Assembly (NCBI GenBank): GCA_016223105.1
Contig: JACRPR010000091.1
Location: 1-64,000 of the forward strand
From: Chloroflexota bacterium
GTDB lineage: Bacteria > Chloroflexota > Anaerolineae > UBA4142
DNA length: 64,000 nt
Direction of reading: 5' to 3'
Of this stretch, positions 1-64,000 are shown one piece after another (the stretch's first letter is position 1; every line of letters begins with the position of its first letter). The notes under the pieces were generated by a model that was not told the DNA's origin, did no database searches, and saw only the letters and a list, made by a program, of their open reading frames with translations. The position numbers and the translations under genes are program-made.

Positions 1-627
1 GTCGGCGATGATCGCGCACTGCTCGATGCGATTCGCCGCAAGAATGTGCCAGAGTTGGCGCGCTTGCTCGACGCGTTCGATCTCGATCCCGCGCGCAAAC
101 GCGCACTCGCACAATTGCCAACGTTGTGGGGTAGCGCCGATGTGTTGGATCGCGCCGCGTGCATCAATGACGACGCGCGCGCGGCGGTCGAGCATTTGCG
201 CGCGGTGGTCGCGCGCTTGAACGATTTCGGTTTCGCCGATCACATCACGCTCGATCTCGCGGAAAATCGCGGGATGGAGTACTACACCGGCATTTTGTTC
301 GAGGGCTTTGTCGAGGGGCTGGGTTTTTCCGTCGCGAGCGGCGGGCGGTACGATAATTTGCTCGCGCATTTCGGACACAACATCCCGGCGGTCGGTTTCG
401 CGATTGGGGTGGATCGCGTATTGACCGCGCTCAAGCCGCGCGTCAGCATCGCGCCGGATGTGATCGCGCAAACGTACGGTGCGCGCGTTGCCGATGCGCG
501 TGCGCGCGGGCAGATCGTCGAAGTGGATATTTTGAATCGCGCGGAAAATGATCTGCGCGAGTACGCCCGCGTGCGCGGCGCGCGCGAAATTTGGTTGCGC
601 GATGGACGCGTTGAGGGAGTGCGATGA
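1..627 (+). CDS. hisZ: ATP phosphoribosyltransferase regulatory subunit (HisZ, class II aaRS-like), 5' truncated by window edge
   Basis: Frame open from base 1; HisS/HisZ-like motifs (GMEYYTGILFEGF, ASGGRYDNL, AVGFAIGVDRV); overlaps hisG start. Confidence 0.85.
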   Translation, partial: VGDDRALLDAIRRKNVPELARLLDAFDLDPARKRALAQLPTLWGSADVLDRAACINDDARAAVEHLRAVVARLNDFGFADHITLDLAENRGMEYYTGILFEGFVEGLGFSVASGGRYDNLLAHFGHNIPAVGFAIGVDRVLTALKPRVSIAPDVIAQTYGARVADARARGQIVEVDILNRAENDLREYARVRGAREIWLRDGRVEGVR

Positions 628-1244
628 TCACCATCGCATTAGCTAAAGGTCGCTTGCTCGAACCGTCGCTAAAAATTTTTGAAACGCTCGGTTACGACAC
701 GCGCGAGATTCGCGAGTCGCGCAAACTCGTTGTGGAAAATCACGGCGCGCGATTTTTGTTGGCAAAGCCAATGGATGTGCCGATCTATGTCGAGTACGGC
801 GCGGCGGATGTCGGCATTGTGGGGCAGGACGCGTTGCGCGAGAGCGGTGTCAATGTGTACGAGCCGCTCGCGCTCGATTACGGACATTGCCGCTTGATGG
901 TCGCCGGCAAGCCGGACTATCGTGATGCCGAGTGGCGCATGATCGCGGGCTTGCGCGTCGCGACGAAATATCCGCGCATCGCGCAAAAATTTTTCGCGGC
1001 GCGCGGTCTCTCGGTCGAGATCATCGAGGTGTACGGCTCAGTCGAACTCGCGCCCGCGGTCGGGCTTGCGGATTTGATTGTGGATGTCGTTGACACCGGG
1101 CGTACGCTCCGCGCGAACGGCTTGATCGAACTCGACCAGGTTTTAACATCACAAGCCGCGTTGATCGTGAATCGCGCATCGCACACGTTGCGCGCGGGGG
1201 AGATTCGTGAGTTGATCGAGAAGATCGAAAATCGTAATTCTTAA
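624..1244 (+). CDS. hisG: ATP phosphoribosyltransferase, short form
   Basis: ITIALAKGRLLEPSLKIFE..., VGIVGQDALRE, DLIVDVVDTGRTLRANGL. Confidence 0.95.
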   Translation: MITIALAKGRLLEPSLKIFETLGYDTREIRESRKLVVENHGARFLLAKPMDVPIYVEYGAADVGIVGQDALRESGVNVYEPLALDYGHCRLMVAGKPDYRDAEWRMIAGLRVATKYPRIAQKFFAARGLSVEIIEVYGSVELAPAVGLADLIVDVVDTGRTLRANGLIELDQVLTSQAALIVNRASHTLRAGEIRELIEKIENRNS

Positions 1245-1312
1245 TTCGTAATTCAAAATTCATCTGCGCGTCCAAGCCGAATTACGAATTACGAATTAAG
1301 AATTCCGAATTC
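1230..1312. repeat. heptad inverted array (AATTCGT/AATTACG words), hisG-hisD gap
   Basis: ATTCTTAATTCGTAATTCAAAATTC opposite GAATTACGAATTACGAATTAAGAATTC. Confidence 0.85.
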
Positions 1313-1322
1313 AGAGGTTGCC

Positions 1323-2645
1323 TTGATTCCAATTATTTATGGCACACACGCCGGGCGCGAAAAAATTTTGAAACAGCGCGGGTACGCGGAAAAAGAATAT
1401 CCGCAAGCATTGTTGGAGAAATTACACAAAACGTTTGGCGAAACGTTGACGCCGGAGCAAGCGGTCGCGCGCATCTTGTTCGATGTTCGCGCGCGCGGCG
1501 ATGACGCCGTGCGCGAGTGGACGCGCACATTTGATCGCGTCGAACTCGCGCACATTCGAGTTACCCAAGACGAAATTGACGCGGCGTACGCGGAAACGCC
1601 GGTCGCAGTGCGCGATGCGATGGAACTCGCCGCGTCGCGCATTCGCGTGTTCCATGAAAAACACAAACCGAAATCGTGGATTGATTGGCAGGCGGGTAGC
1701 GCGCTCGGTCAACGGATCATTCCGCTCGCGCGCGTCGGCATTTACGTCCCAGGTGGAACCGCGCCACTGCCATCGTCGCTGTTAATGTCCGCGATTCCCG
1801 CGCTCGTCGCTAGCGTGCGCGAGGTTGCAATCGCGACGCCGCCCAAGATCGCGCCCGCGATTCTCGCGGCGGCAAAAATCGCGGGCGTCTCGCGCGTGTA
1901 CGCGATGGGCGGCGCGCAAGCGATTGCCGCGCTCGCGTTCGGCACCGCGTCGGTCGCGCGCGTGGATAAAATTGTCGGCGCGGGCGGATTGTTCACGACG
2001 CTCGCGAAAAGCCAGGTCTTTGGCGCGGTCGGGATTGATGGTTTGTACGGTCCGACCGAAACGATGCTCATCGCGGACGATTCCGCGAATCCCGCGTGGG
2101 TCGCGTCCGATTTGCTCGCGCAAGCCGAACACGATGTACTCGCAACCGCAATCCTCATTACCACTTCGCAATTATTCGCGAACCAGGTCGCGAATGAAAT
2201 CGAAAAACAAATCGCGCATCTCTCTCGAATCTCTATCATCTCTCAATCTCTCTCTTCGCAAGGCGCGATCATTGTCGTCGAAAATTTGGATGAGGCGATG
2301 GAACTTGCGAACGCGTTTGCGCCGGAGCATTTGTGTTTGTTGATTCGCGATGCGTGGAACTGGGTCGGCAAAGTGGAACACGCGGGCGGCATCTTTGTCG
2401 GTGAGTGGACGAACGAGGCGCTCGGTGATTACGTGATCGGTCCGAGTCACATTATGCCGACGGCTGGCACCGCGCGATTTTCGTCGCCGCTGAACGTGAA
2501 CGATTTTGTGAAAATCACGAGCGTGTTCAGCGTGAGCGCGCGCGAAGCACACGATCTAGGCGAACGCGCGGCGATTCTCGCGGAGACGGAAGGGTTGACC
2601 GCGCACGCGAGCGCGATTCGGAGACGGATGATCCCAAATATGTGA
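1323..2645 (+). CDS. hisD: histidinol dehydrogenase (TTG start)
   Basis: VGIYVPGGTAPLPSSLLMSAIPA, GAQAIAALAFGT, GPTETMLIADD, NEALGDYVIGPSHIMPTAGTARF. Confidence 0.95.
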   Translation: MIPIIYGTHAGREKILKQRGYAEKEYPQALLEKLHKTFGETLTPEQAVARILFDVRARGDDAVREWTRTFDRVELAHIRVTQDEIDAAYAETPVAVRDAMELAASRIRVFHEKHKPKSWIDWQAGSALGQRIIPLARVGIYVPGGTAPLPSSLLMSAIPALVASVREVAIATPPKIAPAILAAAKIAGVSRVYAMGGAQAIAALAFGTASVARVDKIVGAGGLFTTLAKSQVFGAVGIDGLYGPTETMLIADDSANPAWVASDLLAQAEHDVLATAILITTSQLFANQVANEIEKQIAHLSRISIISQSLSSQGAIIVVENLDEAMELANAFAPEHLCLLIRDAWNWVGKVEHAGGIFVGEWTNEALGDYVIGPSHIMPTAGTARFSSPLNVNDFVKITSVFSVSAREAHDLGERAAILAETEGLTAHASAIRRRMIPNM

Positions 2646-2659
2646 TGGAGGAATTGGCA

Positions 2660-3544
2660 ATGAACCTCTTCGCAAGTTTTCACAACGAACAAGGCAGAAA
2701 ATTTCTTGATCAGGGCGTTTTGGAAAAAGCCGAAGCAGCTTTTCGCAAGTCGCTTGATCTATCGCCAAATTCATCGGCAACTTGGTACAACCTGGGCTTG
2801 GTTTACAAAAAGCAAAGAAAATGGAACGTGTGTCTTGAATGTAATCAACGTGCAACTCAGTTGAATCCGCGAGACGAAGCCGCTTTGTGGAATCTGGGTA
2901 TTGCGGCTACGGCTTTGTCTCAATGGAATCTCGCGAGACACGCTTGGAAGAAATGCGGAGTTGAAATACCTGATGGTGATGGTGAGTTGACAATGGATTT
3001 GGGACCGGTTCCGATTCGATTAAACCCGGATGATTCGGGAGAAGTGATTTGGTGCTCACGGATTGATCCTGCCCGCGCGATTATTCGCGGTGTGCCGTTG
3101 CCAAGTTCATGTCATCGTTTTGGCGATGTATTACTTCACGATGGCGCGCTAAACGGATTTCGAATTATTAACGGCAATAAAATTCCGGTTTTCGATGAAC
3201 TTGAATTACTTGAACCATCCAAATTTTCTACGTTTCAAGTCGCGGTGACTGCGGATTCGCTTGACGACATTCATGCGCTAATTGAATTGGCTTTTCAACA
3301 AAATATGGGGGCAGAGGATTGGTCAACCATCAGACCGCTCTGCAAGGAATGTAGTGAAGGTACTCCACATGAGCATCCAGAAGATCAATTTCAACCTCAA
3401 GCCGAAAGGCGCATTGGCATTGCCGCGATGAGCGAAATGGAACTCGATGAAATTTTAGAGAGTTGGCTCATTAGCCATCCCACCGCTCGATTAATCAGTG
3501 TCAACTGTGTTTTGAAAAGTTGGAACGATCGGGTAGGTGAGTGA
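2660..3544 (+). CDS. TPR-repeat protein, unknown function, inserted in his operon
   Basis: TPR motifs (AEAAFRKSLDLSPNSSATWYNLGLVYKKQRKWNVC...); GGAGG upstream of ATG 2660; visibly lower GC than neighbours. Confidence 0.75.
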   Translation: MNLFASFHNEQGRKFLDQGVLEKAEAAFRKSLDLSPNSSATWYNLGLVYKKQRKWNVCLECNQRATQLNPRDEAALWNLGIAATALSQWNLARHAWKKCGVEIPDGDGELTMDLGPVPIRLNPDDSGEVIWCSRIDPARAIIRGVPLPSSCHRFGDVLLHDGALNGFRIINGNKIPVFDELELLEPSKFSTFQVAVTADSLDDIHALIELAFQQNMGAEDWSTIRPLCKECSEGTPHEHPEDQFQPQAERRIGIAAMSEMELDEILESWLISHPTARLISVNCVLKSWNDRVGE

Positions 3545-3641
3545 TGTTCCACAATCGGAAAGACCAGCAAGACAGCCGCGCGTAGGTGCGGAATGTTCGC
3601 AAAGACAATTACGATTGTCGCTCAATGGAAGGAAAAGCATA

Positions 3642-4139
3642 ATGCGATGGAGTAAATTGAAAACAACAATCGAAAATCACTTTGCCGCTTCAGTGATCGG
3701 TCGTGTCGCGTTACACGCGACGCGGTATCGCCAAGCACACGATGACGAGGGAAGAGGGTGGATTACTGTTGACAGGAAAGAAGCGTGGAACTTGTGCACG
3801 TTTCGATATTGGCGCGCGCTCTATGAAACAAAGGAAAAATTTGATACAGAACCGGACGTTTCCGCTTGGGAAGCATACTATCTCAGCGCGGCAGAGATAG
3901 AAAAACAAGGCATTCTTTCTCTCGAAAGATTTTACATTACGCTCGAAGACTATAACAATCTTTCCATCAAGCAAGCGCTTGATTCGAAAAGTGTTCTGAT
4001 CCAAGCGTTAGCGATGTTGGACAAACGGCTTGGGAAACGGAGATTGCGTTCTCTTCAACTTGTACCTGACGCGCATCCGATGGTTCGATATTTTTACACA
4101 TTTCGATTGAAAGCCGAAGGCATAGATGGCAATTCTTGA
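3642..4139 (+). CDS. conserved hypothetical (SF0329-like family)
   Basis: MRWSKLKTTIENHFAASVIGRVALHATRYR...DDEGRGWITVD resembles this family from memory; overlaps hisC start. Confidence 0.6.
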   Translation: MRWSKLKTTIENHFAASVIGRVALHATRYRQAHDDEGRGWITVDRKEAWNLCTFRYWRALYETKEKFDTEPDVSAWEAYYLSAAEIEKQGILSLERFYITLEDYNNLSIKQALDSKSVLIQALAMLDKRLGKRRLRSLQLVPDAHPMVRYFYTFRLKAEGIDGNS

Positions 4140-5280
4140 CCCTACCCAACTCATCCGCGCCGACCTCAGCGATTTTCCGCCGTACTCGATGGGGCACGTT
4201 CCGCTCGCGGATTTGGATCATCTCGTCAAATTAGATTTGAACGAGAATCCGTACGGCGCGTCGCCCAAAGCAATTGCCGCGCTCGCGCAAATGCGACACT
4301 ATCATCGCTACATCGGTCAAGACGAATTGCGCGCGGACATTGCGCGTTACGTCGGCGTGGATGCGGATCACGTCGTTGCGAGCAACGGCGCGGACGAAAT
4401 CATTGACCTGGTGCAACGCGTCTTTATTAATCGCGGCGACGCGATTGTGGATTGCCCGCCGTCGTTCGAAATGTACGCGTTCTTTGCGCGCGTCAACGGC
4501 GCGCGCATCATCAGCGTCCCGCGGCGCGATGATTTTTCGATTGATGTGGAAATGATCGAGTCTGTCATTGCGAGCGAAGCGAAGCAATCCCCAACGCGCG
4601 GATCGGAGATTGTTTCGTCGCGCGATCCTTCGACTCCGCTTCGCTCTGCTCAGGATGCGCTCCTCGCAATGACAAAGTTACTCTTCCTCACCAGACCCAA
4701 CAATCCCGACGGCGGCATCACCGCGCACGCGGACATTGAACGTTTGCTTGCCTTGCCGGTGATCCTGGTATTGGACGAAGCATACGCGGAATTTGCCGGC
4801 GAGAGTTACGCGGCGCGCGTGCCAACGCAATCGAATCTGATCGTTCTGCGAACGTTCAGCAAGTGGGCGGGGCTGGCGAGTTTGCGTGTCGGTTATTGCA
4901 TCGCGCCGAAAGTAGTCGCCGCGAAAATTTTGCAGATCAAGCCGCCCGAAAATGTGAACGCCGCCGGCATCGTCGCCGCGCGCGCCTCGCTCGCGGATCG
5001 CGATTACTTGATGGACAACGTGCGCCGCATTGTCGCGGAACGCGAACGCTTGTCCGGCGAACTCGCGCAGGTCGGATTTTTGCAACCGTTGCCGAGCCAC
5101 GCGAACTTTCTCTTGTGCCGCGTGATCAATCGCGACGCCAAAGCGATTCAAACCGCGCTCGCGCAACGCGACATTTTGATCCGCGCGTTCAAATCGCCGC
5201 GTCTGTCCGATTACATTCGCATCGCGGTCGGCACGCCGGAGCAGGATGCGGTGTTGTTGAGCGCGTTGGGGAATTTATGA
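4126..5280 (+). CDS. hisC: histidinol-phosphate aminotransferase with in-frame palindromic insertion
   Basis: LDLNENPYGASPKA, SNGADEIIDLVQRVF, RPNNPDG, VLDEAYAEFAGES, RTFSKWAGLASLRVGY. Confidence 0.93.
   Translation: MAILDPTQLIRADLSDFPPYSMGHVPLADLDHLVKLDLNENPYGASPKAIAALAQMRHYHRYIGQDELRADIARYVGVDADHVVASNGADEIIDLVQRVFINRGDAIVDCPPSFEMYAFFARVNGARIISVPRRDDFSIDVEMIESVIASEAKQSPTRGSEIVSSRDPSTPLRSAQDALLAMTKLLFLTRPNNPDGGITAHADIERLLALPVILVLDEAYAEFAGESYAARVPTQSNLIVLRTFSKWAGLASLRVGYCIAPKVVAAKILQIKPPENVNAAGIVAARASLADRDYLMDNVRRIVAERERLSGELAQVGFLQPLPSHANFLLCRVINRDAKAIQTALAQRDILIRAFKSPRLSDYIRIAVGTPEQDAVLLSALGNL
4564..4673. repeat. palindromic element inserted in frame in hisC
   Basis: GTCATTGCGAG...CTCGCAATGAC perfect 11-bp ends. 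Confidence 0.85.
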
Positions 5281-5286
5281 TTGTTG

Positions 5287-5370
5287 ATGGAGGTTGGAAA
5301 TTGGATGTTGGAGATTAGATTGTTTCGCGTCCGACTTCCAATTTCCAACTTCCAACCTCCAACTTCCAAA
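5287..5370. repeat. heptad inverted array (GTTGGAA/TTCCAAC words), hisC-phosphatase gap
   Basis: GGAGGTTGGAAATTGGATGTTGGAG opposite CTTCCAATTTCCAACTTCCAACCTCC. Confidence 0.85.
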
Positions 5371-6005
5371 TGCCCAAACTTTATCTGATCAAACACTCGA
5401 TGCCCGAACTCGATCCGAACGTGCCTGCACCCGATTGGCATCTCGGCGAATTGGGGCGTGCGCGGAGTGAACTGCTCGCGCGCAAATTGTCCGCGTATCC
5501 GCTCGATGTGATCGTGAGCAGTGTCGAGCCGAAAGCAATCGAGACCGCGCAGATCGTCGCGGCGCGCTTGAACAAGCCGCACGAAATCGCGCAAGGATTG
5601 CACGAGCACGAGCGGCGCAATGTGCCGTTTATGCCGCGTGCAGAACTCGAAGCGCGCGTCGCGGAATTTTTCGCCAAGCCGAGCGAGTTGGTGCTGGGCA
5701 GTGAAACCGCGAACCAGGCACACGCGCGCTTTGCGAACGCGATCCATCGCGTGCTCGAAAAATATCCGCAAAAAAATATCGCGGTCGTCGCGCACGGCAC
5801 GGTGATTTCGCTTTTCGTCGCGCGCACACAACCGATGCCGTTTGAATTTTGGAAGCGGTTGGGTCTGCCGTCAATTGTCGTACTCGATGTTGGATGTTGG
5901 ATATTGGAAGTTGGATATGCCACATCAAGTCAAACTATCCAACATCCAATTTCTAATTCCCAATTCCCAATTACCATCCAAGAGGTGATCGAAAATGTCG
6001 AATGA
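5370..6005 (+). CDS. histidine phosphatase superfamily protein with KHS instead of RHG; C-terminus runs into heptad repeats
   Basis: [10 protein letters not shown] at N-terminus, [22 protein letters not shown]; lies between hisC and hisB. Confidence 0.8.
5886..5979. repeat. heptad inverted array, 3' end of phosphatase ORF
   Basis: GATGTTGGATGTTGGATATTGGAAGTTG opposite CTATCCAACATCCAATTTCTAATTCCCAATTCCC. Confidence 0.85.
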
Positions 6006-6522
6006 ACGCGCCGCAACCGTTGAACGCAAAACAAAAGAGACCGCGATCGCGATCACGTTGAATCTCGATGGCGCGGGCAACGCGGACATTGCAACCGGCG
6101 TGCCGATCCTCGATCATTTGCTTTCGCACGTCGCGGTGCACGGGCTTTTCGATTTGCACATTCGCGCGACCGGCGATCTTGACATTGACGCGCATCACAC
6201 GACTGAAGATGGGCACGCGTACGTGCCGATGGATGAAGCGCTCGCGCTCGTCGCGATTGATTTGAGTGGTCGCGCGTACGCGGTGATCGACGCGCCATTC
6301 GCCGCGCCGATGATCGGCGCATTGCCCGCGAGTTTGATCGCGCATTTTTTTGAATCGCTCGCGACGCACGCGCGGATGAATTTGCACGCGAAAATTTTTT
6401 ACGGACGCGACGATCATCACAAAGCCGAAGCGATGTTCAAAGCGCTCGGTCGCGCGCTCGCAATGGCTGTCGCGTTCGACGCGCGGCGCGTGGGAATCGC
6501 TTCGACAAAAGGAACTCTGTGA
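5995..6522 (+). CDS. hisB: imidazoleglycerol-phosphate dehydratase (monofunctional)
   Basis: [48 protein letters not shown]. Confidence 0.95.
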
Positions 6523-6530
6523 GATTTATG

Positions 6531-6600
6531 ATCTTCGATTTCTGATTTCTGATTTGAGCGTCGCACAGAAAATCAGAAATCAGAAATCGAAAATCGAAAA
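6531..6600. repeat. heptad inverted array (TTCTGAT/AATCAGA words), hisB-hisH gap
   Basis: CGATTTCTGATTTCTGATTTG opposite AAAATCAGAAATCAGAAATCGAAAATCG. Confidence 0.85.
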
Positions 6601-7250
6601 TGGTGAATATGATCGCGATTATTGATTACGGTATGGGCAATCTCCGTAGCGCGTTGCGCGGCATCGAAAAGGTCGGCGGCGCGGCGCGGATCATTCAATC
6701 GCCGCGCGAAATGATTGGCGCGCGTGGAATCGTTTTGCCCGGCGATGGCGCGTTCGGGCAAGCGATGATCAATTTGCGCGCGGCGGGATGGATCGATCCG
6801 TTGAAAAACGCGTGCGTGGCTGGCGTTCCATTCCTGGGAATTTGCGTTGGGATGCAATTGCTGTTCGAGACGAGCGAAGAGATGGGACAACACGCAGGGC
6901 TGGGAATTTTCGCGGGCGCGGTCAAACGCTTTCCGCGCGGACTCAAAGTTCCGCAGATGGGTTGGAATCAATTGCACATCGTAGGGGCGGATCACTCTGA
7001 GCGGAGCGAAGCGGAGTCGAAGAGTGCGTCCCTCCTGCGCGATGTTCCAAACGACGGTTACGCGTATTTCGTGCACTCGTACTATTGCGCGCCGCGCGAT
7101 TCATCCATCACGCTCGCGACGACCGATTATGGAATTGATTTCGCGTCCATTGTCGGACGTGCGAATGTCTTCGGCACACAATTCCACCCAGAGAAAAGCC
7201 AGGTCGTCGGATTGAAAATCCTGGAAAATTTTGTGACGCTGACAAAATGA
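6600..7250 (+). CDS. hisH: imidazole glycerol phosphate synthase subunit HisH with in-frame palindromic insertion
   Basis: IAIIDYGMGNLRSA, GICVGMQLLFE, VPQMGWNQLH, GTQFHPEKSQ. Confidence 0.93.
   Translation: MVNMIAIIDYGMGNLRSALRGIEKVGGAARIIQSPREMIGARGIVLPGDGAFGQAMINLRAAGWIDPLKNACVAGVPFLGICVGMQLLFETSEEMGQHAGLGIFAGAVKRFPRGLKVPQMGWNQLHIVGADHSERSEAESKSASLLRDVPNDGYAYFVHSYYCAPRDSSITLATTDYGIDFASIVGRANVFGTQFHPEKSQVVGLKILENFVTLTK
6981..7036. repeat. GTAGGGGCGGATCACTCT...AGAGTGCGTCCCTCC element inserted in frame in hisH
   Basis: Imperfect inverted repeat inside ORF; encodes VGADHSERSEAESKSASLL. Confidence 0.75.
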
Positions 7251-7326
7251 TTTTCGATTTTGGATTTGCGATTTTCGATTGGGAAGCGTAAATCCAAAAT
7301 CAGAAATCAGAAATCAGAAATCGAAA
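7251..7326. repeat. heptad inverted array, hisH-hisA gap
   Basis: TTTTCGATTTTGGATTTGCGATTTTCGATT opposite AATCCAAAATCAGAAATCAGAAATCAGAAATCGAAA. Confidence 0.85.
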
Positions 7327-8055
7327 ATGATTATTTTCCCCGCGATTGATTTACGCAATGGACGCGTCGTGCGTTTGCAACAGGGGCGCGCGGATGCGGA
7401 AACCAAATACAGCGACGACCCCGCGCAAATCGCGATGCGTTGGCAGAGCGAAGGCGCGCAATGGTTGCACGTCGTCAATCTCGATGGCGCGTTCGGCGAA
7501 GCATCGTCCGCGAATCTCCGCGAATTGTCGGGAATCATTTCGATTGCAAAAATTCCGGTTCAATTCGGCGGCGGCTTGCGCGATCTAACGAGCATCGCAA
7601 CCGCGTTTGAACGCGGGGTCACGCGCGTTGTGATCGGCACGGCGGCAATCGAAAATCCGCAACTCGTGTCCGATGCGATTGCGCGATTCGGCGCGGATCG
7701 GATCGTTGTCGGGATTGACGCGCGCGATGGAATGGTCGCGACGCGCGGTTGGGTCGCGCAATCTCAGGTTAGCGCGATTGATCTCGCGATTCAAATGCGC
7801 GCCCGCGGCATCACGCGCATCGTGTACACCGACATCACGCGCGATGGAATGTTGCGCGGGATTGATGCAGATGCGATGGCGCGCCTCGCGCGCGCCGCGA
7901 ACGTGCGCGTGATCGCCTCGGGCGGCGTCGCAAACGTGAACGATGTGATCGCATTGCGCGCGCACGCGGAAATCGAAGGCGTGATCATCGGGCAGGTGTT
8001 GTACACCGGCGCGGTGATGTTGAAAGAGGCGATTGAGATCGCGCGCATTTTTTGA
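7327..8055 (+). CDS. hisA: ProFAR isomerase
   Basis: MIIFPAIDLRNGRVVRLQQG, VQFGGGLRD, YTDITRDGML, ASGGVANV; start placed after heptad repeat. Confidence 0.95.
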   Translation: MIIFPAIDLRNGRVVRLQQGRADAETKYSDDPAQIAMRWQSEGAQWLHVVNLDGAFGEASSANLRELSGIISIAKIPVQFGGGLRDLTSIATAFERGVTRVVIGTAAIENPQLVSDAIARFGADRIVVGIDARDGMVATRGWVAQSQVSAIDLAIQMRARGITRIVYTDITRDGMLRGIDADAMARLARAANVRVIASGGVANVNDVIALRAHAEIEGVIIGQVLYTGAVMLKEAIEIARIF

Positions 8056-8094
8056 CCCCCGCGCCACCGCGCGATATAATAATCGCGGAGGTGC

Positions 8095-8868
8095 GTGATG
8101 ACATCGCAACAGAAAAACATTTTAACCGCGCTCGTGTTCGGAAACATTGTGCTGTTTTGTTGTCTGGCTCCCGCCGGATATTTCGTGGTCAGTCAACCGG
8201 CTGGCACAGACCCGGTTCAATCGGCAATGACGACCGTGCAAGCGTTTTTACCGGCAACGCCGACGCGCCGCGCGACGCTGACTCCCACTCAACCCCCGCC
8301 CACTTTGCCCCTCGAACCGGGTTGGAAACTCGCCGTCCTTTCGGCGGACAAATTCGCGATTGCTTCGCCGCCATCCTGGGAAATCAAAACGCTCACGCCG
8401 ACCAATCTCGCCGCGCAAATTGACGAACTCGCGAAAAAGAATCCGCAACTCGCAAGTTCGCTCAAAGGTCAATCCGCCGAGTACGTCGCCAAGATCAAAT
8501 TCATCGGTTACGAAACAGCCACGAGCGTCGTGCGCGAAGGATTTATGCCGAACGTGAACGTGATTCACAATGTCGAAAAATCCGATCTCACGCTCGAGGA
8601 TTGGATCAAAGCGTCGGAGAAAGAACTCGCGCAGTACAAACCCAGCATCCGGCGCGTGAGAGGATCGGCGGGCGAGATGGCGGAAATCAAATTTACTCTG
8701 CCACTGAAAATCGCGAACAATCAAACCGTGAACCTGGCATCGGCGCAGTATTTGATTTTACGCGGGCGCGATTCGTACGCGATCAGTTGCGTGCATCTCG
8801 ACAAGCAAGCCGCGACGTTCGCGCCGATCTGCGAAAAAATCGGATTGAGTTTTCGTTGGGCGAATTGA
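8095..8868 (+). CDS. hypothetical secreted/membrane-anchored protein
   Basis: N-terminal hydrophobic segment, GGAGG upstream; no recognised domain. Confidence 0.6.
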   Translation: MMTSQQKNILTALVFGNIVLFCCLAPAGYFVVSQPAGTDPVQSAMTTVQAFLPATPTRRATLTPTQPPPTLPLEPGWKLAVLSADKFAIASPPSWEIKTLTPTNLAAQIDELAKKNPQLASSLKGQSAEYVAKIKFIGYETATSVVREGFMPNVNVIHNVEKSDLTLEDWIKASEKELAQYKPSIRRVRGSAGEMAEIKFTLPLKIANNQTVNLASAQYLILRGRDSYAISCVHLDKQAATFAPICEKIGLSFRWAN

Positions 8869-8869
8869 A

Positions 8870-9835
8870 ATGACCGCGCTCACCGATTGGTTGCTGGAAG
8901 GTCCGGCGTGGGTGCAGTATCGCGCGCGCGTTGATCTGCTCATGCAAAAAGAAAATCATCCCGCGGTGATCACCGCGCGTCAAGCGATGCTTGCCGATCC
9001 ACAAATTCGCGCGGTGATCCAATCGGTTGGCGCGTGGGAACGCGCGGTGATTAACAGTCATAAAAGCGCGGGGCATGCTCTGCATCAACTCGCGTTTCTC
9101 GCCGACCTGGGATTGCGCGCGGACGATCCTGGGATGAACCAGATCATTGCGCGTGTGATGCAACATCAATCCGCCGAAGGTCCGTTCCAAATGTTGATGA
9201 ACATTCCAAAACATTTCGGCGGCGCGGGCAAAGACGAATGGGCGTGGGCGTTGTGCGACGCGCCGACCATCGCGTACGCGCTCGTCAAATTTGGACTGGG
9301 CGATGATCCGCATGTGCAACGCGCGATTGAACACCTGACAACATTGATCCGCGACAATGGTTTTCCGTGCGCGGTCTCGCGCGAACTCGGCAAGTTTCGC
9401 GGACCGGGACGCAAGGATGATCCCTGCCCGTACGCGAATCTGGTGATGCTCAAAACGCTCGCGCAAATTCCGCGCGCGCGGACCAGTCGCGCGAGTCGCA
9501 TCGCGGTTGAAACGTTGTTGGCGCTGTGGACGGAGAGCGCGGCGCGGCATCCGTATATGTTTTTTATGGGGACGGATTTTCGCAAATTAAAAACGCCGCT
9601 CGTGTGGTACGATATTTTGCACGTCCTGGATGTGGTAACGCAATTTCCATTTGCGCGCCAAGATTCGCGCGTGCGCGACATCGCGCAAATCGTTTCAGCC
9701 AAAGCGGACGCCGAAGGACGCTGGACGCCGGAATCGGTTTGGCAAGCGTGGGACGAGTGGGAATTTGGACAGAAAAAAATTCCATCGCGTTGGCTCACGT
9801 TGATCGCGCAACGCGCGCAGGCGCGATTGAACTAG
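8870..9835 (+). CDS. hypothetical protein, possible alpha/alpha-toroid (prenyltransferase/terpene-cyclase-like) fold
   Basis: Repeated helical pattern; follows preceding gene by 1 nt. Confidence 0.55.
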   Translation: MTALTDWLLEGPAWVQYRARVDLLMQKENHPAVITARQAMLADPQIRAVIQSVGAWERAVINSHKSAGHALHQLAFLADLGLRADDPGMNQIIARVMQHQSAEGPFQMLMNIPKHFGGAGKDEWAWALCDAPTIAYALVKFGLGDDPHVQRAIEHLTTLIRDNGFPCAVSRELGKFRGPGRKDDPCPYANLVMLKTLAQIPRARTSRASRIAVETLLALWTESAARHPYMFFMGTDFRKLKTPLVWYDILHVLDVVTQFPFARQDSRVRDIAQIVSAKADAEGRWTPESVWQAWDEWEFGQKKIPSRWLTLIAQRAQARLN

Positions 9836-9861
9836 CCCCGCGATTATCGCGCGAGGGTTGA

Positions 9862-10521
9862 ATGGATCCAGCGACTCTATTTTTCATCACTGGCTTGGTC
9901 GCATCACCGATTTTTGTTTTTCTGCTTTGGAAAATTTCCGCGCGCACCGCGCTGATTTTTCTCGGCGCGGATTTTTTGCTCGGCGTTTGGACGGCGTTCT
10001 TCACCATTCAGAATATCGGCGGCGGATTTGGCATCGGCGTCTTTATGATTTTTTTTGCGTGTTTCGCGATGCCGTTCGCGGCTCTTCTGCTCGCGATTTT
10101 GTGGATTCCATTTTCGCGCGCACTGGACAAACGCGATCCGCGCCGCGCGTTGTTTTTGATCGGCGGCATCGTCCTGGTGATTTTGCAAAGCGCGCCAATC
10201 GCCGGTCAAGGAATCATCGGCGGCTATTGCGACGCGCAAATTATGCGCGCGGGCGATCCGATTGTGCGCGCCGCGCAACAATACAAACAGGAACGCGGCG
10301 ATTATCCGCGCGCGCTACACGATCTCGTCCAGGTTGCGCGCCCAAGTTGTTTTGGAAGCGTCGGCGCGCCATCCGATTTCGCGATAGAGCGATGCGCGGA
10401 TACGGTTACGATTTTGCGAACGCGCTCGTTCGATGGCGCGCGCGATTTGCGTTACAACTTTGCGACCGGCAATTGGTCGGGCGTCAGTTTTCTCGACGGC
10501 GCGTGTAATTTTTTGCGATGA
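9862..10521 (+). CDS. hypothetical membrane protein
   Basis: Several hydrophobic segments at N-terminal half. Confidence 0.6.
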   Translation: MDPATLFFITGLVASPIFVFLLWKISARTALIFLGADFLLGVWTAFFTIQNIGGGFGIGVFMIFFACFAMPFAALLLAILWIPFSRALDKRDPRRALFLIGGIVLVILQSAPIAGQGIIGGYCDAQIMRAGDPIVRAAQQYKQERGDYPRALHDLVQVARPSCFGSVGAPSDFAIERCADTVTILRTRSFDGARDLRYNFATGNWSGVSFLDGACNFLR

Positions 10522-10528
10522 GAACGTA

Positions 10529-10609
10529 TTTTGAAATTCGCTGTGGCGCGGCTTTTCCAAGCCGCCGATGCGGGCTACGCTTTGCGAGCCCGCACCACGA
10601 ATTTCAAAA
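10529..10609. repeat. three-way-junction inverted repeat
   Basis: TTTTGAAATTCG...CGAATTTCAAAA enclosing GCGGCTT/AAGCCGC and GCGGGCT/AGCCCGC hairpins. Confidence 0.7.
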
Positions 10610-10633
10610 CGCGCGCTGAACCGGAATCCAACG

Positions 10634-11743
10634 ATGGCAAAAATCGAACTCGTCAATCTTTGTAAGAAATTCGACGCGCGCGCGCCCGGGCTATTCGCGT
10701 TTCCATTTTCCGCGCGCGATGTGGATCAACCGCGCCCGCACAAATCTTTCGCGATGCACAATCTCAATCTGACGATCCCGCACGCGCAAACAGTAGTGAT
10801 TTTAGGACCGAGCGGTTGCGGCAAAACGACGCTGTTGAAAATGATCGCCGGGTTGATTGCGCCGGATGCCGGCGAAATTTTGTTCAATGGCAAAAATATG
10901 GCGGAGGTGCCGCCCGGCGAACGCCGCCTCGGTTTCTTGTTTCAAAATTACGCGCTTTATCCGAACCTGACCGTCAAGACGAACATCCTCTCGTATTTTT
11001 TCTTCCGCAAAAAAACGCCCGCGCGCGATGCCGACGCGCAAGCGAAATACAAACGCACGAGCGAATTGCTCGGCGTCGAGATGAAATATCTGGAAGATCG
11101 TTTTCCGCCCACCTTATCCGGCGGCGAACGGCAACGCGTCGCGCTCGGTCGGTGTATCACGCGCGATCCCGCGTTGTTTTTGTTGGATGAACCGTTCGCG
11201 AATCTCGATCCGAAATTGCGCGAAAAATATCGCGTCAATCTCAAAGAACTGCTTGTGCAATTCAACATCACGACGGTCTACGTTACGCACGATCAGCACG
11301 AAGCGTTCGTGCTTGCCGATCGCATCGCGATTATGGACGCGGGCAAGCTCGAACAGATCGGCACGTACGAAGAAATTTACGCGCGTCCGAAAAATGTTTT
11401 CATCGCGGAATTTTTGAATCTCGATTTTGAGACGCCACCGATCAATTTGATCGCCGGCGAACGCGTCGCACCGGGATTGCGCGCGACGCGCGTCGGCATC
11501 CGTCCCGAAGATGTGATCGTTTCGGCAATCGAAAAAGAAAACGCGATCCGCGCGACGATCATCAAACGCCAACCGATGCCGCTCAAAGCAATCGCGATTC
11601 TCACTCTGCGCGTCGGCGATGATCAAATCATCGCGCCCGCGCCGATTGGCGAGGCGTTTGCGATCAACGATTCGGTGTGGCTCACGTTCAAAAAGTATCA
11701 CGTTTTTGATGAACGAAGCGGGACGCGCACGCAGACGCAATGA
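10634..11743 (+). CDS. ABC transporter ATP-binding protein (MalK/UgpC-type)
   Basis: GPSGCGKTTLLKMIAGL, LSGGERQRVALGRCI, LLDEPFANLDPKLR, C-terminal TOBE-like region; no permeases adjacent. Confidence 0.88.
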   Translation: MAKIELVNLCKKFDARAPGLFAFPFSARDVDQPRPHKSFAMHNLNLTIPHAQTVVILGPSGCGKTTLLKMIAGLIAPDAGEILFNGKNMAEVPPGERRLGFLFQNYALYPNLTVKTNILSYFFFRKKTPARDADAQAKYKRTSELLGVEMKYLEDRFPPTLSGGERQRVALGRCITRDPALFLLDEPFANLDPKLREKYRVNLKELLVQFNITTVYVTHDQHEAFVLADRIAIMDAGKLEQIGTYEEIYARPKNVFIAEFLNLDFETPPINLIAGERVAPGLRATRVGIRPEDVIVSAIEKENAIRATIIKRQPMPLKAIAILTLRVGDDQIIAPAPIGEAFAINDSVWLTFKKYHVFDERSGTRTQTQ

Positions 11744-11744
11744 T

Positions 11745-11778
11745 AAAGCCGCTGGAGGATGCATCCCCCAGCGGCTTT
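11745..11778 (+). terminator. intrinsic terminator-like hairpin AAAGCCGCTGG...CCAGCGGCTTT
   Basis: Inverted repeat immediately after the ABC ATPase stop codon. Confidence 0.75.
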
Positions 11779-11790
11779 GCATTTGTGATC

Positions 11791-11849
11791 GGAGTCGAGC
11801 ATTTACGCGATTGTTCCGCGAACACGCAACCCGCTAAAGCGTCGAATCC
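11791..11849 (-). repeat. 58-60 bp two-hairpin element, copy T1
   Basis: GGAGTCGAGCATTTACGC...CGCTAAAGCGTCGAATCC. Confidence 0.8.
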
Positions 11850-11861
11850 AGGATCGTCAAG

Positions 11862-12920
11862 TTACGCGGCTTGCAACATTTCCCACACGGGCGCGGGTTG
11901 CGCCTGCACGCGTTTCACCTTGCCTTTGTTGCCGCCGTAAATTTTTTCGGCGGTGTGCCAGCACACATTCGCGCGCGCGGCCTCACTGAGTTGATCGAGA
12001 AACACATCGTAGCGTTGCAGTTCGGGACCAAGCCGCTCGAATTTCGTGACCAGGTCTGATCCCAGGCAAATCCGATCGCTGTACTTTTCGGTCAGTTCGA
12101 TCCACGCGGGATCAGGCTTGCCGTTCGGACAGATCGCGATATCGTAAATGATCCACGAATAATCCACGCCCAAGTTTGGGTACGCTTCAAGCAAACGCTC
12201 GACCATTTGATGATAGAACGGCACGTTGACGCGGCGCGACATTCCGCAATGTGCGAACACAAATCGCGTGTTGGGAAATTCGCGCAGGGCTTCTTCAAGT
12301 TCGTGCAGAAAAACCGGGTGATCGCTTTTCGTCACCGACGTGATGTTTTGATGCACCAGCACCGGCAAATCGTGATCGGCGGCGAATTGATAGATTGGAA
12401 ATAACGCGCGATGATTCGCGCGCGGATTTTCGCCGTAGGTGAACGCGGTGAGATCATCGTGGCGCAATAAAATTTCGCCGATGCCGCTCCACACGTTGGG
12501 ATATTGTTCGTACATTCGCTCGATGTGGCGGAGCGCGTAACGATCCACCGGGTTGAATCCGCAAATCAACGGATACAATCGCGCTTGTTGCGCGGGCGCG
12601 AGTTGGCGCACCATTTCGGCGACGATGCTATCGGTGTACGCGTAATAGTAGCAGGGCGAATCGTTCGCAAGATAATAGTCCGGCGGTTCACGATCGTACT
12701 CCGTCCAGAGTTTAGTAACGGGCAAACCAAAAATCACCGCTTGAGGAATGTTTGCCTGATCCATATAGTGCATCAGCGCGTCGCCACCCGGCGTCTCTTG
12801 AATAAAATTGACGACGTGCAAATGCGCGTCCACGATTTTGTATTTACTGCCGCGCAGTGGCGCGAGCGAACCTGGTTTGCCCGCCGCGCGTGACCAGGTC
12901 GCGATTTGTTCATGCGGCAT
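11862..12920 (-). CDS. amidohydrolase family protein
   Basis: KIVDAHLHVVNF, VLVHQNIT, RFVFAHCGMSRR, ICLGSDLV. Confidence 0.8.
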   Translation of the reverse strand: MPHEQIATWSRAAGKPGSLAPLRGSKYKIVDAHLHVVNFIQETPGGDALMHYMDQANIPQAVIFGLPVTKLWTEYDREPPDYYLANDSPCYYYAYTDSIVAEMVRQLAPAQQARLYPLICGFNPVDRYALRHIERMYEQYPNVWSGIGEILLRHDDLTAFTYGENPRANHRALFPIYQFAADHDLPVLVHQNITSVTKSDHPVFLHELEEALREFPNTRFVFAHCGMSRRVNVPFYHQMVERLLEAYPNLGVDYSWIIYDIAICPNGKPDPAWIELTEKYSDRICLGSDLVTKFERLGPELQRYDVFLDQLSEAARANVCWHTAEKIYGGNKGKVKRVQAQPAPVWEMLQAA

Positions 12921-13674
12921 AGTGCGCCCCCAACTTGGTCGCGATCATTAGGCGTTCCGCACCTTCAAGCCGCGCCCACAGGTATTGCCAATCGCGCGCG
13001 TTGCCGATCAACGCGAGCATTTGTTCGCGCGTAAATTCCGCGATCAAGCGCGCGGTCAATTCGGACGATATCGTACGCGCGAGATGCGCGAGATCGATCC
13101 CATCGCGCACGAGATGGACGACGTTCGCCCAACCGATGCGCTCGATCAAATCGCGTTTGCCGTTCGCGTCGAGCGCGTGCAGAACGAGGCAGAGATCGGA
13201 CGCGTGGCGAATTACTTGCTTGAGATGTGCGATGCCGATCAACTCGATCGCCTGGCGATCACATTCGCCGTACAGCCATTCGAGGATTTCCGCGAGTTCT
13301 TCGGCGGTGTGGATCAGCGCGCGCAAGCCGTTTGTGCCAAGCGTGTCCAACAATTTTTGCTCGACCGCGATCACCGACATCGCCGCGAAAATATCGCGCA
13401 GGTGGCGCGCGTCTTGAAGTGTCGCGGCGAGGCGCGCGCCGATCGCGTCGTTCAAAAAAATCTGATCGTCCGGCGCGAGCGCGGTGAGCACGCGCGCGAA
13501 TCCGTGCGGGGTGTTCACAATCTCTGCGAGATGCGCGCGCAATTGTTCCAATACTGCGCGGTCGTGTTGTCCTTGCAAAACGTCGAGCGCGATCGCGAGT
13601 TCGTGCGCGGTGCCGATGCGCGTCGTGTCGCCGTCAATCGTGATTGGGTAACGCGTGATTTCGTGCGGGTTCAT
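12910..13674 (-). CDS. hypothetical protein
   Basis: Overlaps amidohydrolase start; start chosen at MNPHEITRYPI. Confidence 0.6.
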   Translation of the reverse strand: MNPHEITRYPITIDGDTTRIGTAHELAIALDVLQGQHDRAVLEQLRAHLAEIVNTPHGFARVLTALAPDDQIFLNDAIGARLAATLQDARHLRDIFAAMSVIAVEQKLLDTLGTNGLRALIHTAEELAEILEWLYGECDRQAIELIGIAHLKQVIRHASDLCLVLHALDANGKRDLIERIGWANVVHLVRDGIDLAHLARTISSELTARLIAEFTREQMLALIGNARDWQYLWARLEGAERLMIATKLGAHYAA

Positions 13675-13765
13675 CCAGTTTCCCTCCGTAAAATGGAATG
13701 GGTCTTTTCTAGCGTATCCGCGTGGATTTGTCAATAGCCGGAAAATTTTTTCCACGGATAAAAAA

Positions 13766-13795
13766 GAACACGGATATTTTTATTTATCCGTGTTC
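13766..13795. repeat. GAACACGGATA...TATCCGTGTTC hairpin, copy 1
   Basis: Same core as 39363-39409. Confidence 0.7.
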
Positions 13796-13821
13796 CTTTA
13801 CATCAGTCGGAAGATTTCCAA

Positions 13822-14475
13822 TTACTTTAATTCGATAATTCCTTTTTTGATCGCGTACTTGACCAACTCACTGCGGTCGTGGATGCCGAGTTTCTCCATC
13901 AGGTGCGCGCGATGATTTTGCACGGTGCGAATACTGAGCGATAACATTTCGGCAATGTCCTTGTTCGTGTGTCCCTCCGCGACGAGTTGCAAAATCTCGC
14001 GCTCGCGATCGGTAAGACCGCCGAACGTGCTTTCCTGTCCCGATTGCCCGCGGCGCAAATAATCTTCGAGGATGCGTTTGGTGATCGAAGGATACAGGAA
14101 CGATTCGTCGCGTTGCACCGCGCGGATCGCATACACGAGTTCACTACTCGCGACTTTTTTCAACACGTACCCGACCGCGCCGGCTTCGAGCATCTGCGCG
14201 ACGTACTCGTCGCTTTCGTACATCGTCAACACCAGGACGCGCGCGTTCAGATTGTCGCGCACGATTTGGCGCGTCGCGTCCAAACCGTTGAGCAGAGGCA
14301 TCGCGATATCCATCAAGATCACATCGGGGTTGAGCGCGCGCGCTTTTTCCACCGCGTCGCGTCCGTCCACCGCTTCGCCGATCACGTCCATATCGGATTC
14401 GGCGTTGAGCAAGAGGCGAATGCCTTCGCGGAGGATGGTGTGATCGTCGCAGATCAGAACTCTGATTTTTCCCAT
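13822..14475 (-). CDS. LuxR/NarL-family response regulator
   Basis: VLICDDHTILREGIRLLL, DVILMDIAMP, C-terminal LTDREREILQLVAEGHTNKDIAEMLSLSIRTVQNHRAHL. Confidence 0.93.
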   Translation of the reverse strand: MGKIRVLICDDHTILREGIRLLLNAESDMDVIGEAVDGRDAVEKARALNPDVILMDIAMPLLNGLDATRQIVRDNLNARVLVLTMYESDEYVAQMLEAGAVGYVLKKVASSELVYAIRAVQRDESFLYPSITKRILEDYLRRGQSGQESTFGGLTDREREILQLVAEGHTNKDIAEMLSLSIRTVQNHRAHLMEKLGIHDRSELVKYAIKKGIIELK

Positions 14476-14562
14476 TTCAGATTTCAGATTTCAGATTTCA
14501 GATTTCAGATTTTGCCGTAATGGGTTTCAATCTGAAATCTGAAATTTACAATTTGAAATTCA
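14476..14562. repeat. heptad inverted array (TTTCAGA words) filling kinase-regulator gap
   Basis: (TTTCAGA)x5 opposite TCTGAAATCTGAAATTTACAATTTGAAATTC. Confidence 0.85.
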
Positions 14563-15519
14563 TTCCGCCGGGATTTCCACACGCACCGTCGTTCCCGCGC
14601 CGACGCGCGATTCAATCGCGCACGCGCCGCCGAGGAGTTGCGCGCGTTCGTTCATTCCGAACAAGCCCCAACAATCATCACAACCGGTGTTGGGATGTTT
14701 CGCGTTGATGTCGAATCCTTGCCCATCGTCGCGCACGATCAGAACGATGCGCGAATTTTCGCGCGCGAGCGTGATCTGCGCGGTGTGCGCGCGCGAATGG
14801 CGAATGATGTTCGTGATCGCTTCTTGCGCGATGCGGTACAGCGCGGTTTCGATTGGCGATGGCGCGCGCCCAAGTTTTGCCGAGCCGAATTGCATTTCGA
14901 TCCCGGCGGCGTCGAGATTGGTTTTCGCGTACCAGCGCACCGCCGCCGCGAGTCCGAGATCGTCAAGCATCGTCGGGCGCAGATCGAAGATTAACTTGCG
15001 AATGTTTTCGAGCGTTTGCTCCGCGAGCAAGCGCGTCGCGTACATTTTTTCGCGCACCTGCGCGGATTCTTCGGTCAACAAATTTTCGCACATTGCGACG
15101 TTGATCAGCAGACGCGCGAGCGAGCCGCTCGTGTCGTCGTGCAATTCGCGCGCGATGCGTTTGCGTTCGTCCTCTTGTGCGCGTAGAACTTGCGCGGACA
15201 ATCGCCGCGCGTGCGCGCGGTTCGTTTCGATAATGCCGACGAGCCGATCTAACTGCGGATCACCACTTGGCACGTTCGATTCATCGCGCTGGATCTGCGC
15301 GATCATTTTCGGAAGCGCGTCGAGTGGAGCAAGCGCGCGGTGCAGGATCGCGTAGTTGATCGCGAACACGATCGCGATGCCGATCAGCGCGAACAAAATC
15401 GCGAGCCATTGATCCGCGCTGTTCCACGCGCGCGCAATGAACGCGCCGCCAAGCGCGGTGATGGTGAGGGCGAGCGCGTGGGCGATGAGGATGGGGGCGC
15501 GGGGCAAAAAAATTTGCAT
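14560..15519 (-). CDS. sensor histidine kinase (HisKA_3/HATPase_c, NarX-like)
   Basis: ERKRIARELHDDTSGSLARLLINV, IAQEAITNIIRHSRA, VRDDGQGFDI, GLFGMNERAQLLGG. Confidence 0.92.
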   Translation of the reverse strand: MQIFLPRAPILIAHALALTITALGGAFIARAWNSADQWLAILFALIGIAIVFAINYAILHRALAPLDALPKMIAQIQRDESNVPSGDPQLDRLVGIIETNRAHARRLSAQVLRAQEDERKRIARELHDDTSGSLARLLINVAMCENLLTEESAQVREKMYATRLLAEQTLENIRKLIFDLRPTMLDDLGLAAAVRWYAKTNLDAAGIEMQFGSAKLGRAPSPIETALYRIAQEAITNIIRHSRAHTAQITLARENSRIVLIVRDDGQGFDINAKHPNTGCDDCWGLFGMNERAQLLGGACAIESRVGAGTTVRVEIPAE

Positions 15520-15580
15520 TGCGATTCTATTATATTGCCGGTTGAGATGTGGGGCAAATATGGAAAAATTGTAATGCAGT

Positions 15581-15609
15581 TTGATGTGCTAGATGAAGTA
15601 TGCTATACT
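15581..15609 (+). promoter_or_regulatory. sigma70-like promoter TTGATG-17-TATACT
   Basis: Spacing 17 bp, 20 bp upstream of the antitoxin ATG. Confidence 0.55.
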
Positions 15610-15628
15610 CTAATCACGAGGAGAAAAG

Positions 15629-15925
15629 ATGTCAAATCCAGCAATCCGTAAACATCCGCGCGCAATTGCGCGAACACAACCAAGCCGCAAGTCTAGTGAT
15701 GAACGTTATCTGACGGACGCGCGTGGCAAGCGGATCGCGATTGTGCTCGATCTGGCAGAGTATCAGCAACTTGTTGCCGGTAAGCGTGAAACAGCATCTA
15801 CCCGCGCGCCGCAAGCAGCCTGGGATTGGATCACGGCGGCGCGTGATCTGCGCGCGCGCGCCGCTCTTGCGCCAGACTCGACCCCAATCCTACACGCTTT
15901 GCGTGAGGAGCGTGCGCGGCGATGA
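15629..15925 (+). CDS. antitoxin-like protein of PIN-toxin pair
   Basis: RGKRIAIVLDLAEYQQLV resembles Phd/RelB-type; overlaps downstream PIN gene by 4 nt. Confidence 0.6.
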   Translation: MSNPAIRKHPRAIARTQPSRKSSDERYLTDARGKRIAIVLDLAEYQQLVAGKRETASTRAPQAAWDWITAARDLRARAALAPDSTPILHALREERARR

Positions 15926-16374
15926 GCGAACCCAAGTCGGTGAATCGTGTGGTTTGTGTGGATGCGGGGTTGGTCATCAAGTTTATTTCGCCTGAATCTG
16001 ACAGCGCGCAAGTCGAAGCATTGTTCGCGCGATGGAAGCAAGACAATGTCGCGATGATTGCGCCCGCGTTTGCGCCGGCAGAAATGGATAGTGTGTTGCG
16101 GCAAAAAGTTGTTCGTAAGGAATTGACGTCGGAGGTTGCTGATGCGGCATTTCAACTTGTGTGCCAGCTTCCGATCACGATAGATGCTGAAACGGATTGT
16201 CGCACCCGCGCGTGGGAGCTTGCCAAACAGTTCGAGTTGCCCACTGTGTACGACGCGGTATATCTTGCGCTCGCCGAAGCGCACCAGTGCGATTTTTGGA
16301 CTGCCGATCGAAAATTATTCGCTCGCGTGAAAGACCAGTTGGTGTATGTAAAGCATTTGTCGAATAGTAAATGA
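15922..16374 (+). CDS. PIN-domain toxin (VapC-like)
   Basis: VCVDAGLVIKFI..., APAFAPAEMDSVL, PTVYDAVYLALAEAHQCDFWTADRKL. Confidence 0.8.
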   Translation: MSEPKSVNRVVCVDAGLVIKFISPESDSAQVEALFARWKQDNVAMIAPAFAPAEMDSVLRQKVVRKELTSEVADAAFQLVCQLPITIDAETDCRTRAWELAKQFELPTVYDAVYLALAEAHQCDFWTADRKLFARVKDQLVYVKHLSNSK

Positions 16375-16439
16375 TGCAAGGCATGTGCGCGAACAAATTG
16401 CGAAACCGCGCGCGAATTGAAAACCAGGTTGATAACAAC

Positions 16440-16475
16440 CGCCCCGGAGGAATTTTGCGAGAATTCTTCGGGGCG
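16440..16475 (+). terminator. intrinsic terminator-like hairpin
   Basis: CGCCCCGGAGGAATT...AATTCTTCGGGGCGATTTT. Confidence 0.7.
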
Positions 16476-16484
16476 ATTTTGATT

Positions 16485-16518
16485 GGGACGCGGACAAACG
16501 CGGAGGAACGCGGATGGA
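16485..16518. repeat. decamer array GGGACGCGGACAAACGCGGAGGAACGCGGATGG
   Basis: 10-bp period; same words as 26606-26640. Confidence 0.6.
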
Positions 16519-16611
16519 AATTTTTGGCGATGGGCAAAGAAAATGCAAAGACCTTCGAGGCGATTTACTCGGAGGTCTTGTCGTTCAATTCATATCCACC
16601 AATCTCTCCAG

Positions 16612-17133
16612 TCAACTCGAACTTTTCAAATACGCATATTCTTCGGGATAGTCAATTCCAAAACGCACACACAGGGCTGAAACATCTTTGAAATCATTCT
16701 CGCGCAGTTTATATCCCGTGTGAAACTTGACCATATACTCCGGCGAGATACATTTGACAATGTGTCCATTCACTCTGCCAATGCCCGTTAGCGAAGCGGC
16801 TGGATACATCACGCCTTTTTCCGCGGGACCATAAAGACCGTTGCCCTCGGTATCAAAGGTAATCGCATGCACATCCACGAGTCGCCCTTGATCATCACCC
16901 AAAACAAAATTCCAAGCACTTGTGTCATTGCGCGGTATATCTTTATAACCCTGCATCTCTAGCAACTCGCGTAATTTTGGTACGTTCTTATGCTGAACAA
17001 CGATGTCCACGTCGGTATGGGCGCGGGTCTGTTCGCCAAGCAGTGCGTCAACACACCAACCGCCATCGAGCCATATCTCGATTCCCAGGTTATTCAGTTG
17101 GATATACAAGTCAACAACATCAACGATATTCAT
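16612..17133 (-). CDS. nucleotidyltransferase, lincosamide/aminoglycoside nucleotidyltransferase-like
   Basis: IWLDGGWCVDALLGEQTRAHTDVDIVV nucleotidyltransferase motif. Confidence 0.7.
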   Translation of the reverse strand: MNIVDVVDLYIQLNNLGIEIWLDGGWCVDALLGEQTRAHTDVDIVVQHKNVPKLRELLEMQGYKDIPRNDTSAWNFVLGDDQGRLVDVHAITFDTEGNGLYGPAEKGVMYPAASLTGIGRVNGHIVKCISPEYMVKFHTGYKLRENDFKDVSALCVRFGIDYPEEYAYLKSSS

Positions 17134-17167
17134 CTATCTTCACGCTCATCGCGCAAACTTTTAACCC

Positions 17168-17560
17168 TTACAACCAATCCTCAAGCATCAAACCAGGAAT
17201 TCGTTCAAAGTGCTGACGATTGTGTGTTACTAGCGACGCACCGTTCTCCACTGCGATGCTCGCAATTTGCAAATCCAAATCGCTAACCGGGTTACTCGCG
17301 CGTTCGAGTTGTGCTTTTAGCGCACCAAATCGTCGCGCCATTCGTTCATCAAAAGATAAAACAGTGACGCCGGCTAATAGCACATCAAGCGCGCCAAATT
17401 TTCGGCGGCACGCGCGGATTTGTGTGCGCCGTGCGTCAACGCGCCCACGCTGATTGCTGTGATTGCCAATTCTTCGGTCGGCGATATTTGCTCAAGATTT
17501 AATTTTCCGCGCAGAATCGCAACGCAATGATCGCTATCGAGAATTTTCACCACGCGACCT
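17168..17560 (-). pseudogene. PIN-domain toxin interrupted by frameshift
   Basis: VVKILDSDHCVAILRG... and LLAGVTVLSFDERMARRFG... LVTHNRQHFERIPGL lie in different frames; switch near 17385-17402. Confidence 0.65.
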
Positions 17561-17891
17561 CTGCGCGCGCGCCTTGATTTTTTCGATTGGTGTAAATTTG
17601 TTCCGTCAAATTTTCCAATTCGGGTTCATCGCGCCACAAACCAAACGCCGCCATTGCCGGATGAATTTTGCCGGCTTGAATTTGCTCCAACAATTCCGCT
17701 CGTTGTCCCAGCGCGCGCGCCGATTGCCGCACAGTTCGGTCAAGGTGTTCGAGCCGTTCCAATTCGCTCGCGCTGATCAACACCGCGACCGCGCGATTTC
17801 GTTGTCGGATCATAATCCGTTCGCCAGCCGCGACGCGTCCGACCAACGCGTCCAAATGGGTTTTCGCTCGCGCGATACTGATGCTTGTCAT
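17547..17891 (-). CDS. Phd/YefM-family antitoxin
   Basis: MTSISIARAKTHLDALVGRVAAGERIMIRQRNRAVAVLISASELERLE; overlaps PIN toxin. Confidence 0.75.
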   Translation of the reverse strand: MTSISIARAKTHLDALVGRVAAGERIMIRQRNRAVAVLISASELERLEHLDRTVRQSARALGQRAELLEQIQAGKIHPAMAAFGLWRDEPELENLTEQIYTNRKNQGARAEVAW

Positions 17892-17960
17892 ATTTCTCGC
17901 CCTCCCTGCCGCGCGTATTATAGCCCAAGCGCGTCGAGTTGCCAAAATGCAAGTGGCGAG

Positions 17961-17990
17961 ACATCGCGCCTCGCCACTCGCCACTCGTCA
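17961..17990. repeat. short heptad array (CGCCACT words)
   Basis: CGCCACTCGCCACTCGTCACT immediately next to the fdhA stop codon. Confidence 0.6.
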
Positions 17991-20624
17991 CTTTGCTACG
18001 CGTTCCACCTTCACCGCGCACACCTTCAACTCCGGTATTTTCGCGATCGGATCAACCGCCGTGTTCGTCAGCATATTCGTCAATGCTTCCGCGTAGTGAA
18101 ACGTCATAAACACGACGCCATTGCCGACGCGATCTGTAACCCAGGCGCGCGCGTCCACCTGTCCGCGTCGCGATGAAATGTGCAACCAATCGCCATCGCC
18201 GACGCCGAGTTTCGCCGCGTCGTCCGGGTTCAACTCGACGCGTTCTTCCGGCGCGATCTGTTCGAGACCTGGGACGCGGCGCGTCATTGCGCCGGTGTGG
18301 TAGTGATGCAAGATGCGCCCGGTCGTCAACGTGAAGGGGAATGTATCGTCGGGATTCTCCGCCGGTTCTTGATGTTCGATTGGCGAGAACAAGCCCTTGC
18401 CGCGCGTAAATTTTTCCGTGTGCAAAATCGGCGTGCCATTATGTTCCTTGTTCGGCACGGGCCACTGCAAACCTTTCGCGTCAATGCGTTCGAAAGTGAT
18501 CCCGGCGTACTGCGGCGTGAGCGACGCGATCTCGTTCATGATTTGCGATGCCGATCCGTACGTCCATTGCTCCGCCGGCGCGCCCATTCGTTTCGCGACC
18601 TCGCTCACGATTTGCCAATCGGCGCGACATTCGCCGATCGGATTGATCGCTTTGCGAACGCGTTGCACGCGCCGTTCCGTGTTCGCGAACGTGCCATCTT
18701 TTTCCGCGAACGATGCCGCCGGGAAAACGACATCCGCGAGTTGCGCGGTTTCGGTCATGAACAATTCCGAGACGACGAGAAAATCGAGATTGTTCAATGC
18801 TTCAACGACGTGATGCGAATCGGGATCGCTCATCGCGACATTTTCGCCGACGATCCACATCGCCTTGACCTGGCGCGCGCGCGCGGCTTGCAACATTTCG
18901 CCGACGGTCAACCCAACTTTGTTCGACAGTTCGACGCCCCACGCGTTTTGGAATTTTTCGCGCGCCGCGTCGTCGGTTACGCGTTGATAGCCGGTGAAAT
19001 AATTCGGCAGTGCGCCGACATCGCACGAGCCCTGCACATTGTTTTGTCCGCGCAAAGGATTGACGCCCGCGCCCGGCTTGCCAATGTTGCCGGTGAGCAT
19101 CGCGAGGTTTGCAATCGTGAGCACGTTGTTGTGTCCCGTCGTGTGTTGCGTGATGCCCATCGCGTAAAAAATCGCGCTCGGCTTGTTGCCCGCGTACAAG
19201 CGCGCGGCGGTGAACAGATCGTCAACCGCGATGCCGGTGATTTCACTCACGCGCGCCGGCGTGTACGTCTCGACGACCTTGCGCCATTCGTCGAATCCTT
19301 CCGTGCGCTGAGCGATAAATTCTTTATCTTCGAGTCCTTCTTTCAAAATGATGTGCGCCAAACCGTTGAGCAGAGCGATATCTGTCCCAGGTCGTTGACG
19401 AATGTAGAGCGTCGCGATGCTCGCGAGATCAATCGCGCGCGGATCGGCGACGATGAGTTTCGCGCCGTTGCGAACCGCGCGGCGGATGCGCGTGCCAATG
19501 ACCGGATGTTGCTCGGTCGTGTTCGATCCGATCACCAACATCGTTTTGCAATTGTCAATATCCGCGATGTTGTTTGTCATCGCGCCCGAGCCGAATGAGG
19601 TGGCCAGACCGGTCACAGTTGCGGCGTGTCAGAGACGGGCGCAGTGGTCTACGTTGTTCGTCCCCATCACCGTGCGCGCGAATTTTTGAATCAGGCATTT
19701 GGATTGTCCCAGTTTTTCCGCGACCAGGTTCAATGCTTCGTCCCAGGATGCTTCGACGAACGCGCCATCTTTTTTGATCAGCGGTTTTGTCAAGCGATCC
19801 TTGTGATGGATGAACTCGTAACCGTAACGACCTTTGACGCACAACGCCATTCCGTTCACGACCGCTTTGCGATTCGATGTTACCTTGACGACCTTGCCAT
19901 TGCGAACATTCAGATCGAATTGACAACCGACGCCGCAGTACGTACACGTCGTCGTCACTTTTTTCATTTGATAGTCGCGCCCTTTGCCGCGCGAGGTCTT
20001 GTCGGTGAGCGCGCCGGTTGGGCAGTACGCCGCGCACGCGCCGCACGATTCGCACCCGGCTTCGAGCATCGTTACATCCGCGCCCGCGACGATGCGATCG
20101 TTAAAGCCGCGATTCGCGACGCCCCACACATTGCGCCCCTGAATCTCCGCGCACGCGCGCACGCATCGCGTACACAAAATACATTTGTTGAAATCGGTGA
20201 ACACGAACGGATTCGGATCACCGTCCACCGGATAACTGTGGCGTTTGCCTTTGTGCGCGGTCCACGGCACTTGATATTCGTAAACCTGGTTTTGCAATTC
20301 GCACGCGCCGTCGGCTTCGCAGATCATGCAATCGTTCGGATGATCGGTGAGCAACATTTCGAGAATGAATTTGCGCTCCTCGATCACTTTGGGCGTGTCG
20401 GTCTGCACGATCATTCCCTCGCTGACCGGCAGAGTGCACGACGCGATGAGACCGCGCATCTTTTCGACTTCGACAACGCACATTCGACACGCGCCGACCG
20501 GTTTCAAATCGGGATGATGGCACAGCGTGGGAATGTTGATGCCATTCGCCCACGCCGCGTCGAGTACGGTCATACCGTCTTTGGCTTGAATTGCTTTGCC
20601 GTTGATGATTAAGTTTACGGGCAT
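17988..20624 (-). CDS. fdhA: formate dehydrogenase alpha subunit, probable selenoprotein (TGA 19629-19631 read as Sec)
   Basis: N-terminal NuoG-like Fe-S domains; two ORFs in the same frame separated only by TGA in [28 protein letters not shown], matching the FdhF/FdhA Sec site. Confidence 0.9.
19600..19631 (-). promoter_or_regulatory. candidate bacterial SECIS element
   Basis: UGA, 18 nt, then apical GGUCU (19606-19610) flanked by UGACC/GGCCA partial stem. Confidence 0.65.
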
Positions 20625-20669
20625 TGATGTACCTCCGAGTATTAGTCAATCGTAATTGGTAAATGGTAA

Positions 20670-20698
20670 TTGTCAGAAATTGCGCGCCGTGATATAAT
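20670..20698 (+). promoter_or_regulatory. sigma70-like promoter TTGTCA-17-TATAAT
   Basis: Spacing 17 bp, upstream of ORF 20713. Confidence 0.6.
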
Positions 20699-20712
20699 TT
20701 ACGCGCAATAGA

Positions 20713-21057
20713 ATGGAGTTGAAAATGATCAGTCAAGTTACTACTGTGATCGAACCATTTGTGCGCCGCGGACTTTTTTCTAGTCCAGAGCAAGCCGTGA
20801 GTGAAATGGCGCGTGATTACATTCTGCGCCAAATCGAGCGGCACCGCGCGACGATAGAAAAATTACAGACCCGGTATGGAATGAATTACGCGCAATTCAA
20901 TGCGTATCTAAAATCGCGCGCGGCGACTTTGTTGACCATGCCGAATCCCGTGCTGGGCAAAGCCGTGATGCAAGAAGAACAAGACGCGCTCGATTGGAAA
21001 ATTGCGACCGAGATGTTGCAATCCTGGCTTGGCTTGCAATCGGAGGTCGGTAAGTGA
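20713..21057 (+). CDS. hypothetical antitoxin-like protein
   Basis: Small acidic/helical protein with good promoter; no partner toxin seen. Confidence 0.5.
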   Translation: MELKMISQVTTVIEPFVRRGLFSSPEQAVSEMARDYILRQIERHRATIEKLQTRYGMNYAQFNAYLKSRAATLLTMPNPVLGKAVMQEEQDALDWKIATEMLQSWLGLQSEVGK

Positions 21058-21235
21058 AATCGCTTGCCGACCTTTTGTTTTAAACCACTGCCCGCGCTAA
21101 TTTTTTAACCTCGACTTTTTCCCCGCGCATTTTGCACACGCCGGGCGCGCACAGTTTTTCCGCGTGCGCCGTCAATTCATCGCGACCGTCGCGCGCACGT
21201 TTTCGATGGATGATGCAACGGAATCGTTTTCGCGC

Positions 21236-22507
21236 TTAGCGCGGCGGGCGCACGCGCACGATCACCTGGGTTGACGCGTTGACATCCAAACGCGCCGCGT
21301 CCGTCCACTGCCCGTTGCTGTAAGTGAGGACAATGTAACTTCCGTTGACGACTGAAAACACCACTTGCCCGTTTGCGCCGGTCGTGCGATCCGCGACATA
21401 GTTGCGGCTCGCGGTGATCAGCTGGATCCACGCGCCGCTCACCGGCGCGTTCGTCGTCTCGTTCACGACTTGGACGGTCAACGTTTTCAAACGGAGCGTG
21501 ATTTCTTTCGAACTGCTCATTCCCACGCGCGCGGCTTGCCACCATTGGCCGGTGTACGCCAGCACGTCATATTCACCGTTGACGACGGAGAACGTAATCT
21601 GACCGTTGGCATCCGTCGTGCGATCCGCGACATAGTTGCCGCTGGCGGTTTTGATCTGCACCCAGACACTGCGCGGCGCGTTCGTCGCATCGTCCACCGC
21701 TTTGATGCTCAAGGTTTTCAAACGGAGCGTGATTTCTTTCGAACCGCTCATTTCCACGCGCGCGGCTTGCCACCATTGACCGGTGTACGCCAGCACGTCG
21801 TATTCGCCGTTGACGACGGAGAATGTAATCTGACCTCTGGCATCTGTCGTGCGATCCGCGACATAGTTGCCGCCGGCGGTTTTGATCTGCACCCACAGTC
21901 CACTGCGCGGCGCGTTCGTTACATCGTCCACCGCTTTGATGGTGAGTGTTTTTAGACGAATCACAACCTGGGTCGGTCCGCTCACGCCGACTTGCGCGGC
22001 TTCCCACCATTGCCCGGAATATGCCAGCACGCGATAATTGCCGGGTTGACTCAACGCGAAAAGCACGCTCCCATCCGCGCCGGTTGTGCGATCGGCGACA
22101 TATTTGCCGCTGGCGGTCAGGAGTTGGACCCACACGCCCCGCACCGGCGCGCCGCTCACATCATCCACCGTGATTACCGTGAGACTAGGCGATTGGTTGA
22201 TCGTCGGCACGGCGGTCGGCGTCGGCGTCGCGGTCGCGAATGGTTTGCGCGTTGGATCCGCTTCGACGAGCGTGGGGGTTGGAACGGCAGTGAGCGGCGG
22301 TGTGCCGGTCGCGATCACTTGTTGATCGGTCGCTTGACAATTTTCATTGCCCAATCCCGCGCACACTTTGACAAACGCCTCTTCGGTCGCACTGCCGGTG
22401 ACGGTCAGAATTCCTGCGGTGATCGTCGCGACGATCGCGATCAGCAGAACCAGTTCGATTAATCCCTGTCCCTGTTGATTGCGGCGGGAAAAAAGTTGTG
22501 GGTTCAT
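21236..22507 (-). CDS. type IV pilin-like N-terminus plus four tandem ~78-aa Ig/carboxypeptidase-regulatory-like repeats
   Basis: GQGLIELVLLIAIVATITAGIL; repeated VDDVTNAPRSGLWVQIKTAGGNYVADRTTDARGQITFSVVNGEYDVLAYTGQWWQAARV. Confidence 0.75.
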   Translation of the reverse strand: MNPQLFSRRNQQGQGLIELVLLIAIVATITAGILTVTGSATEEAFVKVCAGLGNENCQATDQQVIATGTPPLTAVPTPTLVEADPTRKPFATATPTPTAVPTINQSPSLTVITVDDVSGAPVRGVWVQLLTASGKYVADRTTGADGSVLFALSQPGNYRVLAYSGQWWEAAQVGVSGPTQVVIRLKTLTIKAVDDVTNAPRSGLWVQIKTAGGNYVADRTTDARGQITFSVVNGEYDVLAYTGQWWQAARVEMSGSKEITLRLKTLSIKAVDDATNAPRSVWVQIKTASGNYVADRTTDANGQITFSVVNGEYDVLAYTGQWWQAARVGMSSSKEITLRLKTLTVQVVNETTNAPVSGAWIQLITASRNYVADRTTGANGQVVFSVVNGSYIVLTYSNGQWTDAARLDVNASTQVIVRVRPPR

Positions 22508-22519
22508 GCTTGCCTCCGA

Positions 22520-23824
22520 TTACTTGGGTTGCGCCGCCGGACAATAGACCATCAACCCGGCTTGCGGATTTTCATGCGGCGCGGCGAGTTGATTCGGCGT
22601 GTAACTCCCCCCGTCGTTTTTTAATTGGAGCGCGCGTTTGAAATGTTGTTGCGCGGTTTGACAATCGCCGGCGGACAGCGACGCCCAGCCCAGCGCGTTC
22701 AACGCGTTCGCATCATTCGGCGCGATCTCCGCCCATTGTTTGAACGCGCTTTGCGCGCGCGAGAAATTGCCCAGTCGTAATGCGTTCCAGCCCAGCAAAG
22801 AAAAATAACTCACGCGCACATGCAGGATGCCGGCTTTATCCGCGGCGGCGAGTTGCGTTTGCGCGACGGTGTATTTGCCGAGATGATAATTCGCGCGCGC
22901 CAACGCGAGCAGGGCGTCGCTATGCGTGGGTTGACGCGTCGTAACGTTTTCGAGATCGGTTTTCGCGGCTTGATAGTTGCCTTGCTCCAACCAAGCCAAG
23001 CCGCGCGCGAAACGCACCGCGGCGGGATCGAAACCCAGCTGTTCTGCGGCGTCGAGATGGGGGAGCGCATACGCGCCGTTTCCGCGTTGCGTTTGCGCGC
23101 GCGCCAGATAATAGTGACTGGTCGCGCTCTCGGGTTCGAGTAATACGGCAAGTTGTAAATGTTCGGCGGCAGAGCCAAAATCGTCTAAACGATATTTGGC
23201 GATGCCCAGATATTCGCGAATTGTGCCATTCTCCGGATCCGCGTCGACCGCGTGTTCGAGATAGCGCGCGGCGCGGCGATAATCGCGCAAACGATACGCC
23301 GCCAAGCCCGCGCCGGTGATGCACAGCGCGCGCGCCGGCTCAAGCTTTAACGCGCGTTCGAAATGCGCGAGCGCGTCGGCGTCGCGGCCCAATGTGTATT
23401 CCGCCCAGCCGAGATGTTCATAGCCGATCGGATCCGCGACATTTAATTTGATCGCGTTTTGATACGCCGCCAGCGCGCCGTCCAGATCGCCCGCCGCGAC
23501 GAGTTGATCGCCGCGTTCGATCAGATAACTGCTGGATAAGCGTTGAACGAAAAACCAACCATAGATTCCGACCGTCACCAGGATCGTGACCACCACGATC
23601 ATCACGGTCCGCGGCCGGAATAACCAACGCCAGCGTTGGCGCGGCGCGGGCGGCGAATTTACCAGCGCATCGGGTTTCTGCATCCGCAAGGGTTGTTGGC
23701 AATGCGGACACAAGACCGCCGGCGCATCGAGCGATTGTTGGCAATGCGGACATTGCAACCCAGCTTTGTTCTTCTCTTCATTGAGAACCGGCGCGGCGGA
23801 GGTGTGGACAGGGTGATGGTTCAT
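22520..23824 (-). CDS. zinc-ribbon plus TPR membrane protein
   Basis: CPHCQQSLDAPAVLCPHCQ, one TM segment, multiple TPRs. Confidence 0.75.
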   Translation of the reverse strand: MNHHPVHTSAAPVLNEEKNKAGLQCPHCQQSLDAPAVLCPHCQQPLRMQKPDALVNSPPAPRQRWRWLFRPRTVMIVVVTILVTVGIYGWFFVQRLSSSYLIERGDQLVAAGDLDGALAAYQNAIKLNVADPIGYEHLGWAEYTLGRDADALAHFERALKLEPARALCITGAGLAAYRLRDYRRAARYLEHAVDADPENGTIREYLGIAKYRLDDFGSAAEHLQLAVLLEPESATSHYYLARAQTQRGNGAYALPHLDAAEQLGFDPAAVRFARGLAWLEQGNYQAAKTDLENVTTRQPTHSDALLALARANYHLGKYTVAQTQLAAADKAGILHVRVSYFSLLGWNALRLGNFSRAQSAFKQWAEIAPNDANALNALGWASLSAGDCQTAQQHFKRALQLKNDGGSYTPNQLAAPHENPQAGLMVYCPAAQPK

Positions 23825-24058
23825 CGGCGCTCCTTTCACACGTGCGCTTACATTTCACTTGCATCGCGAGTCGGTTTGCTATAACCACATTGTAATCGCG
23901 TTGCACGGCTCGCTTCAATAGGATAGATGCTTGCGCTGGCGCAAGGAAAGGAGTACTAGCCGGAATTTTTTATTACCGCTTCGATCTAATTGGATTTGAT
24001 AAATTGCCGCGCGCCGCATCACGCATCACGCGTCCCATCGCGCGGCGACGCAACGTTC

Positions 24059-24078
24059 CGCAAGTCGGAGACTTGCGC
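24059..24078. repeat. short hairpin CGCAAGTCGGAGACTTGCG of GTAGCGC-type palindrome
   Basis: Direct inverted repeat at the 3' end of sdhB. Confidence 0.55.
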
Positions 24079-24794
24079 TACATCTTTCCGCTAAACTTGG
24101 CGACCAACACTTTTTTCTTCATCTCTTGAATCGCGAACGTCGGCGAAATTTTCTTGGGACATTCTTCGGTGCAGTTGAAGATCGTGTGGCAACGGAACAC
24201 GCCTTCTTCGCTTGCGACGATTTTCAAACGTTCGACGCCGCCTTCATCGCGCGTGTCCGCGACAAAGCGATACGCTTTTGCGAGCGCGGCAGGTCCGAGA
24301 TAATCGTTGCTCCACGCGTCGAGTGTGCAAGTCGAGTGGCAACACGCGCAGAGAATGCAATCAATAAATTCGTCAATCCGTTTGCGTTGCGCCGGCGATT
24401 GCAAGCGTTCCTTCTCCGGCGGATTTTTCATCGCGATCAAGTACGGGCGCACCTTTTCGTACTTGTCCCAAAACGCGGTCATATCCACGACCAGGTCTTT
24501 GAGCACCGGCAAATGCGGAAGCGGCTCGATGAGGATTTCGTTGCCGAGCGGCGCGAGTTGCGTTTCACACGCGAGCCGGTTTTGTCCGTTGATGTGCATC
24601 CCGCAACTGCCGCACACGGCACTGCGACACGACGCGCGAAACGCGATGCTCTTGTCCACGTTATCGAGAATGTGATACAACGCCATCAACACGGTTTGAC
24701 CTGGTTCGGGTTGAATTTCGTACGTTTGATATCGCGGCGCGGTGTCCAGGTCTGGGTCGCGCCGGTAGATGCTGAGTTTGATCGAGTCGGTCAT
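24078..24794 (-). CDS. sdhB: succinate dehydrogenase/fumarate reductase iron-sulfur subunit
   Basis: SCRSAVCGSCGMHINGQNRLAC, CILCACCHSTC, CHTIFNCTEECPK. Confidence 0.92.
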   Translation of the reverse strand: MTDSIKLSIYRRDPDLDTAPRYQTYEIQPEPGQTVLMALYHILDNVDKSIAFRASCRSAVCGSCGMHINGQNRLACETQLAPLGNEILIEPLPHLPVLKDLVVDMTAFWDKYEKVRPYLIAMKNPPEKERLQSPAQRKRIDEFIDCILCACCHSTCTLDAWSNDYLGPAALAKAYRFVADTRDEGGVERLKIVASEEGVFRCHTIFNCTEECPKKISPTFAIQEMKKKVLVAKFSGKM

Positions 24795-24885
24795 TGGATT
24801 CTCCAAAGTCAACAGTCGTCAGTGAACAGTCAACAGTCAACAGTCAACTGTTGACTGTTCACTGTTCACTGCCCACTGCCCACTA
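24795..24885. repeat. heptad inverted array (CAACAGT words) between sdhA and sdhB
   Basis: CAACAGTCAACAGTCAACAGTCAACTGTTGACTGTTCACTGTTCACTGCCCACTGCCCACTAG. Confidence 0.85.
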
Positions 24886-26583
24886 GTATTTGCGCTCTTC
24901 CGGTTGCCATTTAGTTTGCACAACCGATTCGTATTCGAGGCGCGCGCCGTCGGGGGTGAAATGCGCGAGCGTGTGCTTCATCCAATTCGCGTCATCGCGC
25001 GTTTTGAAATCGAGCCGCGAGTGCGCGCCGCGCGATTCTTTGCGCGCGAGCGCGCCCGCCGCGATCGTTTCCGCCGCGTCCAACATTCCGCCGAGTTCAA
25101 TCGTGCGAAGCAGATCGAGATTGAACTTGCGATTTTTCGCGTCCACGCCGATATCGCGAAAACGCGCGCGCAATTCGCGCATCGTCGCGAGCGCGTCCGC
25201 CATCGGTTTCTCTTCGCGGAAAATTCCGATGTTGTCGGTCATCGTTTGCGCCATCGTATCGCGCAGAGTCACGAGGCGTTCTTTGCCATCCGATTTCAAC
25301 AGCGCGTCAACGTCCGCCGACGTTTTCTTCACCGCATCGTTCAACACCGCGTCTTGAATCGCGGACGATTTTGCTTTGACGAAATTTCCTGCCGCCGCGC
25401 CGGCGCGTTGTCCCATCACAACACATTCGAGCAAACTATTTCCGCCGAGCCGGTTCGCGCCGTGAACGCTCACGCTCGCGCACTCGCCCGCGGCGAACAC
25501 GCCGGGCAAAATCGTCGCGCCATCTTTGTCGGTGTCAATGCCGCCCATAATGAAATGCTGACCGGGTTGAATCGGCACCGGTTTTTCGATGCAATCAATT
25601 CCGAGGAAACTGATCGCGAGATCGCGGATCCCAGGAAGCCGTTCCAAAATTTTCTCGCGACCGAGATGGCGCAGATCGAGATGCACGCATCCGCCGCCGT
25701 CGGGAAAGCCGTGCCCTTCGTTGATTTCGATTTGAATCGAACGCGACACAATATCGCGCGGCGCGAGTTCCATCGCTTTCGGCGCGTACTTGCTCATAAA
25801 GCGTTCGCCCTGATTGTTGACGAGATAACCGCCTTCGCCGCGCGCGCCTTCGGTCATCAAGATATTCGTGCCGATGATCGTCGTCGGGTGAAATTGCACA
25901 AACTCCATATCTTTGAGCGGCACGCCCGCGCGATACGCCATTCCCAGGGTGTAGCCGGTGGATTGCATCGCGTTCGATGTGCGCCGGAAAATTCGCCCCG
26001 CGCCGCCGGTCGCGATGATCACCGCGTCCGCGCCGAACGACGCGATTTCGCCGGTTTGCAAATTCATCGCGACGAGTCCGTGATTCATCGCGCCATCGCG
26101 CGCGAGCGACAGCACCGCCCACTCGTTGTACACTTTGATGCCGTGCTTGACCGCTTGCTCGTTGAGCGTGTGCAAAATGTAGAGCCCGGTTTTATCTGAC
26201 GCATAACAAGTGCGTGGATAGCCCGCGCCGCCGAACGGTCTCTGCGCGATTCTGCCTTCGGGCGTGCGACTGAACGGCACGCCCCAATGTTCGAGTTCGT
26301 AAATTCGCACAGGCGCGTCCGATGTTAAAATTTCCGCGCAGTCCTGGTCGGCGAGAAAGTCGGAACCTTTCACGGTGTCGTACGCGTGTTTTGCCGGCGT
26401 GTCGTCTTTACATTCCGGCATATTCGCGAGCGCGGCATTCACGCCGCCTTGCGCCGCGCCGGAATGTGAGCGCACCGGATACAACAACGAAAGTACCGCG
26501 GTGTCCGCGCCGAGCATCGCGCTTTCAACCGCCGCGCGCAATCCCGCGAGTCCGCCGCCGACGACGATGACTTGATGTTTCAT
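24883..26583 (-). CDS. sdhA: succinate dehydrogenase/fumarate reductase flavoprotein subunit
   Basis: VIVVGGGLAGLRAAVE, HSGAAQGGVNAAL, EFVQFHPTTI, GGIDTDKDGAT, GANRLGGNSLLE. Confidence 0.95.
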   Translation of the reverse strand: MKHQVIVVGGGLAGLRAAVESAMLGADTAVLSLLYPVRSHSGAAQGGVNAALANMPECKDDTPAKHAYDTVKGSDFLADQDCAEILTSDAPVRIYELEHWGVPFSRTPEGRIAQRPFGGAGYPRTCYASDKTGLYILHTLNEQAVKHGIKVYNEWAVLSLARDGAMNHGLVAMNLQTGEIASFGADAVIIATGGAGRIFRRTSNAMQSTGYTLGMAYRAGVPLKDMEFVQFHPTTIIGTNILMTEGARGEGGYLVNNQGERFMSKYAPKAMELAPRDIVSRSIQIEINEGHGFPDGGGCVHLDLRHLGREKILERLPGIRDLAISFLGIDCIEKPVPIQPGQHFIMGGIDTDKDGATILPGVFAAGECASVSVHGANRLGGNSLLECVVMGQRAGAAAGNFVKAKSSAIQDAVLNDAVKKTSADVDALLKSDGKERLVTLRDTMAQTMTDNIGIFREEKPMADALATMRELRARFRDIGVDAKNRKFNLDLLRTIELGGMLDAAETIAAGALARKESRGAHSRLDFKTRDDANWMKHTLAHFTPDGARLEYESVVQTKWQPEERKY

Positions 26584-26605
26584 AGATGATTCCTCAATTT
26601 TTTAT

Positions 26606-26760
26606 GGGACGCGGACAAACGCGGATGAACGCGGATGAATAATTTTTCAATTGATGGATTCGACGCTTTAGCGGGTTGTTGCTCAGCAAGCCACCGCGTA
26701 AACGCTCGACTCCAAACGTCGTTCAAAATATCTGCGCTCATCTGCGCTCGTCCGCGTCCC
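26606..26760. repeat. composite: inverted decamer arrays flanking two-hairpin element
   Basis: GGGACGCGGACAAACGCGGATGAACGCGGATGA opposite TCTGCGCTCATCTGCGCTCGTCCGCGTCCC with T2 in the loop. Confidence 0.75.
26656..26713 (+). repeat. 58-60 bp two-hairpin element, copy T2
   Basis: GGATTCGACGCTTTAGCGGGTTG...ACCGCGTAAACGCTCGACTCC. Confidence 0.85.
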
Positions 26761-26784
26761 ATTCCTCCTGGTTTCTGAAAATTC

Positions 26785-27099
26785 CTATTTGAGAAAGAAC
26801 GTTAGCGCGTACGCACCCCAGATGGCGAACAGAATGTTTCGCACGCCATTCATGCCGTGATACATTCCGAACACGAGCAAGCCGGAATCAATGATCAAGT
26901 ACAGCACACTCTTGAAGCGCGCGGCGACGCCGACAAAATGAATTTCGAGATTTGTCGGGACGAAATGCAGAACGACCATGTGCGCGCCCAAAAGCAGAAC
27001 GAGCAGAACGGCGGTGATGCGTTGCCAAATCCATGCCCACACGCCGGACGGTTGGGGAGTTGAGGCGGTCATAAATGTCTCCGTAAAAATGTAAGGCAA
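26785..27099 (-). CDS. sdhD: succinate dehydrogenase membrane anchor subunit
   Basis: Three hydrophobic segments; position in sdh operon. Confidence 0.75.
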   Translation of the reverse strand: MPYIFTETFMTASTPQPSGVWAWIWQRITAVLLVLLLGAHMVVLHFVPTNLEIHFVGVAARFKSVLYLIIDSGLLVFGMYHGMNGVRNILFAIWGAYALTFFLK

Positions 27100-27118
27100 A
27101 TTTACAAATTTGCCCTAC
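27091..27118. repeat. 28-bp near-palindrome GTAAGGCAAATTTACAAATTTGCCCTAC
   Basis: Nearly identical to 57782-57809. Confidence 0.75.
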
Positions 27119-27486
27119 CCAAAAATGTGTGGCCAGGCAATCGCAAAGCCGACGAGAAAAGGCAAAACGCCCAATGCCATCATCGCGATAAAAATTTCTT
27201 TTTGATGTTTGACGCCGATGCCCACATCGAACAGGACGATGCGGATGCCGTTCAAGCCGTGAATGATGATCGTCGCGAGCAACCCCATTTCGAGCAAAAC
27301 AAAAATCGGCGCTTTGAGCGTTTTCATCGCCGCGTCAAAATTGGCTGAACCGCCGACGATGGACGAGATGACGAGGACGTGCAGGAGCAAGTAAAAAATG
27401 ATTGCGAGACCGGTGAGCCGGTGCAACCAAAACGCCCACATTCCCAAGCCGCGTCCGATGTACCGTTCGCGCGTAATCAATCGCAT
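27115..27486 (-). CDS. sdhC: succinate dehydrogenase cytochrome b subunit
   Basis: MRLITRERYIGRGLGMWAFWLHRLTGLAIIFYLLLHVLVIS; AAGGAGG upstream. Confidence 0.85.
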   Translation of the reverse strand: MRLITRERYIGRGLGMWAFWLHRLTGLAIIFYLLLHVLVISSIVGGSANFDAAMKTLKAPIFVLLEMGLLATIIIHGLNGIRIVLFDVGIGVKHQKEIFIAMMALGVLPFLVGFAIAWPHIFG

Positions 27487-27557
27487 TGTTTCGCCTCCTT
27501 GAGGTTTATCGCAAAATTGCTTGACAAGTCCTGATATTTCTGATATGCTCAAGCCAA

Positions 27558-27633
27558 GATCGGGTGACCTGTCGCCTCCCCAGCACTCCACTGGGGACTA
27601 AGCAGGCGTATGAGCGGTATCGCTCCCCCGATC
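27558..27633 (-). ncRNA. candidate structured leader RNA upstream of sdhC
   Basis: Closing stem GATCGGG/CCCGATC, hairpin GAGCG/CGCTC, nested hairpin CGCCT-CCCCAG/CTGGGG-AGGCG. Confidence 0.45.
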
Positions 27634-27898
27634 ATTTTCTTTTCGAAAGCGCGCCGAGAAACTCCGCTTCGCTAATTCGCTTGTCTGGTTTGGACTGACC
27701 GCGCGCAATCGAGATGGTGCGATGATGCGCGGGAGATTGTTTTCCAATATGGCGAAAGAAAATTCGCGTCGAATCGAATTTGGGATCATCGTGCCGTAGG
27801 TATGCGATCAGCGTGTTTTTGATTTCGGCTTCCCAGCCGATGTATTCCACGTCAATAATTACTTGATCGACTTGATGGATGACGTTCTTCAAGAGCAA
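27632..27898 (-). CDS. hypothetical protein (possible remnant; upstream frame also shows coding-like sequence)
   Basis: VDQVIIDVEYIGWEAEIKNTLIAYLRHDDPKF...ISEAEFLGAL. Confidence 0.45.
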   Translation of the reverse strand: MLLKNVIHQVDQVIIDVEYIGWEAEIKNTLIAYLRHDDPKFDSTRIFFRHIGKQSPAHHRTISIARGQSKPDKRISEAEFLGALSKRK

Positions 27899-28163
27899 TA
27901 CAAGCCAATTGAAAAACCAAAGATGGCGACTGCGGTTCGTGATTTTCCTTTGGCGCGCAAGTGTTCCAGCGCAACGCGTTTGACCGATGCCGGGATCACA
28001 ATTGCAAACGTAATTCCGTTTGCAATGGCGAGAACGGTGTCGTGTGCGAGGTCATTATCTTGACGCTTTGATCAACTTGCGCGTTAGCCATGCGGTTCGT
28101 CTTCATTGTTGAGATTACGAATTAGTGTACCACGTCAAGCCCTCGCGACTTGCGTAAAGCGCG

Positions 28164-30062
28164 TTACACCCCTGCGCCGACTTGCGCGTTTACCCACACC
28201 TTGCCGGTTTCCACCACAATCGTATTGAACTTGCACACACTCACGCACACGCCACAGCGTTCGCACAAACTTTCGTCAATCGTGTGCAGTTTGAGTTTTT
28301 CACCGGTGATCGCTTTGGCGGGACAGTTGCGCGCACACACCATACAACCGGTGCATGTGTCAATGATGCGATAAGTGAGCAAGCCCTTGCACACTTTGGC
28401 GGTGCAGATGTGATCGTAAATATGCGCTTCGTATTCTTTGCGGAAATAGCGGAGCGCGGTCAAGACCGGATTCGGCGCAGTCTGACCCAGCGCGCACAAA
28501 CTGCCTTGATTGACAAAGCGCGCCATCCGTTCGAGTCGTTCGATGTCGCCGTCCTCGCCCTTGCCCGCGCAAATTTTTTCCAGCAGTTCAAGAATTCGCA
28601 AAGTGCCCACGCGGCACGGCACGCACTTGCCGCACGATTCTTCTTGCACGAAATTCATAAAGTACCGCGCCAGGTCAACCATACAGGTATCTTCGTTCGC
28701 GACAACGAGACCGCCCGAACCCACGATCGCGCCGAGTGACGTGAGCGATTCGTAATCAATCGGCGTGTCCAAGTGTTGTTCGGGAATGCATCCGCCCGAA
28801 GGTCCGCCGATCTGCGCCGCTTTGAATTTTTTGCCGTTTGGAATTCCACCGCCGATGCCGAAAATCAATTCGCGCAAGGTGATGCCCATCGGCACTTCGA
28901 CCAAGCCGGTGTTGGCAACCGTGCCGACGAGCGAAAAGATCATCGTCCCTTTCGATTTTTCAGTGCCGATGCTGGCGTACCATTCCGCGCCCTTGTCCAA
29001 AATGATCGGCACGCTCGCCCAGGTCTTGACGTTGTTCAACACAGTCGGTTGTTCCCACAACCAGGATTGCGCTGGGAACGGCGGACGCGGACGCGGCTCG
29101 CCGCGCTTGCCTTCGATGGACGCCATCAACGCGGTCTCTTCGCCGCAGACAAACGCGCCCGCGCCCAATCGAATTTCGATATCGAAATTAAATCCAGAAC
29201 CCAGGATGTCTTCACCGAGCAAACCCAGGTCGCGCGCCTGTTCCAACGCGAGAGCCAAATGGTGAACCGCGAGCGGATATTCAGCGCGAATGTACACATA
29301 GCCGCGCACCGCGCCGACGGCAAACGCGCCAATCGTCATCCCTTCGACGACGCGGAGCGGATTGCCTTCCATCAAACTGCGATCCATATACGCGCCGGGA
29401 TCGCCCTCGTCCGCGTTGCACGCAACAAAGCCACTGGCATATTGCGGATTCGCGGCTTTGCGTTTCGCGATTTCCGTTTGCGCGGTGCGCCACTTGGTGC
29501 CGGTCGGAAAGCCCGCGCCGCCGCGACCGCGCAAACCAGAACGCGACACTTCGCCAATGATCTGATCGCCGGTCAGTGTCAACGCTTTGGCAAGCGAGGC
29601 ATACCCTCCCAGCGTGATGTATTCGTCAATGCTCGTCGGATCGAGATGTCCGTTTTGATTCAGGAGCAAACGCGTCTGCCGCGCGTAAAACGGAATGTCA
29701 TGCTCGTGCGTAATTTTTTCGCCGGTCGGATGAACGTACGATAAACGTTCGACGGGTTTGCCTTGCTTGATCGTCGTCTCCACGATTTCGGGTAGGTCTT
29801 TCGGCTGAACGTGCGAGTAAAAAATGCCGGCGGGATGGACGACCATCAGTGGACCTTTTTCGCAAAAACCGTGACAGCCGGTCATCCGCACATGCGCTTG
29901 ACCATCCTTAAGATTTTCGCGCGCCGCATCGAGCACTTGTTCCGAACCATACGCGCGACAGCCGGTGCCACCGCAAATCGTTACCGTCGGTTGATTGGGA
30001 TCGAGCGCGTTGACCAGGCGCGCGCGATATTCATCGAGGTGCGCCGCATTGAGAATTTTCAT
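28164..30062 (-). CDS. NuoF-like NADH dehydrogenase/electron-transfer subunit with C-terminal 2x[4Fe-4S] ferredoxin domain
   Basis: GRGGAGFPTGTKW, CNADEGDPGAYMDR, GAGAYICGEE-like, ESCGKCVPCRVGT, two CxxCxxCxxxC clusters. Confidence 0.92.
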   Translation of the reverse strand: MKILNAAHLDEYRARLVNALDPNQPTVTICGGTGCRAYGSEQVLDAARENLKDGQAHVRMTGCHGFCEKGPLMVVHPAGIFYSHVQPKDLPEIVETTIKQGKPVERLSYVHPTGEKITHEHDIPFYARQTRLLLNQNGHLDPTSIDEYITLGGYASLAKALTLTGDQIIGEVSRSGLRGRGGAGFPTGTKWRTAQTEIAKRKAANPQYASGFVACNADEGDPGAYMDRSLMEGNPLRVVEGMTIGAFAVGAVRGYVYIRAEYPLAVHHLALALEQARDLGLLGEDILGSGFNFDIEIRLGAGAFVCGEETALMASIEGKRGEPRPRPPFPAQSWLWEQPTVLNNVKTWASVPIILDKGAEWYASIGTEKSKGTMIFSLVGTVANTGLVEVPMGITLRELIFGIGGGIPNGKKFKAAQIGGPSGGCIPEQHLDTPIDYESLTSLGAIVGSGGLVVANEDTCMVDLARYFMNFVQEESCGKCVPCRVGTLRILELLEKICAGKGEDGDIERLERMARFVNQGSLCALGQTAPNPVLTALRYFRKEYEAHIYDHICTAKVCKGLLTYRIIDTCTGCMVCARNCPAKAITGEKLKLHTIDESLCERCGVCVSVCKFNTIVVETGKVWVNAQVGAGV

Positions 30063-30601
30063 TTTCGCTCCTGCGCGAGCGTCTTGATCAGACGATCGGT
30101 TTTGGCAACGTTCATTTGTCCAGAGTAGGTGCTGTCGGTAACAATCACCGGACCCAACGCGCAGGCGCCGAGGCAGTTCACCGTTTCGAGCGTGATTTGA
30201 CGATCGGGCGTCGTTTCGCCCGCGCGAATTTCCAGCTTCTCGATCAGCCGGTCGAGGATTTTTGTCGCGCCGCGCACATGACAGGCGGTGCCCATACAGA
30301 CGCGCACGACGTGCTTGCCGCGCGGCTTCATCGTGAAGAAAGAATAAAAGGTAACGACACCGTAAATATCTTTCAACGGCACATTCAATTTTTCGGCGAG
30401 GTAATTCTGCATCGGGCGGGAGATGTGTCCCAGTTCGGCTTGCAGTTGATTCAGAATGAGCATTGTCGAACCGGATCGTTGCTTGCATTCGGCGATGATC
30501 TGATCCATCCGCGCGCGTTGTTCCACTACGGCGATGGGATCTTCTTCATTCGGCACAAGCGCGGGTGCCATTGGGATAGATCGCAAATCTCTTGATCGCA
30601 T
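30059..30601 (-). CDS. NuoE-like [2Fe-2S] subunit
   Basis: VCMGTACHVRGA, VNCLGACALGPV. Confidence 0.9.
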   Translation of the reverse strand: MRSRDLRSIPMAPALVPNEEDPIAVVEQRARMDQIIAECKQRSGSTMLILNQLQAELGHISRPMQNYLAEKLNVPLKDIYGVVTFYSFFTMKPRGKHVVRVCMGTACHVRGATKILDRLIEKLEIRAGETTPDRQITLETVNCLGACALGPVIVTDSTYSGQMNVAKTDRLIKTLAQERK

Positions 30602-30751
30602 GGGCGGTCTCCTCACAATCGAATCGGGTGCCAAAATAAATTGGAATGGGGATTGAGCGCGCGCGAATACTAGCGCGCCGTGCGAATAGTTTAGGCGTGG
30701 CAAGTCTAAATCGAGTCCAAGCCCGGTCAAAGACCGGTGGGATACGCGAAG

Positions 30752-31888
30752 TTAGAAGGGGAGTGCGAGTTGGCGCGCGGGCGCGCGACCATTCATCAAA
30801 ACGAACGGAGCGGCGCGCGATGCATCCGCGCCGATGCGCGCGAGTTGTTCGATTGCAGTGAATTTCGTGACGCGGCGCGATTGAAGGATGCGCGACGCGG
30901 ACAGAGGACCGATGCCGGGGATGCGGAGCAATTGTTCTTTGCTCGCGCGATTTAATACGATGGGGAAAAATTCGGGGTGATGCGTTGCCCACACCGTTTT
31001 CGGATCCGCTTCGGTCGCGAGGTTGCCGCGCGGATCGAAAATGAGATCGGCGAACGCGAAGCCGTACTTGCGAAAAAGAAAATCGGATTGATACAAACGA
31101 TGTTCGCGCACGAGCGGCGTCGGCGCGTGATTTTCGAGTGGCGTATTTTCGATGGGCTGGAACGCGGAGAAATACGCGCGCGCGAGTTCGAGCTCGCGAT
31201 AGAGTTGCGTCGTGCGCGCGAGAATGTCGCGATCACTTTCATCCGCCGCGCCGACGACGAATTGTGTCGTCATCGTTTTGCCGGCGAGCGCGGGATTACG
31301 CGCGATCAATTTTTTCGCGATCTGCAACGGCGCGAGCAATTCTTCGGCGTAGCGTTTCGTCGAGGAAAGTTTCGCGAGATGTTCGGACGAGGGCGCTTCG
31401 AGGTTGACCGAGACGCGATCCGCGAGCAAGAGCGCGCGTTCGATTGCCGCGTCTTGCGCGCCGGGCATCAACTTCAAATGAATGTACCCGCGAAAATCAT
31501 ATTTGCCGCGCAAGAGTTCCGCGGTCGCCAACATGCGCTCCATCGTGCGCGTGCCGCCGCCCGCGACGCCGCTCGAAATAAAAATCGCTTCGGCGAGATG
31601 CGCGCGATGAATTTGATCAAACGTTGCCGCGAGTTCTTCCGGCTGAAAGGTCGAACGCGGCACATCGCGTCCGCGTCGCGTCGGACAATAAAAGCAATCT
31701 TTTTCGCACGCGTTCGTCTGCAAAATTTTCAGCATCTTGACGGTCTTGCCATCAGGACGCACCGCCGGATAAATCCAACGTCCGACATCGTCGCGCACGC
31801 GCGTTTGACCTTCGCCGCATTTGCCGCACGCGAGATCAGCTTGCGCCGCCGAGCCAAGCAGATCGAGTTTGTCTTGAATGTCCATCAC
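30752..31888 (-). CDS. radical SAM protein with HhH domain, putative DNA modification/repair (TIGR03916-like)
   Basis: TNACEKDCFYCPTRRGRD, FISSGVAGGGTRTMERM, C-terminal LLRIPGIGPLSASRIL. Confidence 0.82.
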   Translation of the reverse strand: MMDIQDKLDLLGSAAQADLACGKCGEGQTRVRDDVGRWIYPAVRPDGKTVKMLKILQTNACEKDCFYCPTRRGRDVPRSTFQPEELAATFDQIHRAHLAEAIFISSGVAGGGTRTMERMLATAELLRGKYDFRGYIHLKLMPGAQDAAIERALLLADRVSVNLEAPSSEHLAKLSSTKRYAEELLAPLQIAKKLIARNPALAGKTMTTQFVVGAADESDRDILARTTQLYRELELARAYFSAFQPIENTPLENHAPTPLVREHRLYQSDFLFRKYGFAFADLIFDPRGNLATEADPKTVWATHHPEFFPIVLNRASKEQLLRIPGIGPLSASRILQSRRVTKFTAIEQLARIGADASRAAPFVLMNGRAPARQLALPF

Positions 31889-31929
31889 GGGCGATTATAC
31901 AGAACATTCGTTCGCGCGTCAATCCCTTT

Positions 31930-31991
31930 ACGGCGAAGCATCCTGAGCGTAGTCGAAGCATCCTGAGCGTAGTCGAAGGACGCTTCGCCGT
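31930..31991. repeat. palindrome with internal tandem GAAGCATCCTGAGCGTAGTC repeats
   Basis: ACGGCGAAGC...GCTTCGCCGT around two 20-bp direct repeats. Confidence 0.75.
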
Positions 31992-32102
31992 GTCGCGGCG
32001 CAAATCGTCAGAGCATTGTCAGGAATTTTTTTTCGCGCTTGGCTATACTGTGCCGCAAACGGTACGCACGATCAATGTAACCATCGCGGCGAATGTGCGT
32101 AA

Positions 32103-32564
32103 ATGAAATCGGAGGCAAAAATGTTGAATGAAAATTCGATGACGCGCGACGAACGACTCAATGCGACGCTCGCGCACGCGAGTATTCTGCTCGGCGCGTT
32201 CAGTCGCGGCATGCTCGGTATTCTGCTCGCGTTTCTGATTTGGCTCACGCAACGCAACAAATCGAAATTTGTCGCGCGCCACGCCGCGCAAGCGACCGTG
32301 TATCAACTCGTCGGCGTCCTGGTCACGCTGGGCGTGTGGATCAGTTGGGGTTTGATTTTCGCCGGATCGATCTTTGTGCCGCTGGTGTTCGATTCGCAAA
32401 ATCCAGAACCGTTGATGCTGTACACGATGATCCCCGCGCTCGTGATGATGATCGTTCCGTTCAGCGTGATGCTCGCGTGGTTTGGGTACGGACTGTACGC
32501 CGCGTGGCAAGTGTGGCACGGCAAAGATTTTGCGTACCCGATCCTGGGTCGTTGGATCAAGTGA
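32103..32564 (+). CDS. DUF4870-like membrane protein
   Basis: MTRDERLNATLAHASILLGAFSRGMLGILLAFLIWLTQRNKSKFVARHAAQA. Confidence 0.75.
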   Translation: MKSEAKMLNENSMTRDERLNATLAHASILLGAFSRGMLGILLAFLIWLTQRNKSKFVARHAAQATVYQLVGVLVTLGVWISWGLIFAGSIFVPLVFDSQNPEPLMLYTMIPALVMMIVPFSVMLAWFGYGLYAAWQVWHGKDFAYPILGRWIK

Positions 32565-32712
32565 TCGAAAAAAGAGGGAGAAGGTAAAGAGGTCAGAGAT
32601 GGCTTGCATCTCGCGCATCCTCTCTGCCTTCTTCGCCTTCTCAACACTTCTTTGCCCTCTCTGCCCTCTTTCACTTTTCTCCCTTCGATTGCCGAAAAAC
32701 CATTTCTGAATT

Positions 32713-33732
32713 ATGATTGCGCGCATTATGGAACCGATCATCAAAATTCGCGGCTTGACGAAAATCTATCAATCGAAACAGCGGCTGGGTTTGTTTCGCT
32801 CGCGCGTCAAAGAAGTTGTCGCGCTAAAAGATGTTGACCTGGATATTTTTCCGGGCGAATCGTTCGGCTTGCTCGGTCCGAACGGCGCGGGCAAAACGAC
32901 GCTGATCAAATGTCTCACGACCTTGCTCTTGCCGACGCGCGGAACCGCGTGGCTCAACGGTCATCAACTCGAGCGCGACGAAAACGCGATTCGCGCGAGC
33001 ATCGGTTGTATGTTGATGGGCGAACGCGGCTTGTATTGGAAATTGACCGGGCGCGAGAATCTCGATTTCTTTGGCGCGCTGTACCAAATTCCGCCAGACG
33101 CGCGCAAAACGCAAGCGTAAAAAATTATCGCGCAATTGAATCTCGGCGAGATTATTGATCGCGCGGTCGAAACGTACTCGTCGGGTCAAAAGATGAAACT
33201 CGCGTTCGCGAAAGCACTGCTCAACGCCGCGCCGATTTTGATTCTTGATGAGCCGACGAACACGCTCGATCTGCCGAGCGCGCGCGAACTGCGCGCGATT
33301 GTGCGCGATCTGAATCGGCAGGGACGCACGGTCGTGTACACGACGCATGTGATGAGCGAAGCGGAAGAGTTGTGCGACCGCGTCGCGATTGTGGATCGCG
33401 GGCAAGTGATCGCGCTGGGCACGATTGCGGAATTGAAAGCGAGTTTGAATCGCGAGGGCGTTACCAAAGTCGAGGGCGTGATTCCCGAACCGGCATTGCG
33501 CGCGGCGCGCGCGCTCGATGGTGTGGTGAGCGCGGCGTTGTCGTCGAAAGATGGGATGCAGGAACTCGTCGTGGTCAGTCCTAATCCGCGCGCGCTCCTG
33601 CCGCACTTGATTCGAGCGTTGATGGAGCATGGCGCGACGCTCGAACAAATCGCGCCGACCGAAGTCACGCTCGAAGATGTGTTTATCGCGAAAACCGGGC
33701 GCACGCTCGCGGAGGATACGCGCGAGAAATAA
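32713..33732 (+). pseudogene. ABC transporter ATPase interrupted by in-frame TAA (33118-33120)
   Basis: GPNGAGKTTLIKCL upstream and YSSGQKMKLAFAKALLNAAPILILDEPTNTLD downstream are in the same frame, separated only by TAA. Confidence 0.75.
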
Positions 33733-33901
33733 ATCGCGCGTTACGCGACAACGCTGTCGAATGTTGATACAACTCAATAGGCATAAACGCGCCGACCGGT
33801 TTCCCATCGCGCTCGATCACGACCGGTTCTTTGCTCTGAATCAAATCTTCGACGCTCGCAAAGTACGGCGCGCGCGTCTCGCGCAATTCGATCTTTTTCA
33901 T
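33683..33901 (-). CDS. Phd/YefM-like antitoxin, orphan
   Basis: VIERDGKPVGAFMPIELYQ. Confidence 0.5.
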   Translation of the reverse strand: MKKIELRETRAPYFASVEDLIQSKEPVVIERDGKPVGAFMPIELYQHSTALSRNARFISRAYPPRACARFSR

Positions 33902-33951
33902 CGCTCACCTCGCGCGCAAGTATAAAATAGTCACGGACAATTGTCAACGCG

Positions 33952-34830
33952 ATGCAATTACCAATGACCAATTACCAATCTTTAACTCAATTCACTTTCG
34001 CGAACAAACTCCGCCTAATCTGGAGCGTCGTTACGATGCGGCTCCGCATCCTCTCGCGCTATCCTGGTTTTCGTTTGCTCGACATTATCATGCCGACGTT
34101 CATCGCGGCGATGCCGATTTTGTTGGGGCAAGCGATTGGCGGCGGCGCGGTGCGCGCGGCGCAAAATTTCCAAGCGAATACCGGGACGACGAATTACGTC
34201 GCATATCTTTTGATCGGCTCGAACGTGTTTATGATGGTGAGCGGAACGATGTGGAACGTCGGCTATTGGTTGCGCCGCGAAGCGGAAACCGGGACGCTCG
34301 AAGCGTTGTATCTCGCACCGACCGGGCGCGGCGCGATTCTCGCGGGCATCGCGCTGTACGGCAACTTGCGAATGATGGTGAATTTCATTCTCGCGTTCAC
34401 GCTCGGCGCGCTCGTGTTCGGCGTCAATCCATTGCAAGGCGACATTTTGCTCGCGCTCGTTTTTCTTTTTATCGGATTGATTCCATTGTTCGGCATCGCG
34501 TTGTTGTACGGCGCGATCATTTTGCGGATCAAAGAGGCGAACGCGTTGATCCGGCTCGCGCAATGGGCGGCATCGTTGTTGATGGGTTTGTTTTTTCCGA
34601 TCGCGATTTTTCCGGGCTGGTTGCGTTTCATCGCGCTCGCGTTTCCGCCGACCTGGATGAACAACGGCGTGCGCGCGAGTTTGCTCGGCGTCGGATTCTT
34701 TTTCGAACAGTGGTATTTCGATCTCGCGATGCTCGGCGCGTTTTGCGTCATCGTGCCACTGCTCGGCTATCGCCTGTTTATCCGCACCGAACGCAGTGTG
34801 CAACGCGACGCGGGCGTGGGTGAATTTTAG
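33952..34830 (+). CDS. ABC-2 type permease
   Basis: Six hydrophobic segments; follows the ATPase; start codon inside ATTACCA heptads. Confidence 0.75.
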   Translation: MQLPMTNYQSLTQFTFANKLRLIWSVVTMRLRILSRYPGFRLLDIIMPTFIAAMPILLGQAIGGGAVRAAQNFQANTGTTNYVAYLLIGSNVFMMVSGTMWNVGYWLRREAETGTLEALYLAPTGRGAILAGIALYGNLRMMVNFILAFTLGALVFGVNPLQGDILLALVFLFIGLIPLFGIALLYGAIILRIKEANALIRLAQWAASLLMGLFFPIAIFPGWLRFIALAFPPTWMNNGVRASLLGVGFFFEQWYFDLAMLGAFCVIVPLLGYRLFIRTERSVQRDAGVGEF

Positions 34831-34872
34831 TCGAATAGTCGTGTAGTCGGGTGTGGTTAAATCGCGAATGAT

Positions 34873-34932
34873 GGATTCGACGCTTTAGCGGGTTGGTTGT
34901 CCGCGCGAGTCACCGCGTAAACGCTCGATTCC
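34873..34932 (+). repeat. 58-60 bp two-hairpin element, copy T3
   Basis: GGATTCGACGCTTTAGCGGGTTG...CACCGCGTAAACGCTCGATTCC. Confidence 0.85.
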
Positions 34933-34990
34933 AAAAACGCAATCAATGGCCGCGTTCAGTATATCGTGTCTTCAAAATCAGGAAAAAGTG

Positions 34991-35857
34991 ATGAGCCAGA
35001 AAATCCAACCTCAAACCTCCAACCTCCAACTTCCAATTTCCAATCTCCAAATCTATCTCGCGATGGTTCGCAAACAACTGATCGTGATGACGCGCTATCC
35101 GATTGATTTCCTCACGAGTTTCGTCCAAATTTTTCTGATCATTTTATTGTTCTCGTTCGCCGCGATCATGTTCGAGTCGCCCGGTGCGAGCGCGTCCGGC
35201 GAATCGAGTGGCAGTGGCGCGGTGATGATGTACGGCTTTGTGCTGTTTATGTTCGCGAGCGATACGTTGTGGAGCATCGGCTACAACATTCGCGAAGAGC
35301 AATACCAGGGCACGCTCGAATCGTTGTATCTCACGCCCGCGTCGAAATTCGCGTCGCTTGTTTCGCGCGTAACGACGATTGTGATTTGGACCGGTTTGCT
35401 TTCGATTGCCGCGATTATTTTCGTACAATTTTTTCTCGGACGCTTGCCGTTTCACAACGTCGGTCTCGCGGCGGTGATCCTGGTTTTCACGCTCGCGGGC
35501 ACATTCGGTATCGGGTTCGCGTTCGCGGCGTACACTTTGCTCGTGAAAGAATCCGCGCAGGCGACCGCGAATTTTTTAGAGTTCGCGATCATGATCTTGT
35601 GCGGAATGTTTTTTCCGTTTCGCGCGTTGCCGGAAATTGTGCAGATGATCTCGCGCGCGATCCCGCTCAGTTACGCGGTGGACGCGTTTCGCTCGACGTT
35701 GATGGGTTATCCGCGCGGCTTTCCTGAACTCGCGCCGATTGAAACCGAGATCGCGATTGTGATCGCGTTTGGAATTTTGTCGCCAATCATCGGGTATTGG
35801 TTGTATCAACGCGCGGAACGCCGCGCGCGCATTGTGGGCAGTCTCGCGGAATTCTAA
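34991..35857 (+). CDS. ABC-2 type permease; N-terminus encoded by heptad array
   Basis: MSQKIQPQTSNLQLPISNLQIYLAMVRKQLIVMTRYP then typical hydrophobic permease. Confidence 0.75.
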   Translation: MSQKIQPQTSNLQLPISNLQIYLAMVRKQLIVMTRYPIDFLTSFVQIFLIILLFSFAAIMFESPGASASGESSGSGAVMMYGFVLFMFASDTLWSIGYNIREEQYQGTLESLYLTPASKFASLVSRVTTIVIWTGLLSIAAIIFVQFFLGRLPFHNVGLAAVILVFTLAGTFGIGFAFAAYTLLVKESAQATANFLEFAIMILCGMFFPFRALPEIVQMISRAIPLSYAVDAFRSTLMGYPRGFPELAPIETEIAIVIAFGILSPIIGYWLYQRAERRARIVGSLAEF

Positions 35858-35878
35858 AAACCTTTTGGGTCTTTTGTG

Positions 35879-35907
35879 TTGACGCATACACACAATTTGG
35901 CTATACT
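35879..35907 (+). promoter_or_regulatory. sigma70-like promoter TTGACG-17-TATACT
   Basis: 31 bp upstream of vapB-like ATG. Confidence 0.6.
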
Positions 35908-35937
35908 CTACACATCGGCAAAAAGGAAAGGAACGCC

Positions 35938-36144
35938 ATGCGAACAAATATCGTAATTGACGACAAGTTGATCGCGCGCGCGATGCAAGCGAGCGGATTG
36001 GCAACCAAACGCGCGACGGTCGAAGCCGGCTTGCAGTTGTTGATCCAAGTGAAAGCACAGACCGGGATTCGCCGTTTGCGCGGCAAGGTAAAATGGGAAG
36101 GCAATCTTGCCGAAATGCGCGCGGGGCGCGTGCGGGAGCGTTAA
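35938..36144 (+). CDS. VapB-family antitoxin
   Basis: MRTNIVIDDKLIARAMQASGLATKRATVEAGLQLLIQVKAQTGIRRLRGKVKWEG. Confidence 0.85.
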   Translation: MRTNIVIDDKLIARAMQASGLATKRATVEAGLQLLIQVKAQTGIRRLRGKVKWEGNLAEMRAGRVRER

Positions 36145-36147
36145 GCC

Positions 36148-36543
36148 GTGGTTATCGTTGACACCACCGTTTGGATTGATTATTTGAACGGAATCGAATC
36201 GCTATTGACCGAATGGCTCGATGTCGAAATCGGACGGCAACGCCTCGGTCTGACTGATCTGATTCTGTGCGAAATTCTGCAAGGTGTGCGCGATGAACAT
36301 CACGCCGAAACGACGCGGCGCGAACTCGCAAATTTCGAGATGATCGAAATGGGCGGAATCAATCTTGCCATTGCATCGGCGAAAAACTATCGCGCTCTGC
36401 GCGCGCAAGGAATTACCGTTCGCAAAACAATAGATTGTTTGATCGCCACGTTCTGCATCGCAAACAATCACGTCTTGCTCCATAACGACCGCGACTTTGA
36501 CGCGTTCGAAAATCATCTTGGGTTGCGTGTGGTTCATCCATAA
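36148..36543 (+). CDS. VapC-family PIN toxin
   Basis: VIVDTTVWIDYLNG..., GITVRKTIDCLIATFCIANNHVLLHNDRDFD. Confidence 0.9.
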   Translation: MVIVDTTVWIDYLNGIESLLTEWLDVEIGRQRLGLTDLILCEILQGVRDEHHAETTRRELANFEMIEMGGINLAIASAKNYRALRAQGITVRKTIDCLIATFCIANNHVLLHNDRDFDAFENHLGLRVVHP

Positions 36544-36689
36544 CCGCACTTTGCATCTGATTCTGTCTGCTCAAACGTGCTACGATCAACTGGTGGTATC
36601 AACGCGCGGATCGTGGGTGGGTTTGTCCAGTTTTAATGCTTATCTTGTCCGCGAAATTTTTGTTCGCGGATTATTATTTTTGGAGTGGG

Positions 36690-37487
36690 ATGGTGACAAA
36701 TAGTGTGCTTGGCGCGCGCATTGCCGAAGGACGCACAGCGGAGATTTTCGCGTGGCGCGATCACCAGGTTCTTAAATTGTATCACGAGTGGTGTCCGCCG
36801 GAGTGGATCGAATACGAATTGAAAATCGCGCGCATCACACAAAACCTGGGATTGCCGGTGCCGGCGGTCGGGGAAATTGTCGCGGTGAACGCGCGACGCG
36901 GGTTGGTGTACGAACGGATTGAGGGCGTCTCGCTGAACGAGACGTTGAACACTAAACCCTGGGAGTTGTTTCGCGGCGTGCGCGTGTTGGCGGATTTGCA
37001 CGCGGCGATTCACGGGTGCGCCGCGCCCGAATTGCCATCGCAACGCGAAGGATTCGCGCGCAGTATTCGCAACGCGCCAGCATTGCCCGCTGATTTGAAA
37101 TCTGCCGCGCTCCGCGCGCTCGATGCAATGCCGGACGGCGATCAACTTTGTCACGGCGATTTTCACCCGGGCAATGTGCTAATGACCGCGCGCGGTCCGA
37201 TCGTGATTGATTGGATGACGGCGAAGCGCGGCAATCCAATCGCGGATGTCGCGCGCACGTTGCTTTTGCTAACGACCGGCGAGCCGTCGAACGCGTTCGC
37301 GCGCTGGCTGGTCGCGCGTGTGCGCGAACTGATCAAATCGTGTTACCTAAGGCAATATGACGAACATCGCGCGCTCGATCCCGCGCAACTCGCGCGGTGG
37401 ATGCCGATTGTCGCCGCCGCGCGGTTGAATGAAAACATCGTAGAGGAACGCGACCAGGTTCTGGCAATTGTAAAAGCTGGGCTATAA
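36690..37487 (+). CDS. aminoglycoside phosphotransferase-family kinase
   Basis: LCHGDFHPGNVLMTARGPIVIDW. Confidence 0.8.
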   Translation: MVTNSVLGARIAEGRTAEIFAWRDHQVLKLYHEWCPPEWIEYELKIARITQNLGLPVPAVGEIVAVNARRGLVYERIEGVSLNETLNTKPWELFRGVRVLADLHAAIHGCAAPELPSQREGFARSIRNAPALPADLKSAALRALDAMPDGDQLCHGDFHPGNVLMTARGPIVIDWMTAKRGNPIADVARTLLLLTTGEPSNAFARWLVARVRELIKSCYLRQYDEHRALDPAQLARWMPIVAAARLNENIVEERDQVLAIVKAGL

Positions 37488-37493
37488 TCAAGA

Positions 37494-37520
37494 CCCGAAG
37501 GGTTTAGAAAACCCTTCGGG
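37494..37520 (+). terminator. terminator-like hairpin CCCGAAGGG...CCCTTCGGG
   Basis: Perfect 9-bp stem after the kinase gene. Confidence 0.65.
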
Positions 37521-37531
37521 CCTTTGGCAAC

Positions 37532-37804
37532 TCACGCCATTTCTGGAATCGGTATCGGCTTGCCTGTGGCTTGACTGTAGAGCACATCGGGATCGAGGTC
37601 AACATCGTTGGGCCACACGAGTGTGCCAATTTCCGAGTCAACGCGAACGCGCGCAAAAAATTCAATGTCTTGCAACGGCGTAAATACTCCACCGCGCCCG
37701 GCAATTTTATTTTTGAAATCTATTTCGGCGCGTATGCCATCAGCGAAAATCAATTCTAGAATATAATCGCGCACGTAGCGGACTTGAGTAATTCGTGGAA
37801 ACAT
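37532..37804 (-). CDS. DUF2442-like protein
   Basis: YILELIFADGIRAEIDFKNKI. Confidence 0.65.
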   Translation of the reverse strand: MFPRITQVRYVRDYILELIFADGIRAEIDFKNKIAGRGGVFTPLQDIEFFARVRVDSEIGTLVWPNDVDLDPDVLYSQATGKPIPIPEMA

Positions 37805-37815
37805 CTTGGCTCCAT

Positions 37816-38103
37816 CTAGCGTAACGGTTGAATCTTACGTGGCTTTTGATCTAGCCGCGCCAGCCGCCAATTCTCGATCAACTCGCGTTGATGTAATGCC
37901 GCCCATTCAATCACGAGCGAAATCGCGCGCGGCGGCAATTCGCCGTGAAGAACATGAATCGGATCAATCGCGATCTGCACTTCGTCGCCACCGTAGAGCG
38001 CGTGAAAATGCGGTGGTAGATGCTCATCGTAATACATTTGGATCACGATTCCGAAAAAACGACTGACATCAGGTATAAATTTCTTCCGACGCGATTGTAA
38101 CAA
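37816..38103 (-). CDS. DUF4160-like protein
   Basis: FFGIVIQMYYDEHLPPHFHALYGGDEVQIAI; typical partner of DUF2442. Confidence 0.75.
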   Translation of the reverse strand: MLQSRRKKFIPDVSRFFGIVIQMYYDEHLPPHFHALYGGDEVQIAIDPIHVLHGELPPRAISLVIEWAALHQRELIENWRLARLDQKPRKIQPLR

Positions 38104-38145
38104 GGTGGATTCAAATAAGCAAGCGGCGCGCGCAAGTAAACCAAG

Positions 38146-38180
38146 ACCCGGAAGGTACGCTTCGCGAAAACCTTCCGGGT
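38146..38180. terminator. terminator-like hairpin ACCCGGAAGG...CCTTCCGGGT
   Basis: Inverted repeat at end of the MFS gene. Confidence 0.6.
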
Positions 38181-38181
38181 T

Positions 38182-39330
38182 TTACTTTTTCCGAATCGGC
38201 ATCACCGCGAGCGCGCACAACACACCGAGCGCGCCCGCGATCAAAAAGGGCAGGGCATTGCCGCCCAGCACGATCAGCCACGCGCCGAAGGATGGACCGA
38301 CGCCGCCGACAAAGCCGGTCGTCGTCGAAATCATTCCGTACACCGATGAACGCGTTTCGCGCGATGTGCTTGCGGCTTGCAGAGTTTGTTGCGCGAGAAA
38401 TATTGCTTCGCTGAACAGAAACGCGATCAATAGCGGCACGATCCCCAATTGCCACGTTGGCGCGAGTCCCCAGGTTGCGGTGCCGATTCCAAAACCGATC
38501 GCGCTGATCACCAGCACACGCCGCGCGCCCCAGCGTTCGCTCATTCGCCCCAACGCGATCCCCGCGAGCGACGCAACACTGCCCGCCGCCCAAATCAAAT
38601 TGATTTCCTCTTCGGAATTATTCCAACCATCGCGCGCGAGGATCGCGAAAAAAGGTCCGAATGGAATCGCGAATGAAATCGCGATGAGCGATCCCAGGAC
38701 GATGAGCCAGCGGACGTTTGTGTCCATCGCCGCGCGCAGATTCAGCAGAACACTCCCGCGCGCGCGATGCGCGGTCTCGCGCAACGCGAACAATCGCCAG
38801 ATGCCGCATCCGGTTTGCACGACACCGTTGATGATGAACAAGCCGGGAATTTTCAACGGCGCGAGCAGAATCGCGCCGGCGATCGGTCCGACGATCAAGC
38901 CGGTCAACACGGCGGTTTCGGTGATGCTGAACGAGCGCGTCACTTTGTCTTCGCCGGCGGATTCGGTGATGAGCGCGGACAGGGCGGGCCACTGAATCGA
39001 ACTGAGCGCGCTCGCGCCGATCAACAATCCGATCAGCGCGATCCAATCGTCGGTGAACGCGGCGGCGAGTGTGAACACGCCGCTTCCGATGGTTGTGATG
39101 CCGGCGACGATCACGCGCCCGTGCCGATCCGCGAGCGCGCCGCCGATAATCGCAAACCCGGTGCGCGCGAGAAACATCAACGTAAACGCGAATCCAATTT
39201 CTGGCGCGTTTGCGCCGAGTGCGCGCAAATGGAGTGGGAGAAGCGGATCCCACATAAAGCGAACAAAGATGTTGAGAAAAATTGTCGCGCAAATAATTGC
39301 GAGATTGCGATCCATTCCCAAGCGATTCAT
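38182..39330 (-). CDS. MFS transporter
   Basis: 12 TM pattern, FALADRHGR-type loop (GGALADRHGRV). Confidence 0.85.
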   Translation of the reverse strand: MNRLGMDRNLAIICATIFLNIFVRFMWDPLLPLHLRALGANAPEIGFAFTLMFLARTGFAIIGGALADRHGRVIVAGITTIGSGVFTLAAAFTDDWIALIGLLIGASALSSIQWPALSALITESAGEDKVTRSFSITETAVLTGLIVGPIAGAILLAPLKIPGLFIINGVVQTGCGIWRLFALRETAHRARGSVLLNLRAAMDTNVRWLIVLGSLIAISFAIPFGPFFAILARDGWNNSEEEINLIWAAGSVASLAGIALGRMSERWGARRVLVISAIGFGIGTATWGLAPTWQLGIVPLLIAFLFSEAIFLAQQTLQAASTSRETRSSVYGMISTTTGFVGGVGPSFGAWLIVLGGNALPFLIAGALGVLCALAVMPIRKK

Positions 39331-39362
39331 TTCAAGACCTGTTCCATTGAAATTTTCCCACT

Positions 39363-39409
39363 GATACAAGGGAACACGGATAAATAAAAAATCCGTGTTC
39401 CTTTGTATC
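39363..39409. repeat. GAACACGGATA...ATCCGTGTTC hairpin, copy 2
   Basis: GATACAAGGGAACACGGATAAATAAAAAATCCGTGTTCCTTTGTATC. Confidence 0.75.
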
Positions 39410-39557
39410 GGGGGGGAAAAATTTCATTTCATCCCCGCGTCCAATTCTCTGTCGCTCAAAAAAAATCCGTGAACTGCATCGCGCGTTCACGGCACAAAAC
39501 TCTGATGCTTATTCTAGCGCATCGGCGCGGAATGTCAAAAAAATGAATGGGTGTGTG

Positions 39558-39611
39558 GTAGGGGCGAAGCACGCTTCGCGTGAGTGGAGTCGAAGGATGC
39601 ATCGCCCCTAC
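39558..39611. repeat. GTAGGGGCGAAGCA...TGCATCGCCCCTAC palindromic element
   Basis: Inverted ends; related to window end and hisH insertion. Confidence 0.7.
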
Positions 39612-39744
39612 CCGGAATAAAAAATTTTATCCGGGCTTGACAAGATCGGCAACCCTGTGTACCATTGCGCTCGATTCAAGGACAACCGCGGCGTCGCTCC
39701 GCCGGCAAGCGCGCGGTAGAACTTGCAAATAAAGAGAGGGAACA

Positions 39745-41466
39745 ATGGCAGAAAAAAGTGATAATCGTTGGCTGATCGGCGTTGTCGTCATTCTCGTCGT
39801 CGCGCTCGTGGGCGCAGTCTGTGTGGGCGCGGGCGCGTTGTTATTCTTGTCGCAACAACCGACGACCGCGCAAACTTCGCCAGTGCCCGGTGGCGTTAGC
39901 ACACCGGGATCAAGCGCGCCGAAACCAGGCGCGCCCCCCGCGGCGACGCGCGCGCCATCGTCTGCCGCGCGCAATGTTTTGCGTTTGCCCGGCGAAGAGC
40001 CGCCGACGCTCGATCCCGCGCTCACCGGCGACGCGTCCTCCGCCGAATACGTCGTCGAAATTTTTAGCGGCTTGGTGATGCTCGACAAAAATCTCAAAGT
40101 CGCGCCGGACATTGCGGAAGGTTGGAAGGTGAGCGAGGACGGCAAAACGTACACGTTCACGCTTCGCAAGGACGCGCGTTTTCACGACGGTCGCCCGGTG
40201 ACCGCGCAAGATTTCAAATACTCGATTGAGCGCACCGCAAATCCCGCGCTCGCTTCGCACACCGCCGAAACCTACCTCGGCGATATTGTCGGCGTGAAAG
40301 AAAAATTGAATCGCAAGGCGCAAGCGGTGGATGGCGTCAAGGTGATTGACGATTACACCGTCGAAATAAAAATTGACGCGCCGAAAGCGTACTTTCTCGC
40401 CAAGCTGACTTTTCCCACCGCGTATATCGTGGACAAGAATAATGTCGAACGCGGCGGGCGTACTTGGACGGACAAGCCGAATGGCACGGGTCCGTACAAA
40501 TTGCAAGAGTACGTCCGCGGGCAACGGATCATTCTCGCCAAGAACGATAATTTTTATCTCGATCCAAAACCCACCGTCGCGACGGTCGAGTATATTCTTG
40601 CCGGCGGTTCCGCGATGACGATGTACGAAAATGGCGATATGGAAGTTGTGCCGGTTGGCTTGTCGGACATTGAACGCGTGAGCGATCCAGCGAGCCCGTT
40701 GAATAAAGAATTGTACACCGGACCCCGGCTCAGCACCGGCTTTGTCGTGTTCAACACGCGCAAGCCGCCGTTCGATGATCCGAAAGTGCGCCAGGCATTC
40801 GCGCTCGCGATTGATCGCCAGAAACTTGTGGACGTGGTGTATCGCAAAATGCCTTCGGTCGCGACCACGATCTTGCCGCCGGGAATGCCCGGCTATAAAG
40901 AATCGGATGCGAAGCCCGCGTTCGATGCCGCGAAAGCAAAACAATTGTTGGCGGAATCCAAGTATGCCGGCAAATTGCCCGAAGTAACCTGGACGACGAC
41001 CGGTGGTGGTGGCACGACGCCGCAAGGGATTCAAGCGATGGCGGCGATGCTGAAAGAAAATCTCGGCGTCAATGTTTCGATTCAGCAAACCGATTGGGCG
41101 ACGTTCATCGGACAGTTGAACGATCCAGCCAAGAATCCGTACCAAATTTTCGACATCGGTTGGATCGCGGATTATGCCGACCCGGAAAACTTTTTGTCCA
41201 TTCTCTTCCGCAGTGGCAGTACCCAAAACTGGGCGGCGTACTCGAATCCAGAAGTGGATAAAATTCTCGATCAAGCCGGATCGGAAAAAGATTTGACGAA
41301 ACGGTTTGCGCTGTATCAACAAGTCGAACAGATGATCCTCGCGGACAACCCGGTTCTGCCGTTGACGTTCGAGCGCGAGTACTGGCTGACCAAACCGTAC
41401 GTCAAAGATATGCTGTATCCACCACTCATCATTCCGCGTTTGCGGTACGTCTCGCTCGCAAAATAA
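39745..41466 (+). CDS. oligopeptide ABC transporter substrate-binding protein (SBP_bac_5)
   Basis: EEPPTLDPALTGDASSAEYV..., signal/TM segment, KDARFHDGRPVTAQDFKYSIERTA. Confidence 0.92.
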   Translation: MAEKSDNRWLIGVVVILVVALVGAVCVGAGALLFLSQQPTTAQTSPVPGGVSTPGSSAPKPGAPPAATRAPSSAARNVLRLPGEEPPTLDPALTGDASSAEYVVEIFSGLVMLDKNLKVAPDIAEGWKVSEDGKTYTFTLRKDARFHDGRPVTAQDFKYSIERTANPALASHTAETYLGDIVGVKEKLNRKAQAVDGVKVIDDYTVEIKIDAPKAYFLAKLTFPTAYIVDKNNVERGGRTWTDKPNGTGPYKLQEYVRGQRIILAKNDNFYLDPKPTVATVEYILAGGSAMTMYENGDMEVVPVGLSDIERVSDPASPLNKELYTGPRLSTGFVVFNTRKPPFDDPKVRQAFALAIDRQKLVDVVYRKMPSVATTILPPGMPGYKESDAKPAFDAAKAKQLLAESKYAGKLPEVTWTTTGGGGTTPQGIQAMAAMLKENLGVNVSIQQTDWATFIGQLNDPAKNPYQIFDIGWIADYADPENFLSILFRSGSTQNWAAYSNPEVDKILDQAGSEKDLTKRFALYQQVEQMILADNPVLPLTFEREYWLTKPYVKDMLYPPLIIPRLRYVSLAK

Positions 41467-41477
41467 AATGGTCGGTG

Positions 41478-41507
41478 GCGCGTGGCGAGAATTTTCTCGC
41501 CACGCGC
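41478..41507. terminator. perfect 30-bp palindromic hairpin GCGCGTGGCGAGAATTTTCTCGCCACGCGC
   Basis: Fills most of the SBP-dppB gap. Confidence 0.7.
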
Positions 41508-41518
41508 ACTGATAGAAA

Positions 41519-42441
41519 TTGCGAATGGCGGCTCATATTATTCGCCGGCTGATCTGGTTGCCGGTTGTGCTATTCTTCGTTTCGGTCATCACCTTCGCGT
41601 TGGGATTGTACGGACCGGGCAATCCTGTGACGGTGATGTTGGGTTTGCACGCGACCCCCGATACGATTGCGCGGTTGAATCAGGAATACGGATTCGACCA
41701 ACCCTTCCACGTTCAATACCTCCACTATATCGGCAATGCCCTGCAAGGCAACTTTGGCTATTCCCTCGTCAAATATCGCGATCAACCGGTCGGACGATTG
41801 ATCGCGGAACGTTTGCCGGTAACGATGCAACTCAATCTCCTCGCGCTGATCATCGGCAGTGTCCTCGGCATTCCGCTCGGCATCCTTGCCGGGTTGTATC
41901 GCAATTCCTGGTTCGATTGGAGCGTCCGCACGCTCTCGCTCATCGCGGTTTCGATTCCGATTATTTTTCTCATGCCGGTTTTGCTGTTCGTTTTTTCGCG
42001 CCAACACGAAATTATTTTATCGTTTTCAAATTCCAAATTTACGCTGGGTCCCTTTCTGCCGATGGTCGCGGGTCGCTGGGAAGGAATTTTTTCCGGCAAG
42101 ATTGTGTTGCCGGTGCTGATCGAATCGCTCGGGTTCATCGCGATTCTCACGCGGCAGATGCGCGCGGGAATGATTGACGTGCTGGGACAGGACTATGTTC
42201 GTACCGCGCGCGCGAAAGGATCCTGGGTTTGTCGCTCGGCGGTTTGGTCGAGGGCTCGTTCCTGGTTGAAAATTTTTTTGGCATTCCCGGCGTCGGCAGT
42301 CTCGCGTTCGAAGCGTTCAATTCGCGCGAGTACTATGTGATTATGGCGGTTACGATCATCATCGCCGTCGCGTACGTGGTTGCGAATATGTTCGTAGATT
42401 TTCTCTACCCGATTCTCGACCCGCGGATTAGGAAGGCGTGA
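41519..42441 (+). pseudogene. DppB-like permease with internal deletion and frameshift near 42220
   Basis: DYVRTARAKG then frame change to LGLSLGGLVEGSFLVENFFGIPGVGSLAFEAF; intervening ~22 aa typical of DppB missing. Confidence 0.8.
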
Positions 42442-43403
42442 TGGCATCGGCACATACCGCGCTTCCGCGCCAATCCAAAATCAATTTGCGCGCGCGTTCG
42501 CCCTGGGCGCAATTATTTATGCGCCTCGTGCGGAACGTACCAGCATTCATCGGGTTGCTCTTTGTGCTGGCATTTTTCCTGGTCGCGATTTTTGCGAATG
42601 TGCTGTCGCCGTATTCGTACGACAAACAAGACCTGGACAATGTTGAAAAGCCGCCGAGCGCGTTGCACCTGGCGGGCACCGATACGTTGGGTCGCGATAT
42701 GTTGAGCCGGCTGATTTACGGCACGCGCTCCTCCGCCTTCGTCGTCCTCCTAGTAACGGCGGTCAATTTATTGCTCGGCGTTCCGCTCGGCGCAATTGCC
42801 GGCTATTTCGGCGGCGCGGTGGATAATTTCATCATGCGCGTCGCGGATATTCTGTTCGCGTTCCCAGGTTTGCTTTTTACATTTTTGATCGCGGCAACGG
42901 TGCGCCCCGCCATTCTCGATTGGGCGCGCGCGAATGGACTGGGTGATCTCGCGCGCACCGGCTATTTGGATTACGCGGTCGTCATTCTCGCATTGGGCTT
43001 GATCGGTTGGGCAGGGCTCGCGCGTTTCGTGCGCGCCCAAGTGTTGGCGGTCAAAGAACGCGAGTACGTGGTGAGCGCGCGCTCGACTGGTGTGCCGACG
43101 AGCAAGGTCATTCTGCGGCACATTTTGCCGAACGCGCTCGCGCCGATTATCGTGATGCTTTCGATGGGGATGGGTTTCATCGCGTTATCGGAGGGCTATC
43201 TCAGTTTTCTCGGCATCGGACTCCAGCCGCCGAATCCGAGTTGGGGCAACATTATGGCGGAGAACGCCGGGCGATATTGGCGGCGTTACCCGGAAATGTT
43301 GTGGCTCGTGTTCATTCCCGGGTTGTTGTTTACGATCATCGTTCTCGCATTCAGTTTTCTGGGCGATGGTTTGAATGAAGCGTTGAATCCGGAAATAGAT
43401 TGA
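42438..43403 (+). CDS. DppC-like oligopeptide permease
   Basis: HLAGTDTLGRDMLSRLIYGTRSS..., VSARSTGVPTSKVILRHILPNALAPIIV. Confidence 0.92.
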   Translation: MMASAHTALPRQSKINLRARSPWAQLFMRLVRNVPAFIGLLFVLAFFLVAIFANVLSPYSYDKQDLDNVEKPPSALHLAGTDTLGRDMLSRLIYGTRSSAFVVLLVTAVNLLLGVPLGAIAGYFGGAVDNFIMRVADILFAFPGLLFTFLIAATVRPAILDWARANGLGDLARTGYLDYAVVILALGLIGWAGLARFVRAQVLAVKEREYVVSARSTGVPTSKVILRHILPNALAPIIVMLSMGMGFIALSEGYLSFLGIGLQPPNPSWGNIMAENAGRYWRRYPEMLWLVFIPGLLFTIIVLAFSFLGDGLNEALNPEID

Positions 43404-43576
43404 TTGCTGATTTTTGATTTCTGATTTGAAAATCCGGTGACGGAGTCGAGCGTTTACGCGGTTAACCGATTGACAAGCAACCCGCTAAAGCGGGGAGTCC
43501 AATCTCGCGCAATGATCAAATCATAAATCATAAATCATAAATCATAAATCATAAATCATAAATCGCAAATCTTAAA
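43401..43576. repeat. composite: heptad arms flanking two-hairpin element
   Basis: GATTGCTGATTTTTGATTTCTGATTTG ... T4 ... AATGATCAAATCATAAAT(CATAAAT)n CGCAAATC. Confidence 0.8.
43442..43500 (-). repeat. 58-60 bp two-hairpin element, copy T4
   Basis: GGAGTCGAGCGTTTACGCGGTT...CCCGCTAAAGCGGGGAGTCC. Confidence 0.8.
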
Positions 43577-43593
43577 TTCTCCACGGAGTTGCA

Positions 43594-44595
43594 ATGGCTA
43601 CGTTACTCGATGTTAAAGATCTAAGAACTGAATTTCACACGCAAGACGGCGTAGTGCACGCGGTCAACGGTGTTTCGTTTTCGGTTGACGAAGGCGAGAC
43701 GCTCGGACTCGTCGGCGAATCGGGATGCGGCAAATCGGTTTCGATGTTGTCCGTGATGCGTTTGATCCCGATGCCGCCCGGCAAAATCAAAACCGGGCAA
43801 GTGATGTTTCAAGGTCGCGATTTGTTGAAGGTGGACGACGAAGAAATTCGCTCCGTGCGCGGCAACAAAATCGCGATGGTGTTTCAAGACCCGATGACCT
43901 CGCTCAACCCGGTGTTGACGATCGGTACTCAAATCGCCGAATCGCTCGAATTGCATTTGGGCATGACGCGCGAACAAGCGCGCAAACGTTCGGTCGAACT
44001 TTTGAAAATGGTCGGCATCCCTGAAGCCGAAGGTCGGCTCGACGATTATCCGCATCAATTTTCCGGCGGGATGCGCCAACGCGTGATGATCGCAATGGCA
44101 TTGTCCTGCTCGCCGCAATTGTTGATCGCGGACGAACCGACGACCGCGCTCGATGTAACGATTCAAGCGCAGATCATTGATATTGTGAAACGCTTGAAAC
44201 GCGAACTCGGAATGGCGATCATTTGGATCACGCACGATTTGGGCGTGATCGCCGGACTCGCGGATCGCATCAATGTAATGTACGCCGGGTTTGTGATCGA
44301 GACCGCGCCGGTGAAAGAAATTTTCGGCAACCCCCTGCATCCGTACACGCTCGGCTTGCTCGGTTCGATTCCGCGCTTGGACGAACATCGCAAAGCCAAA
44401 CTCACGCCGATTGAAGGTCTGCCGCCGGATTTAATTTCGATGCCGACCGGTTGTCCATTTCATGATCGCTGTCGCTATCGCACGGAAAAATGTTCGCAAG
44501 AAAATCCCGCGCTCGAATTGGGCGGGGTGCGTCATTCGGTCGCGTGTTGGAATTGGCAAGACGTTCAGAAAGCGCGCGGCGCGAGCGCGGCGTAA
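43594..44595 (+). CDS. oligopeptide ABC transporter ATPase (DppD-like)
   Basis: [49 protein letters not shown]. Confidence 0.93.
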
Positions 44596-44617
44596 TCCGA
44601 GAATCAAGGAGATCAAG

Positions 44618-45604
44618 ATGGCAACAAATGGAAACGGTGCGCTGGTGCAAGTGCGCGGACTGAAAAAATATTTTCCGATTACGCAAGGCATTATTTTTCA
44701 GCGCAAGGTCGCGGATGTCAAAGCGGTAGACGGTTTGGATTTTGAAATACACAAAGGCGAGACGCTGGGGCTGGTCGGCGAATCGGGGTGTGGCAAGTCC
44801 ACCACCGGGCGTTCGATTTTGCAGTTGTATCGTCCGACTGCCGGTGAGGTGATCTTTCAAGGCAAAGACCTGGTCAAACTGAAAGGCGAAGACCTGCGGA
44901 AGATGCGGCGCAATATGCAAATGATTTTTCAGGATCCGTACGCGTCGCTGAATCCCAGGATGACGGTCGGCGATATTATTGGCGAGCCGTTGGAAGTGCA
45001 CAACATTGCGAAAGGCAAAGAGAAAAAAGAACGCGTGCAGGATTTATTGCAAACGGTCGGGTTGAACCCGTACTTTGTCAATCGTTATCCGCACGAATTT
45101 TCCGGCGGGCAACGGCAACGTATCGGCATCGCGCGCGCGCTGGCGGTGCAACCGGATTTTATCGTGTGCGACGAGCCGATCAGCGCGCTGGATGTTTCGA
45201 TTCAAGCGCAGATTATTAATCTGCTCGAAGAACTGCAAGGGAAATTCAATCTGACGTATTTGTTTATCGCGCACGACTTGTCGGTGGTGCGGCACATTTC
45301 GGATCGCATCGCGGTGATGTATCTCGGCAAAATTGTCGAGTTGACGGATCGGACTGCGCTGTACGCCAATCCGTTACATCCGTACACCAAAGCGTTGTTG
45401 TCCGCGGTGCCGATTCCCGATCCGGTCGTCGAAGAAAAACGCGAACGGATTATTTTGACTGGCGATGTGCCGAGTCCGGTGAAACCGCCGAGTGGCTGTC
45501 GCTTTCACACGCGTTGTCCGATCGCGATTGACAAATGCAAGAGCATTGATCCGGAATTTCGCGACGCGGCGAGTGGACACTGGGTCGCGTGTCATCTGGC
45601 GTAG
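44618..45604 (+). CDS. oligopeptide ABC transporter ATPase (DppF-like)
   Basis: [49 protein letters not shown]. Confidence 0.93.
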
Positions 45605-45705
45605 AGAAGAGATTGAGAGATTGGAGATTGGAAATTGGAAGTTAGATGTTGGAGATTAGATTCCAACTTCCAATCTCCAACGTCCAATTTCTAATTTCCG
45701 ATCAT
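45605..45705. repeat. heptad inverted array (TTGGAGA/TCCAACT words)
   Basis: GAGATTGGAGATTGGAAATTGGAAG... opposite TTCCAACTTCCAATCTCCAACGTCCAATTTC. Confidence 0.8.
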
Positions 45706-45778
45706 AAATATTCCACCGGCGGGCAAGCCCCGCCGGTTTTGTTTGTTGCGGACCACAACGAATTGAGAAAGGAACGCA

Positions 45779-47509
45779 TTGGGAAAAAGACGAATTTATA
45801 AAAATTTATTTGCATTTATTATCGCGCTGATCGCGACCGCGTGCGCGACGCGACCGACCTTACCGCCGCCGTCGCCCACGCGCGCGGTTGAGCCGACGCG
45901 CGCAGTAGAACCGATGCGCGTAATCGAACCGACCGCGACCGCGCCCGCCAAATCGGATGCGCCGCTGTTTATTTTCGGCGCGCCCGGCGAACCAGTGTGC
46001 CTCGATCCCGCGCTCGCGACCGATCCAAATTCCGCGCGCGTGTCGAACCAAATTTTTCAGGGCTTGGTGAAATTCGATCGCGATACGCTGAACATCGCGC
46101 CCGCGCTCGCGGAAAAATGGGCGATCGCGGATGCGGGCAAAACTTGGACGTTTACGTTGCGACGCGGCATCAAATTTCACGACGGCGCGGATTTCGACGC
46201 GGATGCGGTGGTGGAAAATTGGGACTATTGGCGCAACTCGCGCAACCCAACCCACGCCGCGCAGATTCAAGCCGGGCGCGCGTTCGAATTTTACGAATCC
46301 CAGTTTGGCGGATTCGACGGCGCGAGTAGCATCACGCAAGTCGAAGCGGCGGACGCGACGACGGTAAAATTTATTTTGCGCGAGCCGCACGGCGCGTTCC
46401 TGAACAATCTCGCGATGCCCGCGTTCGGATTGGCGAGTCCGCGCGCGCTCGAACGCGCGGGGAGCGCATCGTGCGCGAAACCGGTTGGCACCGGCGCGTA
46501 CCAATTGCGCGAGTGGAAACCGGGCGTAGCGATCACGCTCGACGCGTTTGAAAATTACTGGGATCAAGCGAACGCGCCGAAAATGAAACGCGTGATCATT
46601 CGCGCGATTCCCGATGACGCCGCGCGTCGCGCCGCATTGCTCGCCGGCGAGATTCACGGGTTGGAAGGAATTGATCTGCGCGAGGTCCCTGCGCTTAAAA
46701 ATGATTCGCGCGTAAAAATAATTTCGCGCCCGGCGATTTCGACCGGCTATGTCGCGTTCAACTTTCGCGTCAAGGAATTTCAGGACGCGCGCGTGCGCCA
46801 GGCGTTCGCGCTCGCGCTCAACAAAGCGAGCATCGGCGAAAAAAATTATGGCGACACCGGATTCATCGCCAAACAATTTCTGCCGCCCGCGTTCGCCGGT
46901 TTCATCAAAGATTTTGAAGATTGGAAATTCGATTCCGCCGCCGCGAAAAAATTATTGAGCGACGCCGGTTTTCCGAACGGCATTTCCGAAATCACGTTCG
47001 ACGGCAGAAAAATTCCGCTTGAATTATGGTACTCGCCGCAAGCGCGACCGTACGCGCCGTACCCGCAAGAACTCGCGACGATGCTCGCGAGCGATTGGGC
47101 AAAAGCCGGGATCAACGCGCGCGTGCAAACGACCGATGCGAAAACTTTTTTGGAACGCCGCCGCATCGGACAATTGCCGCTCTATCTTTTGGGCTGGGTT
47201 GGCGATAATGGCGACCCCGACGAATTTTTGTGTTACACATTTTGCCTCGACACGCGTGATGCCGCGCTCGCGCGCGAAGGTTTTCTCGCGGACAAGGAAA
47301 TTTCCGACACCTTGAAACGCGCCGCGACGTTGACGGATCAAGCCGAACGCGCGCGCTTGTATCAGTACGCGGAACGTTTGATTCGCGCGCGCGCGTTGCG
47401 AATTTTTATCGCGCACGCGCAAACGCCGCTTGCGTTCGCGGCGAATGTTGAAGGGTACATCGCGCATCCGCTCGGCATAGAATTTTTTGGATCGGTGATC
47501 GTCAAGTAA
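45779..47509 (+). CDS. second oligopeptide SBP (TTG start), lipoprotein-like
   Basis: LFAFIIALIATACATRP; GEPVCLDPALATDPNSARVSNQIFQGLV. Confidence 0.9.
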   Translation: MGKRRIYKNLFAFIIALIATACATRPTLPPPSPTRAVEPTRAVEPMRVIEPTATAPAKSDAPLFIFGAPGEPVCLDPALATDPNSARVSNQIFQGLVKFDRDTLNIAPALAEKWAIADAGKTWTFTLRRGIKFHDGADFDADAVVENWDYWRNSRNPTHAAQIQAGRAFEFYESQFGGFDGASSITQVEAADATTVKFILREPHGAFLNNLAMPAFGLASPRALERAGSASCAKPVGTGAYQLREWKPGVAITLDAFENYWDQANAPKMKRVIIRAIPDDAARRAALLAGEIHGLEGIDLREVPALKNDSRVKIISRPAISTGYVAFNFRVKEFQDARVRQAFALALNKASIGEKNYGDTGFIAKQFLPPAFAGFIKDFEDWKFDSAAAKKLLSDAGFPNGISEITFDGRKIPLELWYSPQARPYAPYPQELATMLASDWAKAGINARVQTTDAKTFLERRRIGQLPLYLLGWVGDNGDPDEFLCYTFCLDTRDAALAREGFLADKEISDTLKRAATLTDQAERARLYQYAERLIRARALRIFIAHAQTPLAFAANVEGYIAHPLGIEFFGSVIVK

Positions 47510-47527
47510 GCGATCAATCCAAATTGA

Positions 47528-47586
47528 AACCACCGATTTCACAAATGACACAGATTTTTTCTGTGCCATCTGCGAAATCGGTGGTT
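47528..47586. terminator. long hairpin terminator AACCACCGATTTC...GAAATCGGTGGTT
   Basis: Extended near-perfect stem followed by T-rich tract, between convergent genes. Confidence 0.75.
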
Positions 47587-47603
47587 ATTTTTTTGCATGC
47601 GAA

Positions 47604-48602
47604 CTAATGGGGCGGAATCGCGGCGTCGCGCGCGGAAGGTGTTGGCAGGTACGATAAAGTGGCAGGCATGCATTTGGGAAAGCGTTGCTGATGGATGTTG
47701 GCGATCTGAAATGGAATTTCGTGGTCTTGCCAATAACTCGCGTCCGCCGGAACCCATTGCGATAGGGTTTGTTGCGCTTTGATCAACCAAATCGTCGAAT
47801 AGAACTCGTTCTTCACCTGTCCCTCTTCCGACGGACACGCGCTTGACCAACCGAGCGATTGCGGATAATAAATCACCATCACTTCCTTGATGCTCCACGC
47901 GGTTGTGATGATTTCGCGCGTCTCATCGCTGACGCGTTGCCAACCTGGTTTGTTGAACAAGATCAACTCGCCGCCGAACTCGATCAATCCGAGATGGCTG
48001 TACCCGTAACTGCACGTTTGCCGTTCGCGCATCAACGTAATAAATTTGATGCGGCTCAACGCTTCGTATAATGTAACCTGGTTCATTGGCGGACCATCGC
48101 TTTGCCAACGCGCCGCGATGATTGAATCGGTGGGCAGATCGAAATTCGTGATGCGCGGAATCCATTTTGTGATCGCGTGAATGACGCGCGCCTCTTGCCC
48201 GTCGAAACGCAAATAACGAATTTGCTGGGGATCGAAAATCCATGCCAGCGCGCGTTCGCGCTCGACCGGGTTCATTGATTCCCACTGCCAGGTTACGCCG
48301 CCCGTATGCCAACGATCATCGCGATTAAATGTCGCGATGCGCGCGCCCTCGGCGTTGAAATAATCGAACACGTCATTATTCGATGGGCGCATCAATGCCG
48401 GCAAATCCGGGATCGGCATTGGGATTGGCGCTGGGATTTGCTCGACCGTTTGGCTTTTGCTCAAAGCCGGTTCACGCGTAACCGTTCGCGCGATTTTTGT
48501 TGGCTGACTCGGCGCGCCGGAAAAAATTCCGGTGATTGTGCTGGCGATCAAAACCAGGATCAGTAATCGAACACCGCGCGAGCAGTGAAAAATGGTTCGC
48601 AT
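47604..48602 (-). CDS. hypothetical secreted protein
   Basis: Signal-like N-terminus MRTIFHCSRGVRLLILVLIASTITGIF. Confidence 0.6.
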   Translation of the reverse strand: MRTIFHCSRGVRLLILVLIASTITGIFSGAPSQPTKIARTVTREPALSKSQTVEQIPAPIPMPIPDLPALMRPSNNDVFDYFNAEGARIATFNRDDRWHTGGVTWQWESMNPVERERALAWIFDPQQIRYLRFDGQEARVIHAITKWIPRITNFDLPTDSIIAARWQSDGPPMNQVTLYEALSRIKFITLMRERQTCSYGYSHLGLIEFGGELILFNKPGWQRVSDETREIITTAWSIKEVMVIYYPQSLGWSSACPSEEGQVKNEFYSTIWLIKAQQTLSQWVPADASYWQDHEIPFQIANIHQQRFPKCMPATLSYLPTPSARDAAIPPH

Positions 48603-48616
48603 AAAATTCTTTCGCT

Positions 48617-48985
48617 TTAATGCAACCGTTCGATGCGATTCGGCAATGTGCCTGCCGCGTACGCGCGCGCGGCGCGTTCGATGTCGTGTTCGTCTGTGAT
48701 GATTGGCGCGATGCCCGCGGATTGAATGAACGCGTACGCGCCATTGCCCATTCCGCCCGCGATGATCGCGACGCAATCGCGCGCGGCGGCGAGCATATCT
48801 CCGTGTGCCGCGTCGCCGTGATGATGATCGTGATGTTCGTGCGTTTGGTGAAACGCTTTAGCGCGGCGTTCGCGTGAAACGATCTTGCCGTCACTCACCG
48901 TAACGATTTCAAAGTACGGCGCGCGTCCAAAGTGCGCGCTAATCCGTGTGCCATCTTCCGTCGCAATTGCAATTTTGGTTGACAT
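48617..48985 (-). CDS. NifX/NifB-like dinitrogenase iron-molybdenum cofactor-type protein, His-rich
   Basis: KIAIATEDGTRISAHFGRAPYFEIVTV, HEHHDHHHGDAAHGD, IAGGMGNGAY. Confidence 0.8.
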   Translation of the reverse strand: MSTKIAIATEDGTRISAHFGRAPYFEIVTVSDGKIVSRERRAKAFHQTHEHHDHHHGDAAHGDMLAAARDCVAIIAGGMGNGAYAFIQSAGIAPIITDEHDIERAARAYAAGTLPNRIERLH

Positions 48986-49001
48986 CTCGAATCCTTGTTA
49001 T

Positions 49002-49661
49002 TTATTTTTCACGCGCACGCGCGACGATGAACGCGTTCTCCGGCAATTCGGCGACCCACTTGGGATGTTCCATCCGCGCGTACTCTTCGCTCACGACGCC
49101 GCGCACCATCGCGCTGAGCGCGTCGTAAACCAACGTAAAGTACAAATGTCCGATCAAAAGGACGGTCAATCCCAACATCGAAAGATCGTGCGCGATTGCC
49201 GCGAACGCCAAACCCTCCACGCCCAATCGTCCTTTGCCGAACAACAACCCGAACCCCGAAACGGACACGCTGACAAACATTACGAACGTCAACGCGTGAT
49301 GAATTTTTTGTCCGGCATTGATGCGACCCTGGGGCGGCAAATTTTTAGTCGAGCCGAAAAAATACGCGGGCATACACTTGAACCACGCCCAATCATCGCG
49401 CGTGTACGTAAACGATTCCGCGATCAACGCGCGCGCCTGGCGCGGGATCAGAATCACGTACAGGATTGGCAACACCACGAACGGCACAATCGCGATGCGG
49501 TGAATCAATTTTGAAACGCCGCCTGCCGCGAACCAGGAGAGCGGCGCGAAGATGAGCGCGATGCCGCTGAACAAAAGCGCAAAGAACGTAATCACGCCGA
49601 CCCAATGAATCAAGCACTGGGTCTTGGCGTATCGCTGGACGAAACGCGATGACGGATTCAT
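49002..49661 (-). CDS. formate dehydrogenase gamma-type cytochrome b subunit
   Basis: RYAKTQCLIHWVGVITFFALLFSG, GRINAGQKIHHAL. Confidence 0.8.
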   Translation of the reverse strand: MNPSSRFVQRYAKTQCLIHWVGVITFFALLFSGIALIFAPLSWFAAGGVSKLIHRIAIVPFVVLPILYVILIPRQARALIAESFTYTRDDWAWFKCMPAYFFGSTKNLPPQGRINAGQKIHHALTFVMFVSVSVSGFGLLFGKGRLGVEGLAFAAIAHDLSMLGLTVLLIGHLYFTLVYDALSAMVRGVVSEEYARMEHPKWVAELPENAFIVARAREK

Positions 49662-49662
49662 T

Positions 49663-50427
49663 TTATTTTTGATCCTTTCCGATTTGATCGAGCGATTCCG
49701 TTTGGTGATTGCGCGCGTGCTCGCGCAAATGCTGACGCCGCGCGATAATGAATGACGCGCCGGTAACCGCCAACGCGGTCAAACTCAAGCCGACCGACGC
49801 GGGTTGAATCGCGCGTTGCCACACGGTCAAGGTCAACGGCACCTGCGGATTTTCCGGCAAGCCGTACACTTGCGGCTGATCGAGCAAAAGCATAATCAAA
49901 CCGAGTCCGCCCAATTCCGTTTCGCCGTACAAACGCGCCGCGGGGAATCGCGCTTTGATCGTTGCGCGTCGTGCTTGCAGATCCGTAACGATTCGCGCGC
50001 GTTCGCCGAAGCGAAGCGCTTGGCTGGGACAGGTTTGCACGCACCAGGGCATCGCGCCCTCGCTCACCTGATCGAAACACGCGATACATTTCGAAACGTG
50101 TTCGGCGGCGAGCGTCGGAATTTTGAATGGACACGCGTCCGTGCAGTACCCGCACGCGCTACACTTGGCGGCATCAACGACGGTGAGACCGTTCCATTTC
50201 GAGAGCGCGCCGGTCGGACAGACCTGAACACACGCCGCGTCTTCGCAATGAAAACAACGATGATGCGCGAACGAGCCGAAAAGATTTGGAATGTGTCCAC
50301 GCATAAATTTATTCACCGCGATATAGCGCACGTTGTCAGCCAGGTCGTTGCCGGTTTTGCACGCGATTGTGCATGCCGCGCAACCGATACAGCGATCGAG
50401 ATCGAGCGAAAAAGCATAGCGCGCCAT
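49663..50427 (-). CDS. 4Fe-4S ferredoxin (FdhB/PhsB-like) with C-terminal TM
   Basis: CIGCAACTIACKTGNDL, CFHCEDAACVQVCPTGAL, CSACGYCTDACPF. Confidence 0.9.
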   Translation of the reverse strand: MARYAFSLDLDRCIGCAACTIACKTGNDLADNVRYIAVNKFMRGHIPNLFGSFAHHRCFHCEDAACVQVCPTGALSKWNGLTVVDAAKCSACGYCTDACPFKIPTLAAEHVSKCIACFDQVSEGAMPWCVQTCPSQALRFGERARIVTDLQARRATIKARFPAARLYGETELGGLGLIMLLLDQPQVYGLPENPQVPLTLTVWQRAIQPASVGLSLTALAVTGASFIIARRQHLREHARNHQTESLDQIGKDQK

Positions 50428-52725
50428 TTATGCCTCCTTGATGAGTCGAACAAAGTTGACGCGCAATCCCGCGCCGCCGCTGATCGGATCGAGCGCATAG
50501 CGCGTTTGAAGCGCGGCATCACTCGCGCCGCGTTGATGCGCGCGTGTTAGTCCGGGCGCGATATGTCCGAAACCGTGAATCAGATACACCGCGTCGGGAC
50601 GAATACCGGGCGTTGCATTGACCCTGATCGAACCACTGCGAACACCGTCCTGGTTTTCCAGCGCGACGCGATCACCAAACCGTAATCCGAGCTTCGCCGC
50701 GATTTCTTCATTGACCCACAGATCATTTTCGGATTCGATCTCGTTGAGCGCGGGCGTGTTCTGCGTCCGCGCGAATGTGTGCAAGGGACTGCGCCCGTAG
50801 AGCAAGCGAAAATAGCCGGCGGGTTGTTCGACGGGCGGTTCGAATTCTGGCATCGCTTTGAGTTTGGCTTTCGCTAACGCGGCGGAATACAATTCGATCT
50901 TTTGGCTCTCCGTCGCAAACGGCGAGCTATTTTCTTTTTCGAAATCTTCCAACCAGGGTTTGCCTTTTTGGATCGCGATGCCATTTTGTTCGCGCAACTT
51001 GGCAAGGTTGAGGTTGATCGAACTGAGCCGCCGATTGAGATATTCTTCCGCGTCTTGCCATTGAAAGAAATCCTCCAAGCCCAAGCGGATGCCGAGCTCG
51101 CGCACGATCCACCACGCGGGTTTAGTCTGCGCGTACGGTTCGACCGCCGGTTCGCGCATCGCGATGTACGGCGTCTTGTGCGAGCAGGTAAACAATTCGT
51201 CATAGCGTTCGAGGTACGTCGCTTCCGGCAAAACGACATCCGCCCAAGCGATGTGATCTTGTGGCAGAACATCAATCGCCATAAAAAAATCGAGTTGTTC
51301 GAGTGCCTGTTTCGTGCGCGCGACATTCGGCAGGGTATGCAACGGATTCGTGCCGTACGCGATCAATCCTTTGATCGGGTAAGGTTCGCCGGTAAGCATC
51401 GGCTCGATCAATTCCTGGATCGCGGTTCCGCCGCGCAAAAATTTTTGACGCGCGCCATCAGCGCGAATTTTGCCCGAAGGTCCGGGAGGCAACACGGCCT
51501 CCTCTCCTGCGGACGCGCTTCAGCCGCCCGCGCTACTTGCGACCGCGAAGGGCGGATGCGAAATTTCCTCCAAGTACGGCGACTTGTTAAAATACATTCC
51601 GCCCGCGCGTCCATACGCGCCGAGAAGCGCGTTGACGATATAGACCGCGCGCATCCGTTGCGTATCGTTGCCGTACCAAACAACGTGACGACCTGGGACG
51701 ATGAGCGCTTGCGGATGCGCGCGACCGAGCGCGCGCGCGGTTTCGCGAATCGAGTCCGCAGACAGATCGGTGAGACGCGCCGCCCATTCCGGCGTAAATG
51801 CTTTGACGTGCTCCGCTAACCGTTCGAACCCAATCGTCCACTTGGATACGAACGCGCGATCAAAAAGATTTTCCGCGATGAGCACATTCATCCACGCTAA
51901 TAAGAGCGCCGTGTCAGTGCCCGGTTTGATCGGAAGCCAATAATCGGCTTTGGACGCGACCGAAGAAAAGCGCGGGTCAACAACGATCACTTGCGCGCCG
52001 CGCACGCGCGCGCTTGCAAAATCTTGCATCATCGTATTGCGCGCATCTTCGCCGATGTGCGTGCCGATGAGCGTCAACACGCGCGCCTGTTCCCAATCCA
52101 CCGGCTCGTGATTACCCAGCGTACGCCCAAACGTGATGAGCGCGGCTTCTTCGCGCGGCGCGGTGCACATCGTTACCGATGGCTTGGCGGAATTGGGCGA
52201 ACCCCACGCTTGCGATAAATAATCGGTGAACCAAAAATCGCCAGAGGTATGTCCAAAGAACGCGATGGATTCCGGTCCATATTGTTCTTTGATCTTGAGC
52301 ATTTGACGCGCGGCATAGTCGAGTGCGTCATCCCAGGTTACGTTTTTGAATTTTGCTTCGCCGCGCGCGCCCGCGCGAATTTGTGGTTGCTTGAGTCGGT
52401 CGGGATCGTAGTTGAACGAAACACCGGCTTGCCCGCGCGCGCAGAGCATCCCACGCGATTTGGGATCCTTGGGATTGCCGTCAATTTTGTACACGCGACC
52501 ATTCACGTTCTTGACGATAATCCCGCAACGCCAGGGACACATATCGCAATAGTTGTAGGTCGTCTTGATTTGATTGGAACGATGCCACGGAATTGTTTCG
52601 CCCCAGCGTCCCAACTCCGCGCCGACCGATTGAAGCGTTGGATCAGCCAACACAAATCCGCCGATGCTTGCGCCGGACGCTTTGAGAAATTCGCGGCGCG
52701 TCAGTTTTGTTTTAGCCCGAGTCAT
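50428..52725 (-). pseudogene. molybdopterin oxidoreductase (PsrA/PhsA-like) interrupted by in-frame TGA (51520-51522)
   Basis: Tat-like N-terminus RREFLKASG; CDMCPWRCGIIV, both halves in the same frame; TGA in a GC hairpin-rich linker. Confidence 0.7.
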
Positions 52726-52983
52726 ACGCCTTTCCTCTGAATGGTTGCAAAATAAAACCTTCCCAGGATTTGGGAAGGCATGCGCTACCTCGATGTGAAT
52801 TCAGCGCGCCGTCGTTCATCCACGAACCGTTTTCGCCGAAAAATCCCGCTCACTGCTGAATTCAACTATTTTTACTTTTCATTCTACATTATACATTATT
52901 TTGCAACAAAAAGTCAATAAATTACTAATATAATAGTTGGATTATACGTTATTATGGTTGCTTGGTCTGCGCGTGCGGAAATC

Positions 52984-53016
52984 AAAACTCCGGCGTTGGA
53001 TGAACGCCGGAGTTTT
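52984..53016. terminator. hairpin AAAACTCCGGCGT...ACGCCGGAGTTTT
   Basis: Perfect inverted repeat downstream of XRE gene. Confidence 0.7.
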
Positions 53017-53075
53017 GGGCGAATCGAATTTGACGTGTGGTTAAACCGTTGCCGACGGCGCAAGCGATCCGCGAA

Positions 53076-53771
53076 TTATACGGACGGCGGAAAGTGCCGT
53101 TCAAAGTGGCGTGCGCGGGAATGAGCCGGTTTGTCGAGCGGATACAAAACTAAAAGGGTCTGCGTTGGTTCCGCGTGAATGTTTTGCCAGCGATGCGGCA
53201 GATGCGATTCGAACAAAAGACTATCGCCCGGCTCGAGGAGATAGGGACGGTCTTCAATCGTATAAAGAATCCGTCCGCTCAAGCAGTACACAAATTCGTA
53301 ACCGGTGTGGACGATGGATTGCGTGCCGCTACTCGAATACGGTTCGAGCGTAACGATGAATGGCTCGATGCTGGACGAAGCAACACCCGCCCCCAAATCT
53401 TCGAGTGTGGCGAGTCCAAATTTGGCGCGCGGACGTTGATTTGATTTGGTGTACCCAATGCTGGTCGGCAGAAGATGTGATTCGAAAAACGCGAGGATGG
53501 GCACTTGGAGCGCGGTGGCGATTTGTTGGAGTGTGCTCACGCTTGGCGATGTCTTGCCAGTCTCAATCAGACTAAGCGTATTGACTGCCAAACCACTTTG
53601 CTCCGACAGTTCGCGACTCGTTAGATTGCGTTCCGCGCGCAATTGCTTGAGTCGCTGTCCAACATTCATTTCACTGGTTGGAATTGCTGACGGCGCGATG
53701 TTCAGCGCGCGGCGCGGCGCGCGCAATGCAATGTTCGTAACTCGACTGACTTTTACGCGTTTTTTGGTCAT
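53076..53771 (-). CDS. XRE-family regulator with cupin domain
   Basis: MNVGQRLKQLRAERNLTSRELSEQSGLAVNTLSLIETGKTSPSVSTL; C-terminal cupin. Confidence 0.9.
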   Translation of the reverse strand: MTKKRVKVSRVTNIALRAPRRALNIAPSAIPTSEMNVGQRLKQLRAERNLTSRELSEQSGLAVNTLSLIETGKTSPSVSTLQQIATALQVPILAFFESHLLPTSIGYTKSNQRPRAKFGLATLEDLGAGVASSSIEPFIVTLEPYSSSGTQSIVHTGYEFVYCLSGRILYTIEDRPYLLEPGDSLLFESHLPHRWQNIHAEPTQTLLVLYPLDKPAHSRARHFERHFPPSV

Positions 53772-53792
53772 CTGCTCCTCACTCCAATCAAT

Positions 53793-53807
53793 TGGTTGAT
53801 ACAACCA
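53793..53807. promoter_or_regulatory. candidate operator TGGTTGATACAACCA
   Basis: Perfect palindrome arms (TGGTTG/CAACCA) 22 bp upstream of XRE ATG. Confidence 0.45.
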
Positions 53808-53946
53808 TTATTATAGGTGTATCGTCAACAACGTCAACTCGCGCGCGACCATGCAAAATGATGATTCATTTGACCAATCGGCAACTCTTTGTTAGACTAG
53901 CCCCGCGTGAAATTCATACACCTCACGCGTTTTTCATTTCGTCCAT

Positions 53947-54037
53947 TCGCCTTCGCACGGTCACCCTGAGCAAAGCGAAGGGTCGCGCGTTCCGGTCGGG
54001 ATTCTTCGCTTCGCTCAGAATGACAGGGCGTAACATC
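53947..54037. repeat. GTCACCCTGAGCAAAGCGAAGG...CTTCGCTCAGAATGAC palindromic element
   Basis: Inverted ends; related to hisC insertion. Confidence 0.65.
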
Positions 54038-54055
54038 AGTTTTCACAGAGATTTA

Positions 54056-55780
54056 ATGCGCCAAATTTTTTTCACCCTGTTGGTTGTCGCGTTCCTCGCC
54101 GCGTGCGAACCCGCGCCGGTGCCGACAACTTTTACCACTCCAACCATTCCACCCAAGCCCGCGTTCACGCCGACGCCCGATCCGCGCCCGCGTGTTTTGC
54201 GAATCAATTTGCCCGCGCGTCCCGATACGCTCGATCCGCAACGCGCGTTCACGAGTTCCGAGCTCGCGATTTTGCAACTCGCGTACGAAGGGTTGACGCG
54301 CGTGGACGCGCAGGGCAAGGTTCATCCCGGCGCGGCGGAATCCTGGGAATTTCGCGACGGCGGCAAGTCGCTCGTGTTTCGCTTGCGCGACAATTTGAAA
54401 CGCGCGGACGGCGCGGCACTCACCGCAAAGGATTTTGAATTCGCGTTGCGCTACGCGCTCGATCCGCGCCTCGGCGCGCCAACGCCGTCGTTTCTCGACG
54501 ATGTGCGCGGCGCGCTCACCGCATACTCGCTCGATCCGAAATCGCGCCCGGATGACATTGATAAAATGTTGAACAACGTCGGCATCAAAGCAATTGACGA
54601 TCAACACTTGCTCGTGTCGTTCGATCAACCGACCGGCTATTGGCTCACGATTGCGTCCACCGCGATTGGTTTTCCGAGCGACAAGGGGAAAATTGATGGC
54701 GACCCGGACGCGTGGTGGCTCAAACCGGAAAATCACACCGGCAATGGCGCGTTCAAAATCGCGGAGATTCAGGACGCGTTCATTCGGTTGATCCCAAACG
54801 AGAATTATTGGGGCGCGAAACCGAAACTCGACCGCATTGAATTTTATTGGCAATCCGAAGCGGACGCGCTCGCGAGTTATCGCAAAGGCGAACTCGACAT
54901 CATCCGAATCGGGATGGATCATTTCGCGCCGGTGCAATCGGATCGCGACCTGGTTCGAAGCCCTGCCGCGCGCGTAACGTACATCGGATTCAATTTGAAG
55001 AAAGCGCCGTTCAGCGACAAGAATGTGCGCCGCGCGTTTTCGCACGCGCTTGATCGCGAAGGATTTGTGCGCGACGTGTTGAGAGGATTGGGCAAGCCGT
55101 ACGTCGGCTGGATTCCGCCGGGCATTCCGGGTTTCGATGATACGGCGACCGCGCCGAATTATGATCCGAACGCGGCGGTGCGCGTGTTGATTGACAACGG
55201 CTATGGCACTGCCGACAAGAAAAAAGTGGATTGCAACAAACTCGGCACGATCAAATTGTCATACAGCAACACACCGCGCACGCAGGTCTTGTTTAGTTTT
55301 CTTGCCGCGAATCTCACCCGCATTTTCGCGTGCCCGGTTTTGCTCGACCCGATTGAGCCGAACGCGTTCCCGGTCATTGTGCGCGATCCGCGCACGACGC
55401 CGCAAATGTTTTTGATGCCCTGGGAAGGTGAGTATCCGCATCCGCAAAATTGGTTGTTTTTGCAAACGTGCAAGGGCGTGTACGCGACGCGGCTCGGTTA
55501 TTGCAACAAGGATTTCGACGCGGCGTTGAGCGCGGCGAACCAGGAATTGGAGTTCGATCAAGCAATTGAAAAATACAAAATCGCGCAACGCATTTTTGTC
55601 GGCGATGGCGCGGCGGCGTTTTTGTGGCACAATGAAAACGCGTATCTCGTCAAGCCGTACGTGCTGGGCGCGCGCGATCACGCGGGCGTGTCCGATTTCG
55701 CGTGGCTCGGACAGTTTGGTCCGATCGCGACCTATTCGATTGATTTGACTCAAGTCGGCGCGGGGTATCCGACGCAATAA
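54056..55780 (+). CDS. third oligopeptide SBP, lipoprotein
   Basis: MRQIFFTLLVVAFLAACEPA lipobox; ARPDTLDPQRAFTSSELAI. Confidence 0.9.
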   Translation: MRQIFFTLLVVAFLAACEPAPVPTTFTTPTIPPKPAFTPTPDPRPRVLRINLPARPDTLDPQRAFTSSELAILQLAYEGLTRVDAQGKVHPGAAESWEFRDGGKSLVFRLRDNLKRADGAALTAKDFEFALRYALDPRLGAPTPSFLDDVRGALTAYSLDPKSRPDDIDKMLNNVGIKAIDDQHLLVSFDQPTGYWLTIASTAIGFPSDKGKIDGDPDAWWLKPENHTGNGAFKIAEIQDAFIRLIPNENYWGAKPKLDRIEFYWQSEADALASYRKGELDIIRIGMDHFAPVQSDRDLVRSPAARVTYIGFNLKKAPFSDKNVRRAFSHALDREGFVRDVLRGLGKPYVGWIPPGIPGFDDTATAPNYDPNAAVRVLIDNGYGTADKKKVDCNKLGTIKLSYSNTPRTQVLFSFLAANLTRIFACPVLLDPIEPNAFPVIVRDPRTTPQMFLMPWEGEYPHPQNWLFLQTCKGVYATRLGYCNKDFDAALSAANQELEFDQAIEKYKIAQRIFVGDGAAAFLWHNENAYLVKPYVLGARDHAGVSDFAWLGQFGPIATYSIDLTQVGAGYPTQ

Positions 55781-55891
55781 CAGCACGTCATGTTGAGCGA
55801 AGCGAAACATCTCGCGCGCAACGCGCGCGCCCCGCGCTCGGCACAGGATGCCACGCGAAAAGTGGTCAAGGATGATGGATTCACAAAAAAT

Positions 55892-55919
55892 TTGACATTT
55901 CAACAAATGTGTGGATAAT
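55892..55919 (+). promoter_or_regulatory. strong sigma70-like promoter TTGACA-16-GATAAT for csp
   Basis: Exact -35 and near-consensus -10. Confidence 0.7.
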
Positions 55920-55962
55920 GCGCCCCAGTAGCAAGTCTGTGTTTGGGTGCGTCTGATAGGAT

Positions 55963-55998
55963 CGCCGGAACGGAATTGCAGTTTCGGCGTTTTTCTTT
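55963..55998 (+). terminator. intrinsic terminator-like hairpin inside csp 5' UTR
   Basis: CGCCGGAAC/GTTTCGGCG then TTTTTCTTT, ~40 nt upstream of ATG. Confidence 0.6.
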
Positions 55999-56039
55999 TC
56001 CAGACGCCGGGCACGGAAAATGAGCGTGGAGGGAGGTGA

Positions 56040-56258
56040 ATGACAATGCCAGATCGAAAAACCGGTACCGTGAAATGGTTCAACGCGTCCAAGGGTTATG
56101 GTTTCATCGCCCACGAGGGCGGCAAGGACGTGTTCGTGCACTTTTCGGCAATCGCGTCGGAAGGGTATCGTTCGTTGAACGAAGGCGAGCAGGTCGAGTT
56201 CTCAATTGAGGACAGCCCCAAGGGCCCGCAAGCCGTGAACGTGGTCAAGACGTCATAA
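56040..56258 (+). CDS. cspA: cold-shock protein
   Basis: [30 protein letters not shown]. Confidence 0.95.
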
Positions 56259-56394
56259 TCTTTCCACTCTTTACGGTCGAAGCACACAGCCACCGCGATT
56301 ATCGCGCGTGGCTGTTTGTTTTCTCCGACATTTGCGCCGCGTGAAATTTTGTGTTACGATGCGCGCACTCGATTTGATGATTGGGAGTTGTCGT

Positions 56395-57609
56395 ATGCAA
56401 ACAACCTGGAAATTTTTGTTCAATGAATCCGCGCGTGTGTGGAGCGCACTTGTGGCGTTCGCGTTTTTTATCGCGCTGATTGGAATGATGCAACCGATCG
56501 CGCACGCGCAAGCCCCGACGCCGACGCTGGCTGTGCCGCCGAATCCGCAAACGCTCAAAGACCCGTGCGCGCTCGATCCGCGCAACCTGGTTTACAACGG
56601 TTCGCTCGGCGGCGCGTACAACACCAAGTACGGCACGGTCGCGAACGGCTGGACGCCCTTTGTGTTGAGCAAAGCCATTCCAGGTTTTCGCTGGGTCAAC
56701 AATGTTCAGATCGATCCAAACGGATCGCAACAAATTTTTTGGGGCGATAAATTCGACGCCGGGTTGTATCAACAAGTGCCGAATCTCACGCCGGGCGCGA
56801 CGTATTGGTTTCGACTCGGTTATAGTCTCGCGACGCGCTTTGATGGTAGCGATCAACGCGGCAACTCGATTGGCAGAAAAGTCGGCGTGGATCCGCTCGG
56901 CGGGATCGATCCGAAATCGGCGAATGTGCTTTGGGGAGCCGATTTGATGGACGGCACTGTCGCGGTCAATCGTCCCGAAATGACGCTGACGTTTGTCGCG
57001 CGCGCGCGCATCGCGACGATCTTTTTGCGCGCGTTCGTGCAAGAAAATCTCGGCGGCGAAAATCGCGTTTGGTTCGATGCGGTCTGTATGGAAGCGCGCA
57101 CCGATGTTGCCGCCGCGACGCCGACCGTCGCCGCGACCAAACCGGCAGTTGCAACCGCGACGCGCACCGTAACGTCCACTGCCGTTGTTACGCCAACCGC
57201 GATCGTCGCGATCACCGCAACGCCGCGCGTACCGACCGCATCGGCTTCGCCGACACTTGCGCCAACCGTTCCGCCGCCGCCGACCGCCGCGTCGATCCCA
57301 ACAAGTGCGCCGACGCGCGTCGCGGCAATCGCGCCGACGCCAACGCCCGCGCCCACATCGCTCGCCGCGAGTTTGCCCGCGTGGATTCCTATCGCGATTG
57401 TCGTCGCGATTGTTCTCGTGATCGCGGTGATCGCGCTGTTGATCTTGGTGTACTCGCGTTGGCGCGCGACACAAATTCGGCAAGGGCGCGACGCGAAAAC
57501 AATTCCGATTTTGCCGGGCATTGCGTCTCTGCCCAGTTTTATCATCGGACTCGTGATCGGTTTTGGGATCGCGATGATGATCAGCGTTGCAATTTTTTTG
57601 TTGCGCTAA
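56395..57609 (+). CDS. secreted protein with Ala/Thr/Pro-rich linker and C-terminal TM
   Basis: N-terminal hydrophobic segment, ATPTVAATKPAVATATRT linker, C-terminal TM stretches. Confidence 0.65.
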   Translation: MQTTWKFLFNESARVWSALVAFAFFIALIGMMQPIAHAQAPTPTLAVPPNPQTLKDPCALDPRNLVYNGSLGGAYNTKYGTVANGWTPFVLSKAIPGFRWVNNVQIDPNGSQQIFWGDKFDAGLYQQVPNLTPGATYWFRLGYSLATRFDGSDQRGNSIGRKVGVDPLGGIDPKSANVLWGADLMDGTVAVNRPEMTLTFVARARIATIFLRAFVQENLGGENRVWFDAVCMEARTDVAAATPTVAATKPAVATATRTVTSTAVVTPTAIVAITATPRVPTASASPTLAPTVPPPPTAASIPTSAPTRVAAIAPTPTPAPTSLAASLPAWIPIAIVVAIVLVIAVIALLILVYSRWRATQIRQGRDAKTIPILPGIASLPSFIIGLVIGFGIAMMISVAIFLLR

Positions 57610-57620
57610 CGATCAATACC

Positions 57621-57679
57621 GGATTCGACGCTTTAGCGGGTGACATGTTAGACGCGTAACCGCGTAAACGCTCGACTCC
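57621..57679 (+). repeat. 58-60 bp two-hairpin element, copy T5
   Basis: GGATTCGACGCTTTAGCGGGT...ACCGCGTAAACGCTCGACTCC. Confidence 0.85.
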
Positions 57680-57699
57680 AATTAATTGTCGAATTTGCA

Positions 57700-57728
57700 A
57701 TCAGCCACGCGCAGCGCGCGTGGCTGAT
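57700..57728 (+). terminator. terminator ATCAGCCACGCGC-AGC-GCGCGTGGCTGAT + T5
   Basis: Perfect stem followed by TTTTT. Confidence 0.8.
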
Positions 57729-57781
57729 TTTTCTGCGCCTTGCGCGTTCACGCGGAATGAGTAAAATAGATCGCGGGAAGC

Positions 57782-57809
57782 GTAGGGCAAATTTATAAAT
57801 TTGCCCTAC
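57782..57809. repeat. perfect 28-bp palindrome GTAGGGCAAATTTATAAATTTGCCCTAC
   Basis: Self-complementary across full length. Confidence 0.85.
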
Positions 57810-57828
57810 ATTAGCAGTTGGAGTTTGA

Positions 57829-59583
57829 ATGGTCATCGGCACGGTCGCGCGCCTCGATAACGTAACCCTGTATTTCGGCGCGCAAATGGTGTTTGAAAAA
57901 CTCGTGTGGGAAATTTACCACGACGCGCGCGTCGGTTTAGTCGGACCGAACGGCGCGGGCAAATCTTCGATTCTGCGTTTGCTCGCGGGCGAAAGCGAAG
58001 CGAACGCGGGCGGCGTCTTTATTACGCGCGGCGTGCGCGTCGGTTATTTGCCGCAAGAGCCGCAGTTTGATTTGGCGCGCACTGTGATCGAAGAGGCACT
58101 GGACGCGTCGCCGACGCTCGCCGCGCTCGAACGCGAAATGGAACGATTGCACGCGCAAATGGGCGATCCCGCGATCTACAACGACGAACGGAAATTGCAA
58201 CGCGTCCTCGACGCGCATCAACGCGCGGTCGGCGAGTTCGAAGAAAAGGGCGGATTGAATTTTGACAATCGCGTGCGCGCGACTTTGCGCGGTTTGGGAT
58301 TTCAAGACGCCGATTTCAATTTGCCAATGACCGCGTTGAGCGGCGGGCAAAAAAAATTAGTCGGGCTCGCGAAATTATTGATCGAGCAACCCGAATTACT
58401 TTTGCTCGACGAGCCGGACAATCACCTCGATCTCAACGGGAAAATGTTTCTCGAAAAGTTGATCGCCGATTATCCCGGCGCGGTCGTCATCGTTTCGCAC
58501 GATCGCTATCTGCTCGACATCGTTGCGGAAGAAATCGCAGAGCTGGAAGACGGCACGCTCGCGCATTACGTCGGCAATTATTCCGAGTACGCATTCGAGA
58601 AAAAGCACCGCTTGCTCAAGCAACAACAAATGTTCGAGGTTCAGCAACGCGATATTCAACGACTCGAATTTTCGATGCGCCGCTTGATGGGCTGGGGCGC
58701 GGGGCAGAACGAAAAATTTGTGCGCCGCGCGCGTTCGATGATGAAACGCTTGGAAAAAATCGAACGGATTGACAAGCCGCGTCTCGAACGCAAAACGATG
58801 GGACTCGCGTTGTCCGCGCAGAAACGCGGAAGCAATCGCGTAATCGAAATCACCGATCTGCAAAAATCGTTCGATGGCATTTCGGTTTTGCGCGGCGCAA
58901 ATCTGACCGTGTGGCATCGCGAGCGCGTCGGTTTGATCGGTCCGAATGGCGCGGGCAAGAGCGTGTTGTTTCGGTGCATTCTGAGCGCAGTCGAAGGGCG
59001 GGGAACGGAAACGCCGGACGCGGGCGAACTAAAAATCGGACCCAGCACGACGATTTCGTATTACGCGCAAGAACATCAAACGCTCGATCTGAACGCGACG
59101 CTCGGCGACGAATTACGCAAGATGCGCGCGATGGTGGATCGCGAATTGTTCGGCTTGCTCGGACGATTTTTGTTTTCCGCCGAAGACGCCAAGAAAAAAA
59201 TCAGCCAACTCTCCGGTGGTGAAAAGGCGCGCGTCCAAGTCGCCAAGTTGATGATGCGCGGCGCGAATTTTTTACTGCTCGACGAGCCGACGAACAATCT
59301 CGATATTCCCTCATCCGAAATTTTGGAGAACGCGCTCGCGGATTACGACGGCACGGTGCTCGTGATTTCGCACGATCGGTATTTTCTCGACAACGTGGTG
59401 GATCGCATCGCGGAACTGGACGACGGCGGCATCACCGAGTATCTCGGCAACTACACGTACTATCTCGAAGAAAAAGCGCGACGCGCGCGCGGTGAACCGG
59501 TGGATGTGATCGAAGATGAAGACGAGGAAGAGGATGAGTACGAAATAAAAAATCGCGCGTTGCGAAAAACGCGCGGGCGATAG
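57829..59583 (+). CDS. ABC-F family ATPase
   Basis: Two ABC domains (GPNGAGKSSILRLL, GPNGAGKSVLFRCIL), LSGGQKKLVGLAKLL, LSGGEKARVQVAKLM. Confidence 0.93.
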   Translation: MVIGTVARLDNVTLYFGAQMVFEKLVWEIYHDARVGLVGPNGAGKSSILRLLAGESEANAGGVFITRGVRVGYLPQEPQFDLARTVIEEALDASPTLAALEREMERLHAQMGDPAIYNDERKLQRVLDAHQRAVGEFEEKGGLNFDNRVRATLRGLGFQDADFNLPMTALSGGQKKLVGLAKLLIEQPELLLLDEPDNHLDLNGKMFLEKLIADYPGAVVIVSHDRYLLDIVAEEIAELEDGTLAHYVGNYSEYAFEKKHRLLKQQQMFEVQQRDIQRLEFSMRRLMGWGAGQNEKFVRRARSMMKRLEKIERIDKPRLERKTMGLALSAQKRGSNRVIEITDLQKSFDGISVLRGANLTVWHRERVGLIGPNGAGKSVLFRCILSAVEGRGTETPDAGELKIGPSTTISYYAQEHQTLDLNATLGDELRKMRAMVDRELFGLLGRFLFSAEDAKKKISQLSGGEKARVQVAKLMMRGANFLLLDEPTNNLDIPSSEILENALADYDGTVLVISHDRYFLDNVVDRIAELDDGGITEYLGNYTYYLEEKARRARGEPVDVIEDEDEEEDEYEIKNRALRKTRGR

Positions 59584-59621
59584 TATGTGGTATAATGTGA
59601 ATGTCGAAAGGAGGCGAAGCA

Positions 59622-59906
59622 ATGAGCGTAAATATGTTGACATTGGAACTCGGCAATGTGATGGCGCTCTCCGAGTCCGAAGTTGTTCGCAAAGGATTGC
59701 TCGCGCTGATCGAAAAAGAAATCCGCTTGGCGGAACACGAGATTGCAGAAATTCGCGAACGATATGACGCGTTAACTCACGAAGTATTGTTGCGCGCGAT
59801 TCAAAACGGCGCGGTGGCAGGACATCCCGCCTGGGAAGATTATATCGTTTGGAAAAACAAGGAAAACCACATCGCGCGTTTGCGGCAAGTGGCGATCAAA
59901 AATTAG
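59622..59906 (+). CDS. hypothetical antitoxin-like small protein
   Basis: SD AGGAGG region upstream; helical charged protein. Confidence 0.5.
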   Translation: MSVNMLTLELGNVMALSESEVVRKGLLALIEKEIRLAEHEIAEIRERYDALTHEVLLRAIQNGAVAGHPAWEDYIVWKNKENHIARLRQVAIKN

Positions 59907-59925
59907 CGTAATCGTCAAAAATATC

Positions 59926-59957
59926 AGCCCCTTCAGGTTGCAAAACCCGAAGGGGCT
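59926..59957. terminator. terminator-like hairpin AGCCCCTTC...GAAGGGGCT
   Basis: Inverted repeat between convergent genes. Confidence 0.7.
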
Positions 59958-59970
59958 GTTTCATCAAAGC

Positions 59971-60504
59971 TCAGTCGCGTTTTTCTGCGGCGCGCCGCGC
60001 GCGCCGCGTGCTGTCCTCGATGTCGAGCAAAACATACAAGCCCTCGGCGACGGCTTGCAGGACGATGAAATACAACGCGCCGTTTACCACTGATGACAAC
60101 ACGCCCAAACCAAAACCCGGAACCAGTAGAAAGATATTTTCCAACGTCAAGCCAGGACGGGCTTGAAGCGAAATACTCTGATTCAGCCAAACACTTGCCG
60201 GAATAATTACCAACGCGCCCCAAGATGCAATTCGCGCCCACGACGCGATCCGCGCGATTACTTGCGGATCGTGGTACGTGTCTTCAGGTTCCAAAATTTT
60301 TTCTGCGATTGGCATCGGCTCTTCTCCTTGCTCGGGTAATGTGCCCATTCGTTCGAGCAAAATTGCGCGCACGATTTCGAGCGCGTCGTTCGTCCAATCC
60401 TTTGTGTCGTGGCGTTTCCAAATCGCGATCAATTCTTCCGTGCGTTTGAGTTCCATCTCTTGCCGAATCAGTTTGATGCGTGTGTCGTGAGCCGCGTCGT
60501 TCAT
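59971..60504 (-). CDS. hypothetical membrane protein
   Basis: Overlaps the start/stop of the M48 gene; two TM segments. Confidence 0.65.
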   Translation of the reverse strand: MNDAAHDTRIKLIRQEMELKRTEELIAIWKRHDTKDWTNDALEIVRAILLERMGTLPEQGEEPMPIAEKILEPEDTYHDPQVIARIASWARIASWGALVIIPASVWLNQSISLQARPGLTLENIFLLVPGFGLGVLSSVVNGALYFIVLQAVAEGLYVLLDIEDSTRRARRAAEKRD

Positions 60505-61967
60505 TGATTGTCTCCTTCGCTCAAAGACAGATTTGCAATTCCCCACGCATTACATTTTTCGCGCCACGCGTCCGCGCTCATTTTGCCGGTCGCAAGATGT
60601 TGCAACGCGATGAGCGGCTCGATGCACTGGTCGCCCTGGCGCACCGCGACCGGCAAACCGGGCGGCGCGGAAATTTCCCAGCCCTGTTTCACGAGCGCGA
60701 GCGTCAACGCGATGCCGACAATGTTCCACACGCCGGCTTGTTTTTCTTCTTCCGTCAAGGTGTGATCGGCTTGCTCCTGCAGTCGGCGCGACAACTCGTT
60801 CGGCAGAGGCAAAAATTTCGGCACGGTCATTGGCGTTAGCCCGCGCAACGCGAGCGCGTAATCCGCGAATGTTTTTTCATACGCCGGTAAATACACCAAC
60901 TTGCCCACGTCCTGCCATTGCACCGGATTCAAGTCGGCGACTTGTTTGCCAAACATTTGCGCGAGCAATTCGCGTTCCATGCCCGCGACATTATTCAACA
61001 GCGAGATCGCCGCTGTGTTTTCATCTTCGCGCCCCAATGCCATTCGATCCACCGCGGCGATCCGTTCGCGCAACGCGGGATGCGTGTCGTACACGTTCGT
61101 CTGTTCGTTCTTGATTTGATCCGTAACGATTTGCTCCATCGCATTTGCGACCGCGCGCGCGGCGATGAACTGTGCAAAACCCTCCGCGAGCGGCGGACGC
61201 AAGCCCGAGCTCAACACCGGCGCGAGTTCGTTTTGCCAATAACCTTGATACGCCGGACCGACGCCGTTCACCACGCGCAATCCCTCGATCAAATGTTGGC
61301 GACCGATCACGCGCGCGGCGAGCGCGTCCGCGCTAAATTCTTGTTGCCGCGAAATGCTCTGTGTGATCCGCATAAACAATTCGGCGTACGCTTGAAATGG
61401 AATTTGCAAAAGCGAATCGCCCAATCCTTCGAGCGTGCGCGCGAGTGCGCCGCGCGTTTTGTAAACCCAGGGCGCGAGCGCGGTATCGCCGCCGTAATAA
61501 TGCCCGAACTCGTGCGCGAGCGTCGCGCGCAATTGTGAAATCGTCATCGCTTGCAGTAACGGCAAACCGATGCCCATCACGCGCCGCGCGCCAATGCCCC
61601 AAACCCCGCCGCGCTCGGTAACAAACGCGTTCACGTCCGACACGAGATACACTTCCGTCGGTATCCGTTGTTTCACCAATTGCGCGATTTCGAAAATTTG
61701 CGCGAACAAACGCGGGTGTTGTTTCTTGGTGAGGCGTGGACCGGGCGGCGTGAAGAAATCCCAGCGCGGCAAAATTGCCCAGAGGATCGTCAATCCGCCG
61801 ATGATGCAAAACAAGGTGATTTGCCATTGCACGCGTCGCCAAATCATAAACTCGGCATAGACGATCCAAAACAGCGCGAGCGCGATCGCGATGGCGAGAC
61901 CGTAAAATCCAAACGTGAGAAGCACCGCGAGAATCGCGCGACCGATCAGTGAGGTTTGGTATTTCAT
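60501..61967 (-). CDS. M48-family metallopeptidase
   Basis: LRATLAHEFGHYYGGD (HExxH), TM N-terminus, SRQQEFSADALAARV. Confidence 0.9.
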   Translation of the reverse strand: MKYQTSLIGRAILAVLLTFGFYGLAIAIALALFWIVYAEFMIWRRVQWQITLFCIIGGLTILWAILPRWDFFTPPGPRLTKKQHPRLFAQIFEIAQLVKQRIPTEVYLVSDVNAFVTERGGVWGIGARRVMGIGLPLLQAMTISQLRATLAHEFGHYYGGDTALAPWVYKTRGALARTLEGLGDSLLQIPFQAYAELFMRITQSISRQQEFSADALAARVIGRQHLIEGLRVVNGVGPAYQGYWQNELAPVLSSGLRPPLAEGFAQFIAARAVANAMEQIVTDQIKNEQTNVYDTHPALRERIAAVDRMALGREDENTAAISLLNNVAGMERELLAQMFGKQVADLNPVQWQDVGKLVYLPAYEKTFADYALALRGLTPMTVPKFLPLPNELSRRLQEQADHTLTEEEKQAGVWNIVGIALTLALVKQGWEISAPPGLPVAVRQGDQCIEPLIALQHLATGKMSADAWREKCNAWGIANLSLSEGDNQ

Positions 61968-62094
61968 TGCGTCCTCCCTTGCGTGAATTATACGACAGAA
62001 TTTCCAAAATAAAGGTACCAATTTCTTAACCTAATTGTAAGAAAAAATCCAGGTTTCACCGAAGGGAGAAACCTGGATTTTCGCGATTCGCTTT

Positions 62095-63792
62095 TCACGG
62101 ATTCATTTCATACGCGCCGTTCACTGCGAGTACGTGATCGCGCCAAACGTGTTGATAGCGTGCGGCGTCCACGTTGGGTTTACGGATCATTTTCGTACAG
62201 AATTCCATCTGCTCGGTGGTACTGCTCGGCTTGCCGTACAGTTGCAACGCGTACGCCGAAAAATCGCGCACCATAAAATCGAAAATCTGATCGACCGTGG
62301 CGTCGTCCACCGCGTAGATTTTCGCGTTCTCTAAAATCAATTGTCCGTAGACGACGAGCGCGAACAATTCGCCGAGCGCCATCAAAAAGTCCGTGTCCGT
62401 TTGTTGCGCTGCGTCCGGCGTCGCGAACGCGAGCAAATCTTTAAACACCGCGACCTGGTCTTTGAACACATTCACGTTCGGCAAATTCCACGCATCAAAA
62501 ACCAGGTTGTAATCGTGAAATTGAATTTTGCCGAGACCTTTCGCCGGTCCTTGATTGAACAGAAACGCGTCGTGCGCGGCATCGTCGCGCATCGGCACCG
62601 GTGCGTATTCGCCGGGGAAAAAGAAATAGTTCGCCATAAACTTGAGGATGAGCGCGATGTTGACGTGCACTGTGCCTTCAAGTTTCGGCAAGGCGCGAAT
62701 ATCGCGCGCCGCCATTTCGAAATACAGATCCTTTTCAAAGCCGCGCGCGGCGATCACATCCCACAACAAATTGATCACTTGCTCGCCTTGCAGTGTAACT
62801 TTCATTTTCACCATCGGATTGTAGAGCAGGTACCGCCGATCTTCCGGCGACGCGGCGCGCAGATAATCCGCCGCGCGCAACGCGAACAATTTCATCGCGA
62901 CGAGCCGCGTGTATGCATCGGTGAACATTTGTTGAACGTGCGGAAAATCGGTAACGCGCATTCCGTACAATCGGCGATTCGCCGCGTGGTTGAGCGCTTC
63001 GTAAAACGCGTGCTCACAAATTCCGATGGACGCCCACCCCAAATTGTACTTGCCGATGTTGACCGTGTTGAGCGCGGCATCCCACGCGGCGGATCCGCGT
63101 GAGAGAATGTCCGCTTCGGTGATCGGATAATCGCGCAACGCGAAATTCGCGACATACGATTGCGTGAGACAAACGTTTTTGATCAAATCGTAATTGCGAT
63201 GGCGATAGTCCGCGACGAAAAAAACATACTCGCCCGTGTCCGCGATTTTGCCGAACGTCGAAACCATCGGCGCGAGGTTGCCGTTGCCGATGTAATACTT
63301 TTCGCCGTTCGCGCGATACGTGCCATCGCTCTGCCGCGCGAGCGACATTTCGGTCGAGTAAATATCCGCGCCGTGCGCGCGTTCTGAAAGACCGAACGCA
63401 AAGACCTGCCCTTCGCGCAAAAGTTGTGCGGCGCGCTGTTTCAATTCCTCGTTCGGGCTTTGCCAAATCGGACCGAGACCCAGGATCGAAACTTGCCAAG
63501 TGTACCAATACGCGAGACCATAGAACGCGAGAATTTCGTTGAACTCGCAATTGCGCCAGGTGTCCCAGCGCGCATCGGCATCGCCATACGCGGGCGGCGT
63601 GAGCAAGTCCGCAAAAATTTTTTCGCGTTTTTGAAATTCGAGAAAATCGGCATACCAGGTTCGTTCGCGATCATCTGCTTTGAGTTTCTGTTTGCCCTTG
63701 CCTTCAAAAAACTGGATCGTCTGGAGCATCATTTCGCGCGAACGCGCGTCGGGATAATGTCGCTGATGTTGTTTGGGATTTAAGAGAATCAT
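62095..63792 (-). CDS. acyl-CoA dehydrogenase family protein
   Basis: VFAFGLSERAHGADIYSTEM, ANGEKYYIGNGNLAPMVSTFGK. Confidence 0.85.
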   Translation of the reverse strand: MILLNPKQHQRHYPDARSREMMLQTIQFFEGKGKQKLKADDRERTWYADFLEFQKREKIFADLLTPPAYGDADARWDTWRNCEFNEILAFYGLAYWYTWQVSILGLGPIWQSPNEELKQRAAQLLREGQVFAFGLSERAHGADIYSTEMSLARQSDGTYRANGEKYYIGNGNLAPMVSTFGKIADTGEYVFFVADYRHRNYDLIKNVCLTQSYVANFALRDYPITEADILSRGSAAWDAALNTVNIGKYNLGWASIGICEHAFYEALNHAANRRLYGMRVTDFPHVQQMFTDAYTRLVAMKLFALRAADYLRAASPEDRRYLLYNPMVKMKVTLQGEQVINLLWDVIAARGFEKDLYFEMAARDIRALPKLEGTVHVNIALILKFMANYFFFPGEYAPVPMRDDAAHDAFLFNQGPAKGLGKIQFHDYNLVFDAWNLPNVNVFKDQVAVFKDLLAFATPDAAQQTDTDFLMALGELFALVVYGQLILENAKIYAVDDATVDQIFDFMVRDFSAYALQLYGKPSSTTEQMEFCTKMIRKPNVDAARYQHVWRDHVLAVNGAYEMNP

Positions 63793-63814
63793 ACGCGGCT
63801 CCTTTGCCGAAAAC

Positions 63815-63884
63815 AAAAAACCGTTGTCGCGCGATGCCACAACGGACGATTGGCGCGCGCCGCAAGTGTCGCCACCTTCGGCGC
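63815..63884 (-). promoter_or_regulatory. candidate leader: GC hairpin plus intrinsic terminator upstream of acyl-CoA dehydrogenase
   Basis: GCGCCGAAGGTG-GCGA-CACTTGCGGCGC hairpin then CCGTTGT...ACAACGG-TTTTTT, before AAAGGAG-ATG. Confidence 0.5.
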
Positions 63885-63952
63885 GGATCGGTGTTCCAAC
63901 CGAACAACGTTTTCTGGTTTCATTATAGCGCGATGTAACCGAAATTACAAAG

Positions 63953-63999
63953 TATGGGCGAAGCATTTTTCGCAGTTCAGAAAAATGCTTCGCCCCTAC
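63953..63999. repeat. GTATGGGCGAAGCATTTTTC...GAAAAATGCTTCGCCCCTAC palindromic element
   Basis: Long inverted repeat at window end. Confidence 0.75.
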
Positions 64000-64000
64000 A

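What the first reader, a model, noticed from the sequence alone, without database searches (positions are those of the whole stretch)
1230..7326. Locus-specific heptad inverted repeats occupy his-operon gaps almost from stop codon to start codon
In four his-operon gaps (hisG-hisD, hisC-phosphatase, hisB-hisH, hisH-hisA) most of the spacer is an inverted pair of 7-bp-periodic word arrays, and a fifth array spans the end of the phosphatase ORF. Words differ by locus (AATTCGT, GTTGGAA, GATGTTG, TTCTGAT), yet the two arms of each locus match each other, so arms appear to evolve together. Arrays run into stop codons (hisG ends ...AATCGTAATTCTTAA) and start codons (CCAAATG, CGAAAATG). They look like exchangeable inter-cistronic spacers or RNA hairpins that may couple or insulate translation. 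Heptanucleotide repeats (cyanobacterial STRRs) and translated forms such as KSEIRNPKSEI are known from databases; gap-filling geometry and arm co-evolution are what I would follow up.
Basis: partly seen in the sequence, partly recalled or inferred. Interest (0 to 1): 0.78.

Follow-up and report, generated by a model that had tools for sequence, protein, structure and literature searches.

The report
Inward-facing short-repeat pairs between genes
The spaces between this bacterium's histidine genes are filled by pairs of short repeated DNA words that always face each other, apparently inserted just after a stop codon and differing from species to species, which points to a poorly described, oriented kind of repeat element (also found in phages) rather than to a conserved RNA switch.

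Summary
In detail: five his-operon sites carry inverted arrays of 7-nt words, and lag 7 is the outstanding period in the window. Such arrays occur genome-wide, in other Chloroflexota and in phage contigs. They are not gap-exclusive: many sit inside genes, in frame in conserved enzymes (MutL, HypF, this window's phosphatase). Units are a constant core plus 2-3 variable bases (GATT-NNN, CAGT-NNN, TTGGA-NN); 8- to 10-nt relatives use the same junctions. Two results stand out. (1) Polarity is near-absolute: cores point inward (> loop <). Inside-out pairs of identical composition are almost absent (GATT: 2 of 251 Chloroflexota genomes against 16; viral stretches GATT 63:0, CAGT at least 120:0). (2) Pairs start at the upstream stop codon (median -1 nt) and end about 17 nt before the next start; empty orthologous junctions are mostly 2-25 bp, so these look like insertions into tight operon junctions. 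Arm co-evolution is not upheld: spacers hardly mirror, arm mismatches show no G-U excess (79 vs 83 A-C), and orthologous arms diverge separately. Best reading: oriented DNA-level repeat elements, related to the heptad repeats of Xanthomonas and cyanobacteria. The agent that spreads them is unknown.

The parts
1232..1308 (+). hisG-hisD pair, AATTC-NN core: left arm 1232-1261 (overlaps the hisG stop codon at 1242-1244), centre 1262-1278, right arm 1279-1308
5288..5361 (+). hisC-phosphatase pair, TTGG-NNN core: left arm 5288-5312, centre 5313-5336, right arm 5337-5361
5881..5977 (+). pair inside the 3' end of the phosphatase ORF (left array 5881-5916, right array 5944-5977); with flanks, 72 bp longer in frame than the orthologues in G010 and G012
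6530..6595 (+). hisB-hisH pair, GATT-NNN core: left arm 6530-6555, centre 6556-6569, right arm 6570-6595
7249..7328 (+). hisH-hisA pair, GATT-NNN core: left array 7249-7280 (starts in the hisH stop codon), right array 7290-7328 (runs to the hisA start); arms carry different spacers
14481..14559 (.). same kind of pair between co-directional minus-strand genes
24813..24878 (.). CAGT-NNN pair between co-directional minus-strand genes
35004..35050 (+). single array inside the N-terminal end of an ABC-2 transporter ORF
43401..43577 (.). GATT arrays 43401-43427 and 43518-43577, inward-facing, with another palindrome in the centre
45626..45703 (.). TTGG/GATT-type pair in a co-directional gap

Best explanation
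These are small non-coding, oriented repeat elements: two arrays of a short core plus a variable 2-3-nt spacer, facing inward around an unrelated centre. They appear in the chromosome as insertions. In operons the tolerated spot is the few bases between a stop codon and the next ribosome-binding site, so an insert of about 60 bp looks like a spacer that fills the gap; inside genes they survive in frame. Once present, word and length change quickly while the junction stays occupied or is re-occupied. Shown here: inward polarity, core/spacer build, stop-codon geometry, short empty orthologous junctions, turnover of words, genic copies, presence in phage contigs. Inferred: spread by an oriented DNA-level process that reads the cores from outside inward, and gain or loss of units by slippage between cores (arrays with intact cores outlive the others). 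Not identified: the enzyme. Any effect on his mRNA is taken to be a by-product.
For: Polarity: inside-out pairs nearly absent for all informative cores in 1.67 Mb, in 251 Chloroflexota genomes for GATT, and in viral contigs for GATT 63:0 and CAGT >=120:0; also in most pairs whose arms have unrelated words (11 inward vs 1 inside-out). Geometry: 5' arm at the stop codon, 3' arm 17 nt before the start, p = 8e-15, shared with other palindromic families of the genome. Insertion: empty orthologous junctions mostly 2-25 bp in two operons, with stop and GAGGT kept at an hdr junction; in-frame 72-bp insert in the phosphatase. DNA level rather than RNA stem: G-U = A-C, unmirrored spacers in 232 viral pairs. 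Genome dialects: words at different junctions of one genome resemble each other beyond chance (p = 0.002).
Against: No agent found: Y1 transposase copies do not track the repeats and Ku is absent from the 37 genomes tested. Centres of same-family pairs in G000 are unrelated, so whole-unit copying is not visible in this genome. No target-site duplication was looked for successfully, because no close strain is held. Chloroflexota GATT pairs show a weak mirrored-spacer excess (0.36 vs 0.22, p = 0.007, n = 22), and co-directional gaps are favoured, which leaves room for some function in the mRNA.
Confidence: 0.55

Rival explanations
1. One reading: RNA hairpins that couple, insulate or stabilise between cistrons. 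A ribosome ending at the stop codon melts the 5' arm and frees the 3' arm and the next ribosome-binding site; both arms are kept complementary by selection.
For: 5' arm overlaps the stop codon and the pair ends about 17 nt before the start; co-directional gaps favoured, strongly so in viral contigs (212 of 219 gap pairs); predicted stems are stable.
Against: No G-U excess among arm mismatches (79 vs 83); spacers unmirrored in viral pairs; inside-out pairs would fold as well but hardly exist; pairs with unrelated arms exist; many arrays lie inside genes. The geometry is equally expected from insertion into a tight junction.
Confidence: 0.13
2. Local replication slippage with fold-back template switching builds tandem words and their inverted copy in place at each junction, without any mobile agent.
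For: Variable unit number, rapid word turnover at fixed junctions, a weak spacer dialect shared by the two arms of a locus, unrelated centres.
Against: Fold-back copying has no reason to give one polarity, since the other strand would give the inside-out pair; the same words recur at many loci and in phages; empty orthologous junctions are short and do not contain the seed word in the cases read.
Confidence: 0.17
3. End-addition: repeats are synthesised on both 3' ends of a break and the ends are then joined, as in telomere fusions, giving an inward pair with the same word and independent spacers.
For: Predicts inward polarity, shared word with unmirrored spacers, unrelated centres and single-arm cases; the inward strand is usually richer in G than C (40 of 58 words G>C, 6 G<C).
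Against: Many words per genome would need many templates; no Ku in 37 genomes; phage contig L304 has similar centres in several copies; no candidate enzyme.
Confidence: 0.08

Closest known systems
(GGGANTN)n heptad repeats of Xanthomonas and GGGGA(T/C)T of Nostoc (Rehm et al. 2015, PMC4692102)
   Same: 7-nt unit with conserved and variable positions; mostly intergenic, some intragenic; 70-75 convergent inverted pairs per Xanthomonas genome, always one arm on each strand; positions kept between species with length and sequence variation
   Different: One G-rich word per organism, studied as G-quadruplexes; only few inverted pairs in Nostoc; there is no account of many words, of periods 8-10, of the inside-out control, or of the stop-to-RBS insertion geometry in the passages read
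TAACTGA direct repeats of Beggiatoaceae, Cyanobacteria and Bacteroidetes (MacGregor 2015, PMC4679880)
   Same: Heptamer arrays in intergenic gaps, some in ORFs in the stop-free orientation
   Different: One word, direct arrays just upstream of start codons, a single inverted case
Cyanobacterial STRR heptanucleotides (Calothrix; cited in PMC4692102) and (GATAGRA)n of Chloroflexus aurantiacus (PMC6749651)
   Same: Tandem heptamers, the second in the same phylum
   Different: Described as tandem repeats or satellites; inverted pairing not described in the passages read
REP / REPIN elements (GTAG- and CGTC-tagged palindromes, PMC3733652)
   Same: Small non-coding palindromic units, often dimers in opposite orientation, mostly between unidirectional or convergent ORFs
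   Different: Conserved 20-40 bp sequence with a terminal tetranucleotide, associated with Y1-type RAYT transposases; here no fixed sequence, and no Y1 association
Rickettsia palindromic elements (RPE; reviewed in PMC10969869)
   Same: Palindromic inserts in frame inside functional genes
   Different: About 150 bp conserved sequence families; no short-period repeat structure

Membership tests
Heptameric tandem repeats (STRR / Xanthomonas-type) | tandem 7-nt units, many loci per genome | tested here: met
   208 strong arrays in 1.05 Mb
Heptameric tandem repeats (STRR / Xanthomonas-type) | partly conserved unit with variable positions | tested here: met
   GATT-NNN, CAGT-NNN and others
Heptameric tandem repeats (STRR / Xanthomonas-type) | one dominant word per genome | tested here: not met
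   58 polar words in several core families in three genomes
Xanthomonas GGGAATC type | inverted pairs in convergent orientation | tested here: met
   82 inward vs 1 inside-out two-arm gaps
Xanthomonas GGGAATC type | runs of three G able to form quadruplexes | tested here: not met
   GGGA-NNN pairs 0 in 1.67 Mb; the main words lack GGG
REP / REPIN | conserved unit sequence shared by copies | tested here: not met
   only cores shared, centres unrelated in G000
REP / REPIN | co-occurring Y1 (RAYT) transposase | tested here: not met
   PF01797 absent in three carriers and common in non-carriers
MITE | target-site duplication and a related insertion sequence | not testable with these tools
   needs close strains with empty and filled sites
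Rickettsia palindromic elements | in-frame insertion in functional genes | tested here: met
   phosphatase +72 bp, MutL, HypF, hisC of G012
Rickettsia palindromic elements | long conserved family sequence | tested here: not met
   arrays share only core words
Structured RNA family | match to an Rfam model at gathering score | tested here: not met
   only sub-threshold miRNA-precursor hits on hairpins
Structured RNA family | compensatory changes or G-U tolerance in the stem | tested here: not met
   G-U 79 vs A-C 83; spacers unmirrored in viral pairs, weak excess in Chloroflexota GATT

The most novel reading that the evidence does not exclude
The inward-facing core-repeat pairs are products of an undescribed oriented DNA process (for example repeat synthesis on both 3' ends of a cut followed by joining, or an oriented mobile element whose recognition site is a degenerate tandem core) active in Chloroflexota and phages, with one rule (core plus 2-3 free bases, > centre <) behind many words and several periods.
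Probability: 0.25. Interest if true: 0.85.

Novelty: new variant of a known kind. Interest (0 to 1): 0.6.

Why it matters
Heptad repeats have been described piecemeal without an accepted origin. A near-absolute polarity rule that holds across unrelated words and in phages, together with stems whose spacers do not pair, argues against the two usual guesses (slippage alone, selected RNA hairpins) and makes the origin testable. It would also explain repeated peptides such as KSEIRN or TNYELRI in predicted proteins as in-frame insertions, and it warns against reading such gaps as regulatory hairpins.

Tried and rejected
Arm co-evolution: not upheld in three tests. RNA stem under selection: no G-U excess. 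Stop-codon supply as the cause of polarity: 28 inward words carry an in-array stop, 22 of the reverse complements do, 18 words have none in either. Y1/RAYT partner: no association. Ku-dependent joining: no Ku in 37 genomes. A shared loop motif (GCGTC in several his centres): not upheld, centres of same-family pairs are unrelated. Known RNA family: none. Shine-Dalgarno replacement: SD frequency 0.45 after heptad pairs vs 0.49 after other gaps. Close-strain comparison: not possible, no second species of this genus was among the relatives returned. Early array counts included a few runs of N, removed from then on.

Full report
WHAT IS THERE. The window is contig C2 of a metagenome assembly (G000, 5.5 Mb in 250 contigs). 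Its closest named HisA relatives are Chloroflexi/Anaerolineae bins, so I take it as Chloroflexota. The his genes were confirmed with NCBIfam. All five arrays are present as described. Lag 7 stands out (307 windows against 0-7 at other lags, harmonic 14 aside), and simulated intergenic DNA gave none in 10 trials against 75 observed.

GENOME-WIDE. I sampled 1.05 Mb of G000 and 0.19 Mb each of relatives G006 and G012 and called genes with a home-made hexamer model. Strong heptad arrays occur at 938 per Mb in non-coding and 100 per Mb in coding DNA; by number 92 of 208 lie in called genes. Genic ones include in-frame inserts in conserved enzymes: MutL (TIGR00585), HypF (TIGR00143), a HATPase domain, and membrane proteins. 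Pooled over the three genomes, 22.6% of co-directional gaps of 40-260 bp and 11.2% of other gaps have an array (p = 0.006). G000 alone is not significant, so the enrichment is modest.

WORDS. Within a family only part of the unit is constant: GATT-NNN, CAGT-NNN, TTGGA-NN, CGTG-NNN, AATTC-NN. Arrays of 8 nt (ATAGT-NNN), 9 nt (ATTTCC-NNN) and 10 nt (ACGCGGA-NNN) follow the same plan and also occur as inverted pairs in such gaps. Variable positions form one contiguous block more often than expected if scattered (134 vs 89 of 351 period-7 arrays). The constant-core rule is approximate; some 8-nt words vary at one or two positions only.

POLARITY. Each word sits on the left arm in one orientation (379 of 383 word counts, both arms of a locus counted). 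Pattern counts over 22 overlapping core definitions in 1.67 Mb give about 123 inward and 4 inside-out pairs; the 4 belong to AATTC, whose AATT is self-complementary. Of gaps with two strong arrays, 82 are inward, 1 inside-out and 5 same-direction; 11 of the inward ones have unrelated words in the two arms. In 251 Chloroflexota genomes the GATT pair is inward in 16 genomes (60 register-matches in G000, up to 295 in another) and inside-out in 2 (3 matches). In IMG/VR it is 63 stretches to 0, and for CAGT at least 120 to 0 (several stretches can come from one contig). The inside-out pattern has the same composition and would fold equally well, so the bias is not about forming a hairpin. Nor does it follow transcription, since an inward pair reads the same on both strands.

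ARMS. If the stem were selected, spacers should mirror across it. In viral pairs they do not: 0.14 mirrored vs 0.16 elsewhere in the same pair (162 CAGT pairs), 0.27 vs 0.28 (70 GATT pairs). Chloroflexota GATT pairs show a weak excess, 0.36 vs 0.22, p = 0.007, n = 22; CAGT, TTGG and CGTG there show none. Arm mismatches on the transcript strand are G-U 79 and A-C 83. For REPs, by contrast, G-T pairing of stem residues was cited in favour of an RNA role (PMC3733652).

INSERTION AND TURNOVER. In 83 co-directional gaps under 130 bp the 5' arm begins at the stop codon (median -1 nt, quartiles -5.5 and 2.5) and the 3' arm ends 17 nt before the start (quartiles 11 and 26.5; p = 8e-15); other periodic and non-periodic hairpins of the genome behave alike. 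In the his operon and in an independent hdr-type operon the same junction carries different words and periods in different genera, and empty junctions are mostly 2-25 bp. For hisB-hisH, G000 has GATTTCT words, G012 CAGTGAA words, G006 a 10-nt ACGCGGA array, G004 GACGGAA words. hisH-hisA is 8 bp in G008 and 18 bp in G011. At one hdr junction the empty site in G001 (TGAACAAGAGGTTGACT) and the filled site in G000 share stop position and GAGGT. In the phosphatase G000 has a 72-bp in-frame heptad insert, G006 a 78-bp unrelated palindrome, and G010 and G012 neither. In hisC, G012 has an in-frame heptad pair near where G000 has another palindrome. Retention of the same word is rarer: hisH-hisA in G000, G004 and G005, where the 5' arm is nearly identical in G000 and G005 and the 3' arm is not. 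Words of different junctions in one genome resemble each other beyond chance (p = 0.002).

PHAGES. Of the viral-contig pairs that could be placed, 212 lie in co-directional gaps, 7 in other gaps and 9 in genes, with the same geometry (median 5 nt after the stop, 19 before the start). L304 encodes Mu-like transposition proteins and an endolysin, L349 a head protease and a major tail protein, so phages carry them. In L304 several copies share centres resembling AAAGGC(C)AAAA while their spacers vary.

MECHANISM. Shown: inward, inserted, quickly turning over, tolerated between stop and ribosome-binding site and in frame in genes. Inferred: an oriented DNA-level process reads the cores from outside inward, and units are then gained and lost by slippage between cores. 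Y1 transposases and Ku do not track the repeats. Unrelated centres in G000 argue against recent transposition of whole units in this genome. The pattern resembles telomere fusions, where repeats grown on two ends are joined; that is recorded as a low-probability rival with its difficulties.

LITERATURE. Convergent heptad pairs were noted in Xanthomonas for one G-rich word (PMC4692102), direct TAACTGA arrays in Beggiatoaceae (PMC4679880), and a GATAGRA heptamer in Chloroflexus (PMC6749651). I found no paper in the held library on a many-word inward rule. Most subscription papers are not held, so novelty is provisional.

LIMITS. Gene calls are home-made; 19% of the genome was sampled; no close strains are held; viral contigs may include host fragments; the word dictionary was learned on the same genomes, but GATT polarity was tested on independent genomes and both GATT and CAGT on viral contigs. 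The hdr operon was chosen because G000 has many arrays there. No effect on expression was tested.

Noticed in passing
window 4564-4673 (inside hisC): In-frame palindromic element GTCATTGCGAGCGAAGCGAAG...CTCGCAATGAC; the GTCATTGCGAG motif has 94 hits in 1.05 Mb of this genome, 19 of them in called genes. It adds residues that are missing in a G015 HisC; G012 has a heptad pair near the same place.
   Followed up: partly
window 6987-7035 (inside hisH): Another short palindrome (CACTCTGAGCGGAGCGAAGCGGAGTCGAAGAGTG) in frame inside HisH.
   Followed up: no
G000 contigs, e.g. window 39353, 47528, 52983: The genome holds several further palindromic families in gaps: AGACCC..GGGTTT, GTAGCATAGCCCCTTGTGGGCG, TTCGACGCTTTAGCGGGT, GGAACACGGAT, GTAGGGGCGA. 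Some lie in the centre of heptad pairs.
   Followed up: partly
L304 and L349 (IMG/VR contigs): Phage contigs in which CAGT-NNN inward pairs occupy 6 of 10 and 6 of 11 gaps of at least 40 bp, between structural or transposition genes.
   Followed up: partly
L210 (G003 hdr-type operon): One genome uses an 8-nt CAATGAGC word at most of its junctions, a genome-wide dialect.
   Followed up: partly
window 2642-4139: Two ORFs (TPR protein and SF0329 family) lie between hisD and hisC; in G004 the hisD-hisC gap is 69 bp.
   Followed up: no
L202 (G019), hisH-hisA gap: The start of hisA appears twice around a run of N, probably an assembly fault.
   Followed up: no
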